A stretch of 64,000 nucleotides of DNA, taken from positions 141,804 through 205,803 of the forward strand of contig JALFUR010000004.1 of the NCBI GenBank assembly GCA_022784465.1. Reading direction: 5' to 3'. Every line of letters begins with the position of its first letter. Position 1 is the first letter of the stretch. The stretch is from Christensenella sp. (GTDB lineage: Bacteria; Bacillota; Clostridia; Christensenellales; UBA3700). This document shows positions 1 through 64,000 of the stretch, one piece after another. A program made the position numbers and the translations under genes. The notes under the pieces were generated by a model, which did no database searches, was not told the origin of the DNA, and worked only from the letters and a program-made list of their open reading frames with translations.

Positions 1-1515
1 AAACTTAAAAAGGATGTATCAGCAAAGAAGATTTTAGCTGGATTATTTAAATCTACACCATTAGAAACTGCATTTAATTTCAATTTTGTAGCGATTGCTG
101 ACGGAAAACCTGAGCAATTAACATTGTTGTCATATATTTCTAAATATGTAGAATTCCAAAGAGAAGTTATTTATAAAAGAAGTCAATATGAATTAACAGC
201 AGCAACAAACAGGGCACACATTCTTGAAGGTTTAATGATCGCTGTTAATAATATAAGACGTGTTGTAGATATAGTACTTGAATCTAAATCGTATGAAGAA
301 TCAAAAGACAAATTAAAACTTGAGTTTGATTTATCTGAAAAGCAAGCAGTGGCAGTACTTGATGTTCCACTTAAGAGATTAAATAGATTAGATGTTTCAA
401 AGATGCAAGAGGAACTTGAATCTTTACTTGCAAAGATTCAAGAATTAGAATCAATTCTTGCATCAAAGAAAAGACAACTATCTATTGTCAAGAAAGAATT
501 GCTAGAGATAAAGAAAAAATATGCAACAAAAAGATTGACTGAAATTGTAAAAGAATCTGAAAAATTAATAGTTGCTCAAGAGATAGTTGAAACTCCTAAA
601 ATGAGTGGTTATTTAATGCTTTCATATATGGGAGATTTAAGACTAGTTAATGATAAAACATATAAAACTACTTCTAAAAACATTGTAAATTGTACAGCAA
701 AAGAGTTAGTTAAAACTTGTTTAAAGGTTGAATCAGATACAAAAGTTATTGCCTTTACAAAGAAGGGTAATTGCGTTGTATTTGATGCAAGTGCAGTTCC
801 TGAAGATAAATGGAAAGCAAAGGGAACTCATATTGCAAAGATTGGTAAAAAGATTGATTCGGACGATTTTGTTGTTCAAATAATGCTTGAAGAAACAATA
901 AAGGGTAAAGAAATTTACTTTGCTACTCGTGACGGTATGGTTAAAAAATCATCGTCTAGCGAATACCCAATGGATAGTAATTCTACATACCAAGGAATCA
1001 TTCTAAAGGGAGATGACGAGGTTGTTTGTGTTGAGATAGGAGATAGCGCTAAAGAATATATGCTATTTGTTTCTGAACTTGGACAAGTATTAAATGCATA
1101 TAACGATGTTCCTGAACAAGGAAGAAAAGCATCTGGCGTTAAAGGAATAAAACTATCTGACAATGATAAAGTTAAATTCTTTGCTCAAAACAATTTAGAT
1201 GGTGAGATTGTCGTTATAATGGCAAATGGTTATGCTAAACGTGTAATACTTGCATCTATTGATCCAAAAAATAGATATGGCAAAGGAGTAACATTAGCAG
1301 AAGTTAATAATATAAAAGATATCGCCTACATTGGACTTGTTACAGAGCCTTATGATTTTGCTATTTATTTTGTTGATGGAGAAATGGCATCATTAAATAC
1401 AGAAGATATAACAATCGAAGCAAGAACAGTAAAGGGCAAAAACATTCTAAAGAAAATAAATAAATCAAAATATGAGTCTATTATTTATATGGTATGCACT
1501 CATAACATAATATAA
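1..1515 (+). CDS. Type IIA DNA topoisomerase subunit A (GyrA/ParC), 5'-truncated by window edge
   Basis: Frame is open from base 1 (KLKKDVSAKKILAGLFKSTPLETAFNFNFVAIADGKPEQLTLLSYI...), typical of the GyrA/ParC coiled-coil region, followed by C-terminal beta-pinwheel repeats. The degenerate box QGRKASGVKGIKL does not let me separate GyrA from ParC. Confidence 0.9.
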   Translation, partial: KLKKDVSAKKILAGLFKSTPLETAFNFNFVAIADGKPEQLTLLSYISKYVEFQREVIYKRSQYELTAATNRAHILEGLMIAVNNIRRVVDIVLESKSYEESKDKLKLEFDLSEKQAVAVLDVPLKRLNRLDVSKMQEELESLLAKIQELESILASKKRQLSIVKKELLEIKKKYATKRLTEIVKESEKLIVAQEIVETPKMSGYLMLSYMGDLRLVNDKTYKTTSKNIVNCTAKELVKTCLKVESDTKVIAFTKKGNCVVFDASAVPEDKWKAKGTHIAKIGKKIDSDDFVVQIMLEETIKGKEIYFATRDGMVKKSSSSEYPMDSNSTYQGIILKGDDEVVCVEIGDSAKEYMLFVSELGQVLNAYNDVPEQGRKASGVKGIKLSDNDKVKFFAQNNLDGEIVVIMANGYAKRVILASIDPKNRYGKGVTLAEVNNIKDIAYIGLVTEPYDFAIYFVDGEMASLNTEDITIEARTVKGKNILKKINKSKYESIIYMVCTHNII

Positions 1516-1525
1516 AGGTGTAAAT

Positions 1526-2029
1526 ATGAGTCAAATTAAAATAGTAAAAGGATCTGTAGTTTATGCAAAAGCTGATGCAATAGTAAATGCGGCAAACTCT
1601 TCACTTCTTGGTGGTGGCGGAGTCGATGGAGCAATTCACGCTGCAGCAGGAGAAGAGTTGTTTAAAGAATGTCTAAAGCTTAATGGTTGTAAAACGGGAG
1701 AAGCGAAAATTACAAAGGCATATAATATAAAGAACGCAAAATATATTATACATACTGTTGGACCAATATATGGCTTAGATTCAAGACCTGAAAAGTTGCT
1801 TGAAAGTTGCTATATAAACTGCTTGGAACTTGCAAAGGCTAATGGATGTAAAAGCATAGCTTTTTGTGGCATATCTGTAGGTGTTTATTCTTATCCATTG
1901 CAAGAGGCAACAAAGATTGCTCTATCAACAACAAAGAAGTGGTTAAAAGACAATGAAATGGATGTATATTTTTATTGTTTTACACAACATGAATTTGACG
2001 TATACACACAAATCTTTAATAATCTATGA
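1526..2029 (+). CDS. Macro domain protein (ADP-ribose / O-acetyl-ADP-ribose hydrolase type)
   Basis: Macro motifs DAIVNAANSSLLGGGGVDGAIHAAAG and GISVGVYSYPL. Confidence 0.93.
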   Translation: MSQIKIVKGSVVYAKADAIVNAANSSLLGGGGVDGAIHAAAGEELFKECLKLNGCKTGEAKITKAYNIKNAKYIIHTVGPIYGLDSRPEKLLESCYINCLELAKANGCKSIAFCGISVGVYSYPLQEATKIALSTTKKWLKDNEMDVYFYCFTQHEFDVYTQIFNNL

Positions 2030-2673
2030 TATTAAATAATATATTTTCATCATATGAGTTAGATAAAGAGCGTGCAATAGAGTATGGCTTTACTAAAATA
2101 GATGAAGACAAGTTTGTTTTATCTATAGATGTAGAAAATAATTTATTTATTAAATACACAATTAATAACAATAAAAACATTGAGATAAACGTACTAGATA
2201 AAGATACTTTAGACGAGTACGTTTTATTTAATAATGAAGATATTTTTGAAGGCTTGGCCTTTTGTTTAAAAGAAAAAGCATTAATGCAAGTATCTAAGAT
2301 GCTGAAATTGTGCTTTAAAAAAACCGGAATCAAAGACTCAATAATTAAATATATAGAAAAAAATTTTAATGCAAAGCCAGAATATTTATGGGAAGATGAC
2401 GATACTTGTATTTTTAGAAATAAAAAGAAAAAGTGGTTTGCTATTATCATGAATATAACTTGGGATAAATTAAAATTAAATAGCAAAGAACAAGTGTCAG
2501 TAATGAATATAAAACTTGATCCAAATAAGATTAAATCATTAATAGATAATAAGGTGTTTTTTGAGTGTTACCATATGAATAAAAAGCATTGGATAAGCAT
2601 TGCTTTAACAAATAAATTAGATTTAAATGAAATAGAAAAATTAATTGAAGAAAGTTATAACTTAACATGTTAA
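2026..2673 (+). CDS. MmcQ/YjbR-family protein with about 100 aa N-terminal extension
   Basis: C-terminal half matches the YjbR pattern (KPEYLW..., KKKWFAIIMNI, YHMNKKHWISIAL, LIEESYNL). ATGA overlap with the macro gene suggests translational coupling. Confidence 0.7.
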   Translation: MILNNIFSSYELDKERAIEYGFTKIDEDKFVLSIDVENNLFIKYTINNNKNIEINVLDKDTLDEYVLFNNEDIFEGLAFCLKEKALMQVSKMLKLCFKKTGIKDSIIKYIEKNFNAKPEYLWEDDDTCIFRNKKKKWFAIIMNITWDKLKLNSKEQVSVMNIKLDPNKIKSLIDNKVFFECYHMNKKHWISIALTNKLDLNEIEKLIEESYNLTC

Positions 2674-2780
2674 AAAAATGACTAAAATAATTGCCAAAAA
2701 TTACATTTTTACTAAGTCACAAAAACCGAATTTTGAATAAATTTTCCCAAAAATTAAATACAAAAATAGTAAAAAGAAAA

Positions 2781-2821
2781 TGTGGATAACTTATGTGCTT
2801 TGTGGATAAGTATGTGGATAA
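2781..2821 (-). promoter_or_regulatory. Cluster of three perfect DnaA boxes (TTATCCACA on minus strand)
   Basis: TGTGGATAA at 2781-2789, 2801-2809 and 2813-2821. Confidence 0.75.
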
Positions 2822-2907
2822 GTGGGCAAAAAGTAGGAAAATTAGGTGCAAAAACTTATATATTGCATTTTGTCACATAAGGACAAGATGGGAAAAATAG
2901 AACAAAT

Positions 2908-2962
2908 TTTTGTTAATTGAAAATAGTAAAATATAAGGCTAATTTTGTTGATTGAAAATAGT
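2908..2962 (+). repeat. 20-bp direct repeat, 35-bp period, one mismatch
   Basis: ttttgttaattgaaaatagt (2908-2927) and ttttgttgattgaaaatagt (2943-2962), upstream of purE. Confidence 0.6.
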
Positions 2963-3055
2963 GTATATGATAAACTTTAAATATCCTTTAAATAATAGAA
3001 AATAAATGCGTGCAAGAGACGCGCTTTTAATATATATACATAGGAGATTTAATAT

Positions 3056-3550
3056 ATGGCAAAAGTAGCTGTGATTATGGGAAGCATAAGCGACCTTGAT
3101 GTAGTAAAACCAGCAATTGACATTTTAAAACAATTTGGTGTTGAAGTAGACGCTCGCGTCATATCGGCACACAGAACCCCAAACCAAGCTCATGAATATG
3201 CAATAAATGCGCTAGATAACAACATAGAAGTTATCATATGCGCTGCAGGAAAAGCCGCTCATTTAGGCGGCGTTTTTGCTGCTTATACACCTGTTCCTGT
3301 AATTGGGCTTCCAGTTAAGAGTTCAACAATGGACGGATTAGATTCACTTTTATCTATGGTTCAAATGCCTGGTGGTATTCCTGTAGCAACTGTAGCTATT
3401 AATGGTGGATTAAATGCAGGATTACTTGCAATTCAAATACTTGCTATAAAATATCCAGATTTAATGGAAAAATTAAAAGAGTATAAAGCAAATTTAGAAA
3501 AGAAAATAAATGATGATGATGAAAAATTACAAAAGGAGCTAAATAAATAA
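3056..3550 (+). CDS. purE: N5-carboxyaminoimidazole ribonucleotide mutase
   Basis: [38 protein letters not shown] aggag upstream. Confidence 0.97.
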
Positions 3551-4260
3551 TGGAAAAGACTGTTCAATTGTATGAAGGAAAAGCAAAAAAAGTTTATGCT
3601 ACAGATAATGAAGATATAGTACTTGTATCTTACAAAGATGATGCTACTGCTTTTAATGGCATTAAGAAAGGTCAAATATATGGCAAAGGAGTAGTTAACA
3701 ATTTGATGAGTAATCATATGTTTAGATTGCTTGAAAAAGAAGGAATTCCTACTCACTATGTTGAAGAAATCAATGATAGAGAAACTTTTGTTAAGAAAGT
3801 TAAAATTGTTCCACTTGAAGTAATTGTAAGAAACATAGCAGCAGGTTCTATGGCAAAAAGATATGGCGTAGAAGAAGGTAGAAAACTTGCATGTCCAGTT
3901 TTAGAGTTTTCATATAAAGATGATGCTCTAGGCGATCCAATGATTACAGATTCTCATATTTTTGCATTAGAAATTGCTACAAAGCAAGAAGTAGAAAGAA
4001 TTAAAGAATTAGCTCTAAAAGTTAATGATTTTATGGTTAAATATTTCAAATCATTAAATATAGACTTAGTAGATTTCAAACTTGAGTTTGGTAAGTTCCA
4101 TGACGAAATAATTTTGGCAGATGAAATTTCTCCAGATACATGCCGTTTCTGGGATTCTACTACTCATGAAAAATTAGATAAAGATAGATTCCGTAGAGAT
4201 ATGGATGACGTAGACAAGGGTTACAGAGAAATGATGAAGCGTTTAGGCTTGACAAAATAA
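3550..4260 (+). CDS. purC: Phosphoribosylaminoimidazole-succinocarboxamide synthase
   Basis: [41 protein letters not shown]. Confidence 0.97.
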
Positions 4261-4269
4261 GGGGTATTT

Positions 4270-5286
4270 ATGGCTATAGATTATAAATCAGCAGGTGTAG
4301 ATGTAGAAGCTGGATATGAAGCAGTTAAATTAATGAAAGAGTATGTTAAGACTACATACAACAATTCGGTTCTAGGCGATTTAGGAAGCTTCGGCGGCTT
4401 TTATGCGCTTGACGACAAGGAAGATGGCGATTGTTTAGTTGCTGGAACAGACGGAGTAGGTACTAAACTTAAATATGCTTTTATTTTAGATAAGCATGAC
4501 ACAATAGGAATTGACGCTGTTGCTATGTGCGTTAATGATATTGTTTGTCAAGGAGCAAAGCCTCTTATATTCTTAGATTATGTAGCTCAAGGAAAACTAA
4601 TACCTCAAAGAGTTGCTCAAATTGTTAAGGGTGTAGCTGATGGTTGTCGTCAATCCGGTTGCGCATTAATTGGTGGAGAAACTGCTGAAATGCCAGGTTT
4701 TTATCCAGACGATGAATATGATATTGCAGGTTTTAGTGTTGGTATTGTTAAGAAAAATAAAATCATTAATGGAAAAAACATTAAAAAGGGTGACAAGTTA
4801 ATTGGTATTACTTCTTCAGGTATCCATTCAAATGGTTATTCACTTGTTAGAAAATTGTTTGGAGAAGATAAAGAGAGCTTAAATAAATATAATGAAACTT
4901 TAGGCTGCACTCCAGCAGAGCTTGTTTTAACACCTACAAAGATTTATGTTAAGACAATATTATCTTTAATTGAAAAATTTGAAATTAAAGGTATAGCTCA
5001 TATTACAGGTGGAGGTTTTATTGAAAATATTCCAAGAATTATTCCAAAGGGATTGGGAATTACAATTGATAGATCTTCTTATCCTCTTCCAAAGATATTT
5101 AAAGCTTTACAAGAAATAGCAGGCATCGATGATAGAAAAATGTGCAATACATTTAACATGGGTATTGGTATGGTTTTAGCAGTTGATCCAAGTATTGCAG
5201 AAGATGTTGTAAAAGAGTTAAAAACTCTTGGTGAAGAAAGCTATATTATTGGAGAAGTAACAGACAAAGAGGGCGTAGAACTTTAA
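4270..5286 (+). CDS. purM: Phosphoribosylformylglycinamidine cyclo-ligase
   Basis: [39 protein letters not shown]. Confidence 0.97.
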
Positions 5287-5867
5287 TGAAAAAGAATATT
5301 GCAGTTTTTATATCTGGTGGCGGAACTGATATGCAATCTATTATAGATGCTACAGAATCTGGATACATTAATGGAAAAGTTGTTTGTGTTGTAGCAAATA
5401 AAGAAGGCATATACGGCTTAGAAAGAGCAAAAAAACATGGCATAGATAATGCTGTGTTTTTAGCAAAAAATTATAATTCTACATTAGATAGAGATAAAGC
5501 AATTTTAGAATATTTAAAACCATATAAGATAGATTTAATTGTACTTGCAGGATATTTAAGTATAGTTACTCCTGTATTAATTGATGAGTACAGAAATAGA
5601 ATAATTAATATACATCCAGCATTAATACCAAATTATTGTGGTATGGGAATGTATGGTATGAATGTTCATAGAGCAGTAATTGCCGGTAAAGAAAAGTTTT
5701 CAGGAGCTACAATTCATTATGTAGACGAAGGGGCTGATACGGGCAAAATTATAGCTCAAGAAAAAGTAGAAGTAAAAGAAGATGACACTCCAGAAACTCT
5801 ACAAGCAAGAGTGCTTGAGCTTGAACATATTCTTTTACCAAAAGTCGTAAAACAATTGTGTGAATAG
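5286..5867 (+). CDS. purN: Phosphoribosylglycinamide formyltransferase
   Basis: VFISGGGTDMQSIIDA, NIHPALIPNYCGMGMYG, GATIHYVDEGADTG. Confidence 0.96.
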   Translation: MKKNIAVFISGGGTDMQSIIDATESGYINGKVVCVVANKEGIYGLERAKKHGIDNAVFLAKNYNSTLDRDKAILEYLKPYKIDLIVLAGYLSIVTPVLIDEYRNRIINIHPALIPNYCGMGMYGMNVHRAVIAGKEKFSGATIHYVDEGADTGKIIAQEKVEVKEDDTPETLQARVLELEHILLPKVVKQLCE

Positions 5868-5904
5868 GGAAGCTATTCATATTAGATTATTTAAGGAGCA
5901 AAAA

Positions 5905-7446
5905 ATGAAAAAGAGAGCATTAATTAGTGTTTCAGACAAAACAGGTATTGTTGAATTTGCACAAAGTTTGATTGGTTACGGATTTGAAATCGTATCTACA
6001 GGAGGAACTTTAAAGGCATTAAAGGGAGCTGGTGTTCCAGCAATTGACATTACAGATGTAACAGGATTTCCAGAATGTCTAGATGGAAGAGTAAAGACAT
6101 TGCATCCAAAAGTTCATGCAGGTTTACTTGCAATGCGTTCTAATAAAGAACATATGGACTTTTTAAAGAAAATGGATATTACTCCAATAGATATTGTTGT
6201 AGTAAACTTATATCCTTTTAAAGCAACAATTTCAAAGCCGGGTGTAGATTTACAAACAGCAATTGAGAATATAGATATTGGTGGACCAACAATGTTAAGA
6301 AGTGCAGCAAAGAATTATCAAGACGTTGCAGTACTTGTTGATCCAAAAGATTATTCTGTTGTTTTAGATGAATTAGCAAATGGCGGTATTACTAAAGATA
6401 CAAAGTTTAGATTAATGTATAAGGTATATCAACATACATCATATTACGATACATTGATTGCTAATTATTTGAGAGAAAAATTAGGAATAAAATTCCCAGA
6501 ACAATTAACAATGGCATTTGATAAAGTTCAAGATATGAGATATGGAGAAAATCCTCATCAAGAAGGAGTTTTCTATAAAGAAGCATTTACTTGTGAAGCA
6601 TCACTTGCTCAAGCAAAACAATTATGGGGAAAAGAATTATCTTACAATAATATTAATGATACAAATGGAGCATTAGATTTAATAAGAGAATTTACAGAAC
6701 CAACAATTGTCGCTGTAAAACATGCAAATCCATGTGGAGTTGCAACAGCAGATACTATCTCTAATGCTTTCAATAAAGCATATTCTGCAGATCCTACTTC
6801 AATTTTTGGTGGAATCATTGCTTCAAATAGAGAAATAGATAAAGATACTGCTGAGCAAATTTCAAAAATCTTTATTGAAATTGTTGTTGCTCCATCATTC
6901 TCTGAAGAAGCACTTGCAATACTTACTCAAAAGAAAAACATTAGACTATTAGAACTACCAGGCATTTTAAGTGCTGTTCCAATGAATGCATTTGATATGA
7001 AGAAAGTTCTTGGCGGCTTATTAATACAAGACTTTGATAGAAAAGTTGTAGATGAAGATGCTATGAAAGTTGTAACAACAAAAGCTCCAACTCAAGCTGA
7101 ACTTGATGATATGATTTTTGCAATGAAAGTTGTAAAACATACTAAATCTAATGCAATTGTAATAGCAAAAAATAAAACAATACTTGGAATTGGCGGTGGA
7201 CAAGTTAATAGAATTTGGCCAACAGAACAAGCAATAGCTCATTCTTTGTCTTCAACAAAAGGTGCAGTTTTAGCTTCTGATGCATTCTTCCCAGTAGATG
7301 ATTATTGTGCACAAATATCTGCAAAGGCTGGTATAAGCGCAATTATGCAACCAGGTGGATCTGTAAATGATGAGAAGTTTATTGAATCTTGTAACAATCT
7401 TGGATTAAGTATGGTATTTACTGGTCTAAGACATTTTAAACATTAA
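5905..7446 (+). CDS. purH: Bifunctional AICAR formyltransferase/IMP cyclohydrolase
   Basis: MKKRALISVSDKTGIVEFA with aaggag RBS; ORF track start 5860 is upstream of the likely start. Confidence 0.96.
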   Translation: MKKRALISVSDKTGIVEFAQSLIGYGFEIVSTGGTLKALKGAGVPAIDITDVTGFPECLDGRVKTLHPKVHAGLLAMRSNKEHMDFLKKMDITPIDIVVVNLYPFKATISKPGVDLQTAIENIDIGGPTMLRSAAKNYQDVAVLVDPKDYSVVLDELANGGITKDTKFRLMYKVYQHTSYYDTLIANYLREKLGIKFPEQLTMAFDKVQDMRYGENPHQEGVFYKEAFTCEASLAQAKQLWGKELSYNNINDTNGALDLIREFTEPTIVAVKHANPCGVATADTISNAFNKAYSADPTSIFGGIIASNREIDKDTAEQISKIFIEIVVAPSFSEEALAILTQKKNIRLLELPGILSAVPMNAFDMKKVLGGLLIQDFDRKVVDEDAMKVVTTKAPTQAELDDMIFAMKVVKHTKSNAIVIAKNKTILGIGGGQVNRIWPTEQAIAHSLSSTKGAVLASDAFFPVDDYCAQISAKAGISAIMQPGGSVNDEKFIESCNNLGLSMVFTGLRHFKH

Positions 7447-7457
7447 TAGGTGGATAA

Positions 7458-8717
7458 ATGGGTAGCGTACTTGTTGTCGGAGGCGGCGGAAGAGAACATA
7501 CAATCTGCTGGGCTCTTAAAAAAAGTAATAAAGTAGATAAAATATATTGTTTACCAGGAAATGCTGGTATTGCTCAAATTGCAGAATGTCATCCAATAGG
7601 AGCATTAGAGTTTGATAAAATCCTAGAGTTTGTAAAGACGCATAAAGATATAGATTTAACAGTTGTTGCTCCAGATGATCCACTAGCTTTAGGCTTAGTA
7701 GATTTATTAAACGATAATGGATATAGAGCATTTGGTCCAAAGAAAAATGCAGCTATTATTGAAGCATCAAAAGCTTTTTCAAAGGCTTTAATGAAAAAAT
7801 ACAATATTCCTACTGCTGCATATGAAGAATTTAGCGATTATAACAAGGCTTTAGAATATATTAAAACTGCGAAATATCCTTTGGTTGTTAAAGCTGACGG
7901 ATTGGCTCTTGGAAAAGGCGTTATTATTTGTCAAAATGTTTTAGAAGGTGAGCAAGCATTAAAAGACATGATGGTAGATTCAAAGTTTAAAGATGCAGGA
8001 AAGACCATTATTGTTGAAGAATTCATGGTAGGAAAAGAAGTATCTATTTTATCTTTTGTTGATGGTAAACATGTAGTACCAATGGTTTCTTCTCAAGATC
8101 ATAAGCGTGCCCATGATAATGACGAAGGTTTAAATACTGGCGGAATGGGAACATTTACACCATCTAAAGTTTATACAAAAGAAATAGAAAATGAAGTATT
8201 AAACAATATTATTTATCCTACCATTAATGCAATGAATGCAGAAGGTAGAGAATTTAAAGGCGTATTGTATTTTGGACTTATGGTAACAAATGATGGCGTT
8301 AAAGTTCTTGAATACAATGCTCGTTTTGGAGATCCAGAAACTCAAGTTGTTCTTCCAAGATTAAAAACAGATTTATATGATATTTTCAATGCTTGTATTG
8401 ACGGAACGTTAGATAAGATTGACATTGAATGGAAAGATGAGGCTTGCGTTTGTGTCATTTTAGCATCTGGTGGATATCCTGAATCTTATAAAAAGGGAGT
8501 TGAGATATCTATTGAGGATATTGATGAAGATATTATGTTATTTCATTCTGGAACAAAAATGGCAGATGGCAAACTTGTAACAAATGGTGGAAGAGTAATA
8601 GGTGTTGTTGCTGAAGGAAAAGATATTGACCAAGCAAGAGAAAAAGCATATAAGAACGTGGAAAAAATAAAGTTTGATGGTGCGTTCTATAGAAAAGATA
8701 TTGGAATAAAAAGATAA
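7458..8717 (+). CDS. purD: Phosphoribosylamine-glycine ligase
   Basis: VLVVGGGGREHTICWAL, ADGLALGKGVIIC, EYNARFGDPETQVVL. Confidence 0.97.
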   Translation: MGSVLVVGGGGREHTICWALKKSNKVDKIYCLPGNAGIAQIAECHPIGALEFDKILEFVKTHKDIDLTVVAPDDPLALGLVDLLNDNGYRAFGPKKNAAIIEASKAFSKALMKKYNIPTAAYEEFSDYNKALEYIKTAKYPLVVKADGLALGKGVIICQNVLEGEQALKDMMVDSKFKDAGKTIIVEEFMVGKEVSILSFVDGKHVVPMVSSQDHKRAHDNDEGLNTGGMGTFTPSKVYTKEIENEVLNNIIYPTINAMNAEGREFKGVLYFGLMVTNDGVKVLEYNARFGDPETQVVLPRLKTDLYDIFNACIDGTLDKIDIEWKDEACVCVILASGGYPESYKKGVEISIEDIDEDIMLFHSGTKMADGKLVTNGGRVIGVVAEGKDIDQAREKAYKNVEKIKFDGAFYRKDIGIKR

Positions 8718-8726
8718 AGGTAAAAT

Positions 8727-11700
8727 ATGGTTAAAAGAATATTCGTAGAAAAGAAACAAGGTTATAATGTTGCCGCTAAGAAAACGCTTAGTGATATTAA
8801 CAATGTTTTAGGAATAAAAGCAGAAGATGTTAGACAATTCATTAGATACGATATAGAAGATATTGATGAAGATATTTTTGAAAAAGCAAAGATTACAATA
8901 TTTAGTGAATCTCCAGTTGACGATGTATTTGATAAATATCCAGTTGGCCGTAATTATGAGTCATTAGTTGTAGAATATTTGCCAGGACAATATGACCAAA
9001 GAGCAGATAGTGCAATGCAATGCGTTCAATTATTATCTATGACAAATAGACCACTAATTAAATGTGCAACTATCTATGCTATAAAAGGTGTTAGTGAAGA
9101 AGAATTTGAAAAGATCAAAAAATACATTATAAATCCAGTTGAATCAAGAGAAGGAACAATGGATACATATGAAACTTTACAACAAGAAATAAATGTTAAT
9201 TTAACTGTTCCAACAATTGAAGGCTTTATAGATATGTCGGATAAAGAAATTGAAGAATATCATGCTAAAAACGGATTTGCCATGAGTATTGATGACCTTA
9301 AATTTGTTCAAAAATACTTTATTGAAGAAAACAGAGATCCTTCTGAAACAGAAATAAAAGTTATAGATACATATTGGTCAGATCATTGTCGTCATACAAC
9401 TTTTGCTACAGAATTAACAGACGTTAAAATTGAATCTGAAAATCCACATGTAGAAAAAGCATGGGAGTTATATAACGACCTATATTCTGAGTTTAATAAA
9501 AAGAGAAAGGATAAATATCCTTGCTTAATGGATATAGCAACTATTGCTGTAAAGAAACTAAAGAAAGAAGGGTTACTAGATAATTTAGATGTATCAGATG
9601 AGATAAATGCTTGCTCTGTAGAAGTAGATGTAGACGTAAATGGAAAAGATGAAAAATGGCTTATTATGTTCAAGAATGAAACACATAACCACCCAACAGA
9701 AATAGAGCCATTTGGTGGAGCTGCAACTTGTTTAGGCGGAGCAATAAGAGATCCTCTATCTGGAAGAACATATGTATATCAAGCAATGAGAGTTACAGGA
9801 TGTGCAGACCCAAGAGAATCTATAGCAAATACTTTAAAAGGAAAATTACCACAACGTGTAATATCTAAAACTGCTGCTGCAGGTTATTCTAGCTATGGTA
9901 ACCAAATTGGATTAGCTACAGGATTAGTTACAGAAATGTACCACGATAACTATAAAGCTAAAAGATTAGAAACAGGATATGTTATTGGTGGAGCTCCAAA
10001 GGAAAACGTTGTTCGTGAAAAACCAAAAGCAGGCGATATTATAGTTTTATTAGGTGGAGAAACAGGAAGAGATGGCTGCGGCGGTGCAACAGGTTCTTCT
10101 AAAGCTCATACAGAAAAGAGCGTAGAAGTATGCGGTGCAGAAGTTCAAAAGGGTAATCCTCCTACTGAAAGAAAGATTCAAAGACTATTTAGAAAGAAAG
10201 AAGTTTCAAATCTAATTATAAAATGTAACGATTTCGGCGCAGGAGGCGTATCTGTTGCTATTGGAGAACTTGCAGATAGTCTAGATATTAATCTTGATTT
10301 AGTTCCTAAAAAATATGAAGGTTTGACAGGAACAGAACTTGCTATTTCAGAATCGCAAGAAAGAATGGCTGTTGTATTACATAAAGAAGATGTAGATAAG
10401 TTTATTGAATATTCAAAAGAAGAGAATCTAAATGCAGTAGCTGTAGCTGAAGTTACAGATACAGGTCATATGAGAATGTTCTTTGCAAATAAAGTTATTG
10501 TTGATTTAAAGAGAGACTTTTTAAATACAAATGGTGTAAAACAACAACAAAATGCAGTAATTAAAGAAGATATAACATACTATATGGAAAGACCAAATAA
10601 ATCTACAGAAGACTTGTTTGGAGAAGGCGATTTTAGAGCAGCATTATTAAATGATTTACAAAGATTAAATGTTTGTTCTCAAAAAGGTCTAGGAGAAATG
10701 TTCGATGGAACAATCGGAGCTTCTTCTGTATTAATGCCATTTGGTGGTAAATATCAATTGACACCTGCTCTTGCAATGGCAGCTAAGCCACCAGTTCAAG
10801 GTTATACAGATACTGCAACTGTATCTACTTTTGGATGCAATCCAAATTTATTAACAGAATCACCATTTGTCGGAGCTATTTATTCAATAGTTTTATCTTT
10901 ATCTAAACAAGTAGCATGTGGTGTAGATAGAAAGACAATTAGACTTTCTTTACAAGAATTCTTCAAGAGATTAAATAAAGATCCTGAAAGATGGGGACAA
11001 CCATTATCAGCTCTTTTAGGTGCACTATATGCTCAAATTAATTTAAAAGTAGGCGCTATTGGTGGAAAAGATAGTATGAGTGGCACATTTGAGAATATTG
11101 ATGTTCCACCAACACTTATATCATTTGCATGTGGAATTACAAAAGCAAGTAAGATTATTACTAACGTATTTGATTCAACAAAGAAAGACGCATTAAATGT
11201 ATATCATATAGAAATTGATAGAGATGAATATGGTGTTCCTGATTTTGATAGATTGTTAGATTTATATGATACTATGACAAAAGCTATAAACGATGGCGAA
11301 ATTGTTGCATGTAACGTAGTAGAAGAAGGTGGCGTTGCTTCAACTGTATTTAAGTCATGTTTAGGAAATAAAATAGGAACAACTTGGGAAGAAATTTCCG
11401 CTGAAATGTTCGCTCCAAAATTAGGAGATTTTGTATTCCAAGCAAACAATGCAAATGCATTTAAAGGCTTTAATGTAACTCATGTTGCTACAATTAATGG
11501 AACATACACAGCAGATATATGCGGGGAAGAATTCAAGATGAAAGATGCAGCTTATGCATTTGAATCAACATTAGAAAAGATTTATCCAACTACCGCTTTA
11601 GCAACAGGAAATGTTGGCAATATAATATGCTGCTCAAGAAAGATTGAACACGTTTCAAAAGGATTAGTTAAACCTGAAGTATTAATACCAGTATTCCCAG

Positions 11701-12467
11701 GAACAAACTGCGAATATGATACAGCAAGAGCTTTTGAAAGAGCAGGGGCAAAGGCAAACATATTTGTCATTAGAAACCAATCTTCGCGAGACATCGAGGA
11801 AAGTGTTGAAGAACTTGTAAAGGCAATAAATAAGGCCCAAATTTTGGCTTTCCCAGGTGGTTTCTCTGGTGGTGATGAACCAGATGGATCTGGAAAGTTT
11901 ATTGCAACAACATTTAGAAATCCAAAAATTGCTGAAGCTGTTATGAATTTATTGAAACATAGAGATGGTTTAGCTCTTGGTATTTGTAATGGTTTCCAAG
12001 CATTAATAAAACTTGGTTTAGTTCCATATGGTGAAATAATTGAACAAGAAGCAAAAGCTCCAACTTTAACATTTAATAATATTTCTCGTCACGTATCTAC
12101 TATGGTTAAAGTACGTGTTGCAACAAATAAGACTCCTTGGTTTAATCAAATTTCTATAAATGATGAATTTATGGTTCCTGTAAGTCATGGAGAAGGAAGA
12201 TTTGTTGCTTCTCAAGAAGAATTAGAAAAAATTATTAAAAATGGTCAAGTTGCTACTCAATATGTAGATAATTTAGGAAATGCTACAATGCAATCTCCAT
12301 TTAATCCAAACGGAAGTATGTACGGAATTGAAGGTATTATTTCTCCAGATGGACGAGTACTTGGAAAGATGGGACATGCTGAAAGAATTGATAAAGATTT
12401 ATACAAAAATGTTGAAGGCAACTACGATATGAAATTATTTGAAAGTGGTGTAAGATATTTTGAATAA
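8727..12467 (+). CDS. purL: Phosphoribosylformylglycinamidine synthase, large single-chain form
   Basis: 1246 aa with synthase domains and a C-terminal glutaminase (VFPGTNCEYDTARAF, LGICNGFQALIKLGL). Confidence 0.96.
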   Translation: MVKRIFVEKKQGYNVAAKKTLSDINNVLGIKAEDVRQFIRYDIEDIDEDIFEKAKITIFSESPVDDVFDKYPVGRNYESLVVEYLPGQYDQRADSAMQCVQLLSMTNRPLIKCATIYAIKGVSEEEFEKIKKYIINPVESREGTMDTYETLQQEINVNLTVPTIEGFIDMSDKEIEEYHAKNGFAMSIDDLKFVQKYFIEENRDPSETEIKVIDTYWSDHCRHTTFATELTDVKIESENPHVEKAWELYNDLYSEFNKKRKDKYPCLMDIATIAVKKLKKEGLLDNLDVSDEINACSVEVDVDVNGKDEKWLIMFKNETHNHPTEIEPFGGAATCLGGAIRDPLSGRTYVYQAMRVTGCADPRESIANTLKGKLPQRVISKTAAAGYSSYGNQIGLATGLVTEMYHDNYKAKRLETGYVIGGAPKENVVREKPKAGDIIVLLGGETGRDGCGGATGSSKAHTEKSVEVCGAEVQKGNPPTERKIQRLFRKKEVSNLIIKCNDFGAGGVSVAIGELADSLDINLDLVPKKYEGLTGTELAISESQERMAVVLHKEDVDKFIEYSKEENLNAVAVAEVTDTGHMRMFFANKVIVDLKRDFLNTNGVKQQQNAVIKEDITYYMERPNKSTEDLFGEGDFRAALLNDLQRLNVCSQKGLGEMFDGTIGASSVLMPFGGKYQLTPALAMAAKPPVQGYTDTATVSTFGCNPNLLTESPFVGAIYSIVLSLSKQVACGVDRKTIRLSLQEFFKRLNKDPERWGQPLSALLGALYAQINLKVGAIGGKDSMSGTFENIDVPPTLISFACGITKASKIITNVFDSTKKDALNVYHIEIDRDEYGVPDFDRLLDLYDTMTKAINDGEIVACNVVEEGGVASTVFKSCLGNKIGTTWEEISAEMFAPKLGDFVFQANNANAFKGFNVTHVATINGTYTADICGEEFKMKDAAYAFESTLEKIYPTTALATGNVGNIICCSRKIEHVSKGLVKPEVLIPVFPGTNCEYDTARAFERAGAKANIFVIRNQSSRDIEESVEELVKAINKAQILAFPGGFSGGDEPDGSGKFIATTFRNPKIAEAVMNLLKHRDGLALGICNGFQALIKLGLVPYGEIIEQEAKAPTLTFNNISRHVSTMVKVRVATNKTPWFNQISINDEFMVPVSHGEGRFVASQEELEKIIKNGQVATQYVDNLGNATMQSPFNPNGSMYGIEGIISPDGRVLGKMGHAERIDKDLYKNVEGNYDMKLFESGVRYFE

Positions 12468-12489
12468 TTAATAAAACACTGATATTTGA

Positions 12490-12526
12490 TTGTGCATCTA
12501 AGTTGATTTAGGTGCACAATTTTTTT
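12490..12526 (+). terminator. Rho-independent terminator after purL
   Basis: TTGTGCATCTAA gttgat TTAGGTGCACAA followed by T7. Confidence 0.85.
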
Positions 12527-12564
12527 CTAATTTATTCATTATAAAAAAATGATATAATACAAAT

Positions 12565-13185
12565 ATGGCTGTAATTACAAAAATTGAAATACAAAAAAAC
12601 AATGAAAATCGTTGCAATATCTATTTGGATGACAATTTTTATTCTGGTGTAGAAAGCATAATAGTTTTTAAGTACAGGTTAAAAGTTGGAATGGAAATAG
12701 ATAAAAAGCAATTAGATGAGATTATTTTTGATTCTGAAAAAGAAAAGGCCTTTTCTTACGCTGTTGAATATGTTTGTAAATATGTTGCAACGGAGAAACA
12801 ATTAATTAATAAATTATATGATAAAGGATATCATAAAAACATTGTTGAGTATGTAATCAATAAGTGCAAAGAGTATTCATACATAGATGATTTAAAATAT
12901 GCAAAAGCTTATATATTTCAAAATAGAGCAGTAAAAGGCAAGTTGCGTTTAGAGCAAGAATTAATAAAAAAGGGCATTAAAAAGGAAATTGTATTAGAAG
13001 CGCTTGAGGAATATAAAGAGGAAGATGGATGTTTAAATATTGCAAAAAAGAAAGCAAAAAACAAGGATTTAGATGATCCGAAACAATATGCCTCTTTAAT
13101 TAGATATTTGCAATATAGGGGATATGAGTTTGACGATATAAAAGAAGCTCTAGAAATTATCAAAAAGGAAAAATATAATGATTGA
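12565..13185 (+). CDS. recX: Regulatory protein RecX family
   Basis: RecX-type helical repeats (ALEYAYK-like, YIDDLKYAKAYIFQNRAVKGKLRLEQELIKKGI). Confidence 0.85.
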   Translation: MAVITKIEIQKNNENRCNIYLDDNFYSGVESIIVFKYRLKVGMEIDKKQLDEIIFDSEKEKAFSYAVEYVCKYVATEKQLINKLYDKGYHKNIVEYVINKCKEYSYIDDLKYAKAYIFQNRAVKGKLRLEQELIKKGIKKEIVLEALEEYKEEDGCLNIAKKKAKNKDLDDPKQYASLIRYLQYRGYEFDDIKEALEIIKKEKYND

Positions 13186-14653
13186 TATTGTAACAGTTAA
13201 ACAAATGCAAGAATTTGATCAAATGACAATAAAGACAAAAACTCCATCTATTGAGCTAATGAATTTGGCTGCAAAAAGCATATATGAAGAATGCGATTTT
13301 TCTAATAAAAAAATTGGTATAATTTGTGGGTCTGGTAACAATGGCGGAGATGGACTAGCGCTAGCTAATATTTTAATTGAAAACGGTTTTTTCCCATATG
13401 TATATTTAATTAGCAAAAAAATATCAAATGATTCACAGTTTTATTTAGATAAATTAAATGAAAAAAAATATGAAAATATTTTTGATATATCTAAGTGCAA
13501 TTATGATTTTGACATAATTGTAGATTGTATATTAGGTACAGGATTTAGAGGTGAAGTAAAAGAAAACATCAAAGATGTTATTGTTAGAATTAACAATTCA
13601 AGTGCGTATGTTATAAGTGCAGATATTCCAAGTGGATTAAATGGAGATAATGGGCTTAAAACAGAATGCGTTAAAGCAGATCAAACAATTGCTATTCAAT
13701 ATTATAAAACAGGTCATTTTTTGAATGATGGAAAAGACTGTGTAGGCAAGATAATTGCAAAAGATATTGGAATTGAAAAAACTGAAGAAACATACAAAAT
13801 TATTGAAGATAAAGATATAGTTTTTCCAAAAAGAAAAAATAATTCAAGTAAGTATTCTTATGGACGCTCTCTAATAATTGGAGGATGCGAAAATTTTGTA
13901 GGCGCTGTAAAAATCGCTAACATGGGGGTTTCCTCGTTAAGAATTGGAGCAGGTTTAAACACTATTGCTGCTCCAAGATCAATTATTCCAGCACTTCAAG
14001 CAAGTGTTGTTGAATCTACGCTTTATCCGCTAGATGAAATTGATGGACATATAAAGTTTAATAAAGAACAATTAGATAAAATCATGTTGTCAGTAAATGC
14101 CATTGCTCTTGGAATGGGCATGGGAAATAATTATGGTGAAAATAAAAAAATAATTAGTCATATTCTTGAAAACTACTCTTCAAATGTTTTACTTGATGCT
14201 GATGCAATTAATGCGTTTAAAGACGATATAGATTCTTTATGCAAATATAAAAAAGCATCAATAATCATTACGCCACATATAAAAGAAATGGCTAGAATCT
14301 CAGGTATAGACGAAAAAGAAATAATATCTAGTCCAATTGAAAGTGCTAAAGCTGTGGCGAATAAAATTGGTGGGATAGTTTTATTAAAAGGTGCAAGTAG
14401 CATTATTACAAATGGAAAGGATGTTTATTTTGTTGTAAATGGTGGACCTGAGCTTTCAAAAGGCGGATCTGGAGATACTTTAAGTGGAGTAATACTTGGT
14501 TTGTTAGCGCAAGGTTTTGAGCCAATTAAGGCAGCTTATATGGGTGCGTTTCTATGTGCAAAGGCTGCTAAGGACTTAACAAGAGATTTTTCAGAGTACG
14601 GAGTACTAGCTTCTGATGTAGCTAGAAATATTTCTAAGTATATTAAAGAATAA
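13178..14653 (+). CDS. Bifunctional NAD(P)H-hydrate epimerase / ADP-dependent dehydratase
   Basis: N-terminal YjeF-N domain (CGSGNNGGDGLALANIL) and carbohydrate-kinase-like domain (GGSGDTLSGVILGLLAQG). Confidence 0.93.
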   Translation: MIDIVTVKQMQEFDQMTIKTKTPSIELMNLAAKSIYEECDFSNKKIGIICGSGNNGGDGLALANILIENGFFPYVYLISKKISNDSQFYLDKLNEKKYENIFDISKCNYDFDIIVDCILGTGFRGEVKENIKDVIVRINNSSAYVISADIPSGLNGDNGLKTECVKADQTIAIQYYKTGHFLNDGKDCVGKIIAKDIGIEKTEETYKIIEDKDIVFPKRKNNSSKYSYGRSLIIGGCENFVGAVKIANMGVSSLRIGAGLNTIAAPRSIIPALQASVVESTLYPLDEIDGHIKFNKEQLDKIMLSVNAIALGMGMGNNYGENKKIISHILENYSSNVLLDADAINAFKDDIDSLCKYKKASIIITPHIKEMARISGIDEKEIISSPIESAKAVANKIGGIVLLKGASSIITNGKDVYFVVNGGPELSKGGSGDTLSGVILGLLAQGFEPIKAAYMGAFLCAKAAKDLTRDFSEYGVLASDVARNISKYIKE

Positions 14654-14736
14654 TACATTAAAATTTTGGCAATAACTTTAAATGGCGAAAATTCATATTA
14701 TAAGTAAGATGGGTTCGCTTAAGGAGTTAGTGCTGT

Positions 14737-15084
14737 ATGGTTATAAAAAGAGGGGAAATGTATTATGCGGATTTATCACCTGTTGTTGGGAGTGAACAAG
14801 GTGGAGTTCGTCCTGTACTAGTCGTTCAAAACGATGTAGGAAATAAATATTCTCCGACTATTATTGCAGCAGCAATAACTTCTCAAATCAACAAGGCAAA
14901 ATTGCCAACTCATATAGAATTAAATGCAGATGTATTTGGACTACAAAAAGATTCAGTAGTTCTACTTGAACAAATACGTACTATAGATAAAATGCGTTTA
15001 AAAGAAAGAATTGGAGAAGTTCCAACGGATTTGATGGATAAAATTAATAAGGCTTTACTTATAAGTCTTGGATTTTTTCAATAA
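14737..15084 (+). CDS. MazF/EndoA-type toxin endoribonuclease
   Basis: [46 protein letters not shown], the PemK/MazF signature. Confidence 0.93.
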
Positions 15085-15303
15085 TATTTTTATGTTTTAC
15101 TTATCATAACAATCAAATTTTAAATCTACTGAAAAAATATATTTTTCTATATCCTCAAAAAGCTAGTCATAAAGTATTGATTTAACTTATATCTTTTTAA
15201 ATATTTATATATTTATTAATATTGCGAAGGCTGTTTTATTGTGCTAAAATAATTACAATAGCGAATTATTCGTTATGTTACTAGATTTTTAGAGGGTAGA
15301 ATT

Positions 15304-17079
15304 ATGATTAAACTAAACGAGATACCAATTTTACACAAATTTTTAGGTACAGACCCATCAAAGCCAGAAACAGTTCAACCTAAAGAAGCATTAAGCTATT
15401 CTTTTGCTGGTTTTGGTCAAAACATTATTTGTCAATTAGTTACAACTTTCTTCATGGTTTATTTAACCGATGTTGCAAAGATTTCTCCAATTTGGCTTGC
15501 ATATATGTTCTTATTTGCTAGATTGTTTGACGCATTTAACGATCCAATCATGGGAACAATCGTAGATAGAACAAAGTCAAAGTGGGGCAAGATGAGACCA
15601 TACTTATTGTATACTCCAATTCCAATCGGTATATTTACTATCTTGTTGTTTACAGCAGGTCTCTTCGCAGGATTTAGCGACGTTGCAAAGTTTGTTTACG
15701 CTACTGTTGTTTATCTATGTTGGGGTATTGCTTATACTATCGTAGACGTTCCATATTGGGGATTGTCTTCATCAATGACAAAAGATACTGCTCAAAGAAA
15801 CACTTTGCTTACAGTAGCTCGTTTGATTTGTACAATAGGTTCAGGTCTTGTATCTGTTGCTATTCCAATTGTTACAAATATTACAGGACCTAGTGCTATA
15901 GCTTATTTAATTATTGGTATTGTTTGCGTAGTAATTGCTATTCCTACATTCTGGGTAGGCTTTAAATTTACAAAAGAAAGATTCTATGACGATGAATCAA
16001 AGAAAGAATCTTTAGGCGAAAGTATAAAATTATTATTTAAAAACACACCACTTTTATTATTAATCTTAGTTGGTGTACTTGGTGGATTAAGAACAATTTA
16101 CATGACGACTTCAATTTATTATGCAAACTATAACTTAATGAATTTGAATCTTGCATCAGTAATATTCTTATTAGTTGTTCCTGGTGGATTAGTAGCTACA
16201 TTATTAACACCAGTTTTGTCTAATAAATTTGGTAAAAAGAATTTATTCATTTATTCGCATTTAATAGGTGGTATTTTACTTGTTTTACTATATTTCATTG
16301 GTATGAAATCAAATGGAACATCTACACTTTCTCAAATTGCATTTTATATTATTGTAATTATTGCAGGTATCCCTTCAGGATTTAGCAATATTCTTACATA
16401 TTCAATGATTGCAGACTCTATTGATTATCTTGAAGATAAGACAGGTAAAAGAGCAGAGGGTATTTGTTTCTCAATGCAAACCTTGATTTCTAAAATTGGT
16501 ATGGCTTTAACAGCATTTGTTACATTAATGGTTTTAGGAGTATTTGGATACGATCAATCATTCTTATCTATATTCCAAGAAGGTGTTAAAGAAGGAATTT
16601 TAGTAATGGGACAAGACGGAGTAATTCAAGCACAAGGTGCTGGTGCTGCTGATTTTATCGCAAAAATTACTGCAAGTAATTTTGAAGGTATTAAAACTTT
16701 TGCAGATTTCCAAAAGAATTTCTCTGATGTATGTAGTGGAAACTGGCTTGCTACAACACTATTATGTGGTATTTCAATGTTTGCTTGTGTTATTCCATTA
16801 TTCTTCTATAAGTTTGATGAAAAAGAACAAGCTAATGCTGTTGTAAGAATTGCAGCAAGAAAAGCTGGACTTGAAGTTGCTAAGAATGCAACAAAAGAAG
16901 AAGTTTATGCTTTAGCTGCTGAAAAGGGAATTGAAATTAAACTTGTTACAGAAGAAAGTGTTATAGAAGATACTCCTGTTGCTTCTGTTGAGGCTGAAGC
17001 ACCTGTAGAGGATAAAGTACAAGATTCTGAAAACATCGAAGTTGAAAATAAAGAAGAAAATTCAGAAACTAAAGAATAA
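15304..17079 (+). CDS. GPH/MelB-family sugar:cation symporter (MFS)
   Basis: MVYLTDVAKISPIWLAYMFLFARLFDAFNDPIMGTIVDRTKSKWGKMRPYLL; 12-TM pattern; acidic C-terminal tail. Confidence 0.88.
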   Translation: MIKLNEIPILHKFLGTDPSKPETVQPKEALSYSFAGFGQNIICQLVTTFFMVYLTDVAKISPIWLAYMFLFARLFDAFNDPIMGTIVDRTKSKWGKMRPYLLYTPIPIGIFTILLFTAGLFAGFSDVAKFVYATVVYLCWGIAYTIVDVPYWGLSSSMTKDTAQRNTLLTVARLICTIGSGLVSVAIPIVTNITGPSAIAYLIIGIVCVVIAIPTFWVGFKFTKERFYDDESKKESLGESIKLLFKNTPLLLLILVGVLGGLRTIYMTTSIYYANYNLMNLNLASVIFLLVVPGGLVATLLTPVLSNKFGKKNLFIYSHLIGGILLVLLYFIGMKSNGTSTLSQIAFYIIVIIAGIPSGFSNILTYSMIADSIDYLEDKTGKRAEGICFSMQTLISKIGMALTAFVTLMVLGVFGYDQSFLSIFQEGVKEGILVMGQDGVIQAQGAGAADFIAKITASNFEGIKTFADFQKNFSDVCSGNWLATTLLCGISMFACVIPLFFYKFDEKEQANAVVRIAARKAGLEVAKNATKEEVYALAAEKGIEIKLVTEESVIEDTPVASVEAEAPVEDKVQDSENIEVENKEENSETKE

Positions 17080-17103
17080 TAAAAAACTTTTTATATGAGG
17101 AGA

Positions 17104-17138
17104 TTTTGCCGTTTGCATTTAATTGTAAGCGGCAAAAA
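17104..17138 (+). terminator. Hairpin (terminator or 5' leader element) just upstream of dnaX
   Basis: TTTTGCCGTTTGCA...TGTAAGCGGCAAAA inverted repeat ending about 11 nt before the dnaX ATG. Confidence 0.5.
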
Positions 17139-17148
17139 TATATAAAAT

Positions 17149-18648
17149 ATGGCTTATACATCATTATATAGAAAATATAGACCATCAACATTTGATGAAA
17201 TGGTTGGACAACAACACATTCGTCAAACACTAAAAAATTCTATTAAGAGTGCATCTATTGCACATGCATATTTGTTTACGGGAACTCGTGGAACTGGTAA
17301 AACTTCGACTGCTAAGATTTTTGCTAAAGCAGTTAATTGTCTTCATCCAAAAGAAGATGGTTCTCCATGTAACGAATGTGAAGTATGTAAAGCATTATCT
17401 TCTCCTAATAATTTAGATATTATTGAACTTGATGCTGCATCAAACAACTCAGTTGAGGATATAAGAGATTTAGTTGAAAAAGTAAAATATGCTCCTTCTG
17501 TTGGCAAATATAAAGTATATATTGTCGACGAAGTTCACATGCTTACAAAGCAAGCTTTCAATGCTTTTTTAAAGACATTAGAAGAACCACCTGAACATGT
17601 TATTTTTATACTTGCTACTACTGAAGTTCAAACAATTCCGGCTACAATACTTTCTAGATGTATTCGTTTTGATTTTAGATTAATTCCAAAAGAGGAATTA
17701 GCTAGTCATTTGGAAAAGATTTTTGTTAAAGAAAGCGTTTTATTTGATAAAGAAGCAGCTTTAGCTATTGCAGAAGCTGGGAATGGTTCGGTTAGAGATG
17801 CCTTGTCTATTGCAGATATGGTTATTTCATATTGTGGCAATAAAAAAATCGAATATAGTGATGTTCTTGAAATTTTAGGTGCTTCTTCTCCAGACAATAT
17901 AATTGCATTATGTGAAAATATTTTACAAGGCAATTTAGAAGAAGCTTTATCAATTGCTAATAAACTTATAAATATGGGTAAGAGCGTTCAAGTATTATCT
18001 GAAGATATTGCAAAAATGATGAATAATATCATGTTTGCAAAAAACACCATGGATGCTGTAAAAGTTTTAGGATTGCCTATAGATTTATTTAATAAAGTTA
18101 ATGACGCTTCAGTTGGTGTTTCAAATTACAAATTATATAGAGCATGCGAAATATTTACAGAAGTTCAAAATACATTGAAATATTCAACTTTATCTAGAGT
18201 TGTTATTGAGGTGGCAATTGCAAAAGCATGCGACGTATCTTCTTCTATTGATACTTCTTCTGTTTTAGCAAGAATTAAAGATTTAGAAGGCTTTAAACGT
18301 TCTATTCAAGGTGTTTCTACAACAGAAGGAACAACGCTAACTGCTGTTGGTGTATTTGGAAGATTATTAAATATGCTTAATGAGTCAAAAAGATATATTC
18401 CAGAATATTCTACATTAACTTCTGCTGGTTTAAGCAAGGAGAATATAGTTTTAGATAATAAGGTGTTTATAATTACCGTTTCTAATGAAGATATAGCTAA
18501 GAGCTTAATGGTATATAAAGATACTTATTTGAAGATGATAAAAAGTGAATTTTCAGAAATAAAAGACATAGAAATAAGATATATAAAAAGCCCTGTAGAT
18601 ATTAGAAAAGGGCAAGTCAATGAATTATTTAATAAGACATTAAATTAA
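17149..18648 (+). CDS. dnaX: DNA polymerase III subunit gamma/tau
   Basis: SLYRKYRPSTFDEMVGQQHIRQTL, GTRGTGKTSTAKIFAKAVNC, Zn-binding Cys cluster. Confidence 0.96.
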   Translation: MAYTSLYRKYRPSTFDEMVGQQHIRQTLKNSIKSASIAHAYLFTGTRGTGKTSTAKIFAKAVNCLHPKEDGSPCNECEVCKALSSPNNLDIIELDAASNNSVEDIRDLVEKVKYAPSVGKYKVYIVDEVHMLTKQAFNAFLKTLEEPPEHVIFILATTEVQTIPATILSRCIRFDFRLIPKEELASHLEKIFVKESVLFDKEAALAIAEAGNGSVRDALSIADMVISYCGNKKIEYSDVLEILGASSPDNIIALCENILQGNLEEALSIANKLINMGKSVQVLSEDIAKMMNNIMFAKNTMDAVKVLGLPIDLFNKVNDASVGVSNYKLYRACEIFTEVQNTLKYSTLSRVVIEVAIAKACDVSSSIDTSSVLARIKDLEGFKRSIQGVSTTEGTTLTAVGVFGRLLNMLNESKRYIPEYSTLTSAGLSKENIVLDNKVFIITVSNEDIAKSLMVYKDTYLKMIKSEFSEIKDIEIRYIKSPVDIRKGQVNELFNKTLN

Positions 18649-18664
18649 TAAGGAGATTTAATTT

Positions 18665-19000
18665 ATGGGAAATTTTGGTAGTTTTAATCGTGGCGGCGGA
18701 ATGGGTAATATGCAACAACTTATGAAGCAAGCTCAAAAGATGCAACAAGATATGCTAAAAGCGCAAGAAGAATTAAAAGAACTTGAAGTTACAGGTTCTG
18801 CATCTAATATGGTAGAAGTAACTTTAACTTGTGATGGCAAAATGACTGGTATTTCAATTAAACCAGAAGCTGTTGATCCAGATGATATTGAAATGCTTGA
18901 GGACTTAATTGTTGCTGCATTTAATGACGCTACAGAAAAAGCTGAAGAAGTTAAAAGTGAAAAGATGGGACAATTTGGCGGACTTGGAGGATTAATGTAA
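18665..19000 (+). CDS. ebfC: YbaB/EbfC family nucleoid-associated protein
   Basis: [31 protein letters not shown]; position between dnaX and recR. Confidence 0.94.
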
Positions 19001-19584
19001 TGAGCAATATTGAGCCATTAGATAATCTTATTGCCAAATTTACAAAACTTCCTGGAGTTGGGCTTAAAACAGCTCAGCGTTATGCTTATAGCATAATTAA
19101 TATGCCAAAAGAAGATGTAGAAGATTTTTCTAATGCACTAATTAATGCAAAAGAGAAAATACATTATTGTAAAACATGTGGAAATTATACAGATTTAGAT
19201 GAATGTGAAATTTGTCAAAGTAGAGATAAGTCTATAATCTGTGTTGTTAAAGATCCTAAAGATATTACAGCTTTTGAAAAATGTAAGACATATAAGGGCG
19301 TATACCATGTACTACATGGCACCTTATCTCCACTTGCGGGTATTGGCCCTAATGATATAAAGATAAAGGAACTACTTGCAAGACTTGACGGAGTTAAAGA
19401 AGTAATCATGGCTACAAATCCTGATGCAGAGGGAGATGCTACAGCTATGTATATTGCAAGATTGATAAAACCACTTGGAATTACTGTTACTAGACTTGCA
19501 TCTGGCGTTTCAATGGGAAGCGACATAGAATACGCTGATGAAATTACTTTATCTAGAGCTATTCAGGACAGAAAAAATATTTAA
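19000..19584 (+). CDS. recR: Recombination protein RecR
   Basis: [19 protein letters not shown]4 zinc finger [29 protein letters not shown]. Confidence 0.97.
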
Positions 19585-19593
19585 TCATTAAAA

Positions 19594-19627
19594 GACCTAA
19601 TCCTCGCGGATTAGGTCAATTTTTTTA
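19594..19627. terminator. Bidirectional terminator between convergent recR and galT
   Basis: GACCTAATCC tcg(c) GGATTAGGTC with T-rich 3' flank on plus and AAAA 5' flank. Confidence 0.88.
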
Positions 19628-19639
19628 TAATTATATTTA

Positions 19640-21175
19640 TTAAAATTTACTGTAATTTAAACCGGAAATTAAGAATTTATCAAAAGCTTCTTGTCCAACT
19701 TTTGTATTTTTAAATACAGCAGTACATTCTAGAATGTCTTCACAAGCTTTATTAACATAATTTCTTATAACTGTATCTGCTTTATTTTGAGAATTAGCAG
19801 TTCCGTAATCATTAATTAATTGCATAAGCATTCCAAAGTGCTTTGATAGAGGATTTGTTTCTTCCATTAATGATTTCATATCTAATTCGATTTTTCCTGT
19901 TAAGTACTTTTTCATTTCCTCGAATTCTTTTTTCAATCTTCCAGGTAAAATAAATAGTCCCATTACTTCAATAAGTCCAATTCCTTCTTTTTTAATATTG
20001 TGTAAAGATGGAGCTGCATGGAAGATTCCGTCAGGGAACTTTTCATTTGTTCTATTGTTTCTCAAAATTAAATCTATAACATAATTTTGATCTTCCTTTC
20101 TAACAATAGGAGTAATAGCATTATGTTGTTCCGTAGTTTTGCAAATTATTTCTACAGATTCATCAGAATAGTTTTCCCAATTAGACATAATAACTTGACA
20201 TGCTTGAGTAATAGAATCTTTGTTTGAACTTACAAGTCTAATAACGCTATTGTACCAATTAACAGTGTATATCTCTACATCTTTGAATTTTGGATCTTCA
20301 TATCTGTTTCTATTTGGAGCAGAAAACATTGGTAAAACTTTGCTTCCGCCTTGATAGTGGTCATGAGATAAAATAGAACCGCCAACAATAGGAAGAGCAG
20401 CATTAGAACCTAAGAAATAATGAGGGAAGATGTCTACAAAATCAAGCAATCTTTTAATAGTATCAATAGTAACATTCATTGGTCTATGTTCATTACATAA
20501 ACAAATTAAATGCTCATTGAAATATTGATAAGGGCTATATTGCATAGACCAAGCTTCTTTATTTACCTCAATTGGAATAGTTCTTAAAGTTTGTCTAGCT
20601 GGATGAGAAATATGGCCAGCAAAACCAACATTTTCAAGACATAGCATGCAAGCTGGATATCCTGACTTTGGTCTAGATTTTTCTAAAGCGATTTGCTTAG
20701 GATCTTTTTCTGGCTTAGATAGGTTAATAGTAATATCTATATTTCCGAATTTACCAACATGAGACCATTTGATATTTTTTTGAATATCTTGCATTCTAAT
20801 ATAATTAGAAGCTTTACAAGTATTGAAAAACCAATCTGTAGCATTTTTTACTGATTCATTTGCTGCAATATGGTCAAATTTTTCAATAGTTTGAGATGGA
20901 GTTAGAGAAACAAGACCAAATAATTTTGTTTCAAATAATAGTCTTTCGTTTTCTTCTATCATCTTGTTATCAACTGCATATTGAACTAAAACATCGATAA
21001 CGTCAGCTTGAAAATCTTTGTATCCATGAGATGTTGTAGCTGGTGAATCTAACTTAAATAAATCAAGTAACATATTAGTTACATAATGGTAATCGTCTAC
21101 TTTTAAAGACAAATTGTCTTTTGCATACGAAACTAAATCGTACAATTTTTCTTTTAAAATGTCTTGGGTAATCAT
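19640..21175 (-). CDS. galT: UDP-glucose-hexose-1-phosphate uridylyltransferase
   Basis: GYPACMLCLENVGFAGH, SILSHDHYQGG; start MITQDILKEK with AGAGGA RBS preferred to ORF start 21205. Confidence 0.92.
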   Translation of the reverse strand: MITQDILKEKLYDLVSYAKDNLSLKVDDYHYVTNMLLDLFKLDSPATTSHGYKDFQADVIDVLVQYAVDNKMIEENERLLFETKLFGLVSLTPSQTIEKFDHIAANESVKNATDWFFNTCKASNYIRMQDIQKNIKWSHVGKFGNIDITINLSKPEKDPKQIALEKSRPKSGYPACMLCLENVGFAGHISHPARQTLRTIPIEVNKEAWSMQYSPYQYFNEHLICLCNEHRPMNVTIDTIKRLLDFVDIFPHYFLGSNAALPIVGGSILSHDHYQGGSKVLPMFSAPNRNRYEDPKFKDVEIYTVNWYNSVIRLVSSNKDSITQACQVIMSNWENYSDESVEIICKTTEQHNAITPIVRKEDQNYVIDLILRNNRTNEKFPDGIFHAAPSLHNIKKEGIGLIEVMGLFILPGRLKKEFEEMKKYLTGKIELDMKSLMEETNPLSKHFGMLMQLINDYGTANSQNKADTVIRNYVNKACEDILECTAVFKNTKVGQEAFDKFLISGLNYSKF

Positions 21176-21330
21176 TGATAATCCTCTAAATGTTTTTTTG
21201 AACAATAAAATTATAAAACAATATTCTTGATATATGCAACATAATTTAAATATAAATAATTAATAATTATTAACAAAAAATATATAATATATGGTATAAT
21301 TTCAACAAGTACACACGAAGGAGAGATTTT

Positions 21331-22590
21331 ATGGATTCTACAATTATTAATTCATTAATTGAAAACAAAAAATTCTTGGATAACTGTGAATTGTTATATG
21401 GAAAGGGAAATGAAAAATATCAAGCAAAAAGATATAAAAACTTATATCAAATTCATAGCAAGACTTACGGAGAAGGAGGAGTTTTTTATTCCTCACCAGG
21501 AAGAATAGAAGTTTGTGGAAATCATACAGACCATAATAACGGAAAAGTTTTATGTGCTTCAATTAGTGTTGATACATTGGCATGTGTAACACCACAAGAG
21601 GGTAAAATTACAATTGCATCAATTGGATATCCTGTTGTAGATGTAGATATATCTGATTTAAACGTACATAAAGATGAGTACGGAAAATCAGAAGGCTTAG
21701 TTAGAGGCGTTTGCGCATACTATGTAAAAAATGGATATAAAATTGGAGGATTTGCAGCCTCAACAACTTCTGATGTATTTAAAGGAGCTGGAGTTTCATC
21801 ATCTGCTTCTTTTGAAGTGCTTGTAGCAGAAATATTAAATCAAATGTTCAACAATGGACAAATAGATGCCATTACAAAAGCAAAAGCTGCACATTTGGCA
21901 GAAAGCGAATATTTTGGAAAGCCATGTGGATTGTTAGATCAATGTGCAATTGCTCTTGGCGGCGTAAGCTTTATAGATTTTAAATCTACAAAAAATCCTA
22001 AAGTTCAATCTATAAAATGGCCATTTGATGATTTGGCAATTGTTCTTACAAATACAGGAGGAGATCACTGTAATTTGACAGGCGAATATGCTGCAATAAG
22101 AACAGAAATGGAAAACGTAGCTAAGTTCTTTAATGTAACAAAACTTAGAAAAGTTAAAGAAAAACAATTTTATGATTCTTTAACAACACTAAGAACTGTT
22201 GCTTCAGATAGAGCAGTTTTAAGAGCTATTCACTATTTTGATGAAAATGCTCGCGTAGATACTGCTGCAAAAGCTTTGAAAAATTCTAAGAAAAAGAGGT
22301 TCTTGGAGATGATTAATGCAAGTGGAGAAAGTTCATTGACATTGCTTCAAAACTGTTATCCATCAGGTGCTGTTTCTCAACCAATTCTACTTGGTCTTAC
22401 ATTGTCTAAGAAAAACAATGTAGTTAAAGCATGTAGAGTTCACGGAGGAGGATTTGCAGGTACTATAATTGCATATACAGATAAGAATTTAGTAGACGAA
22501 TACAAGAAAGAATTCGATATAGTATTTGGCGAGAAAAATGTATTTATTATAGGTGTTAGAAACGTTGGTACTTGCAAGGTGGATATTTAA
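21331..22590 (+). CDS. galK: Galactokinase
   Basis: PGRIEVCGNHTDHNNGKVL, GVSSSASFEVL, HGGGFAGTI. Confidence 0.94.
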   Translation: MDSTIINSLIENKKFLDNCELLYGKGNEKYQAKRYKNLYQIHSKTYGEGGVFYSSPGRIEVCGNHTDHNNGKVLCASISVDTLACVTPQEGKITIASIGYPVVDVDISDLNVHKDEYGKSEGLVRGVCAYYVKNGYKIGGFAASTTSDVFKGAGVSSSASFEVLVAEILNQMFNNGQIDAITKAKAAHLAESEYFGKPCGLLDQCAIALGGVSFIDFKSTKNPKVQSIKWPFDDLAIVLTNTGGDHCNLTGEYAAIRTEMENVAKFFNVTKLRKVKEKQFYDSLTTLRTVASDRAVLRAIHYFDENARVDTAAKALKNSKKKRFLEMINASGESSLTLLQNCYPSGAVSQPILLGLTLSKKNNVVKACRVHGGGFAGTIIAYTDKNLVDEYKKEFDIVFGEKNVFIIGVRNVGTCKVDI

Positions 22591-23579
22591 TGAATTTAAT
22601 TAGTTTATGTATAAACAATATTGCATTTTCTATTGGTGATTTGGATATTGCTTGGTATGGCATAATTGTAACAAGCGGTATTGTTGTAGCCTTTTTGTTT
22701 TTCTTGTTTTTTTCAAAAAAACAAGGTTTAGATGAAGACTATCAATTAGAATCTTTTTTATGGATTGTAATACTTGCCGTATTATTTGCAAGAATATTTT
22801 ATGTTGTTCCAAGAATTGGTGACGAGTATACAACATTTGCAGAAATGATAGATATCCGCTCTGGTGGATTAACTATTGTTGGTGGAATATTTGGTGGAAT
22901 ACTTGGAATATTATTAGTTACAATCACTAATAAAAAATACCATTTTGCACAATTATCAGATTGTGTTGCATTTCCACTACTTCTTGGACAAATTATTGGA
23001 AGATGGGGTAATTTTGTTAATCAAGAATTATTTGGTCTTCCTATAACAAATCCAACATTTCAACATTTTCCATTTGCGGTATATATAGAACAACCTTGGG
23101 TTCATTATCCAGGATACGAAGCAGGTTGGTATTGTGCATTATTCTTCTATGAAGGAGTAATCAATGCTATTGGATTAATCGTTGGATATATTTTATATAG
23201 AAAATATAAAGATAAAATTAAACCAATGACTCTTACTCTAGGTTATTTAACATGGTATGGACTTGTACGTGGTACATTAGAGTTTTTGAAAATAGATAAT
23301 GCAAAAATTGGTAATACAAATATTGGCTCAATACAAGTAATATCTTATGTTATGGCATGTGTTGGTATAGTATTATTAATACTATTATATACAAATAAAA
23401 TTTCATTTATCTCAAGTAAATGGGATAAAATCATTGAAGAAAAACGTGCTAAGATTTTAGCAAAAGAGGCAGCTAAAGCTGCTGAAAAACAAACAAATAA
23501 TTTAGAAACAAAGGCAGAAGATATAAATGAAAGCGAATCTAAGAATGTAGATGGTAACGATATCGCTTCAAGGGATTAA
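22590..23579 (+). CDS. lgt: Prolipoprotein diacylglyceryl transferase
   Basis: IRSGGLTIVGGIFGG, GRWGNFVNQELFG; ATG overlaps galK stop (TAATG), RBS AAGGTGG. Confidence 0.95.
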   Translation: MNLISLCINNIAFSIGDLDIAWYGIIVTSGIVVAFLFFLFFSKKQGLDEDYQLESFLWIVILAVLFARIFYVVPRIGDEYTTFAEMIDIRSGGLTIVGGIFGGILGILLVTITNKKYHFAQLSDCVAFPLLLGQIIGRWGNFVNQELFGLPITNPTFQHFPFAVYIEQPWVHYPGYEAGWYCALFFYEGVINAIGLIVGYILYRKYKDKIKPMTLTLGYLTWYGLVRGTLEFLKIDNAKIGNTNIGSIQVISYVMACVGIVLLILLYTNKISFISSKWDKIIEEKRAKILAKEAAKAAEKQTNNLETKAEDINESESKNVDGNDIASRD

Positions 23580-23581
23580 AA

Positions 23582-25009
23582 ATGAGAGATTTGACTTTAC
23601 TTACAGATTTGTACCAATTAACTATGATGTATGGATATAGTAAAAATGGACAAATGGATAAGCAAGCAGTTTTTGATGTATTTTATCGTGGAATCGGAAA
23701 CAATTATGCAATAGCTTGTGGACTTGAACAAGTTGTAGAATACATTCAAAATCTAAAATTTTCAAACGAAGATATTGAATATTTACGTTCGAAAAAATTG
23801 TTTGATGAGGAATTTTTATCCTTATTAAAAGATTTTAAATTTACTGGAGATATTTATGCAGTTAAAGAAGGTACTGTAATATTTCCTCAAGAGCCAATAT
23901 TAACAGTTAAAGCAAGGCTATTTGAAGCTCAATTAATTGAAACAGCAATACTTTGTATTTTAAATCATCAAACATTGATAGCAACAAAAGCTGCTAAGGT
24001 TGTATACGCGGCAAATGGCGCTCCTGTTGCGGAATTCGGACTAAGAAGAGCGCAGGGACCAGATGCTGGAATTTACGGCGCTAGAGCGGCCATAATTGCA
24101 GGATGCGCATCTACATCAAATGTTCTTGCTGGTAAAATGTTTGACGTTCCTATATCTGGAACTCATGCTCATGCATGGGTAATGAGCTTTAAAACTGAAT
24201 ATGAAGCATTTAAGGCGTATGCAGATATGTATCCAGATGCATGTTTATTGCTTGTAGATACTTATGATACATTAAGAAGCGGTGTTCCTAATGCCATAAA
24301 GGTATTTAAAGAATTGAGAGAAAAAGGTCATGAACCAATAGGAATTAGATTAGATTCAGGAGACTTATCTTATTTGTCTATTGAAGCAAGAAAAATGCTT
24401 GATGAAGCAGGATTCCCAAATGCAAAGATATGCGCTTCTGGAGATATAGATGAAACAGTATTAATGTCACTAGCTTCGCAACAGGCAAGAATTGACACTT
24501 GGGGAATTGGAACAAAGCTTATTACAAGTATGGATTGTCCAAGTCTTGGTGGTGTATATAAGATGTCTGCAATTGAAGAAAATGGCAAACTTGTTCCAAA
24601 ATTAAAGATGTCTGATACTCCTGGAAAGATCACAAATCCAGGCTTTAAGAAAATTGTTAGAATATATGATAAAAATTCAAATAAAGCGCTAGCAGATTTA
24701 ATTTGTTTGCAAGAAGAAAACTTCGATAATTTAGAAGAACTTGAAATATTTGATCCACATTTTACTTATAAGAGAAAAACAATAACTAATTTCTATGTAA
24801 AAGAGTTAACAGTTCAAATTATAAAAGAAGGAAAATTGGTATATGATTTGCCTACAGTAAAAGAAATTGCAGCTTATCATAAAGAATCATATGGAGAGTT
24901 TTGGAACGAATATAAACGTTTGTTAAATCCACATATATACAAGGTTGATTTATCTCAAAAACTTTATGATGTTAAACAAGAATTGTTAAAAGCAAATTCA
25001 AAAAAATAG
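23582..25009 (+). CDS. pncB: Nicotinate phosphoribosyltransferase
   Basis: LTDLYQLTMMYGY, EFGLRRAQGPDAGI, SGTHAHAWVMSF, RLDSGDL. Confidence 0.94.
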   Translation: MRDLTLLTDLYQLTMMYGYSKNGQMDKQAVFDVFYRGIGNNYAIACGLEQVVEYIQNLKFSNEDIEYLRSKKLFDEEFLSLLKDFKFTGDIYAVKEGTVIFPQEPILTVKARLFEAQLIETAILCILNHQTLIATKAAKVVYAANGAPVAEFGLRRAQGPDAGIYGARAAIIAGCASTSNVLAGKMFDVPISGTHAHAWVMSFKTEYEAFKAYADMYPDACLLLVDTYDTLRSGVPNAIKVFKELREKGHEPIGIRLDSGDLSYLSIEARKMLDEAGFPNAKICASGDIDETVLMSLASQQARIDTWGIGTKLITSMDCPSLGGVYKMSAIEENGKLVPKLKMSDTPGKITNPGFKKIVRIYDKNSNKALADLICLQEENFDNLEELEIFDPHFTYKRKTITNFYVKELTVQIIKEGKLVYDLPTVKEIAAYHKESYGEFWNEYKRLLNPHIYKVDLSQKLYDVKQELLKANSKK

Positions 25010-25030
25010 AAGACAAAAAAACAAATAATT

Positions 25031-25066
25031 AAAAGATTATCGTGCAAAAAACGATAATCTTTTTGT
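25031..25066 (+). terminator. Rho-independent terminator
   Basis: AAAAGATTATCGT gcaaaaa ACGATAATCTTTT followed by T-rich tract. Confidence 0.85.
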
Positions 25067-25091
25067 TTTATCATAAACTTGCGAGGGAAAT

Positions 25092-25547
25092 ATGAATAAC
25101 TTTGAAATTGTAAAAAAAGGATATAATACATTAGATGTAGATAATTACATAAATACTATAAAAAGTAATTATGAATTAAAAATAGGTGAGTATAGAGTAA
25201 CAATTTCAGATTTAAATTCTAAAATTGAATTTTTAGAAAACGAGTTAAAAAAATATAAAGAAAAAGAAGAAACAGTTTCTAAATCTATAATTAAAGCCGT
25301 AGAAAAAGCAGAAGAGATAGAATATACATCTAAAGTAAGATTTGCTCTAGAGGGAGAAAGAGTAAGAGTGTTCAAAGAAAAATGGTTATCTTACATCAAT
25401 CAGTATTTAGATAAAATGTCTCCAGATTTTATTTTAGAAGTAAATAATTATTTAGCTAAAGTTGAAAAAGAGGCATTTTTGTTATTTCAAAAAGAATTCC
25501 ATATAAAAGATTATTTTGAAGAAACGGGAAAATATATAGACATTTAA
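25092..25547 (+). CDS. DivIVA-domain-like coiled-coil protein
   Basis: N-terminal FEIVKKGYNTLDVDNYINTI resembles the DivIVA lipid-binding segment; coiled coil follows. Confidence 0.6.
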   Translation: MNNFEIVKKGYNTLDVDNYINTIKSNYELKIGEYRVTISDLNSKIEFLENELKKYKEKEETVSKSIIKAVEKAEEIEYTSKVRFALEGERVRVFKEKWLSYINQYLDKMSPDFILEVNNYLAKVEKEAFLLFQKEFHIKDYFEETGKYIDI

Positions 25548-25624
25548 TAAAAAAGCAAATATATGTTCGTTTTTGCTTTCTTTACATAATTTTCTATGTT
25601 AGAATATTTGTAATAGAGGAAAAA

Positions 25625-27145
25625 ATGGATAGAACGTATATTTGTATTGATTTAAAATCATTTTATGCATCAGTAGAATGTGTAGAGAGAGGATTGAATC
25701 CTTTGACTACACATTTAGTTGTTGCGGATCAATCAAGAACGGAAAAGACTATTTGTTTAGCAGTATCGCCATCTTTAAAGGAATATGGGATTCCTGGAAG
25801 AGCGAGATTGTTTGAAATTAATCAAAAGATTAAACAAATAAATAAACAACGTTTAGCAAATGCAACCTCTATAGGTTTCAATGGCGAGTCATATGATAGT
25901 ATAGAACTTACAAAGGATAAAAATAAGGCATTGAAAATGATAATAGCGCCACCTCAAATGCAAAAGTATATAGAGGTAAGCACAAAAATATATAATATAT
26001 ACTTATCTTTTGTTTCTTCAGAGGATATTCATGTTTATTCTATTGATGAAGTTTTTATTGATATAACTTCATATTTAAATCCTTTGAAAATATCTGCTTA
26101 TGAATTTACTAAAAATATAATTTATAAAGTATATCAAGAGACTGGAATAACGGCAACGGCAGGAATTGCCAATAATTTATATTTAGCAAAAGTTGCTATG
26201 GACATTGTAGCTAAGCATCAAAAGGCAGATGACAAAGGGGTAAGAATTGCTACATTAGATGAAATAAGTTATAGAAAAACTCTATGGGAATACAAACCTT
26301 TAACGGATTTTTGGAGAATAGGAAAAGGAATACAAAATAGACTTCACAAATTAGGATTGTATACAATGGGAGACATTGCTTTATGTTCTATTGGTAGCGT
26401 TAATAGCAAATATAATGAAGATTTATTGTATAAAGAATTTGGAATAAATGCAGAATTATTAATAGATCACGCATGGGGCTGGGAGCCTACAACAATAGCT
26501 ACAATTAAATCATATAGACCAAGTGTTAATAGTTTAAGCGTTGGGCAAGTGTTACATGAAGCATATGATTATGATAAGGCAAGAGTAATAGTTAAGGAAA
26601 TGATAGATTCCTTATCTTTAGATATGGTGGAGAAAAAAGTAGTTACAAATCAACTTGGATTATATATAGGGTATGATAGAGAAAATATAGATAATAGTAA
26701 AATATTAGAAAACTATAAAGGTGAAATTGTCTTTGATATGTATGGGAGAATGGTTCCAAAAAGTGCTCATGGAAGTATAAATCTAGACATATTTACTTCA
26801 TCCACAAAAAAACTTACAGATTCAATTTTGACTTTGTTTGATGAAATTGTTAATAAGGATTTAAGTATAAGAAGAATAAATATAAGTGCAAATCGTGTAA
26901 TATTAGAACAAAATATTCCTCAAGAAGAAAATTATATTCAATTAGATATGTTTAATGATTATAAAAGTTCTAATTTTTATGAAAACATAGAAAAAAGCGA
27001 ATTAGAAAAAGAAAAAAGAACACAGCAATCCATTATTAAAATAAAGAAAAAATATGGTAAAAACGCCATTTTGAAGGGAATGAATTTTGAAGAAGGAGCA
27101 ACAATGAAAGAAAGAAATAATCAAATAGGAGGACATAAAGCCTAA
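25625..27145 (+). CDS. Y-family DNA polymerase (UmuC/UvrX-like)
   Basis: CIDLKSFYASVECVERGLNPLTTHLVVADQSRTEKTICLAVSP, IHVYSIDEVFIDIT, TATAGIANNLYLAKVAMD. Confidence 0.92.
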   Translation: MDRTYICIDLKSFYASVECVERGLNPLTTHLVVADQSRTEKTICLAVSPSLKEYGIPGRARLFEINQKIKQINKQRLANATSIGFNGESYDSIELTKDKNKALKMIIAPPQMQKYIEVSTKIYNIYLSFVSSEDIHVYSIDEVFIDITSYLNPLKISAYEFTKNIIYKVYQETGITATAGIANNLYLAKVAMDIVAKHQKADDKGVRIATLDEISYRKTLWEYKPLTDFWRIGKGIQNRLHKLGLYTMGDIALCSIGSVNSKYNEDLLYKEFGINAELLIDHAWGWEPTTIATIKSYRPSVNSLSVGQVLHEAYDYDKARVIVKEMIDSLSLDMVEKKVVTNQLGLYIGYDRENIDNSKILENYKGEIVFDMYGRMVPKSAHGSINLDIFTSSTKKLTDSILTLFDEIVNKDLSIRRINISANRVILEQNIPQEENYIQLDMFNDYKSSNFYENIEKSELEKEKRTQQSIIKIKKKYGKNAILKGMNFEEGATMKERNNQIGGHKA

Positions 27146-27546
27146 TGGGAGCATATGACGATATAATCAATTATCCACACCATCAATCAAAAACTCATTC
27201 AAAAATGTCTTTATATGATAGATCTGCGCAGTTTGCTCCATTTGCCGCATTAAGTGGATATGGTGAAGCAATAAATGAAACGGGAAGATATGTTGATCAA
27301 AAAAGGGAATTAGATGAATCAGAAAAAGAAGAAATTTCCATGATTTTAAATAATATAAATAATTCTATTAAAGACAATCCTAAAATTACAGTTATCTATT
27401 TTGTAAAAGATAAAAAGAAAAATGGTGGGAGTTATTTAAGTTATATTGGACAAGTTAAAAGAATAGATTTAGATAATAGGCAAGTTGTTTTTTTAGATAA
27501 AAAGAAAATAAATATCGAAGATATTACATCAATCATTTTAAATTAA
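27145..27546 (+). CDS. YolD-like protein
   Basis: MSLYDRSAQFAPFAALSGYGEAINETGR; overlaps the end of the Y-polymerase gene, the usual arrangement. Confidence 0.85.
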   Translation: MGAYDDIINYPHHQSKTHSKMSLYDRSAQFAPFAALSGYGEAINETGRYVDQKRELDESEKEEISMILNNINNSIKDNPKITVIYFVKDKKKNGGSYLSYIGQVKRIDLDNRQVVFLDKKKINIEDITSIILN

Positions 27547-27547
27547 A

Positions 27548-27570
27548 TAGGGCTGTTATAAACAGCCCTA
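27548..27570. terminator. Terminator between convergent yolD-like gene and groEL
   Basis: TAGGGCTGTT ata AACAGCCCTA perfect stem. Confidence 0.7.
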
Positions 27571-27592
27571 ATTCTATGTTACTAATTTGTTA

Positions 27593-29522
<1,930 letters not shown>

Positions 29523-29543
29523 ATTAAGTACCTCCATAACGTT

Positions 29544-29570
29544 TTAGCACTCAAGGTGCTCGACTGCTAA
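29544..29570. promoter_or_regulatory. CIRCE element (HrcA operator)
   Basis: TTAGCACTC-N9-GACTGCTAA; one mismatch to TTAGCACTC-N9-GAGTGCTAA; upstream of groES. Confidence 0.92.
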
Positions 29571-29695
29571 CATTTTGTATTATACACTTATGTATACGCA
29601 TTGTAAATACTTTTTTAGCAATTTTTTATTTTTTGTTTTTTGATACTTATATATATTTATATATATACATTTTTAGAACAATATAAATTAAGGTA

Positions 29696-29741
29696 AAAAA
29701 AAATAAATACACAATTTAATTAAAAAAAAGTGTATTTATTC
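29696..29741 (-). terminator. Terminator of the leu operon (minus strand)
   Basis: On minus: AATAAATACAC ... GTGTATTTATT followed by T8. Confidence 0.75.
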
Positions 29742-29760
29742 TATTATTAAATAATTTAAA

Positions 29761-30852
29761 TTATTTGCTTATAATTTCGTCGACAATTAATTTGCCCATT
29801 TCGCTACATCCAACAAGTTTTAGCTCTTGATTGTCATCGTGAGACATAATATCTTTGCATCTATATCCTTTATCTAAAACGTTAGAAACAGCTTTTTCAA
29901 TTTCGTCAGATTCTTTTGACATATTAAAACTGTATTTTAGCATCATTGCTGCAGATAAGATTGTTCCAATAGGATTTGCAATATCTTTTCCTGCAATATC
30001 TGGGGCTGAACCATGTATTGGCTCATATAAACCACATGATGAATCTCCTAAAGAAGAGGAAGGGATCATTCCAATTGAACCAGTAATCATAGATGCTTCA
30101 TCAGACAATATATCTCCAAACATGTTTTCTGTAACAATTACATCAAATTGAGAAGGATCTTTAACTATTTGCATTGCACAATTATCTACAAGCATATCTG
30201 TAAGTTCAACATCCTTATATTCTTCACTTAATCTATGCATTACGCTTTTCCATAGTCTTGAAGAATCTAATACGTTGCTTTTTTCTACAGAACATAATTT
30301 ATGATTTCTCTTTTGTGCAGTCTCAAATCCAATTCTACCAATTCTTTCAATTTCATGCTCAGCATATTTTAGTTCATCAATAGCAACTTTTTCATTGTTT
30401 TCATCAATAGTTGTATGTGTTCCAAAATAAATACCACCAATTAATTCTCTTACAATAATAAAATCTATACCTTTATTAACAATATCTGCCTTTAAAGGGG
30501 AAGATTGAGCAAGTTGAGGCCAAATTTTTGCTGGTCTATTGTTAGAATAAACTTTCATTCCAGCTCTTAATTTAAGTAGTCCTTTTTCTGGTCTTAATTC
30601 GCCAGGCATTGAATTCCACTTTGGACCACCAACAGCACCAAGAAGGACACTATCTGATTTTATACATTTATCTAACATTTTTTGTGGTAATGGTTCACCA
30701 TATTTATCTATGGCAACTCCACCCATATCTACATCATCATATGTAAATGTATAATTATATTTTTTTGCAATTGCATTTAATACATTTATTGCTTGATTAA
30801 CAATTTCTGGACCGATTCCATCACCACGTATTACTGCTATTTTTTTATCCAT
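29761..30852 (-). CDS. leuB: 3-isopropylmalate dehydrogenase
   Basis: IAVIRGDGIGPEIVNQAI, GGPKWNSMP, MFGDILSDEASMI. Confidence 0.96.
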   Translation of the reverse strand: MDKKIAVIRGDGIGPEIVNQAINVLNAIAKKYNYTFTYDDVDMGGVAIDKYGEPLPQKMLDKCIKSDSVLLGAVGGPKWNSMPGELRPEKGLLKLRAGMKVYSNNRPAKIWPQLAQSSPLKADIVNKGIDFIIVRELIGGIYFGTHTTIDENNEKVAIDELKYAEHEIERIGRIGFETAQKRNHKLCSVEKSNVLDSSRLWKSVMHRLSEEYKDVELTDMLVDNCAMQIVKDPSQFDVIVTENMFGDILSDEASMITGSIGMIPSSSLGDSSCGLYEPIHGSAPDIAGKDIANPIGTILSAAMMLKYSFNMSKESDEIEKAVSNVLDKGYRCKDIMSHDDNQELKLVGCSEMGKLIVDEIISK

Positions 30853-30862
30853 ATTCTTACCT

Positions 30863-31348
30863 CTATTTTTTCAAAGATACTAATAATCCGCCTTTATCTA
30901 TAATGTTTTGAATAAAAGGAGGGAAAGGTTGTGCTTGATAAGTTTTATTTGTTGTCTCATCAAAAATAATTCCTGTATCAAAATCAATACTTACTTTATC
31001 TCCTGCATTAATTTCTTCTGCAGCTTTTTCACATTCAATTATTGGTAAACCAATATTTATAGAATTTCTATAAAAAATTCTTGCAAAACTCTTTGAAATA
31101 ACACATCCAACACCACATGTCTTAATTGAAAGAGGAGCATGCTCTCTTGAAGATCCGCATCCAAAGTTCCAACCAGCAACAATAATGTCTCCTTTTTTAA
31201 CATTCTTTACAAACTCAGGATCAATATCTTCCATGCAATGCATTGCTAATTCTTGAGCGTTTGGAGTATTAAGATATCTAGCAGGTATAATTACGTCTGT
31301 ATCTACATCATCTTTATATTTAAATACTTTTCCAATAGTTTTTTCCAT
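30863..31348 (-). CDS. leuD: 3-isopropylmalate dehydratase small subunit
   Basis: [30 protein letters not shown]. Confidence 0.96.
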
Positions 31349-31350
31349 AA

Positions 31351-32610
31351 TTAAATCTCCTTAGGCATTGTAATATATCCAGTCAATGCTGAAGCTGCTG
31401 CAGTATATGGACTTGCTAAATATACTTCACTTTTTACATGTCCCATACGTCCAACAAAGTTACGATTTGTTGTAGCTATACATTTTTCGCCTTCTGCAAG
31501 AATTCCCATATATCCACCTAAACATGGTCCACATGTTGGAGTAGATACTACAGCTCCTGCATCAATAAAGGCAGAGATGTATCCATTTTCAATACATTTT
31601 TTATAAATTTGCATTGTTGCTGGAATAATAATACAACGAACATTATCTGCAATTTTATTTCCTTTTAAAATTGAATATGCAGCTTGCATATCTTCCATTC
31701 TACCATTTGTGCAACTTCCAATTACTACTTGATCAATCTTAATGTTAGATAAATCTTTTGCAGGTTTTGTGTTCTCAGGTAAATGTGGACATGCAACAAT
31801 TGGCTCAAGAGTAGATAAGTCTATATCATATGTTTCATCATATTCAGCATCTATATCTGCTTCATATATAACAGGCTTTCTTTCACATCTATCTTTCATA
31901 TAATCTAATGTGATTTCATCAACAGGGAAAATACCATTTTTTGCACCTGCTTCAATTGCCATATTACATATACATAATCTATCATCCATAGATAAGTTTT
32001 TTACTCCATCGCCAACAAATTCCATTGAACGATATAAAGCTCCATCAACACCAATTTTTCCAATGATATATAAGATTAAATCTTTTCCTGAACAATTGCT
32101 CTTTAATTTTCCAGTTAAATTGAACTTAATTGCACTTGGAACTTTAAACCAAGCCATTCCTGTTGCCATTCCTGCAGCCATATCTGTTGATCCTACACCT
32201 GTTGAAAAAGCACCAAGCGCTCCATATGTACAAGTGTGGCTGTCTGCACCAATTATGCAATCTCCTGCAGTTACAACGCCTTGCTCAGGTAAAAGAGCAT
32301 GTTCAATACCCATTTTTCCAACATCATAAAAATGGCTTACACAATGTTCACATGCAAAGTTTCTACATGTTTTAGATTGCTCAGCTGCTTTAATATCTTT
32401 GTTTGGAACAAAGTGGTCTAGAACAATAGCAATTCTATCTTTATCAAAAACTGAATCAAATCCAGCTTTTTTAAATTCATTAATTGCAACTGGAGTTGTT
32501 ATGTCATTTCCTAAAATTATATCTAATTTTGCATTTATTAGTTGTCCTGCTACAACTTTATCTAGTCCAGCGTGAGCAGCTAATATTTTTTGAGTCATAG
32601 TCATTCCCAT
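31351..32610 (-). CDS. leuC: 3-isopropylmalate dehydratase large subunit
   Basis: [44 protein letters not shown]. Confidence 0.96.
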
Positions 32611-32622
32611 GTTCTTGACCTC

Positions 32623-34278
32623 CTATTTATTGTTAAATGCGCTTGTTAGGGCAGATACAGAAGCTTTAATAATATCTGTGTTAATTCCTGCACCCCAGCT
32701 CATATGACCATCTGGCCATTCAATACCAATATAGGCAACAGCAGAAGAGCCAGAACCACTATTTTGCATACTGTGTTCTGTGTATACTTTTAATTTGTAA
32801 ACTTGCTTTGTCAAAGACTTAATTGCGTTAGATACAGCATCTAATGAACCGTTACCATTAATGTTTATCATTCTTGTTGTTCCATTTAATGTAACAGCAA
32901 TATCTGCATTAACTCCATCTTCTTTTTGATGGAAATGCATTTCATCAATAGAAAGAGGGGAACTTCTATCAAAATATGTTGTTTTAAATATGTCTAATAC
33001 TTCAGCAACTTTCAACTCTTTATGTTCATGGTCAGATATACTCTTGCATAAATAACTTAAATGTTCTCTCATTTGAGGAGGTAATACATATCCATATGTT
33101 TGTTCAAGTAAATATCCAATTCCACCTTTTCCACTTTGTGAATTTACACGAATAACATCGGCATCATATGTTCTATGAATGTCTTTTGGATCAATTGGAA
33201 TATAAGGAACATTCCAAATTGTTGAATGTTTTTCTTCTTTGTATTTCATTCCTTTTGCAATAGCGTCTTGGTGACTTCCAGAGAAAGCTGCAAATACCAA
33301 AGAGCCAGCATAAGGAGATCTTTCATGAACGTGCATTCTTGTACATTTTTCATAAGTAGAAACAAGTTCAGGCATATTTGAAAAATCTAACTTTGGATCT
33401 ATACCATGTGAGTACATATTCATAGCTAATGTTACAACGTCAACATTTCCTGTACGTTCACCATTACCAAATAATGTTCCTTCAACTCTATCTGCACCTG
33501 CAAGCAATCCTAATTCAGCATCAGCAACACCTGTGCCTCTATCGTTATGAGGGTGAAGTGAAATTGTAACAAATTCACGATATTTAATATTTTTATGAAT
33601 ATATTCAACTTGGCTTGCAACAATATGAGGCATACTCATTTCTACAGTTACAGGTAAGTTGATAATTACATTGTTATCTTTAGAAGGCTCTAATACATCC
33701 AAAACAGCATTACATACTTCAAGAGCATATTCTGGTTCAGTTCCAGTAAAACTTTCTGGAGAATATTCAAATCTAAAGTTGCCTTCATATTCACTTGCAA
33801 GTTGTTTTACAAGTTTTGCTCCTTCTACAGCAATTTTCTTGATTTCTTCTTTAGACTTTTTAAATACTTGCTCTCTTTGTGCAACACTTACAGAATTGTA
33901 AAAATGTATAATTGCACTTGGGGCACCTTTACATGCATCAAAAGTCTTTCTAATTATGTGTTCACGACATTGTGTTAATACTTGAACTGAAACATCATTT
34001 GGAATCATGTTCTTTTCAATTAATGTACGTAAAAATTCATATTCAGTTTCAGATGCAGCAGGGAAGCCTACTTCAATTTCTTTAAAGCCTACTTTTAATA
34101 ACATTTTGTAGAACTCTAATTTTTCTTCCAAACTCATTGGAATAACTAAACTTTGATTTCCATCTCTTAAATCAACACTACACCATTGAGGTGCTTTTTC
34201 TATATGATCTTTTTTAACCCAATCATATTCCATTTTTGGTGGTAAATAGTAACCAATTTTATATTTTTTATTATCCAT
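32623..34278 (-). CDS. leuA: 2-isopropylmalate synthase, long (LeuA2/yeast-like) type
   Basis: WCSVDLRDGNQSLVIPM, SLHPHNDRGTGVADAELGLLAGADRVEGTLFGNGERTGN. Confidence 0.95.
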   Translation of the reverse strand: MDNKKYKIGYYLPPKMEYDWVKKDHIEKAPQWCSVDLRDGNQSLVIPMSLEEKLEFYKMLLKVGFKEIEVGFPAASETEYEFLRTLIEKNMIPNDVSVQVLTQCREHIIRKTFDACKGAPSAIIHFYNSVSVAQREQVFKKSKEEIKKIAVEGAKLVKQLASEYEGNFRFEYSPESFTGTEPEYALEVCNAVLDVLEPSKDNNVIINLPVTVEMSMPHIVASQVEYIHKNIKYREFVTISLHPHNDRGTGVADAELGLLAGADRVEGTLFGNGERTGNVDVVTLAMNMYSHGIDPKLDFSNMPELVSTYEKCTRMHVHERSPYAGSLVFAAFSGSHQDAIAKGMKYKEEKHSTIWNVPYIPIDPKDIHRTYDADVIRVNSQSGKGGIGYLLEQTYGYVLPPQMREHLSYLCKSISDHEHKELKVAEVLDIFKTTYFDRSSPLSIDEMHFHQKEDGVNADIAVTLNGTTRMININGNGSLDAVSNAIKSLTKQVYKLKVYTEHSMQNSGSGSSAVAYIGIEWPDGHMSWGAGINTDIIKASVSALTSAFNNK

Positions 34279-34301
34279 TATATTTCTATCCTTTTTTTTT
34301 C

Positions 34302-34679
34302 TTATATTGTAGCGATGACTTCTACTTCTACAAGAACTCCTTTAGGTAATTCCTTTACAGCTACGCATGAACGTGCTGGCTTTGAAGTGAAGTATTTTCC
34401 GTATATTTCATTAAAAGCACTAAAATCACTCATGTTTTGGAGGTAACATACAGTTTTAACTGCATTTGAGAGTGATGTTCCAGCTGCAATCAGGATGTTA
34501 GATAGATTTTTACATACTTGCTCTGTTTGAGCTTCGATGGTTTTTGCCTCAACTAAACCATTTTCTGGGTTGATGGCAATTTGTCCAGACGTAAATACCA
34601 TATTGTTTATAACAATTGCTTGAGAATATGGACCAATTGCATCTGGGGCTTGTTTTGTGTAAATAATTTTTTTGTCCAT
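34302..34679 (-). CDS. ridA: RidA family 2-iminobutanoate/2-iminopropanoate deaminase
   Basis: QAPDAIGPYSQAIVINNMVFTSGQIAINPENG. Confidence 0.95.
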   Translation of the reverse strand: MDKKIIYTKQAPDAIGPYSQAIVINNMVFTSGQIAINPENGLVEAKTIEAQTEQVCKNLSNILIAAGTSLSNAVKTVCYLQNMSDFSAFNEIYGKYFTSKPARSCVAVKELPKGVLVEVEVIATI

Positions 34680-34692
34680 TATTATTCTCCTT

Positions 34693-35889
34693 CTATTTTT
34701 TTATAGTGAATCCACTATTTCTTAATGCGTTTTCAATTTCTTGTACATGCTCGTAATTTCTTGTTTCTACAGAAATACGTAAATAGCATCCATTGATACT
34801 TGCTGTATCTCCAGATCTTTCATGATGTACAGATGTTACGTTTCCACCACATTCAGCAATGATTTTTGATACATCTTGTAATTGTCCTGGCTTGTCTACA
34901 AGTTCAATTAAAAGACTAGTTTTTCTACCAGATTTTTGTAGACCTCTTTCAATAACTCTAGATAATATTGAAACGTCAATATTACCACCAGATACAACAG
35001 CAACAACTTTTTTGCCTTTTGTAGGGAATTTATTAAACATGGCAGCAGCAACGGCAACAGCACCAGCTCCTTCAGCTACCATCTTTTGTTTTTCTATTAA
35101 TGCCAAAATTGCAGCAGCAATTTCATCTTCTGTTACTAAAGCAATTTCATCAACATATTCATTTATAATTTCAAATGTCTTTTCTCCTGGAGTTTTTACA
35201 GCAATACCATCAGCAATTGTAGATACGCTTGATAGATGTTCAATCTTTCCATCTTTAATTGAATTGTACATACTTGGCGCACCTAATGCTTGTACTCCAT
35301 AAACTTTAATTGAAGGGCGTAATTTCTTAACTGCATATGCAATACCAGCAATTAATCCGCCTCCACCAATTGGAACAATGATTGCATCAATGTCTGATAA
35401 TTCTTCAAGAATTTCTAGAGCAATAGTTCCTTGTCCAGCGATAACGTCATCATCGTCAAATGGATGAACAAATGTATATCCTTCTGAATCTCTTAATTGT
35501 AAAGCTTTATTATATGCATCATCATATACTCCTGGAACTAAAACAATTTCAGCTCCATATGATTTTGTTGCTTCAATTTTAGAAATAGGTGCACTATCTG
35601 GCAAACATACTACGGCTTTAATTCCAGCCTTTTGTGCAGCAAGAGCAACACCTTGAGCATGGTTTCCAGCAGAGCAGGCTATAACACCTCTTTTTTTCTC
35701 TTCATCTGATAAGTTTGCGATTTTAAATCCTGAACCACGTAATTTAAAAGAACCAGTATTTTGTAGACATTCTGGTTTTAGATAAAGTGTACATTCGTCT
35801 GTAATACCAGGTGCTTTTACAACGATGGTTTTACGAACTACATCTTTTAAAACTTCTTTCGCTTGATATATTTTTTCTAAGGATATCAT
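34693..35889 (-). CDS. ilvA: Threonine ammonia-lyase
   Basis: LKPECLQNTGSFKLRGS, SAGNHAQGVALAA, IGGGGLIAGIA, C-terminal ACT domain; start MISLEKIYQ preferred. Confidence 0.93.
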   Translation of the reverse strand: MISLEKIYQAKEVLKDVVRKTIVVKAPGITDECTLYLKPECLQNTGSFKLRGSGFKIANLSDEEKKRGVIACSAGNHAQGVALAAQKAGIKAVVCLPDSAPISKIEATKSYGAEIVLVPGVYDDAYNKALQLRDSEGYTFVHPFDDDDVIAGQGTIALEILEELSDIDAIIVPIGGGGLIAGIAYAVKKLRPSIKVYGVQALGAPSMYNSIKDGKIEHLSSVSTIADGIAVKTPGEKTFEIINEYVDEIALVTEDEIAAAILALIEKQKMVAEGAGAVAVAAAMFNKFPTKGKKVVAVVSGGNIDVSILSRVIERGLQKSGRKTSLLIELVDKPGQLQDVSKIIAECGGNVTSVHHERSGDTASINGCYLRISVETRNYEHVQEIENALRNSGFTIKK

Positions 35890-36140
35890 TTTTTTATTTA
35901 ACCTCTTTGTTAACATAAATATTAATATATTTATATAGTTTAATTACTTATATTAATAATGTCAAGCAATGAAATAAAATATTGTAAAATTCCTTATTTT
36001 CAAGCAATTAGATAATTAAAATCAATTTTTCTTAATAAACTTTTATCTTCACTATTTAAGTAAAAAATAAGTGCTATAACGATTGTTTTTTTATCTTAAT
36101 TTATGTATTATGAGTATGAGTTTAATTAGAGGTGATACTT

Positions 36141-36587
36141 ATGGATAAATGGGATAAGAGATTTATGGAACTTACCGAAGTTGTTGGTAGTTGGTCAAGT
36201 TGTTTCAAACAAGATAGACATGTAGGTGCAATCATTGTTAAAGATAAAAGAATATTAACAACTGGTTATAACGGGGCTCCTGCTGGCGTATCTTCATGCG
36301 CAGAAAGGGCAGAATGTATTCGTGTAAATAAGGGAATTAAATCTGGAACTTGTCAAGAGTATTGCTATGCTGTTCATGCTGAACAAAATGCAATTATTCA
36401 AGCTGCAAAACTAGGCTTAGCTGTTGATGGCGCTACTTTGTATTGTACTCATCAACCTTGCACAATTTGCGCTAGAATGATTATTAATGCTGGTATTAAA
36501 AGAGTTGTTTATAAAAACGGATATCCAGATGAATTTTCATTACAATTATTTAATGAAGCTGGCGTTTTAATAGAAAAGATGGACTAG
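36141..36587 (+). CDS. dCMP deaminase (ComEB-like)
   Basis: CHAEQN-type motif VHAEQNAIIQAA and TLYCTHQPCTICARMIINAGI. Confidence 0.92.
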   Translation: MDKWDKRFMELTEVVGSWSSCFKQDRHVGAIIVKDKRILTTGYNGAPAGVSSCAERAECIRVNKGIKSGTCQEYCYAVHAEQNAIIQAAKLGLAVDGATLYCTHQPCTICARMIINAGIKRVVYKNGYPDEFSLQLFNEAGVLIEKMD

Positions 36588-36596
36588 CCTTGTTTT

Positions 36597-37337
36597 ATGA
36601 AGAATAAAATTTCCAAATCATCAGAATTAATGTGGGTTTTGGGACTTGTTTTGGTCGCACTAGGCGTTTGTATTTGCAAAAAAGCAGATTTAGGCGTTTC
36701 CATGATAGCTGCACCTACATTTATTTTATTTGAGTTTTTAGCACCTCTTTGGAGTGGCTTTTCTGTAGGTATGATAGAGTATCTATTTCAAGGAATAATT
36801 TTGCTTACACTATGCTGTGTTGTACAAAGATTTAATTGGAGATACTTACTTGCATTTTTAACTGCTGTTATCTATGGCTATATTATGGATTTATGGATTC
36901 TTATTCTTGGAACTGAACCATTTAAATATATTTGGCTTAGATGGATAATGTTGTTTGTAGGTGATGCTGTTACAGCTTTAGGTGTAGCTTGCTTTTTTAG
37001 AACATATATGCCACTTCAAGTTCATGAATTGTTTGTTGCAGAAGTTGTAGATAGATATAAGTTTAAATTGCATAAAACAAAATTGATTTTTGATTTATCA
37101 TTTTTAACTTTATCTATTGTTTTAGCATTAGTGTTATTTAGAGATGTGGCATCATTTGATTGGAAAACAATTTTTTATGCAAGTTTCCACAGCATAGGAA
37201 TTGGTACAATAATTACCACTTTTATAAACTCTCCAATTATAAGTTTTTCCGGGAAACTGCTTGATAAAATATTCGATTATACGCCACTTTTCCCAAAATT
37301 AGAAACTGTACTTAAAAGAAAAAAAAGTGAACAATAA
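36597..37337 (+). CDS. YitT/YczE-like membrane protein (DUF6198-type)
   Basis: Hydrophobic; LGVCICKKADLGVSMIAAPTFIL; family assignment from memory. Confidence 0.65.
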   Translation: MKNKISKSSELMWVLGLVLVALGVCICKKADLGVSMIAAPTFILFEFLAPLWSGFSVGMIEYLFQGIILLTLCCVVQRFNWRYLLAFLTAVIYGYIMDLWILILGTEPFKYIWLRWIMLFVGDAVTALGVACFFRTYMPLQVHELFVAEVVDRYKFKLHKTKLIFDLSFLTLSIVLALVLFRDVASFDWKTIFYASFHSIGIGTIITTFINSPIISFSGKLLDKIFDYTPLFPKLETVLKRKKSEQ

Positions 37338-37352
37338 GTTCACATTTTTTTT
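37318..37352. terminator. Bidirectional terminator shared by the membrane protein gene and SRP RNA
   Basis: AAAAAAAAGTGAAC aataa GTTCACATTTTTTTT; T-runs on both strands. Confidence 0.88.
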
Positions 37353-37358
37353 ACAAAG

Positions 37359-37625
37359 GCCATGCATCCTATTTTGATAAAGATTACCTAAGTGTTACAA
37401 AAGTAGTTAACTCCCCTAAAGCTTCCTCGTGGCACATCAAACAATCTGCTTAATGCTGCTGCGGTCAAGCCCTGACATGGTTCACAGCGTTCAATTGCAC
37501 AAGACCTTAAGATCAACATCACTTGCTTAAGGCAAACCTTACATAACCAGTACCGAGATAGGCATTCAGCCCTGCTGTAGCGGATTGCAGGTGTAGGGCA
37601 CCGCTATCTCCCCACCTAGCATGGC
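37359..37625 (-). ncRNA. ffs: Signal recognition particle RNA, large bacterial type
   Basis: Minus strand GCCATGCTAGGTGGGGAGATAGCGGTGCCCTACACCTGCAATCCGCTACAGCAGGG..., domain IV GTCAGGGCTTGACCGCAGCAGCA, and 3' GCATGGC pairing the 5' GCCATGC. Promoter TTGACT-18-TATAAT (37632-37661, minus). Confidence 0.95.
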
Positions 37626-37711
37626 ATTACTATTATATGTATAAAAAAATAGAAAAGTCAAATAAGAAATATGTTGCTTTTGGACGCAATTATTGTAAAA
37701 TAAGTATGCAT

Positions 37712-37787
37712 AGGGGTATTGCCAAGCGGTAAGGCCACGGATTCTGACTCCGTCATTTCGTAGGTTCGAATCCTACTACCCCTGCCA
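37712..37787 (+). tRNA. tRNA-Gln(CTG) with encoded CCA
   Basis: AGGGGTA/TACCCCT acceptor, anticodon arm ACGGA-TTCTGAC-TCCGT, T-arm GGTTCGAATCC, discriminator G and CCA. Confidence 0.95.
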
Positions 37788-37983
37788 TATTATTAAAAAT
37801 ATTTATATTTTCACTTATTAATTTTATATATGTAAAAGTTTTTTCTAATCTTTGATTATATCTAGTTTTTATTCATAAAAGTCTATAGGTTGCGTTTATT
37901 GGAAATAATATTTAACAAAAATATTACTTATGTAATAAGTTTTGAATTGCTGCAATAAAAGTTAATTATAAGGAGATAATTTT

Positions 37984-38787
37984 ATGAATAGATTAAAAGA
38001 TAAAGTAGCAGTTGTTACAGGTTCAACAAGTGGAATTGGTATTGGCATAGCACGACTATTTGCTAAAGAAGGAGCAAAGGTTGTAGTTTGCGGTAGAAGA
38101 CAAGAAAAAGGTCAAGCAGTTGTAGATAAAATTGTAGATGAAGGTGGCGAAGCTTTTTATCATTTTATGGATATAACTCAATTAGACAGTATTGAAAAGT
38201 TGTTTGCAGATACTGTTGAAAAATACGGAAAAATTGATATTTTAGTAAATAATGCTGCAAACGTCGCTTTAAAAGATGGACGTGTAGATGAACTTACTAG
38301 TGAGATGTGGGACAATATTTTCCAAAGCGATATGCGTGGAACTTTCTATACAACAAAAACAGTATTGCCATATTTACAAAAAAATGAAAAAGGTGGTTCT
38401 ATAATTAATATAGGATCAATGGCTTCATTTAGCGGAGATTTATCTTCTACAGCTTATGCATGTGCAAAAGCAGGTGTAGATAAATTAACTCAATATACAG
38501 CTTTACAATATGGAAAACAAAACATTCGTTGTAACTGCGTTCGCCCAGGTTTGATTGTTACACCGGAAAATGATGCACATGTTCCTCAAGTATTAAAAGA
38601 CATATTTACAAGTAATATTATGGTTAATCGCTATGGTTGTCCTGAAGACATTGGATATATGTGTGTATATCTTGCCTCAGATGAGAGCGAATATGTTACT
38701 GGTCAAATAGTAAATGTAGATGGTGGATTAAACTCTCACATTTCTACTGTTGCACAGTTCCGTCAATTAAACTCTCGTACTTGGTAA
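37984..38787 (+). CDS. Short-chain dehydrogenase/reductase (hydroxysteroid dehydrogenase-like candidate)
   Basis: VVTGSTSGIGIGIARLFA, NNAA, YACAKAGVDKL, ALQYGKQNIRCNCVRPGLI, NRYGCPEDIGYMCVYLASDESEYVTGQIVNVDGG. Confidence 0.93.
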   Translation: MNRLKDKVAVVTGSTSGIGIGIARLFAKEGAKVVVCGRRQEKGQAVVDKIVDEGGEAFYHFMDITQLDSIEKLFADTVEKYGKIDILVNNAANVALKDGRVDELTSEMWDNIFQSDMRGTFYTTKTVLPYLQKNEKGGSIINIGSMASFSGDLSSTAYACAKAGVDKLTQYTALQYGKQNIRCNCVRPGLIVTPENDAHVPQVLKDIFTSNIMVNRYGCPEDIGYMCVYLASDESEYVTGQIVNVDGGLNSHISTVAQFRQLNSRTW

Positions 38788-38815
38788 AATAGTAAAAAAA
38801 TTTTTTAAATAACTG

Positions 38816-38846
38816 TTGACTCTCCTCTTAGGGAATAGATTAGATT
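38816..38846 (+). promoter_or_regulatory. Candidate MerR-type promoter with 19-bp spacer
   Basis: TTGACT (38816-38821), 19-nt spacer ctcctcttagggaatagat, TAGATT (38841-38846). Confidence 0.4.
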
Positions 38847-38893
38847 GTAATTGTAGAGCTAATTATAAATGAATTACCATTTTTAAGCAAAAT

Positions 38894-38942
38894 AATGGGG
38901 CAGCTGCAAATTTGTAAGGTTTTGCAATAGCCCATTTTTTTG
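38894..38942 (+). terminator. Rho-independent terminator
   Basis: ATGGGGCagcTGCAAA ... TTTGCAatAGCCCATTTTTTTT imperfect hairpin plus T-run. Confidence 0.75.
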
Positions 38943-38993
38943 GGTTTTCCTTACATTTTCTAAGTGGTATAATAAATTTATGGAGGAAAATTT

Positions 38994-39890
38994 ATGAAAG
39001 AGATTTTACTTAAATCTGTTGATGGATACGAATTGTGTGTCCATGTTTTTGAAGTTGAAAATTCAAAAGCTGTTATTGAAATTGCGCATGGAATGGAAGA
39101 ACATCAAGAAAGATATGAAGGCTTTGTTGAATATTTAAATAAAGCCGGTTTTACCGTAGTTACAGCAGATATGAGAGGACATGGAAAAAATGCAAAGCTT
39201 CTTGGTTATTTTGAATCTAAAAATGCTGCAGATTTACTAGTTGAGGATCAACTTGTTATTGCAAAATATATTAAAGATAATTATTTAGATCAAAAAATCT
39301 ATCTTTTTGCTCATTCTATGGGAACTATTATTGCTAGAAATACTTTGCTTAAGAATTCTAAAACTTTTGATAAAGTATGCTTATGCGGATATCCTAATTA
39401 CCAAGCTGCTGCTGGAATTGGAAGAATGCTTGCAAAGCTTATTATGGCAATTAAAGGTGAAAAATATAAATCACCACTACTTGAATCAATGGCAGTTGGT
39501 GCTTTTAATAAGGCAATTAAAAATCCAAAAACGCCAGTAGATTGGATAAGTGTAAACGAAGATAATGTAAAAGCTTATATAGAAGATCCATTATCTGGAG
39601 TTGCATTTTCAACATCAGCATATGTTGCTTTATTTACACTTGTTATTAATATGCATAAACCTCAAAACTATGTTGACGTAAATAGCACTTGTCCACTACT
39701 TTGTATTAGCGGAAAAGATGATCCTTGTACAGGTGGAGAAAAAGGAACGGAAGATTCAATCAATGTTTTAAAACAAGCAGGATTTGAAAACATTAAAAAA
39801 ATCTCATATGACAATATGAGACATGAGATTTTAAATGAAGCTGATCGCGAACTTGTTTATAAAGATGTAGTAGATTTTTATAAAAACTAG
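38994..39890 (+). CDS. Alpha/beta hydrolase, lysophospholipase/S33-like
   Basis: EIAHGMEEHQERYEGFVEYLNKAGFTVVTADMRGHGKN; nucleophile elbow FAHSMGTI. Confidence 0.92.
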   Translation: MKEILLKSVDGYELCVHVFEVENSKAVIEIAHGMEEHQERYEGFVEYLNKAGFTVVTADMRGHGKNAKLLGYFESKNAADLLVEDQLVIAKYIKDNYLDQKIYLFAHSMGTIIARNTLLKNSKTFDKVCLCGYPNYQAAAGIGRMLAKLIMAIKGEKYKSPLLESMAVGAFNKAIKNPKTPVDWISVNEDNVKAYIEDPLSGVAFSTSAYVALFTLVINMHKPQNYVDVNSTCPLLCISGKDDPCTGGEKGTEDSINVLKQAGFENIKKISYDNMRHEILNEADRELVYKDVVDFYKN

Positions 39891-40858
39891 TTCTGCAAGA
39901 AAAACTTTTCTTTTCTAATAATAGGGTAGGATATTAGTTCATTTTTAGATAAATCTTCTTTAAACATTTCTATCTTACTTATTTGATGATTTTCATAAGT
40001 TGAATAATAGTATATACCTTGTGTTGCATTACAGCATGAGGTATATATTGTTTTTTCGTATTTATTTTTTTCAACTTCACAACAACCATATTGTTGCTCA
40101 ACGGAGTTTAATATGTGGAAAAATTGATTTACACTTTCTTCTTCTTGTTCGCCAGCTTTAGAGTTTTTCTTTACAAAATATGCTCTAACAAATCTGGATT
40201 TTGAAGATAAATCTCCGGGTAAGCCAACAGCACCAAGGCCTCTTGAATAAGAAGAATAATCTTTGTTATCTTCAATATATTCAGGGCTTTTTGGAGACAA
40301 TTTGTTGTATTTTCTTAGATTTTCCATTTGGATGTTAAAAGGTGGATTATTTGTTAAAACACCGACTTCATTATCGTAAATATTTAATCCTTCTTTAGTA
40401 CTTTCAATTGTTATAGCAGAATCTTTATCACTTACAATCCAATGAAGTGATGCTGGTGGTATTTTATCGCTGAATGGTTTATTTGTAATGTTAATTTTTG
40501 AAAGTAAAACTTTGGCTTCGTCAATGTTTTTGCATTGAGAAAGAATCCATAAAATAAACTCATATTGTGAGACATTGTCTTTGTCATTTACTTCATCATT
40601 GTATACTGCGTTACGAGTAAAGTTTAATCCTGCAATAGCAAGACCCTGCTCATTGATTGCATCATAATATAGCGGATAATTATTGCAAATGTGAGCCATT
40701 CCAATAATGCTGTAATGATTTTTAAGTATTGTATTATTTGAAAATTTTATTTCATAATTTCTTGGAGTAATTGTTACTTCTTCTCCAAAAGAAAACTCAT
40801 AATCAAGTGTTCTTCCAAAATAAAAATCTTTAGTTTTAAATGTTATTGCAGTACACAT
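39887..40858 (-). CDS. Choloylglycine hydrolase family protein (bile salt hydrolase-like)
   Basis: Cys2 nucleophile MCTAITF; FGRTLDYE (Arg/Asp), GLNF (Asn), VLTNNPPFNIQM (Asn), SRFVRAYF (Arg); GLGAVGLPGDLSSKSRF. Confidence 0.93.
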   Translation of the reverse strand: MCTAITFKTKDFYFGRTLDYEFSFGEEVTITPRNYEIKFSNNTILKNHYSIIGMAHICNNYPLYYDAINEQGLAIAGLNFTRNAVYNDEVNDKDNVSQYEFILWILSQCKNIDEAKVLLSKINITNKPFSDKIPPASLHWIVSDKDSAITIESTKEGLNIYDNEVGVLTNNPPFNIQMENLRKYNKLSPKSPEYIEDNKDYSSYSRGLGAVGLPGDLSSKSRFVRAYFVKKNSKAGEQEEESVNQFFHILNSVEQQYGCCEVEKNKYEKTIYTSCCNATQGIYYYSTYENHQISKIEMFKEDLSKNELISYPIIRKEKFFLQN

Positions 40859-40993
40859 ATACTTTGCTCCAAAATTATTTCTAATTTTATTTTATACCAA
40901 AAAGAATTAAATCTATTAAAATTATTAAAGTTTTTTTAAATAAAAAAGCCTAATATGCTAAAATAGAAATATCAAATAGACAAAGGAATATTT

Positions 40994-41281
40994 ATGGTAG
41001 TTTTAAACGTTACTTTTAAAAGCAAAGATAATTTAGCACTTTTATATGTTAAGGAACTTGAATCAAATGGTATGGCTGAATATGTCAGACATGAAAAGGG
41101 AAATCATAAATATGATTACTATCTTCCACTTAAGGAAAACGGTGAAGTATTGCTTGTTGAAAAATGGGATACTTTAGAAGATTTGAATGCGCATTTAAGT
41201 TCGGATAATATTAAAAAAATGCAAGAAATAAAGAAAAAATACAACATTGAAACAAATCTTGAAAAATATTTTGTAGAGTAA
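40994..41281 (+). CDS. ABM-domain (antibiotic biosynthesis monooxygenase-like) small protein
   Basis: 95 aa; VLNVTFKSKD...HEKGNHKYDYYLPL...VEKWDTLEDLNAHLSSDNIKKM. Confidence 0.75.
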   Translation: MVVLNVTFKSKDNLALLYVKELESNGMAEYVRHEKGNHKYDYYLPLKENGEVLLVEKWDTLEDLNAHLSSDNIKKMQEIKKKYNIETNLEKYFVE

Positions 41282-41283
41282 TT

Positions 41284-41595
41284 ATGGACCAAGTAGAAAT
41301 TAAAAATTATATAAAGAATATATGCGATGAATTCAATGTAATCATTGAAGATATTATATTAGAAGTTATTAAGCCTAAAACTGACGAAATTGACTGTTCT
41401 CTTGGAATGGGAAGAGCAGATGAGGTTTTAAGCGAAGGCGTTTATGCTCTTTGGGAATGTGCAAAGGATTTAGCTATAAATAAAGAGTTTTTGGCTGTTA
41501 TGATAAAGGAGTTTTTAGATTTTCAAGAAATATCTCAAATTGATATTCAAAAACAAATAAATGAAATAGTAAAACTTAAGGATTTATTAGTATGA
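41284..41595 (+). CDS. Hypothetical protein, 103 aa
   Basis: Tightly packed between the ABM gene and the carboxylesterase gene (4-nt overlap downstream). Confidence 0.6.
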   Translation: MDQVEIKNYIKNICDEFNVIIEDIILEVIKPKTDEIDCSLGMGRADEVLSEGVYALWECAKDLAINKEFLAVMIKEFLDFQEISQIDIQKQINEIVKLKDLLV

Positions 41596-42920
41596 TAATT
41601 AATACAAAATGTGGAGCAATTGAAGGTATTGATTCACCATTTAATCCTAATGTAGAAATATTTAGGGGAATAAGATACGCAAAGGCAAATAGGTTTTCTC
41701 TTCCAGTTTTAGTAGATAAATGGGAGGGAGTATATGATGCTACGAACTTTAAAGCTTGCTGTTTTCAGCAAAGAGCTTTTGAGGATGAATCTAAAAATCC
41801 TAGTAAAAAGTTTTACTACAACGAATTTAGAAAAGATGACACTTTTACATATTCTGAAGATTGTTTATTTTTAAATATATGGAGAGAAAAAAACGCAAAC
41901 AATGCGCCTGTTTTAATATATGTGCATGGCGGAAGCTTTCTTGGCGGTTGTGGAAATGAAAAACACTTTCAAGGAGAGAAGTGGTGTGAAAAGGGAGTAA
42001 TTGTAGTTACTATAAATTACAGATTAGGGCCACTTGGCTTTTTAAATGTCAATGAAATGCAAGGCAATTTTGCTTTGCATGATATTATGGCAGCAATAAA
42101 TTGGATTGAAAAAAACATTAAAGATTACGGCGGAGATTGTAATAATATAACGCTTGCTGGGCAAAGCGCAGGAGCCATTGCAGTAACGACTTTGCTTTTG
42201 TCTAAAAAAGTTAATCATAAAGCAATTTTGTTGAGCGGCGGTGGCGTTGGACATTTTATGAATCCTGGCAAATATTCTAAAGCTAAAGTTCAAAAATTTT
42301 GGAATAAAGTTGTAGAAAAATTGAATTTAAACTCACTTAATGAAATATATTCTGTCTCTGTAGAGAAAATATTTGAAGCGTTTAAAGAAGTTTCAAAACA
42401 TCATCCTATTGCTTCTTTTTATTCTTGCTCGCCATATATAGATAATTACTTTTTGCTAGATAAGGGAACAAAAATATTTAAGAATCTAAAACAGGTAGAT
42501 ACTCCTTGTATTTTATCTTCTACATCTGAAGATATTGTTCCACCAATTTTATTCAATATGAATAAAAAGTGGACAAGAAAATTTGCAAATTCATATAGAG
42601 CGTATTTTTCTATAAATTTGCCTGGAGATAATAAGGGCGCATTTCACTCATCTGATTTGTGGTATTTCTTTGGCTCGCTAGATAAGTGTTGGAGACCTTT
42701 TACAGAAGATGATTATAACTTATCTAACTTAATGATAGATTATTATTCAAATTTTGTTAAATCGTCTAATCCTAATTTTGAGGGTCACAATATATGGTTA
42801 AAGCAAACAAAAGACATGAGTAAGGTTATGGTGTTTAATAAAAATCCGTATTTTGGCAAAATTAATAAGTGTAAACTATATTTATCTTTGTTTGGTTTGC
42901 ATGGAAAAGGAGAAAATTAA
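41592..42920 (+). CDS. Type-B carboxylesterase family protein
   Basis: EDCLFLNIWRE, YVHGGSFLGG, GGDCNNITLAGQSAGAIAV (GxSxG). Confidence 0.92.
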   Translation: MIINTKCGAIEGIDSPFNPNVEIFRGIRYAKANRFSLPVLVDKWEGVYDATNFKACCFQQRAFEDESKNPSKKFYYNEFRKDDTFTYSEDCLFLNIWREKNANNAPVLIYVHGGSFLGGCGNEKHFQGEKWCEKGVIVVTINYRLGPLGFLNVNEMQGNFALHDIMAAINWIEKNIKDYGGDCNNITLAGQSAGAIAVTTLLLSKKVNHKAILLSGGGVGHFMNPGKYSKAKVQKFWNKVVEKLNLNSLNEIYSVSVEKIFEAFKEVSKHHPIASFYSCSPYIDNYFLLDKGTKIFKNLKQVDTPCILSSTSEDIVPPILFNMNKKWTRKFANSYRAYFSINLPGDNKGAFHSSDLWYFFGSLDKCWRPFTEDDYNLSNLMIDYYSNFVKSSNPNFEGHNIWLKQTKDMSKVMVFNKNPYFGKINKCKLYLSLFGLHGKGEN

Positions 42921-42994
42921 TTAAAAATAATTTAAATTAATTACTCTTATATGCTAATATAAATTAGATTATTTTATTTTTATAAAGGTGATGT

Positions 42995-44152
42995 ATGAAA
43001 AATATAACAAAGGATGTTTATTATGTTGGTGTAAATGATCACGATATTGATTTATTTGAAGGTCAATATATAGTGCCAAATGGTATGGCTTATAATTCTT
43101 ATGTAATAGTTGATGAAAAAGTAGCAATTATTGATACTGTTGATAAGAATTTTACTTCTCAATGGCTTAACAATGTTAAAGAAGCTTTAGCTGGAAAGAC
43201 TCCCGATTATTTGATTGTTCAACATATGGAACCAGACCATTCTGCAAATATTGTTAATTTAATAAATGAATATCCTAATATTCAAGTTGTAGGTAATGCA
43301 AAAACTTTTGATATGATCAAAAACTTCTTTGGAGATTCAATTAGTTTTTCTAAACTTGAAGTTAAAAACAACGATACATTATCTCTTGGTGCACATAACT
43401 TAACTTTCATCTTTGCTCCAATGGTTCATTGGCCAGAAGTTATGGTAAGTTATGATTCATTAGACAAAATTTTATTCTCAGCTGATGCTTTTGGTAAATT
43501 CGGGGCATTAGATGTTGATGAAGATTGGGCTTGTGAAGCTAGACGTTATTATTTTGGAATAGTAGGCAAATATGGCGCTCAAGTACAAATGCTATTGAAA
43601 AAAGTAGCAGCACTTGATGTTAAAACCATTTGTCCATTACACGGACCAATTTTAGATAAAGATTTGGAATATTATGTAAATAAATACGATATTTGGTCTT
43701 CATATAATGTTGAATCTGAAGGAGTTATGATTGCATATACTTCAGTATATGGAAATACTAAAAAAGCTGCAGAATATCTAAAAGATAAATTGTTAGCGTT
43801 AGGATGTGCTAAAGTTGTTTTCTGCGATTTAGCAAGAGAAGATATGGCAGAGGCTGTTGAAGATGGATTTAGATATGGAAAACTGGTTTTAGCAACAACA
43901 ACATATAATGGAGAAATATTCCCATTTATGAAAACATTTGTAGACCACTTGGTTGAAAGGGGATATACAAATAGAACTATAGGAATAATTGAAAATGGTT
44001 CTTGGGCTCCAATGGCTGCTAAGTATATTAAAGCCATGATGGAAAAATTAAAAAATATTACATGGCTTGATCAAGTAGTTACTATTAAATCTGCTATGAA
44101 TAAAGAGAACGAAAAACAATTAGATTTAATGGCTCAAGAATTGTTGAAATAA
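42995..44152 (+). CDS. A-type flavoprotein (flavo-diiron FprA-like oxidoreductase)
   Basis: Beta-lactamase-like domain with QHMEPDHSANI, and flavodoxin domain IAYTSVYGNTKKAAEYL. Confidence 0.93.
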   Translation: MKNITKDVYYVGVNDHDIDLFEGQYIVPNGMAYNSYVIVDEKVAIIDTVDKNFTSQWLNNVKEALAGKTPDYLIVQHMEPDHSANIVNLINEYPNIQVVGNAKTFDMIKNFFGDSISFSKLEVKNNDTLSLGAHNLTFIFAPMVHWPEVMVSYDSLDKILFSADAFGKFGALDVDEDWACEARRYYFGIVGKYGAQVQMLLKKVAALDVKTICPLHGPILDKDLEYYVNKYDIWSSYNVESEGVMIAYTSVYGNTKKAAEYLKDKLLALGCAKVVFCDLAREDMAEAVEDGFRYGKLVLATTTYNGEIFPFMKTFVDHLVERGYTNRTIGIIENGSWAPMAAKYIKAMMEKLKNITWLDQVVTIKSAMNKENEKQLDLMAQELLK

Positions 44153-44174
44153 TATAATTTAGTGCTTTATATAA

Positions 44175-44210
44175 AAACTGTTAAGATGATTTTCTTAGCA
44201 GTTTTTTTTT
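44175..44210 (+). terminator. Rho-independent terminator
   Basis: AACTGTTAAGA tgatt TTCTTAGCAGTT followed by T-run. Confidence 0.8.
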
Positions 44211-44320
44211 CATATTTTTTTACCTTTTTCATAAATATATAATAGATAAGATTTAGATACAATTTTATCAAATAATAGACAAAAACATGCTTTGTATTTG
44301 TCTTAATATTATGAGGCTGA

Positions 44321-45085
44321 ATGACAGTAATTATTTACAAAAAAACATTAATAGTAATTTTAATTATAATTGCAATTTTTGTTTGCTCAATGAGTTTGTA
44401 TAAAAATGATGAAGTTGCACTTGCATTAAATAGTAAAGTAAATAAAAAACTGCCAGTATATAGCGTGGAGGATGATACAAAAGTTTCTTTAACTTTTGAT
44501 GCTGCTTGGGGAGCGGATAAAACGGAAGAAATATTAAACACATTAAACAAGTTTAATGTGAAAGGTACATTTTTCTTGGTAGGATTTTGGATAGATAAAT
44601 ATCCAAGTTTAGTTAAAAAAATATATGATTTAGGATTTGATATTGGCAATCATAGTATTACTCATTTAGATATGACAAAACTAAATGAAAGTCAAAGAAT
44701 AAATGAAATAAATTTAACTAATGAAAAAATAAAAAACATAACAGGAGAAAGTCCAAAGTTCTTTAGGTTTCCATATGGCGCATATAACTTAGATAGTGTG
44801 TTAAGTGTAGAAAAACAAGGGATGATTCCAATTCAATGGGATGTAGATTCGTTAGATTGGAAAGGACTAAATGAAACAGAAATATTGAAGAGAATTCAAG
44901 ATAAAGTTAAAGGGGGATCAATTATACTTTTTCATAATAATTCTGAACATGTATTGGATGCTTTGCCGCTTGTTGTTGATTACTTGCTAAGCAAAAATTA
45001 TGAATTAGTGCCCCTTTCTCAACTTGTCTATGAAGATAATTACATTATAGATATAAACGGTGTTCAGCATCGAAATGTAATATAA
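44321..45085 (+). CDS. Polysaccharide deacetylase (PdaB-like)
   Basis: N-terminal TM; VSLTFDAAWGADKTEEIL, FDIGNHSITHLDM, FFRFPYGAYN. Confidence 0.88.
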   Translation: MTVIIYKKTLIVILIIIAIFVCSMSLYKNDEVALALNSKVNKKLPVYSVEDDTKVSLTFDAAWGADKTEEILNTLNKFNVKGTFFLVGFWIDKYPSLVKKIYDLGFDIGNHSITHLDMTKLNESQRINEINLTNEKIKNITGESPKFFRFPYGAYNLDSVLSVEKQGMIPIQWDVDSLDWKGLNETEILKRIQDKVKGGSIILFHNNSEHVLDALPLVVDYLLSKNYELVPLSQLVYEDNYIIDINGVQHRNVI

Positions 45086-45096
45086 GGAGGTTTCGC

Positions 45097-45741
45097 ATGA
45101 ACTACGAACAGATGAACAATAATCAAGTACAACTACAAGGAAAAGTTGTAACAAATCCAGTTTTCTCTCATGAGGTTTTAGGTGAAGGATTTTATGAATT
45201 AAAATTAGCAGTTAAAAGGTTGTCAGATCAAGAAGATATAATACCAATTACTGTTTCTGAAAGACTAATGGGTGATAGAAGATTAGAAATTGGAAACACA
45301 GTTTCTTTAACAGGACAATTTAGGAGCTATAATAAGGCAGAAGGTGACAGATCAAGACTATTATTAACAACTTTTGTAAGAGAATTTATAAAAGACGATG
45401 AATGCGTAAATCCAAATAATATTGATCTTGTTGGATATATTTGTAAACAACCTATTTTTAGAACAACACCATTTAAAAGAGAAATATGTGACGTTCTTGT
45501 TGCAGTCAATAGAGCGTATAATAAATCTGATTATATCCCATGTATTTTATGGGGCAGAAATGCTCGATTCGTTCAAGCTTTAAGTGTTGGAGAAAAATTG
45601 ATAATTAATGGTAGAATTCAATCTAGAGTATATTTAAAAAACATAAATGGTGAAATGGCAGAAAAAGTGGCTTATGAGGTATCTGTAAGTAGAGTTACAA
45701 ATGAATCTAAGCCTATGCAGTTATACAACAACGCCTCATAA
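45097..45741 (+). CDS. SSB-like protein with two OB-fold regions
   Basis: VQLQGKVVTNPVFSHE... and NIDLVGYICKQPIFRTTPFKREICDVLVAVNRAY...IPCILWGRNARF; no acidic DDDIPF-type tip. Confidence 0.75.
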   Translation: MNYEQMNNNQVQLQGKVVTNPVFSHEVLGEGFYELKLAVKRLSDQEDIIPITVSERLMGDRRLEIGNTVSLTGQFRSYNKAEGDRSRLLLTTFVREFIKDDECVNPNNIDLVGYICKQPIFRTTPFKREICDVLVAVNRAYNKSDYIPCILWGRNARFVQALSVGEKLIINGRIQSRVYLKNINGEMAEKVAYEVSVSRVTNESKPMQLYNNAS

Positions 45742-45773
45742 ATAAGACAAACTTTAGATATTTTCTTTTAAAT

Positions 45774-45822
45774 TAAAGAATAATACTTCAAATAACATCA
45801 AATTTGGGTATTATTCTTTTAT
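45774..45822 (+). terminator. Rho-independent terminator
   Basis: AAAGAATAATAC ... GTATTATTCTTTT. Confidence 0.7.
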
Positions 45823-45895
45823 TATATTTGCGTGAATTAAAAATTTACAAAGGCATGCATGTGTGCTATAATTTACGTGCGTAATTAGGTGAAAT

Positions 45896-46594
45896 ATGGT
45901 AGAACTATTTGAATTGCAAAAGAATATATCGCTTTGTTTGTCTAATATTGAAGCTGCTAAAAAAAGAGCAAATAGGCAAGATAGTGTTGTATTGATTGGG
46001 GCTACAAAAACTCAACCAAAAGAATTAATCAAAATGATTCAAGATAATCATTTGTTGACAGATGTTGGGGAGAACCATGTACAGGAAATAGTAGAAAAAT
46101 ATGAAACCGGTGACAATTTAACATGGCATATGATTGGACAACTTCAGTCTAATAAAGTCAAATATATTGTTGGCAAAGTCGCATTAATTCATTCTCTAGA
46201 TAGAGAATCTCTAGCTCAAGAAATAGACAAGCAGGCAAAAAAGCATAATGTTATTCAAGATTGCTTAATTGAAATAAATATGGGTAGTGAAATAACAAAA
46301 GGCGGAATTGCAAAAGAAGACTTGGCAGAGTTTATGAGTGTTGTTGAAAAATATGACAATATAAGAATTCGTGGACTTATGAGTGTTATGCCTAATTTAG
46401 AAGATAAAGAATTATTAAAAAATATGTACATTGACTTAAAAGCATTATTTGATAATTTAAAAAATATTGCATCATTAAGACATAAAATAGATACATTATC
46501 TTGCGGCATGACTAATGATTATGAACTTGCTGTTGAGTATGGTGGTTCAACAATGGTTAGATTAGGAAGAGTATTGTTTGGAGCAAGAAACTAA
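45896..46594 (+). CDS. YggS/YlmE-family PLP homeostasis protein
   Basis: LIGATKTQPKELI, GENHVQEIVEKY, WHMIGQLQSNKVKYIV, IRGLMSVMP. Confidence 0.94.
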   Translation: MVELFELQKNISLCLSNIEAAKKRANRQDSVVLIGATKTQPKELIKMIQDNHLLTDVGENHVQEIVEKYETGDNLTWHMIGQLQSNKVKYIVGKVALIHSLDRESLAQEIDKQAKKHNVIQDCLIEINMGSEITKGGIAKEDLAEFMSVVEKYDNIRIRGLMSVMPNLEDKELLKNMYIDLKALFDNLKNIASLRHKIDTLSCGMTNDYELAVEYGGSTMVRLGRVLFGARN

Positions 46595-46604
46595 GGAGGG
46601 AAAA

Positions 46605-47309
46605 ATGGATAGAGACGATTTTAATAATCAAAATGGATTTATGAATCGAAGAGATTTAGGAAATAATCCATATTATTCTAATGGCCAAAATGAAAGAAGA
46701 GGATTTATAGATCCATCTAATCCTTTAGGTGTAAGTAAGAATGACAATTATACGCAACCTCAAGGATATCCTTCATATTCTCAAAGACCATATTCTGCGA
46801 ATATTCCTCCATATACTCCAATACCTAATGTTCCTCCTCAACCAATAAACCAACCAGCTCCTTCTATGCCAATTATGTATGAACAAAATCAGGCACAGAT
46901 ATCTAATCAGGATTATGAGGATCAATTTATTTATGGCGGACAGGTTCAACAACCTCAAAGTTATATTCCACAACCTCAACCCGTTCAACCACAACCAAAA
47001 AAGAAAGGACTATTTTCTTTTATGAATAAAAAACCACAAGAAACTCCAAATAATTATGTTGCTTCGCATCAATATTTGAATATTCAAATGCCACAAAGCA
47101 TTAATGATATAAAGACAATTATTGATATGATTAAAGCAGGAGATACAGTTATTGTAGATTTTTCAAAAGTCAACGTGCAAGATTCTCAACGAATGGTAGA
47201 CTTTTTATCTGGTGGCTGTTATGGCGCAGGTGGTTTAATGCAATCTATGGGGGATAGAAAATTTGCTCTTACTCCTCCAGGAACAGGAATTAGAGGATCT
47301 TTAAATTAG
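46605..47309 (+). CDS. sepF: Cell division protein SepF with long Pro/Gln-rich N-terminal region
   Basis: C-terminal DIKTIIDMIKAGDTVIVDFSKVNVQDSQRMVDFLSGGCYGAGG; AAGGAGG RBS before ATG 46605. Confidence 0.87.
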   Translation: MDRDDFNNQNGFMNRRDLGNNPYYSNGQNERRGFIDPSNPLGVSKNDNYTQPQGYPSYSQRPYSANIPPYTPIPNVPPQPINQPAPSMPIMYEQNQAQISNQDYEDQFIYGGQVQQPQSYIPQPQPVQPQPKKKGLFSFMNKKPQETPNNYVASHQYLNIQMPQSINDIKTIIDMIKAGDTVIVDFSKVNVQDSQRMVDFLSGGCYGAGGLMQSMGDRKFALTPPGTGIRGSLN

Positions 47310-47310
47310 T

Positions 47311-47916
47311 ATGAAAAATCTTTTGAAAGAGAATAACAAACTAAGATATGCATTAGAGATATTGTTTTTCTTTGCATTGATTGCTGTTGATTTGCTTACA
47401 AAATATTTAATTGATGATGTTTTATTGCAATCAAAGCCTTATGCAAGTTATGTTGTTTTGGATGGCATTTTTACTTTATCTTGTCATTTTAATACAGGAG
47501 CTTCATTTAGCATTTTATCTGGACAAATTACTTTTCTTACAATAATGCCTACTATCGTTACTTTAGGAATAATTGCACTTTTAGTTATTAGACCTAATTT
47601 GCCTTCAAACTTAAGAATTGGATTAATACTTATTTCTGCCGGTGCAATGGGAAATGTTATAGATAGAATAGCATTAGGTCACGTTAGAGATTTTATAGAT
47701 TATACATTTTTAAAAACTTGGTTTGGAATAGATTTTGCAGTTGGAAATGTTGCAGATCTATTTTTGATTGGCGGAGTAATTTTATTGATAGTTTATATTA
47801 TTTTCCAATTTGAAGATAAGGATTTTTATTCTAAGAAAAAATTAGAAAAATATAATGCAGAATTAGCTTTGCAAGAAGAGAATAATCAAGATAGTGTTTT
47901 AAAAGATGGAGAATAA
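47311..47916 (+). CDS. lspA: Lipoprotein signal peptidase (signal peptidase II)
   Basis: DLLTKYLI, FNTGASFSILSG, GAMGNVIDRIALGHVRDFIDY, NVADLFLIGG. Confidence 0.95.
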   Translation: MKNLLKENNKLRYALEILFFFALIAVDLLTKYLIDDVLLQSKPYASYVVLDGIFTLSCHFNTGASFSILSGQITFLTIMPTIVTLGIIALLVIRPNLPSNLRIGLILISAGAMGNVIDRIALGHVRDFIDYTFLKTWFGIDFAVGNVADLFLIGGVILLIVYIIFQFEDKDFYSKKKLEKYNAELALQEENNQDSVLKDGE

Positions 47917-48829
47917 GTTTTTAATTGTTCAAGAAGAAGATCAAGGAAAAAGATTAGATGTTTTTCTAAATGAAGAATTGGATCTTTCTCGTTCTTATAT
48001 AAAAAAATTAATTGAAGAAAACAAAGTTTTAATAAATGATAAGCTTGTACAAAAAGCAGGCTATTCAGTTAAAGGTAAGGATTCTATATCTATTGAAATT
48101 CCTGATGCTGAAGTATTAGATTTAACTCCGGAAAATATTCCAATTGACATTGTATATGAAGATGATGATTTTGCTGTAATTAATAAGCAACAAGGCTTAG
48201 TTGTTCATCCAGCTTCTGGCTCGCGTTCTCACACTTTAGTTAATGCACTACTATTTCATTTAGATAATCTTAGCGATATAAATGGCGTTGTAAGACCTGG
48301 AATTGTACATAGATTAGATAAAGATACATCAGGATTAATTGTAGTTGCAAAAAATAATGCTGCCCATGTATCACTTCAAGAACAAATAGCGACAAAGAGT
48401 GCTAAGAGATTTTATAAAGCGCTTGTCGATGGAAAAGTATCTAATGATTCGGGAAAGATAGAAACACTAATAGATAGATCGCAAAAGGATAGAAAATTAA
48501 TGGCAGTATCTAGAAATACTGGTAGAATAGCCATAACTTTATACAATGTTATAGAGAGATTTGATAAATATACTCTAATGAACTATGAACTTAAAACAGG
48601 TAGGACTCATCAAATAAGAGTTCATTCTAAACATATAGGACATCCTATTGTTGGCGATTTAGTGTATGGTGGTTCAAACAAATTTAATTTAAATGGTCAA
48701 TTATTACATGCATATAGATTAGAACTTAATCATCCAAAAACAAATGAGAGAATGGTTTTTGAAGCGCCATTGCCAGATTATTTTAATAACGTTTTAAATG
48801 AGCTTAGAAAAAATGTACGAAATAATTGA
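47906..48829 (+). CDS. RluA/RluD family pseudouridine synthase
   Basis: S4 domain, GIVHRLDKDTSGLIVVAKN, LKTGRTHQIRVHSKHIGHPIVGD. Confidence 0.95.
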   Translation: MENKFLIVQEEDQGKRLDVFLNEELDLSRSYIKKLIEENKVLINDKLVQKAGYSVKGKDSISIEIPDAEVLDLTPENIPIDIVYEDDDFAVINKQQGLVVHPASGSRSHTLVNALLFHLDNLSDINGVVRPGIVHRLDKDTSGLIVVAKNNAAHVSLQEQIATKSAKRFYKALVDGKVSNDSGKIETLIDRSQKDRKLMAVSRNTGRIAITLYNVIERFDKYTLMNYELKTGRTHQIRVHSKHIGHPIVGDLVYGGSNKFNLNGQLLHAYRLELNHPKTNERMVFEAPLPDYFNNVLNELRKNVRNN

Positions 48830-49613
48830 TGCGCATGTTCATATATATCCAGATTCTATCGTAGATAAAGCAACAGCTAATATCCGTAATTTTTACAATG
48901 CAAAGAACATGCCGAGTGTTGATGGACATACATCAAGTTTAATTCAAAATGGGCGTATGCTTGGTGTTCAAAAATATATAGTTCACTCTTGTGCAACATC
49001 GCTTCATCAAGTTAAACCAATTAACGATTTTATTTATTCTCAAATGCAGTTGCATCCAGAATTTATAGGATTTATGACATTATATCCTGGAATGAATGAA
49101 GAAGAGATAATCGATGAGATATCTAATAGATATAACCAAGGATTTAAGGGAATAAAACTTCATCCAGATTTTCAGAAATTTAATATAGATGATGAGGTGT
49201 TGTATCCAATCTATAAATACGCTTCTTCTAAAATGCCTATTTTGTTCCATGTAGGAGATCCAAGAAGTGATTTGTCTCGTCCGTATAAATTGGCAAAGAT
49301 TGCAAAAATGTTTCCAAATTTAACATGCATTGGGGCGCACTTTGGTGGTTGGTATAGGTGGGATGAATTAGATTGTTATTTAGGACTAGATAATGTCTAT
49401 TTTGATACCTCTTCAACCCTTGCTTTTTTATCAAATGAGAAAGCTTTAAAACTTATGTATAAACACGGAATAGACAAGTTCTTCTTTGGCACAGATTTTC
49501 CGATGTGGGATATAAAAATAGAATTAGATAGGGTATTAAATCTTGGACTAAGCGATGTAGATTTACAAAAAGTATTATCTAAAAATTTTAAGAGAGTTTT
49601 TAATATAGATTAA
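48813..49613 (+). CDS. Amidohydrolase family protein
   Basis: MYEIIDAHVHIYPDSI, FKGIKLHPDFQKF, GAHFGGW, FFGTDFPMW. Confidence 0.9.
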   Translation: MYEIIDAHVHIYPDSIVDKATANIRNFYNAKNMPSVDGHTSSLIQNGRMLGVQKYIVHSCATSLHQVKPINDFIYSQMQLHPEFIGFMTLYPGMNEEEIIDEISNRYNQGFKGIKLHPDFQKFNIDDEVLYPIYKYASSKMPILFHVGDPRSDLSRPYKLAKIAKMFPNLTCIGAHFGGWYRWDELDCYLGLDNVYFDTSSTLAFLSNEKALKLMYKHGIDKFFFGTDFPMWDIKIELDRVLNLGLSDVDLQKVLSKNFKRVFNID

Positions 49614-49617
49614 ATTG

Positions 49618-51342
49618 TTATTTTAAATATTCTTTATGTTCTATTGGCTCAACAACAATAGAGTTATACGTATCGTATAACACCATGCCAGGTTTTTTAC
49701 TAGGATGTCTTTTTACATTCTTTCTAAAAGTGTAGTCAATTTCAACTTTTTTCTCATCGCCAGTGTTAGAAAAGAATGCACATATTTCACAAGCAATAAG
49801 TAAAACATCATTTGGAACTTCTTGTCCTTTAGTTATTATTATTCCGTGAGAACCATGGAAAGATTTAACGTGCATCCAAATGTCTCCGCCATTTGCTATT
49901 TTGAATGAAATTTTATCATTTTGTAGATTGTTTTTTCCTATCAAAACTTCAAATCCTTTGACGTTGTATACGATAGGAGAAGACTCTTTTTCTTTTTTTG
50001 ACTTTTTATCTTTTACAGATTTTAAAGCGCCAATTTCTTCTAATTCTTTATGAATTTCTTTTATGTCTTGTTGTGTCTTACATCTTGAGATGTATGGCTC
50101 AATAGACTTTAAATATTCAATTGTCTCTTCAAGTTCTTCTATTTGTTCAAGTGCAATTTCTTCTTGATGTTTTAGTTTTGTATATTTTTTAAAATAAACT
50201 TGTGCGTTTTGTTGTGGAGCTAAAGTTTCATCTAATTTAATTTTTATATCTTCTAAATCGCTAGAATAATAATTTTGAACTGTAATAGATTCATCGCCTT
50301 TTTTTATTCTGTATATATTAGCAATAATAAGTTCACCAATAAGTTTATAGTGATCTTTATCTTGAGCTTCATTAAATCTTTGTTTAGATTTTTCTAGTTT
50401 TTTATTACATTTGCTTAAAAAAGCATTATATGCCTTTGTAAGGTATTTAGTTTTTTCTTCTTGTCTAAATTTTTCATCTTTTAAAGAAAGAGTATATTCA
50501 ATTGCTTCATTTAATGATGGCTTAGAGATGATATTCTTTATTTTGTGATATTTCATTACATAATAATCTAAAGGGGTGTTGTTATCGTTTATTTCAACAC
50601 ATGGATTATATAGTTTAGAATTGTATATATTTGAAAATCTTTCTAATGAAATTAAAATATTTTCAATATTATCATCGCTTAATGGTGAAGTAGAGTTTCC
50701 AACATTTGCTTGAAAAATTATTTCTTCAGCTGTAGATGAAGCTAAACCTGAGACAATAGATAATAAAAATGAGACAAGATTATTGCCCATATATTGCTTT
50801 AGTGCAGTCCTGATTTGTTCTTTATTAGATAGCGAGAGTTTTGTTTGTTCAGGAACTATATACTTTGCAGATGGGATTAGTGTTCTTTTTGTCATCATAT
50901 CAAAAGGAACTTGCTTTAATACATCTGTAATTATTTCTTTTTCATTGGCAACAATTATATTTGAATATCTGCCCATCATTTCGATAATTAATTTGTATTG
51001 AACGGGATCTCTCATTTCATTATGAGATAAAATATCTAAAACAATAATTCTATCCTCGTTTATTGTACGAATTGATTGTATGATGCCATTTAATAAATGT
51101 TTTCTTAAGTGCATGCAAAAAGAAGGAGCTGAAAGAGGACTTATTTTTTTAACATTTGTTAAATGGATTCTAGGATTAGATGCATTACATGAAACTGCCA
51201 AATTATAGTTTTTATTATTTGCTCGAATAAAAACGTTAATTTCGTCTTTTTCAGGCATAGTAATTTTGTCAATTTTACCATTTTTTAAAATTGAATCAAG
51301 TTCGTTAGATAATGCATTTAATGTAATATAATCATTTGGCAT
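49618..51342 (-). CDS. rqcH: NFACT-family ribosome quality control protein RqcH
   Basis: MPNDYITLNALSNEL; central coiled coil; NFACT-R region ISFKIANGGDIWMHVKSFHGSHGIIITKGQEVP. ORF start 51459 overruns the divergent gene, so 51342 is preferred. Confidence 0.93.
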   Translation of the reverse strand: MPNDYITLNALSNELDSILKNGKIDKITMPEKDEINVFIRANNKNYNLAVSCNASNPRIHLTNVKKISPLSAPSFCMHLRKHLLNGIIQSIRTINEDRIIVLDILSHNEMRDPVQYKLIIEMMGRYSNIIVANEKEIITDVLKQVPFDMMTKRTLIPSAKYIVPEQTKLSLSNKEQIRTALKQYMGNNLVSFLLSIVSGLASSTAEEIIFQANVGNSTSPLSDDNIENILISLERFSNIYNSKLYNPCVEINDNNTPLDYYVMKYHKIKNIISKPSLNEAIEYTLSLKDEKFRQEEKTKYLTKAYNAFLSKCNKKLEKSKQRFNEAQDKDHYKLIGELIIANIYRIKKGDESITVQNYYSSDLEDIKIKLDETLAPQQNAQVYFKKYTKLKHQEEIALEQIEELEETIEYLKSIEPYISRCKTQQDIKEIHKELEEIGALKSVKDKKSKKEKESSPIVYNVKGFEVLIGKNNLQNDKISFKIANGGDIWMHVKSFHGSHGIIITKGQEVPNDVLLIACEICAFFSNTGDEKKVEIDYTFRKNVKRHPSKKPGMVLYDTYNSIVVEPIEHKEYLK

Positions 51343-51404
51343 GTATAAATTATAACAAATCACTTTTAATTTGAAAATAACAAATAATATGTTAATATAT
51401 ACGT

Positions 51405-52547
51405 ATGTATTTATATAGTTATTTAAAAGACCATGACATTTCTTTCGAGGAAAAAGCATTTGATGAAATCGATGCTCTTACTCTTTCACGCTTGGCTTTT
51501 TATAATTTTGAGCATGTCAAAGATGGAGATACTTTTGAGCAAATTTCAAAATACGAAAATCTGTCTGAGATCACGAATACTATTAATTTGAAACAATCAG
51601 ATTTTGAGTTTTTAAAATTAGTGCTATCTATGAAAAGATATGCTCATTTAAAAGTTAAACATTTCTATAAAGACTATGATACATCTATTGAAATGCAATA
51701 TGCTTCCTTATGTTTTGAGATGGGGAAAACAGCAATATTTGCTTTTAGAGGAACAGATGGTACATTAGTTGGCTGGAAAGAAAATTTCAATATGATTTCA
51801 ACTGAGGTTATACCATCTCAAAGAGTTGCTATTAATTATTTTGAAAAAGTCATGGAAGATGAAGATTATCAAGATTTTTATTTAATAGGTCATTCAAAAG
51901 GTGGTAATTTAGCTGTTTATATTGCTGCTAATTGTAGCAAGCAATATGTAGATAGAATTATTCATGTATACAATTTTGATGGACCAGGATTTTATCGTAA
52001 TTTTTATCAAGGCAAACAATATATATCTTTAAGAAATAAAATAACCAAACTTTCTCCAGAAGAATCCATAATTGGAAGAATATTATATAATGACTGTTAT
52101 GAAATAATTAAATCTAAAGAAAAAATGTTTTTACAACACTGGCCATTTTTCTGGATTATTGAAAACGATAAAATTAAAAGAGCTCCAAGATTTGCTGCTA
52201 TTTCAAATACTATCGATTTAACTTTAGATGATGTTCAAGATGAAAAATTTGACGATATAAAGGTTAGAGTATTTAATGCGATTTTTGATGAGCTTAAAGC
52301 GTCTAACAAAGAGTACTTAGATGAGGTAATTTTTGATAAAAAAGAATTTAAAGAATTTTGCAAAAGACTTAGAAAAAATGAGGATTATAAAGAAGTAAGG
52401 CGCTTTGTTTTTGACGTATATAAAATTTTTAGAAAACATAATAAAGTTGAAAAAGCTATAGAGAAGAAAATACTTGGAAAAGAGTACAAAAAAAGTTCAA
52501 TTATATTAACTATAAAGGATAATATTTTAAAAAATTTTTCAAGGTGA
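51405..52547 (+). CDS. Mbeg1-like/DUF2974 alpha/beta hydrolase, paralog 1
   Basis: FDEIDALTLSRLAFYNF, FRGTDGTLVGWKENFNM, IGHSKGGNLAVYIAANC. Confidence 0.85.
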   Translation: MYLYSYLKDHDISFEEKAFDEIDALTLSRLAFYNFEHVKDGDTFEQISKYENLSEITNTINLKQSDFEFLKLVLSMKRYAHLKVKHFYKDYDTSIEMQYASLCFEMGKTAIFAFRGTDGTLVGWKENFNMISTEVIPSQRVAINYFEKVMEDEDYQDFYLIGHSKGGNLAVYIAANCSKQYVDRIIHVYNFDGPGFYRNFYQGKQYISLRNKITKLSPEESIIGRILYNDCYEIIKSKEKMFLQHWPFFWIIENDKIKRAPRFAAISNTIDLTLDDVQDEKFDDIKVRVFNAIFDELKASNKEYLDEVIFDKKEFKEFCKRLRKNEDYKEVRRFVFDVYKIFRKHNKVEKAIEKKILGKEYKKSSIILTIKDNILKNFSR

Positions 52548-52552
52548 GTTAA

Positions 52553-53728
52553 ATGAATGTAATTGAATATGTAATTCAAAATAGAAACAAAACATTTTCT
52601 GAGATGCCATTTACCGAAATTGATGCACTTGTTTTTGCGCAATTGGCATATTACAATTTTTCGCTTATAGAAGATAAAACCTATATTAAAGAGATTAATC
52701 AAAATCTAAACCCAAAAATATTTACAGAAACAAGAAACTTATATGAAATAGATGGTAGTTTGTTTTCTAATGTTTGTGCATCTAAAAGATACGCAAATGT
52801 TTTAATAGAAAATTATGTTAACGATTTTGATCTAGAATATCAAAAACAATTTTGTGCAATAAGATTTTGGATAGATAAACATACATGTGTAGTTTCATTT
52901 AGAGGAACAGACGGGACTATAGTTGGGTGGAAAGAAAACTTTAATATGACATATATGTCTGCTATTCCTTCTCAAATTGAAGCAGGGTTTTATTTGAATG
53001 AAACTTGTTCGCTTCATAATGCAAAAGAAATCTATGTAGTAGGCCATTCAAAAGGCGGTAATTTGGCGATTTATGCAGCATCTAAAGTAAAAGAGCAATA
53101 TCTAGATAAAATTATAAAAGTGTATAATTTTGATGGCCCAGGATTTAAGGAAATATTTTATCAAACACAAGGATTTAAAAATATAAGAGACAAGATAGAA
53201 AAATATATACCACCACAATCATGTGTTGGGAGAATACTTCACGATGATCAATTTAAAGTAGTAAAGAGTGAAGATAAATTTGTTTGGCAACACTGGATTT
53301 ATAATTGGGTTATTGAAGATAATCATTTTTGTATTGAGCCGAATGCGGAAGAAATATCCGATGATATAGATATTACTTTAGATGAAATTTTAAATGAATT
53401 ATCCATACCTCAAAGACAATATGTTGTTGATACGTTTTATAAGCTTTTTCAAATGCATGACACAATGTATGTTGATGATATTTTTACAAATAAACAAGAA
53501 AGTTTAAAACTCGTTAAAAATTTTCTTAAAGTGGATAAGGAAAATAAAGGGCAATTGTCTAATGTAATGTGGAGAATATTACTACTATTTTTAAAGAATT
53601 ATTCAAGTGATAAAAAAGAAGAGATAGTTAATAAATTTAATGCACAAAAAAATAAAACAACATCAGATTTGAAAGCTGAAGTAACAGCAATAATGAATGC
53701 TTTAAAGAAGAAATTGAACAAAAATTGA
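52553..53728 (+). CDS. Mbeg1-like/DUF2974 alpha/beta hydrolase, paralog 2
   Basis: FTEIDALVFAQLAYYNF, FRGTDGTIVGWKENFNM, VGHSKGGNLAIYAASKV; adjacent to paralog 1. Confidence 0.85.
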   Translation: MNVIEYVIQNRNKTFSEMPFTEIDALVFAQLAYYNFSLIEDKTYIKEINQNLNPKIFTETRNLYEIDGSLFSNVCASKRYANVLIENYVNDFDLEYQKQFCAIRFWIDKHTCVVSFRGTDGTIVGWKENFNMTYMSAIPSQIEAGFYLNETCSLHNAKEIYVVGHSKGGNLAIYAASKVKEQYLDKIIKVYNFDGPGFKEIFYQTQGFKNIRDKIEKYIPPQSCVGRILHDDQFKVVKSEDKFVWQHWIYNWVIEDNHFCIEPNAEEISDDIDITLDEILNELSIPQRQYVVDTFYKLFQMHDTMYVDDIFTNKQESLKLVKNFLKVDKENKGQLSNVMWRILLLFLKNYSSDKKEEIVNKFNAQKNKTTSDLKAEVTAIMNALKKKLNKN

Positions 53729-53846
53729 CACATTTTGACAATTAACGCCATTTATACATTTATTTATTCTCTTGCGAAATGCATATTGATATGTTAAAAT
53801 ACTCTATGCAAATATTTATTAATTATAATAATTAAGGAGTTTTAAG

Positions 53847-55133
53847 ATGAGTTATACTAAGGAAATTTTAGAAAAAAACCAAGTTAAACTAACTTTTGAT
53901 GTTTCAGAAGAAGATTGGAAAGCAGCTATTCAACAAGCTTACGAAAAGAATAAGGGTAAGTTTACTATTGAAGGTTTCAGAAAAGGACATGTTCCAAGAT
54001 CTGTAATTGAAAAGAGATATGGTATCGGAGTATTTTTTGATGATGCTTTGGATATAATTCTACCTAAGGAATATGAAGCTGCATTAAAGGCTGAAACAGA
54101 TATATTCCCAGTAGATCAACCAGATGTTGCAATCGTAGCAATTTCTGATTCTACATTAAAATTCACTGCTACAATTACTGTTAAGCCAGAAGTAAAGCTT
54201 GGCGCTTTCACAGGTTTAGAGTTCAAAAAGGATAAAGTTAAAGTAACAGCTGAAGAAATCAAAGCAGAAGTAGATAAGGCATTAGATCAAGCTGGTTCAT
54301 GGGAAGACATTACAGACAGAGCTTGTGAAAAGGGAGATAAAGTTATTATTGACTATTCTGGATCAATTGATGGCGTTAAATTTGAAGGTGGTACAGCAGA
54401 AAAACAACCTCTAGAATTAGGAGCTGGACAATTTATCCCAGGTTTTGAAGACCAAGTATGTGGAATGAAGATTGGAGAAGATAGAGATATCACAGTTAAG
54501 TTCCCAGAAGATTATGGCGCAAAAGAATTAGCAGGAAAAGAAGCAGTATTTGCTATTAAATTGCATGAAATTTCTAAAAAGACAATTCCAGCATATGATG
54601 ATGAATTTGTAAAAGATGTTTCTGAATTCAATACTGTAAAAGAATACGAAGCAGATATTAAGAAAACTATTACAGAAAGAAAAGAAAAAGCAGCTAATGA
54701 AAAGTTAGAAAATGATATCATTGAAAAAATTGCTGCATCAAGTGAAGTAGATATCCCAGAATGCATGATTAAACATCAAGCAGAAGATATGGTTAAGGAA
54801 TTTGAGTATGGATTAATGTACAGAGGCTTAAAGGCTGATGATTATTATAAATACATGAATACAACAAGAGAAAAACTAGCTGAGCAATATAAAGATACAG
54901 CAAAGAAGAACGTTTTATATAGATTAGTTCTTGAAGCTGTTTTAAAACAAGTTCAAGTTCCTGTTTCAGAAGAAGAGATTGAAGAGGCTATTGCTAAGAT
55001 GGCTGCAGATTCAGGTGCTGCTGTTGAAGATTTCAAAAAGAATATTAATGAACAATATATGAATTATATTCGTAACGACATCACAACAAATAAATTGTTT
55101 GAGTATTTGAAGAATAATAACACTATTAAATAA
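53847..55133 (+). CDS. tig: Trigger factor
   Basis: FTIEGFRKGHVPRSVIEKRYG signature and FKBP-like domain. Confidence 0.97.
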   Translation: MSYTKEILEKNQVKLTFDVSEEDWKAAIQQAYEKNKGKFTIEGFRKGHVPRSVIEKRYGIGVFFDDALDIILPKEYEAALKAETDIFPVDQPDVAIVAISDSTLKFTATITVKPEVKLGAFTGLEFKKDKVKVTAEEIKAEVDKALDQAGSWEDITDRACEKGDKVIIDYSGSIDGVKFEGGTAEKQPLELGAGQFIPGFEDQVCGMKIGEDRDITVKFPEDYGAKELAGKEAVFAIKLHEISKKTIPAYDDEFVKDVSEFNTVKEYEADIKKTITERKEKAANEKLENDIIEKIAASSEVDIPECMIKHQAEDMVKEFEYGLMYRGLKADDYYKYMNTTREKLAEQYKDTAKKNVLYRLVLEAVLKQVQVPVSEEEIEEAIAKMAADSGAAVEDFKKNINEQYMNYIRNDITTNKLFEYLKNNNTIK

Positions 55134-55154
55134 TATCAAAACTTAATCAAATAT

Positions 55155-55193
55155 AAAGCGCATCTACTATTATCTTAGTATAGTGCGCTTTTA
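55155..55193 (+). terminator. Terminator after tig
   Basis: AAAGCGCATCTACTA ... TAGTATAGTGCGCTTTT. Confidence 0.75.
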
Positions 55194-55223
55194 TACACTA
55201 ATAAACTAGGAGGGTTCTAATTT

Positions 55224-55826
55224 ATGAATAAGATTTTAGACGATACATTAATTCCTTATGTAGTTGAAAAAACAAGTGCAGGAGAAAGATCTTATGATCT
55301 TTATTCTAGATTACTAGAAGATAGAATAATATTTTTATCTGGAGAAATTAACGATATGATGGCAAATACAATTGTTGCTCAATTATTATATCTTGAAGGA
55401 AAAGATTCAGATAAGGATATAACAATATATATCAATTCACCAGGAGGAAGTGTTACAGCAGGTATGGCTATATATGACACTATGAATTTTATCAAGTGTG
55501 ATGTTTCAACTGTATGTGTTGGAATGGCAGCTTCTATGGGTGCATTTTTATTATCTTCTGGAACAAAGGGAAAGCGTTATTGTTTACCTAATAGTGAAGT
55601 AATGATTCACCAACCATTAGGTGGAGCTCAAGGACAAGCTTCAGATATTGTTATTACTGCTAATCATATTCAAAAGACAAAAGAAAAGATGGCTAGAATT
55701 CTTGCTGAAAATTGTAATCAACCTTATGAAAAAGTAATGCAAGATACTGATAGAGATAATTATTTATCAGCAGATGAAGCGCTAGAATATGGTTTGATTG
55801 ATAAAGTATATAGTAAAAGAGGTTAA
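55224..55826 (+). CDS. clpP: ATP-dependent Clp protease proteolytic subunit
   Basis: [51 protein letters not shown]. Confidence 0.98.
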
Positions 55827-55828
55827 TA

Positions 55829-57067
55829 GTGGAAGAAATGGTACGTAAATGTGCTTTTTGCGGAAGAGATGAATCTGAAGTAAAAAGAATGTTTGAAAGC
55901 GATTCAACAGGATTATGCATTTGTGAAAAATGTATAGAATCTTGTTATGATATGCTTGAAGCTGATCGTGAGGAATACGATGATGATTCTGAGGTTGATT
56001 TAGGATTAACATTGTTAAAGCCACATGAAATTAAGGCAAAACTTGATGAGCATATTGTAGGCCAAGATGATGCAAAAAAAGTGTTATCTGTAGCAGTATA
56101 TAATCATTATAAGAGAATAAATAGTAAGCAAACTAAAGATGGTATCGAATTAGAGAAATCTAACATTTTAATGTTAGGACCTACTGGATGCGGCAAGACT
56201 TTGCTTGCAAAAACTTTAGCAAGAATATTAAATGTTCCATTTGCTATTGCTGATGCTACTACAATTACAGAAGCAGGATATGTTGGTGACGATGTTGAGA
56301 ACATTCTATTAAAACTTATTCAAGCTGCAGATGGCGATGTAAAAAAAGCTGAACTTGGAATTGTTTATGTTGACGAAATAGATAAAATATCTAAGAAAAG
56401 TGAGAATACATCAATAACAAGAGATGTAGGCGGCGAGGGAGTTCAACAATCTTTATTAAAAATAATTGAGAGCACAATTGCCTCTGTTCCACCACAAGGC
56501 GGAAGAAAACATCCACAACAAGAGTGTATTCAAATCAATACAACAAATATTCTGTTTATTTGTGGTGGTGCCTTTGTTGGTCTTGATCAAATTATTGACA
56601 AGAGATTAAATGGCCATTCTATGGGATTTGGCGGCAATATTAAGACAAAGGATAACACAAGTTATAGCAATTTGATTAAGAATATAAATCCTGAAGATTT
56701 AATCAATTTTGGACTAATTCCAGAGTTTGTTGGAAGATTGCCAATAGTTGTAGGAATTGATGCTCTTGATGAAAAGGCTTTAATTAAAATATTGACAGAG
56801 CCTAAGAATGCTACAGTTAAACAATATAAGAAATTGTTTAAACTTGATGGCGTTGATGTTGAATTTGAACCTGAAGCATTGTCTGAGGTCGCAAAGCAAG
56901 CTATTAAGTTAAATACTGGTGCTAGAGGATTAAGATCTATTCTTGAAAATATTATGCTTGAATTGATGTATGATGTTCCTTCAGATAATACAATTGAAAA
57001 GATTGTTATTACAAAAGAAGTAATTCAAAAAACACAAAAGCCAACTATAATAAGAAAAAGCGCTTAA
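55829..57067 (+). CDS. clpX: ATP-dependent Clp protease ATP-binding subunit ClpX
   Basis: Zinc finger [11 protein letters not shown]...[46 protein letters not shown]. Confidence 0.98.
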
Positions 57068-57089
57068 TGAAAACGATAAACATTAATTT

Positions 57090-57114
57090 GCTCTCTTAGG
57101 AGAGCATTTTTTTT
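57090..57114 (+). terminator. Terminator after clpX
   Basis: GCTCTC ttag GAGAGC followed by T-run. Confidence 0.88.
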
Positions 57115-57176
57115 ATTATAATTGCTGAATAATAATTCTAAAAAATTTATATTTATACAATATATTTTCTTGTAAT

Positions 57177-57207
57177 ACTTGATTAAAACTATAAAATTTA
57201 GTCAAGT
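57177..57207. repeat. 11-bp inverted repeat upstream of ABC operon
   Basis: ACTTGATTAAA ctataaaat TTTAGTCAAGT; one T-G position. Confidence 0.6.
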
Positions 57208-57246
57208 TCGTGCTTTAAAATAATAAAAATAATAAAAAATTATATA

Positions 57247-57276
57247 TTGACTATAAATAATTTGTAAGAGTATACT
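57247..57276 (+). promoter_or_regulatory. SigA-type promoter of ABC operon
   Basis: TTGACT-18-TATACT. Confidence 0.65.
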
Positions 57277-57309
57277 AAATACGAATTTTATAAATAAGGA
57301 GATTTTCTT

Positions 57310-58305
57310 ATGAAAAAGACAATGAAATTATTGATTGCATGCGTTATGTTATGCACAATGGTAGTAACTTCAATCTTTTTCGTTTCTTGTACTAAAGAAG
57401 AGGTGAAAGACGAGTTTAAAGTAGGTGTTTGTCAATTAGTTCAACATGCTGCTTTAGATGCTGCAACACAAGGATTCAAAGATGCATTAAAAGAAGAAAT
57501 GGAAAATGCTGGAAAAAAGGTTACAATTGACCTTCAAAACGCAAATGGAGATACACCAACCTGTTCAACAATTATCAACAAATTTGTTTCAGGTAATTAC
57601 GATTTGATTATGGCCAATGCAACTCCTGCTTTACAAACAGCTGCAAGTGCTACATTGACTATTCCAATTTTAGGAACTTCTATTACTGAATATGGTGTAG
57701 CTTTAAATATTGCTAACTTTAATGGAACAGTAGGAGGAAACATCTCTGGTACTAGCGATTTGGCTCCATTGACAAGTCAAGCAGATATGTTTGCTGAATT
57801 ATTGCCAGAAGCAAAGAAAATTGGTATCTTATATTGTTCTGCTGAAGCAAACTCCGTTTATCAAGCAAATGCAGTTAAGTCTTATTTAGAATCAAAAAAT
57901 GCAGGTTATTCTGTTACAATTTATACATTCTCTGACTCAAATGATATTAGTGCTGTTTTGACAAGAGCTTGCGCAGAATCTGATGCTATATATATTCCAA
58001 CAGATAATACAGCAGCTGCTAACACATCTACTATTGATTCAGTTGCTTCAGAACACAATGTTCCAATCATTGCTGGAGAAGAAGGTATCGCTGTGGGTTG
58101 TGGTATTGCTACATTGTCTATAAGTTATTACAATATCGGTGTTAAGACTGGTAAAATGGCAGCAGAAATATTATTAGGTACATCAAAAATTTCAGAAATG
58201 CCTATTCAATATGATGAAAGCCCAGTTTATAAATATAGTGCTGCAAGATGTTCAAAATATGGAATAACAGTACCTTCAAACTATACAGCATTTGACGCAG
58301 AATAA
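57310..58305 (+). CDS. ABC transporter substrate-binding lipoprotein (TrpX/YtgA-like)
   Basis: Lipobox-like FFVSC; VGVCQLVQHAALDAATQGFKDAL; IGILYCSAEANSVYQ. Confidence 0.88.
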   Translation: MKKTMKLLIACVMLCTMVVTSIFFVSCTKEEVKDEFKVGVCQLVQHAALDAATQGFKDALKEEMENAGKKVTIDLQNANGDTPTCSTIINKFVSGNYDLIMANATPALQTAASATLTIPILGTSITEYGVALNIANFNGTVGGNISGTSDLAPLTSQADMFAELLPEAKKIGILYCSAEANSVYQANAVKSYLESKNAGYSVTIYTFSDSNDISAVLTRACAESDAIYIPTDNTAAANTSTIDSVASEHNVPIIAGEEGIAVGCGIATLSISYYNIGVKTGKMAAEILLGTSKISEMPIQYDESPVYKYSAARCSKYGITVPSNYTAFDAE

Positions 58306-58313
58306 GGAGTAGT

Positions 58314-59252
58314 ATGTCAACATTTATAAATTCATTGCCTGGTGCTACAGCTTTAGGAATGATTTGGGGCATAATGGCAATTGGTGTATATCTTACTTAT
58401 AAGATATTAGACATCGCAGACTTAACAGTTGATGGTTCTATATGTACAGGCGCCGTAGTATGTACGGTGCTTGTTATAGGCGGAATGAATGTGTGGCTAG
58501 CGCTAATTATAGCATTTTTAGCTGGTGCATTAGCGGGTTTAGTTACAGCATTATTCCACACTGTTATGGGAATACCTCCAATTTTAGCTGGTATTTTAAC
58601 CCAGTTAATGCTTTGGTCTATAAACCTAAAGATTTTAGGAGCTGCGAATGTAGCTCTTAGCGCAAGAACATATGGTGTTATAATTACTCAATTATTGGTT
58701 AATAAATCACTACTTATATTAGTTGCATTTTTAGTTGTATTGATTGCTGGCTTATATTGGTTCTTTGGAACAGAAATCGGTAGTTCAATTAGAGCTACAG
58801 GTTGTAATTCTAGAATGAGTAAGGCTCAAGGTATAAACATCAATATTACAAAAATTATCGGACTAATGTTATCAAATGGTATCGTTGCTTTATCTGGTGC
58901 TTTATTGTGCCAATATCAAGGATTTGCAGATATCAATATGGGTAGAGGTGCAATCGTTATCGGTTTGGCTGCTTGTATTATAGGAATAGCCTTGACTAAT
59001 ATAATTCCAAAGGTAGGAAAGAATTTCGCTGTTAGATTAGTTGGAGTTGCAATTGGTGGCGTTGTTTATTACGTAGTATTCCAGTTTGTAATTTGTTTAG
59101 GAATAGACACAGACCTATTAAAGATGTTATCAGCTTTAGTTGTTGCATTGTTCTTAGGTTTCCCTTATGTTAAAAAGAATTTCCCAATTAAACAAATAAA
59201 GAAATTTTTCTCACCAAAGAAAAAGGTTGAAGGAGGAAATAAAGATGCTTAG
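58314..59252 (+). CDS. ABC transporter permease
   Basis: Multi-TM; IADLTVDGSICTGAVV, ATGCNSRMSKAQGINI. Confidence 0.88.
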   Translation: MSTFINSLPGATALGMIWGIMAIGVYLTYKILDIADLTVDGSICTGAVVCTVLVIGGMNVWLALIIAFLAGALAGLVTALFHTVMGIPPILAGILTQLMLWSINLKILGAANVALSARTYGVIITQLLVNKSLLILVAFLVVLIAGLYWFFGTEIGSSIRATGCNSRMSKAQGININITKIIGLMLSNGIVALSGALLCQYQGFADINMGRGAIVIGLAACIIGIALTNIIPKVGKNFAVRLVGVAIGGVVYYVVFQFVICLGIDTDLLKMLSALVVALFLGFPYVKKNFPIKQIKKFFSPKKKVEGGNKDA

Positions 59253-60045
59253 ATTAAGTAATATTTACAAGACTTTCAACAAAGGAACCATTAATGAAAA
59301 GAAAGCGTTAAATGGTATTGATTTGGAATTGGAAGATGGCGATTTTGTAACAGTAATTGGTGGTAACGGCGCAGGTAAATCTACACTTATGAACATCGTT
59401 GCTGGTACATTTGCACCAGATTGTGGTAGTGTCGAAATTGATGGAGACGATATTACGCTTATGAGCGAACATAGACGTGCTAAATATTTAGGTAGAGTCT
59501 TTCAAGATCCAATAATGGGAACTGCTGCAGGAATGCAAATTATTGAAAATTTAGCATTGGCTAATAGACGTGGAAAGTTTAGAGGTTTATTGCCTGGTAT
59601 TAGAAAAAAAGAAAAAGAAGAATATGCTAATTTGTTAAAGACTTTAGAATTAGGTCTTGAATCAAGATTGACAACAAAAGTTGAATTGTTATCTGGTGGA
59701 CAAAGACAAGCATTAACTCTTCTTATGGCAACATTAAAAAAGCCTAAATTGTTACTTTTAGATGAACACACCGCGGCGTTAGATCCAAAAACTGCTAAAA
59801 AGGTTTTAGATTTAACAAATAAAGTTGTTTTAGAAAGCAACTTAACGACTTTAATGATTACTCATAATATGAATGACGCTATAGCATATGGAAATCGTTT
59901 AATCATGCTATGTGATGGTAGAATCATATATGATGTAAAAGGTGAAGAAAAGAAAAATCTAACTGTTCAAGATTTGTTAAAGAAATTTGAACAAACAACA
60001 GGTGAAGCACTAGTAAACGATAAAATGTTATTATCAAATAATTAA
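59245..60045 (+). CDS. ABC transporter ATP-binding protein
   Basis: GGNGAGKSTLMNIVAG, LSGGQRQALTLLMATL, LLLDEHTAALDP; GGAGG RBS before ATG 59245. Confidence 0.95.
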   Translation: MLRLSNIYKTFNKGTINEKKALNGIDLELEDGDFVTVIGGNGAGKSTLMNIVAGTFAPDCGSVEIDGDDITLMSEHRRAKYLGRVFQDPIMGTAAGMQIIENLALANRRGKFRGLLPGIRKKEKEEYANLLKTLELGLESRLTTKVELLSGGQRQALTLLMATLKKPKLLLLDEHTAALDPKTAKKVLDLTNKVVLESNLTTLMITHNMNDAIAYGNRLIMLCDGRIIYDVKGEEKKNLTVQDLLKKFEQTTGEALVNDKMLLSNN

Positions 60046-60057
60046 AAAATACTTATA

Positions 60058-60103
60058 TAGAGACTATTTTAAATCTTAGGTTTTAATAGCCTCTATTTTT
60101 TTG
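60058..60103 (+). terminator. Terminator after ABC operon
   Basis: Imperfect TAGAGACTATTTTAAA ... TTTTAATAGCCTCTA followed by T-run. Confidence 0.65.
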
Positions 60104-60213
60104 CAAATTATTAAAAAACTGATTTGAACTAGTATTTATTTTTATTGTTTATTAAAAGTCTATTTGAAGATAATAAGATTTTTGTATATAATGAATTAAA
60201 CGGAGAATTTTGA

Positions 60214-60801
60214 ATGGAAATTAAACAAGCTAGATTTATTACAAGTATAGGCAATTTGAGCCAATTTAAGGACTATAATGCGCCTGAAATTGTAATTGCA
60301 GGAAAATCTAACGTTGGGAAGTCTTCATTCATTAATTTTTTAGTAAATAATAAGAATCTTGCTAAGACTTCATCGACTCCAGGAAGAACAAGGCTTATAA
60401 ACTATTTTGAGATAAATAAAGGAGAGTTTATGCTTGTTGATCTTCCAGGATATGGATATGCTAAATACAAAGGTGAAGATAGAGAAAACTGGGATTCACT
60501 AATTGGTGGGTACTTGCAAAATTCTAAGAATATAAAGGCCGTAATATTGCTTGTAGATATAAGACATGATCCAACAGAATTGGACCTTCAAATGCTTGCT
60601 TATTTGCATCATTTTCAAATTCCATTTTTTATTGTAGCAACAAAGGCAGATAAGCTTTCTAAAGCTCAAATAAACAAGCAAAAAATGGTTATTTCTTCTT
60701 GCTTGAAACAGGGTGTAGATAACGTAATTATAACCTCATCTTTGAAAAAAGAAGGGAAGATTGAGGTTTTATCTAAAATAGAAGAAATGTTACAAAAATA
60801 G
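60214..60801 (+). CDS. engB: Ribosome biogenesis GTP-binding protein EngB/YsxC
   Basis: IAGKSNVGKSSFINFL, SSTPGRTRLINYFE, VDLPGYGYAKY, TKADKLSKAQ. Confidence 0.97.
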   Translation: MEIKQARFITSIGNLSQFKDYNAPEIVIAGKSNVGKSSFINFLVNNKNLAKTSSTPGRTRLINYFEINKGEFMLVDLPGYGYAKYKGEDRENWDSLIGGYLQNSKNIKAVILLVDIRHDPTELDLQMLAYLHHFQIPFFIVATKADKLSKAQINKQKMVISSCLKQGVDNVIITSSLKKEGKIEVLSKIEEMLQK

Positions 60802-60827
60802 TCAAATTTTGGTGTGACAATTGTGTG

Positions 60828-60866
60828 ACAAGCCGATTTTTACTAAAAAAAGGCTTGTTTTTTTTT
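60828..60866 (+). terminator. Terminator after engB
   Basis: ACAAGCC ... GGCTTGT followed by T-run. Confidence 0.75.
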
Positions 60867-61071
60867 ATACGCGCGAGTGCGTGCGCTATACGCGGGAATT
60901 ATGTAATCGCCTGATATTTAGTAATCACATGCAATTTTTGTTTAATGCGTGTATTTAGTAAATCGTAGGTATAAATAGATATCGTATGTGTGACTAGTTT
61001 TTAATAAAATTATTAAATACATGTGCGCTTTTTTATTATTTATATATTTATATATTATAAATAAATGAGTC

Positions 61072-61099
61072 ACCGTTTATTTGGTCTAAGCATATTATA
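61072..61099 (+). promoter_or_regulatory. Candidate mother-cell (SigK/SigE-like) sporulation promoter
   Basis: AC (61072-61073), 17-nt spacer, CATATTATA (61091-61099), compared with SigK AC-16/17-CATAnnnTA. Confidence 0.35.
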
Positions 61100-61120
61100 G
61101 AGCAATAGGAGGATATCAAA

Positions 61121-61792
61121 ATGTCATTTTGTAATAATTGTAAATCTGAAAACATTCCTGGTCCATTAAAGAATAATCCTTTATGTGGTTTATGCGATAA
61201 GACTTGTATCGAATGTAATAAAGTAATAGATATGTGTATGAAACAAGAGGTGCTTCAAGATGTGCCAATTTTATTAAATAATATTACGCCTGCGGATGTA
61301 GTTGCGCCTTTTACTTTTATATGCGCAAAGAGTTCTACTAGCGAAGCAAGTGTAACCGATTTGGTTGTAAACGATATTATGGATGGAAGTTGTAATAGTA
61401 GAGTTTCATGTAATGTTGTTGTTCCAATTCAAGTATATTTTACTGATGCTAATGGTGTTAGAGCTACAGCTACGGCTACAATAACTATTCCTAAAGACGT
61501 TATATTACATACTTCAGCTCCATCGATTATACCATATGAGATAAAATCTACAGCTGCTGTTGTTTCAAATTCTGGTACATATGTTGGTAATAATTCATTT
61601 AACCTTACACTTTGTGTTACTGTAATTTTAAAAGTGGTAATGCAAGTTCATTTATTGGTTCCATCTTATGGATATTGTTATATTCCGCCATGCGTGTCAT
61701 TCAATGCAAATCTTTGTTCAGATGTCTTTGATACGCCACTTTACCCGCAGGAATGTGGAGTGGAGAATAGGTGTAATGTCCATTTGAAATAA
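61121..61792 (+). CDS. Cysteine-rich hypothetical protein (possible spore-surface protein)
   Basis: MSFCNNCKS...CGLCDKTCIECNKVIDMCMKQ...LVPSYGYCYIPPCVSFNANLCSDVF; aggagg RBS; no signal peptide seen. Confidence 0.75.
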   Translation: MSFCNNCKSENIPGPLKNNPLCGLCDKTCIECNKVIDMCMKQEVLQDVPILLNNITPADVVAPFTFICAKSSTSEASVTDLVVNDIMDGSCNSRVSCNVVVPIQVYFTDANGVRATATATITIPKDVILHTSAPSIIPYEIKSTAAVVSNSGTYVGNNSFNLTLCVTVILKVVMQVHLLVPSYGYCYIPPCVSFNANLCSDVFDTPLYPQECGVENRCNVHLK

Positions 61793-61834
61793 ATGTGCTT
61801 GTTTAAGATACTGCAATTTTGTTAATATAAATAC

Positions 61835-62527
61835 ATGAAGATTTTTGCAATAAGCGATTTACATTTATCTAAAGTTGTGAATAAACCAATGTATATCTTT
61901 GGAGATAGTTGGTCTAATTATTGGGATATAATTAGACAAGATTGGAGAAATAAAGTTAGCGATGAAGATGTTGTACTTGTTGCAGGAGATGTTTCATGGG
62001 GTTTAAATTTTGAGGAAGCAAAACCAGATATTGATGAAATTGCAGAGCTTCCTGGTCAAATAGTAATTTGTAAAGGTAACCATGATTATTGGTGGGGAAC
62101 TATGAAAAAAATGCAATCTTTCTTGCCTGAAAATATTCATGCTTTACATAACAATTGTTTACGATTTGGAGATGTTCTTATCTGTGGAACAAGATTATGG
62201 TCTATAGGGCCAACTAATACAGATGAGGATAATAAGATTCTTTATGGCCATGAAATGAAAAGACTAAAGAATTCGTTAGAAGCAATGGAGAAGGAAAGAA
62301 AACAAACAGATACTGTTATTTGTATGCTCCATTTTCCTCCATTTGATTTTACTCAAAAGGAAAACGATTTTACAGCTTTGTTTCATGAACATGGGATAAA
62401 AAAAGTGGTTTATGGACATTTACATGGTGATGTATGTAGAGCAGATCCATACAAAAAAATTAACGGAATAGAATATTATTTAACTGCTTGCGATCAGGTA
62501 TGTAATACTCTAGTTCAAATATTATAA
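61835..62527 (+). CDS. Metallophosphoesterase
   Basis: MKIFAISDLHLS, VLVAGDVSWG, VICKGNHDYWWG, VVYGHLHGD. Confidence 0.93.
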   Translation: MKIFAISDLHLSKVVNKPMYIFGDSWSNYWDIIRQDWRNKVSDEDVVLVAGDVSWGLNFEEAKPDIDEIAELPGQIVICKGNHDYWWGTMKKMQSFLPENIHALHNNCLRFGDVLICGTRLWSIGPTNTDEDNKILYGHEMKRLKNSLEAMEKERKQTDTVICMLHFPPFDFTQKENDFTALFHEHGIKKVVYGHLHGDVCRADPYKKINGIEYYLTACDQVCNTLVQIL

Positions 62528-62546
62528 TTATTTGAAAAGCCTATTT

Positions 62547-62573
62547 TAGCACCCGAAAAAGGGTGCTATTTTT
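62547..62573 (+). terminator. Terminator after metallophosphoesterase
   Basis: TAGCACCC gaaaaa GGGTGCTA followed by T5. Confidence 0.9.
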
Positions 62574-62599
62574 ATTGATTATTTTTGTCAAATTTACGA

Positions 62600-62774
62600 T
62601 TTTCCATTTTTTTCCACTTTTGACCAAAATTGTTAAATTGTGGAAATGTTGATAACTTTGTGGATAACTCAAATTTAGGGTAAAAAAGTGTTAAAATTTT
62701 CAAATAATCGACACATAATGCATATTTTTGATTAAAACAAAAAATTTTACATATTGGTGGAAAAAAATGGAAAA
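62600..62774. repeat. Perfect 18-bp inverted pair GTGGAAAAAAATGGAAAA
   Basis: Plus-strand copy 62757-62774; minus-strand copy 62617-62600. Confidence 0.85.
62659..62667 (-). promoter_or_regulatory. Perfect DnaA box, with one-mismatch copy at 62648-62656
   Basis: TGTGGATAA at 62659; TGTTGATAA at 62648. Confidence 0.6.
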
Positions 62775-62779
62775 AAATC

Positions 62780-62808
62780 TTGACAATGATATGTGTGCAT
62801 TATATAAT
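62780..62808 (+). promoter_or_regulatory. Consensus SigA promoter of mraZ
   Basis: TTGACA-17-TATAAT, perfect match. Confidence 0.9.
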
Positions 62809-62837
62809 GAATGTGAAAAATAATCGAGGAGGAAAGT

Positions 62838-63341
62838 ATGGGCTATTTGTTTTCAGGCAGTGTAGAATTAACAGCTGACGATAAAAATCGTTTTAGATTC
62901 CCTGCAAAATATAAAGATGCTTATTTATCTTATGACGCTTCTAACGAATTAGTTATAGAAGATGTTTATGTTTTAAAAATGCCTCATACCAACTTCTTAA
63001 CAGTTATGCCTAAAAAGGTTGCAGAATCTTTCATTAGACAAATGCAAAAACTTTTATACATTAACGAAACTAGAGATACAAGAATTGCTAAATATTGCAT
63101 TTCGCATATTGAACCATGTAAGGTTGATTCTCAAGGAAGATTTGTTATTTCTCAAAGACAAAAGGGTAGTTTAATACTTGATAAAGAAATTGTAATGGTT
63201 GGAATGGGAAACCAAATTGAAATCTGGGATAAGAAAGTTTATGAAGCTTCAATGGCTTCTGCTGAAGAAGAATTAAGCGCTTCATTTGATGAATCACAAG
63301 AAAGATCAATTATTGATAACATGGTAATAGGTATTGAGTAG
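62838..63341 (+). CDS. mraZ: Transcriptional regulator MraZ
   Basis: [41 protein letters not shown]; followed by rsmH. Confidence 0.93.
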
Positions 63342-63342
63342 A

Positions 63343-64000
63343 ATGGAATTTAAACATATTCCGGTGCTATTAAATGAATGCATTGAAGGGTTAGATATTA
63401 AGCCAGAAGGAATATATGTTGATTGCACATTAGGCGGAGCTGGCCATTCTAGTAAGATAGTAGAAAAATTAACAACAGGAAAATTGATTGCAGTAGATAA
63501 AGATGAAGATGCTTTAAAAGCTGCTAAAGAAAGATTAAAAGAATATAGTGATAAAATTATCTTTATTCATGATGATTTTAAAAACACTATTATGAACCTT
63601 GACAAAATCGGTATAGAAAAAGTTGATGGAATACTAATAGATTTAGGAGTTTCATCATATCAATTGGATAATGCAGAACGTGGCTTTTCTTATAATCAAG
63701 ATGCTAGATTAGATATGAGAATGGATCAAAGCCAATCTCTTTCAGCATACGAAGTTGTAAACAATTATTCAGAAAAAGAAATATCAGATATCCTTTGGAT
63801 GTATGGTGAAGAAAAACTTTCAAGAAAGATTGCATATAATATTGTAAAAAATAGAGAAAAAGCACCAATTGAAACAACATTGCAATTAGCAGAAATAATT
63901 ATTAATTCATATCCTGCAAAATTGAGATGGAAAGGTGGAAATCCATGTAAAAGATCTTTTCAAGCCATTCGCATAGAAGTAAATGGAGAATTGAGAGGAT
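63343..64000 (+). CDS. rsmH: 16S rRNA (cytosine-1402-N4)-methyltransferase, truncated by window edge
   Basis: [73 protein letters not shown]; open to window end. Confidence 0.96.

Follow-up and report, generated by a model that had tools for sequence, protein, structure and literature searches.

The control region of mraZ in the window (the whole stretch of 64,000 nucleotides that was analysed) carries two inverted copies of an 18-bp array resembling MraZ boxes, with predicted DnaA boxes between them. This raises the question whether both copies are operators of one regulator and whether replication-initiator binding sites are part of the same regulatory unit.

Gene Context and Comparative Data Set

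Contig C13, to which the window belongs, is part of the 1.59-Mb assembly of a Christensenellales bacterium. The gene mraZ (62838-63341, plus strand) was assigned by a PF02381 match above the cut-off and by matches to the MraZ structures PDB 1n0e, 9qlg, 9sx6 and 9qlr. It is followed by rsmH (mraW; 63343-63999, plus strand; TIGR00006, 283 bits), the second gene of the operon, which is cut by the window end. This order, with a MraZ-family protein encoded first and rsmH next, is as expected of a mraZ operon. A 310-bp intergenic region separates mraZ from a co-directional metallophosphoesterase gene (61835-62527), whose intrinsic terminator was found on the plus strand at 62547-62568 (8-pair stem plus U-run). 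Rfam gave no match in the mraZ upstream region.

For comparison 46 genomes of the family were available, 41 of which encode a PF02381 protein; several upstream regions are truncated in metagenome assemblies. The window's own genus (g1) is represented by five genomes, three with an intact mraZ upstream region and two in which this region ends at a contig end. Among the g1 species the MraZ proteins are 44-50% identical.

Promoter and Proximal MraZ-Box Array

The mraZ operon promoter, TTGACA-17-TATAAT (62780-62808, plus strand), matches the consensus in 12 of 12 positions (-35 TTGACA at 62780-62785, spacer of 17 bp, -10 TATAAT at 62803-62808) and is conserved in relatives. Upstream of it the proximal array (62757-62774, plus strand) consists of two predicted MraZ boxes with a 10-bp period, TGG starting at 62758 and 62768, and its 18 bp are invariant in g1. 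The preliminary description had listed these elements together with a perfect inverted copy, and all of them were recovered at the same positions: GTGGAAAAAAATGGAAAA occurs exactly at 62757-62774 (plus strand) and, reverse-complemented, at 62600-62617 (minus strand), and the perfect match extends no further on either side. A genome-wide pattern search of the 1.59-Mb assembly yielded no exact copy besides these two; the pattern GTGGAAAN4TGGAAAA at zero mismatches was likewise restricted to the two arrays.

Across the family, 38 of the 39 promoters with enough sequence carry TGG- or GGG-N7-TGG beside TTGACA, and of 54 order-level regions outside the family, 48 have AAAGTGG-type arrays at the promoter. 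For 12 promoters of g1 and a second genus, g6, which were analysed in detail, the second TGG lies 12-13 bp or 23 bp before the -35 element, the longer distance being one helical turn beyond the shorter. Tandem boxes with a 10-bp period are thus present at the mraZ promoter and kept in relatives, as would be expected of MraZ operators. Because the array is kept at the -35 element across the family, the earlier suggestion that MraZ regulates its own synthesis through the proximal copy appears well supported. Just upstream of the proximal array, genera g2, g3 and g5 possess a LexA-like site (CGAACAAGTGTTTGC / CGAACATATGTGTT; e.g., L023, L024, L028), which suggests that the division operon of these genera receives an SOS input; this site was not seen in the window.

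The Distal Inverted Array

The distal array (62600-62617, minus strand) is the exact reverse complement of the proximal one and comprises two boxes with a 10-bp period. In this part of the region three CCA stand in 10-bp register (62604, 62614, 62624), one beyond those described before; the possible third box, read from the sequence as TGG at 62624-62626 on the minus strand, is not clearly conserved. When the A-rich 310-bp intergenic region was dinucleotide-shuffled 3000 times, inverted repeats of at least 18 bp arose in 33 of the shuffles (~1%); a few other tiles of the window also reach 18-bp inverted repeats. The perfect 18-bp repeat by itself is only mildly unusual, and it is considered significant because it is conserved in relatives, not on account of the repeat alone.

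This conservation was determined by scanning with a leave-one-out position weight matrix derived from the proximal arrays, with p-values calculated per region against shuffled DNA. On the minus strand a distal array was detected at p ≤ 0.01 in every testable species, three of g1 and nine of g6 (p ≤ 0.007 for each of the latter), most at the floor of 0.003, whereas plus-strand matches at p ≤ 0.01 occurred in just one of three and one of nine species. The Fisher-combined minus-strand p-values are 2e-5 for g1 and 1e-13 for g6, the species being related and the per-genome p-values not independent. Wherever the upstream gene is visible in g1 and g6, the distal array is situated in non-coding DNA. 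A second conserved site, very probably for the same protein, is found in a fixed, inverted orientation in 12 of 12 species. The distal array also shares the first-box variant of the proximal array of its genus in 12 of 12 cases, GTGG in g1 and GGG in g6 (Fisher p 0.005 with phylogeny ignored): both arrays read GGG-N7-TGG in g6, the distal one as TTTGGGAAAATTTTGGAAAA or similar, versus TGG-N7-TGG in the window's genus. The outcome that would have spoken against a paired function, conservation of the proximal copy only, is not the case, as the distal copy is kept in both genera and co-changed with its partner. The two sites seem to have changed together, which is what recognition of both by a single protein would predict, and on these grounds both arrays are very probably MraZ sites.

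The three-region alignment of g1 revealed conserved islands at the inverted distal array (TCCAC-type boxes), GTKGATAACTWTGTGGATAACTC (the DnaA tandem described below), ATCGACACATAA, the proximal array and the promoter. The array-to-array spacing amounts to 154-156 bp in all three species and holds even though an insertion of 10 bp and a deletion of 9 bp distinguish the window from G001 in the stretch between the arrays. In g6 it ranges from 151 to 183 bp, and across genera (139-185 bp) no common helical phase of the spacing was seen; for this reason a rigid loop is not required. The element ATCGACACATAATGCAT (62707-62723, plus strand; TCGACACATAATGCAT at 62708-62723), of which 12 bp are invariant in the three g1 species, has one exact copy in its own genome. 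A similar element, TCGACNNATAAYGCAT, is present in g6; in the mraZ regions of g1 and g6 (window, L006, L008, L013, L015, L016) the position of this conserved element relative to the arrays varies. An AT-rich palindrome (TTATATACATAGTATATAATATT and variants) lies between the distal and proximal arrays in g6 (L010, L013, L015, L019).

In genera g2 and g5 the two-box distal array is mostly missing, its place being taken by a compact inverted element, [AT]GGGA-N4-T[AT]TCC[AC]C ([AT]GGGANNNNT[AT]TCC[AC]C), at about -220 to -268 of their mraZ regions (L022-L039). Its distance to the proximal array is 139 bp in four g2 species, 153-154 bp in six g5 species and greater in others; almost no such elements are expected from shuffles. 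Nearly the whole family thus appears to have, in several forms, an inverted GTGGA box some 140-185 bp upstream. Outside the family, few species have a distal inverted array in non-coding DNA (one of family f3 and one of f15). In family f13 the apparent distal-array signal (Fisher p 1e-6) falls within the upstream ORF and was discarded as an artefact of its coding sequence.

DnaA Boxes Between the Arrays

Three predicted DnaA boxes form a group on the minus strand (62639-62667), recognized by their match to the DnaA consensus TTATCCACA: a weak box TGTGGAAAT at 62639-62647, a one-mismatch box TGTTGATAA at 62647-62655 and an exact box TGTGGATAA at 62659-62667, which reads TTATCCACA on the minus strand. 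The position of the exact box agrees with the preliminary description; the one-mismatch copy exists as well, one base away from the 62648-62656 given there. Together TGTTGATAA and TGTGGATAA constitute a tandem with 12-bp spacing, lying between the two MraZ arrays about 110 bp from the -35 element.

Exact TTATCCACA was counted 26 times in the genome versus 23 times for a reversed-pattern control, and 15 of the 18 isolated sites that were fetched are coding; as the count is near that of the control, single boxes are regarded as background. The tandem TTATNCACA-12-bp pair, by comparison, occurs at only three places of the genome, upstream of cwlD, purE and mraZ, and the reversed-pattern control of the strict tandem gave 0 matches in all 46 family genomes. 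At mraZ the three g1 species with a testable region all have the tandem, as does G031 of g6; it is absent from most g6, g2 and g3 mraZ regions and thus sporadic beyond the window's genus. Exact DnaA boxes were found in 10 of 32 mraZ regions of the family versus 0.005 expected per region, including those of g4, g2 and four g5 species. Clustered consensus boxes that are rare in the genome and conserved (3/3 in g1) are what characterizes a DnaA-regulated promoter, and the conservation of the DnaA boxes, which the preliminary description had left to be checked, is confirmed for the genus. The chances that DnaA has a regulatory role at mraZ appear evenly balanced from this analysis.

The tandem or triple TTATCCACA sites at cwlD and purE (20/12-bp or 12-bp spacing) recur through the family. 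In the present genome they lie at 2781-2821 of the window (purE) and, upstream of the cwlD-type amidase gene, at G000:C11:308542-308674 (L051). Single TTATCCACA cases were noted at purL, an NCS2-type permease and the purM/purN cluster. On the basis of these sites, genes of purine synthesis and cell-wall hydrolysis might belong to a DnaA regulon.

A replication origin at mraZ was also considered and rejected. GC skew is positive around mraZ up to the window end with no reversal within the window, and dnaA-dnaN and rpmH-rnpA are encoded on another contig, C15; the origin probably lies elsewhere. Another group of boxes, of the TTATTCACA type, is located in the dnaA-dnaN gap on C15. Around 69000-89000 of that contig (G000:C15) a low-GC, skew-neutral section contains dnaA, with divergent recF and dnaN, and rpmH-rnpA about 9 kb away; this is likely the origin region, with TTATTCACA-type boxes. 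The order rpmH-rnpA-yidD-yidC is a classic origin neighbourhood, and in G002 a tandem TTATCCACA pair stands in front of it. Farther from mraZ, at about 28000-36000, the GC skew, uniformly positive in the rest of the window, is reversed, which points to an inverted or acquired segment.

Discussion

The mraZ promoter of B. cenocepacia contains four 7-nt repeats with 3-nt spacers, and MraZ is described as an octameric ring (PMC7761207). Like the MraZ-box arrays of E. coli, Mollicutes and Burkholderia cenocepacia, the present locus has mraZ first with rsmH, and G-rich boxes per 10 bp at the promoter. Unlike these, its array is positioned upstream of the -35 element and not on the start site, and it has a conserved second inverted array about 155 bp upstream; the papers found mention no distal array. 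The lac, gal and ara promoters are looping promoters with auxiliary operators. Like them, the mraZ region would have a pair of inverted operators bound by a single oligomeric regulator and separated by about 150 bp around the promoter-upstream region; they differ in that the spacing here follows no helical phase across genera and that no paper on looping by MraZ was found. In an incomplete literature collection, nothing on point linked MraZ to DnaA or to looping.

B. subtilis DnaA-box clusters, as well as datA and DARS of E. coli, represent few intergenic multi-box clusters per genome. The clusters reported here are likewise few and intergenic, located at purE, cwlD and mraZ instead (for datA and DARS see PMC4585315). 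DnaA-regulated division genes are exemplified by the ftsL promoter region of B. subtilis and ftsZ of C. crescentus (reviewed in PMC8203912). As in these cases DnaA boxes lie upstream of a division operon, whereas the boxes predicted here are placed between two MraZ arrays at mraZ itself.

From the known biology of MraZ (PMC7761207) we infer that the protein, as a ring-shaped oligomer, would bind the proximal array beside the -35 element and repress the mraZ-rsmH division/cell-wall operon. The anatomy of the region suggests that the distal inverted array about 155 bp upstream may serve MraZ as an auxiliary operator; both arrays would probably be held by a single ring or by two that interact, and the resulting DNA loop would strengthen repression. 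DnaA on the tandem boxes inside this loop would probably alter the loop or the promoter and so couple expression to replication status, a modulation proposed because of the ftsL precedent (PMC8203912). Autorepression from the proximal operator, strengthened by bridging or looping to the distal one and with an input of DnaA, is the reading that we favour slightly. The bridging of the two arrays by MraZ, judged on its own, is plausible and a little short of probable. A stricter version, in which MraZ rings bridge the inverted operators as a repression loop that DnaA opens or locks from inside, gating the division genes directly, is unlikely.

Other explanations of the inverted pair start from the same observations. 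A chance origin of the inverted 18-mer in A-rich DNA agrees with the roughly 1% of shuffles containing an inverted repeat of at least 18 bp, but it is contradicted by the conservation of the distal copy amid diverged flanks and by its co-change with the proximal array, and its probability is negligible. The orientation of the distal array, pointing away from mraZ, would suit an operator of a divergent (antisense) MraZ-controlled promoter; in the 12 genomes, however, no promoter score on the distal side is clearly above shuffles, whereas on the proximal side every genome reaches 10-12 of 12, and the upstream gene is co-directional wherever clearly visible in g1 and g6, which makes this explanation very improbable. 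Both arrays might also be MraZ sites without looping, the distal one storing or nucleating rings or reflecting general binding while the proximal one alone controls transcription. The variable spacing between genera (139-185 bp, without common helical phase) and the sufficiency of arrays near the -35 element in most other families of the order speak for this, yet the inverted orientation fixed in 12 of 12 g1 and g6 species and the constant 154-156 bp in g1 despite compensating indels do not, and we regard it as rather unlikely.

The tandem TTATCCACA boxes can be viewed independently of the arrays. Placed by chance in a long mraZ intergenic region, they might merely titrate or reactivate DnaA, with no regulation of mraZ; the genome has three multi-box TTATCCACA clusters (cwlD, purE, mraZ) besides the variant boxes of the dnaA-dnaN gap, and the cluster position at mraZ is mostly genus-specific. 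Against this stand the location of the tandem, flanked by a conserved MraZ array on either side and some 110 bp away from the -35 element, and the precedent of DnaA binding in the ftsL promoter region of a division operon in B. subtilis (PMC8203912), so that titration is somewhat unlikely. Binding of a regulator other than DnaA, for instance a purine-metabolism regulator with mraZ among its targets, would account for the tandem or triple boxes (20/12-bp) at purE and the single ones at purL, the NCS2-type permease and the purM/purN cluster. It is improbable, given that TTATCCACA is the DnaA consensus, that a tandem pair precedes rpmH-rnpA-yidD-yidC, an origin neighbourhood, in G002 and that cwlD is not a purine gene.

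For autorepression with a distal auxiliary operator and DnaA input, the significance is twofold. The coupling of replication and division in Gram-positive bacteria is still open, and tandem DnaA boxes between two MraZ operators represent a compact candidate for it. A conserved distal inverted operator would moreover point to a possible role in DNA bridging for MraZ, a protein known from contiguous arrays.
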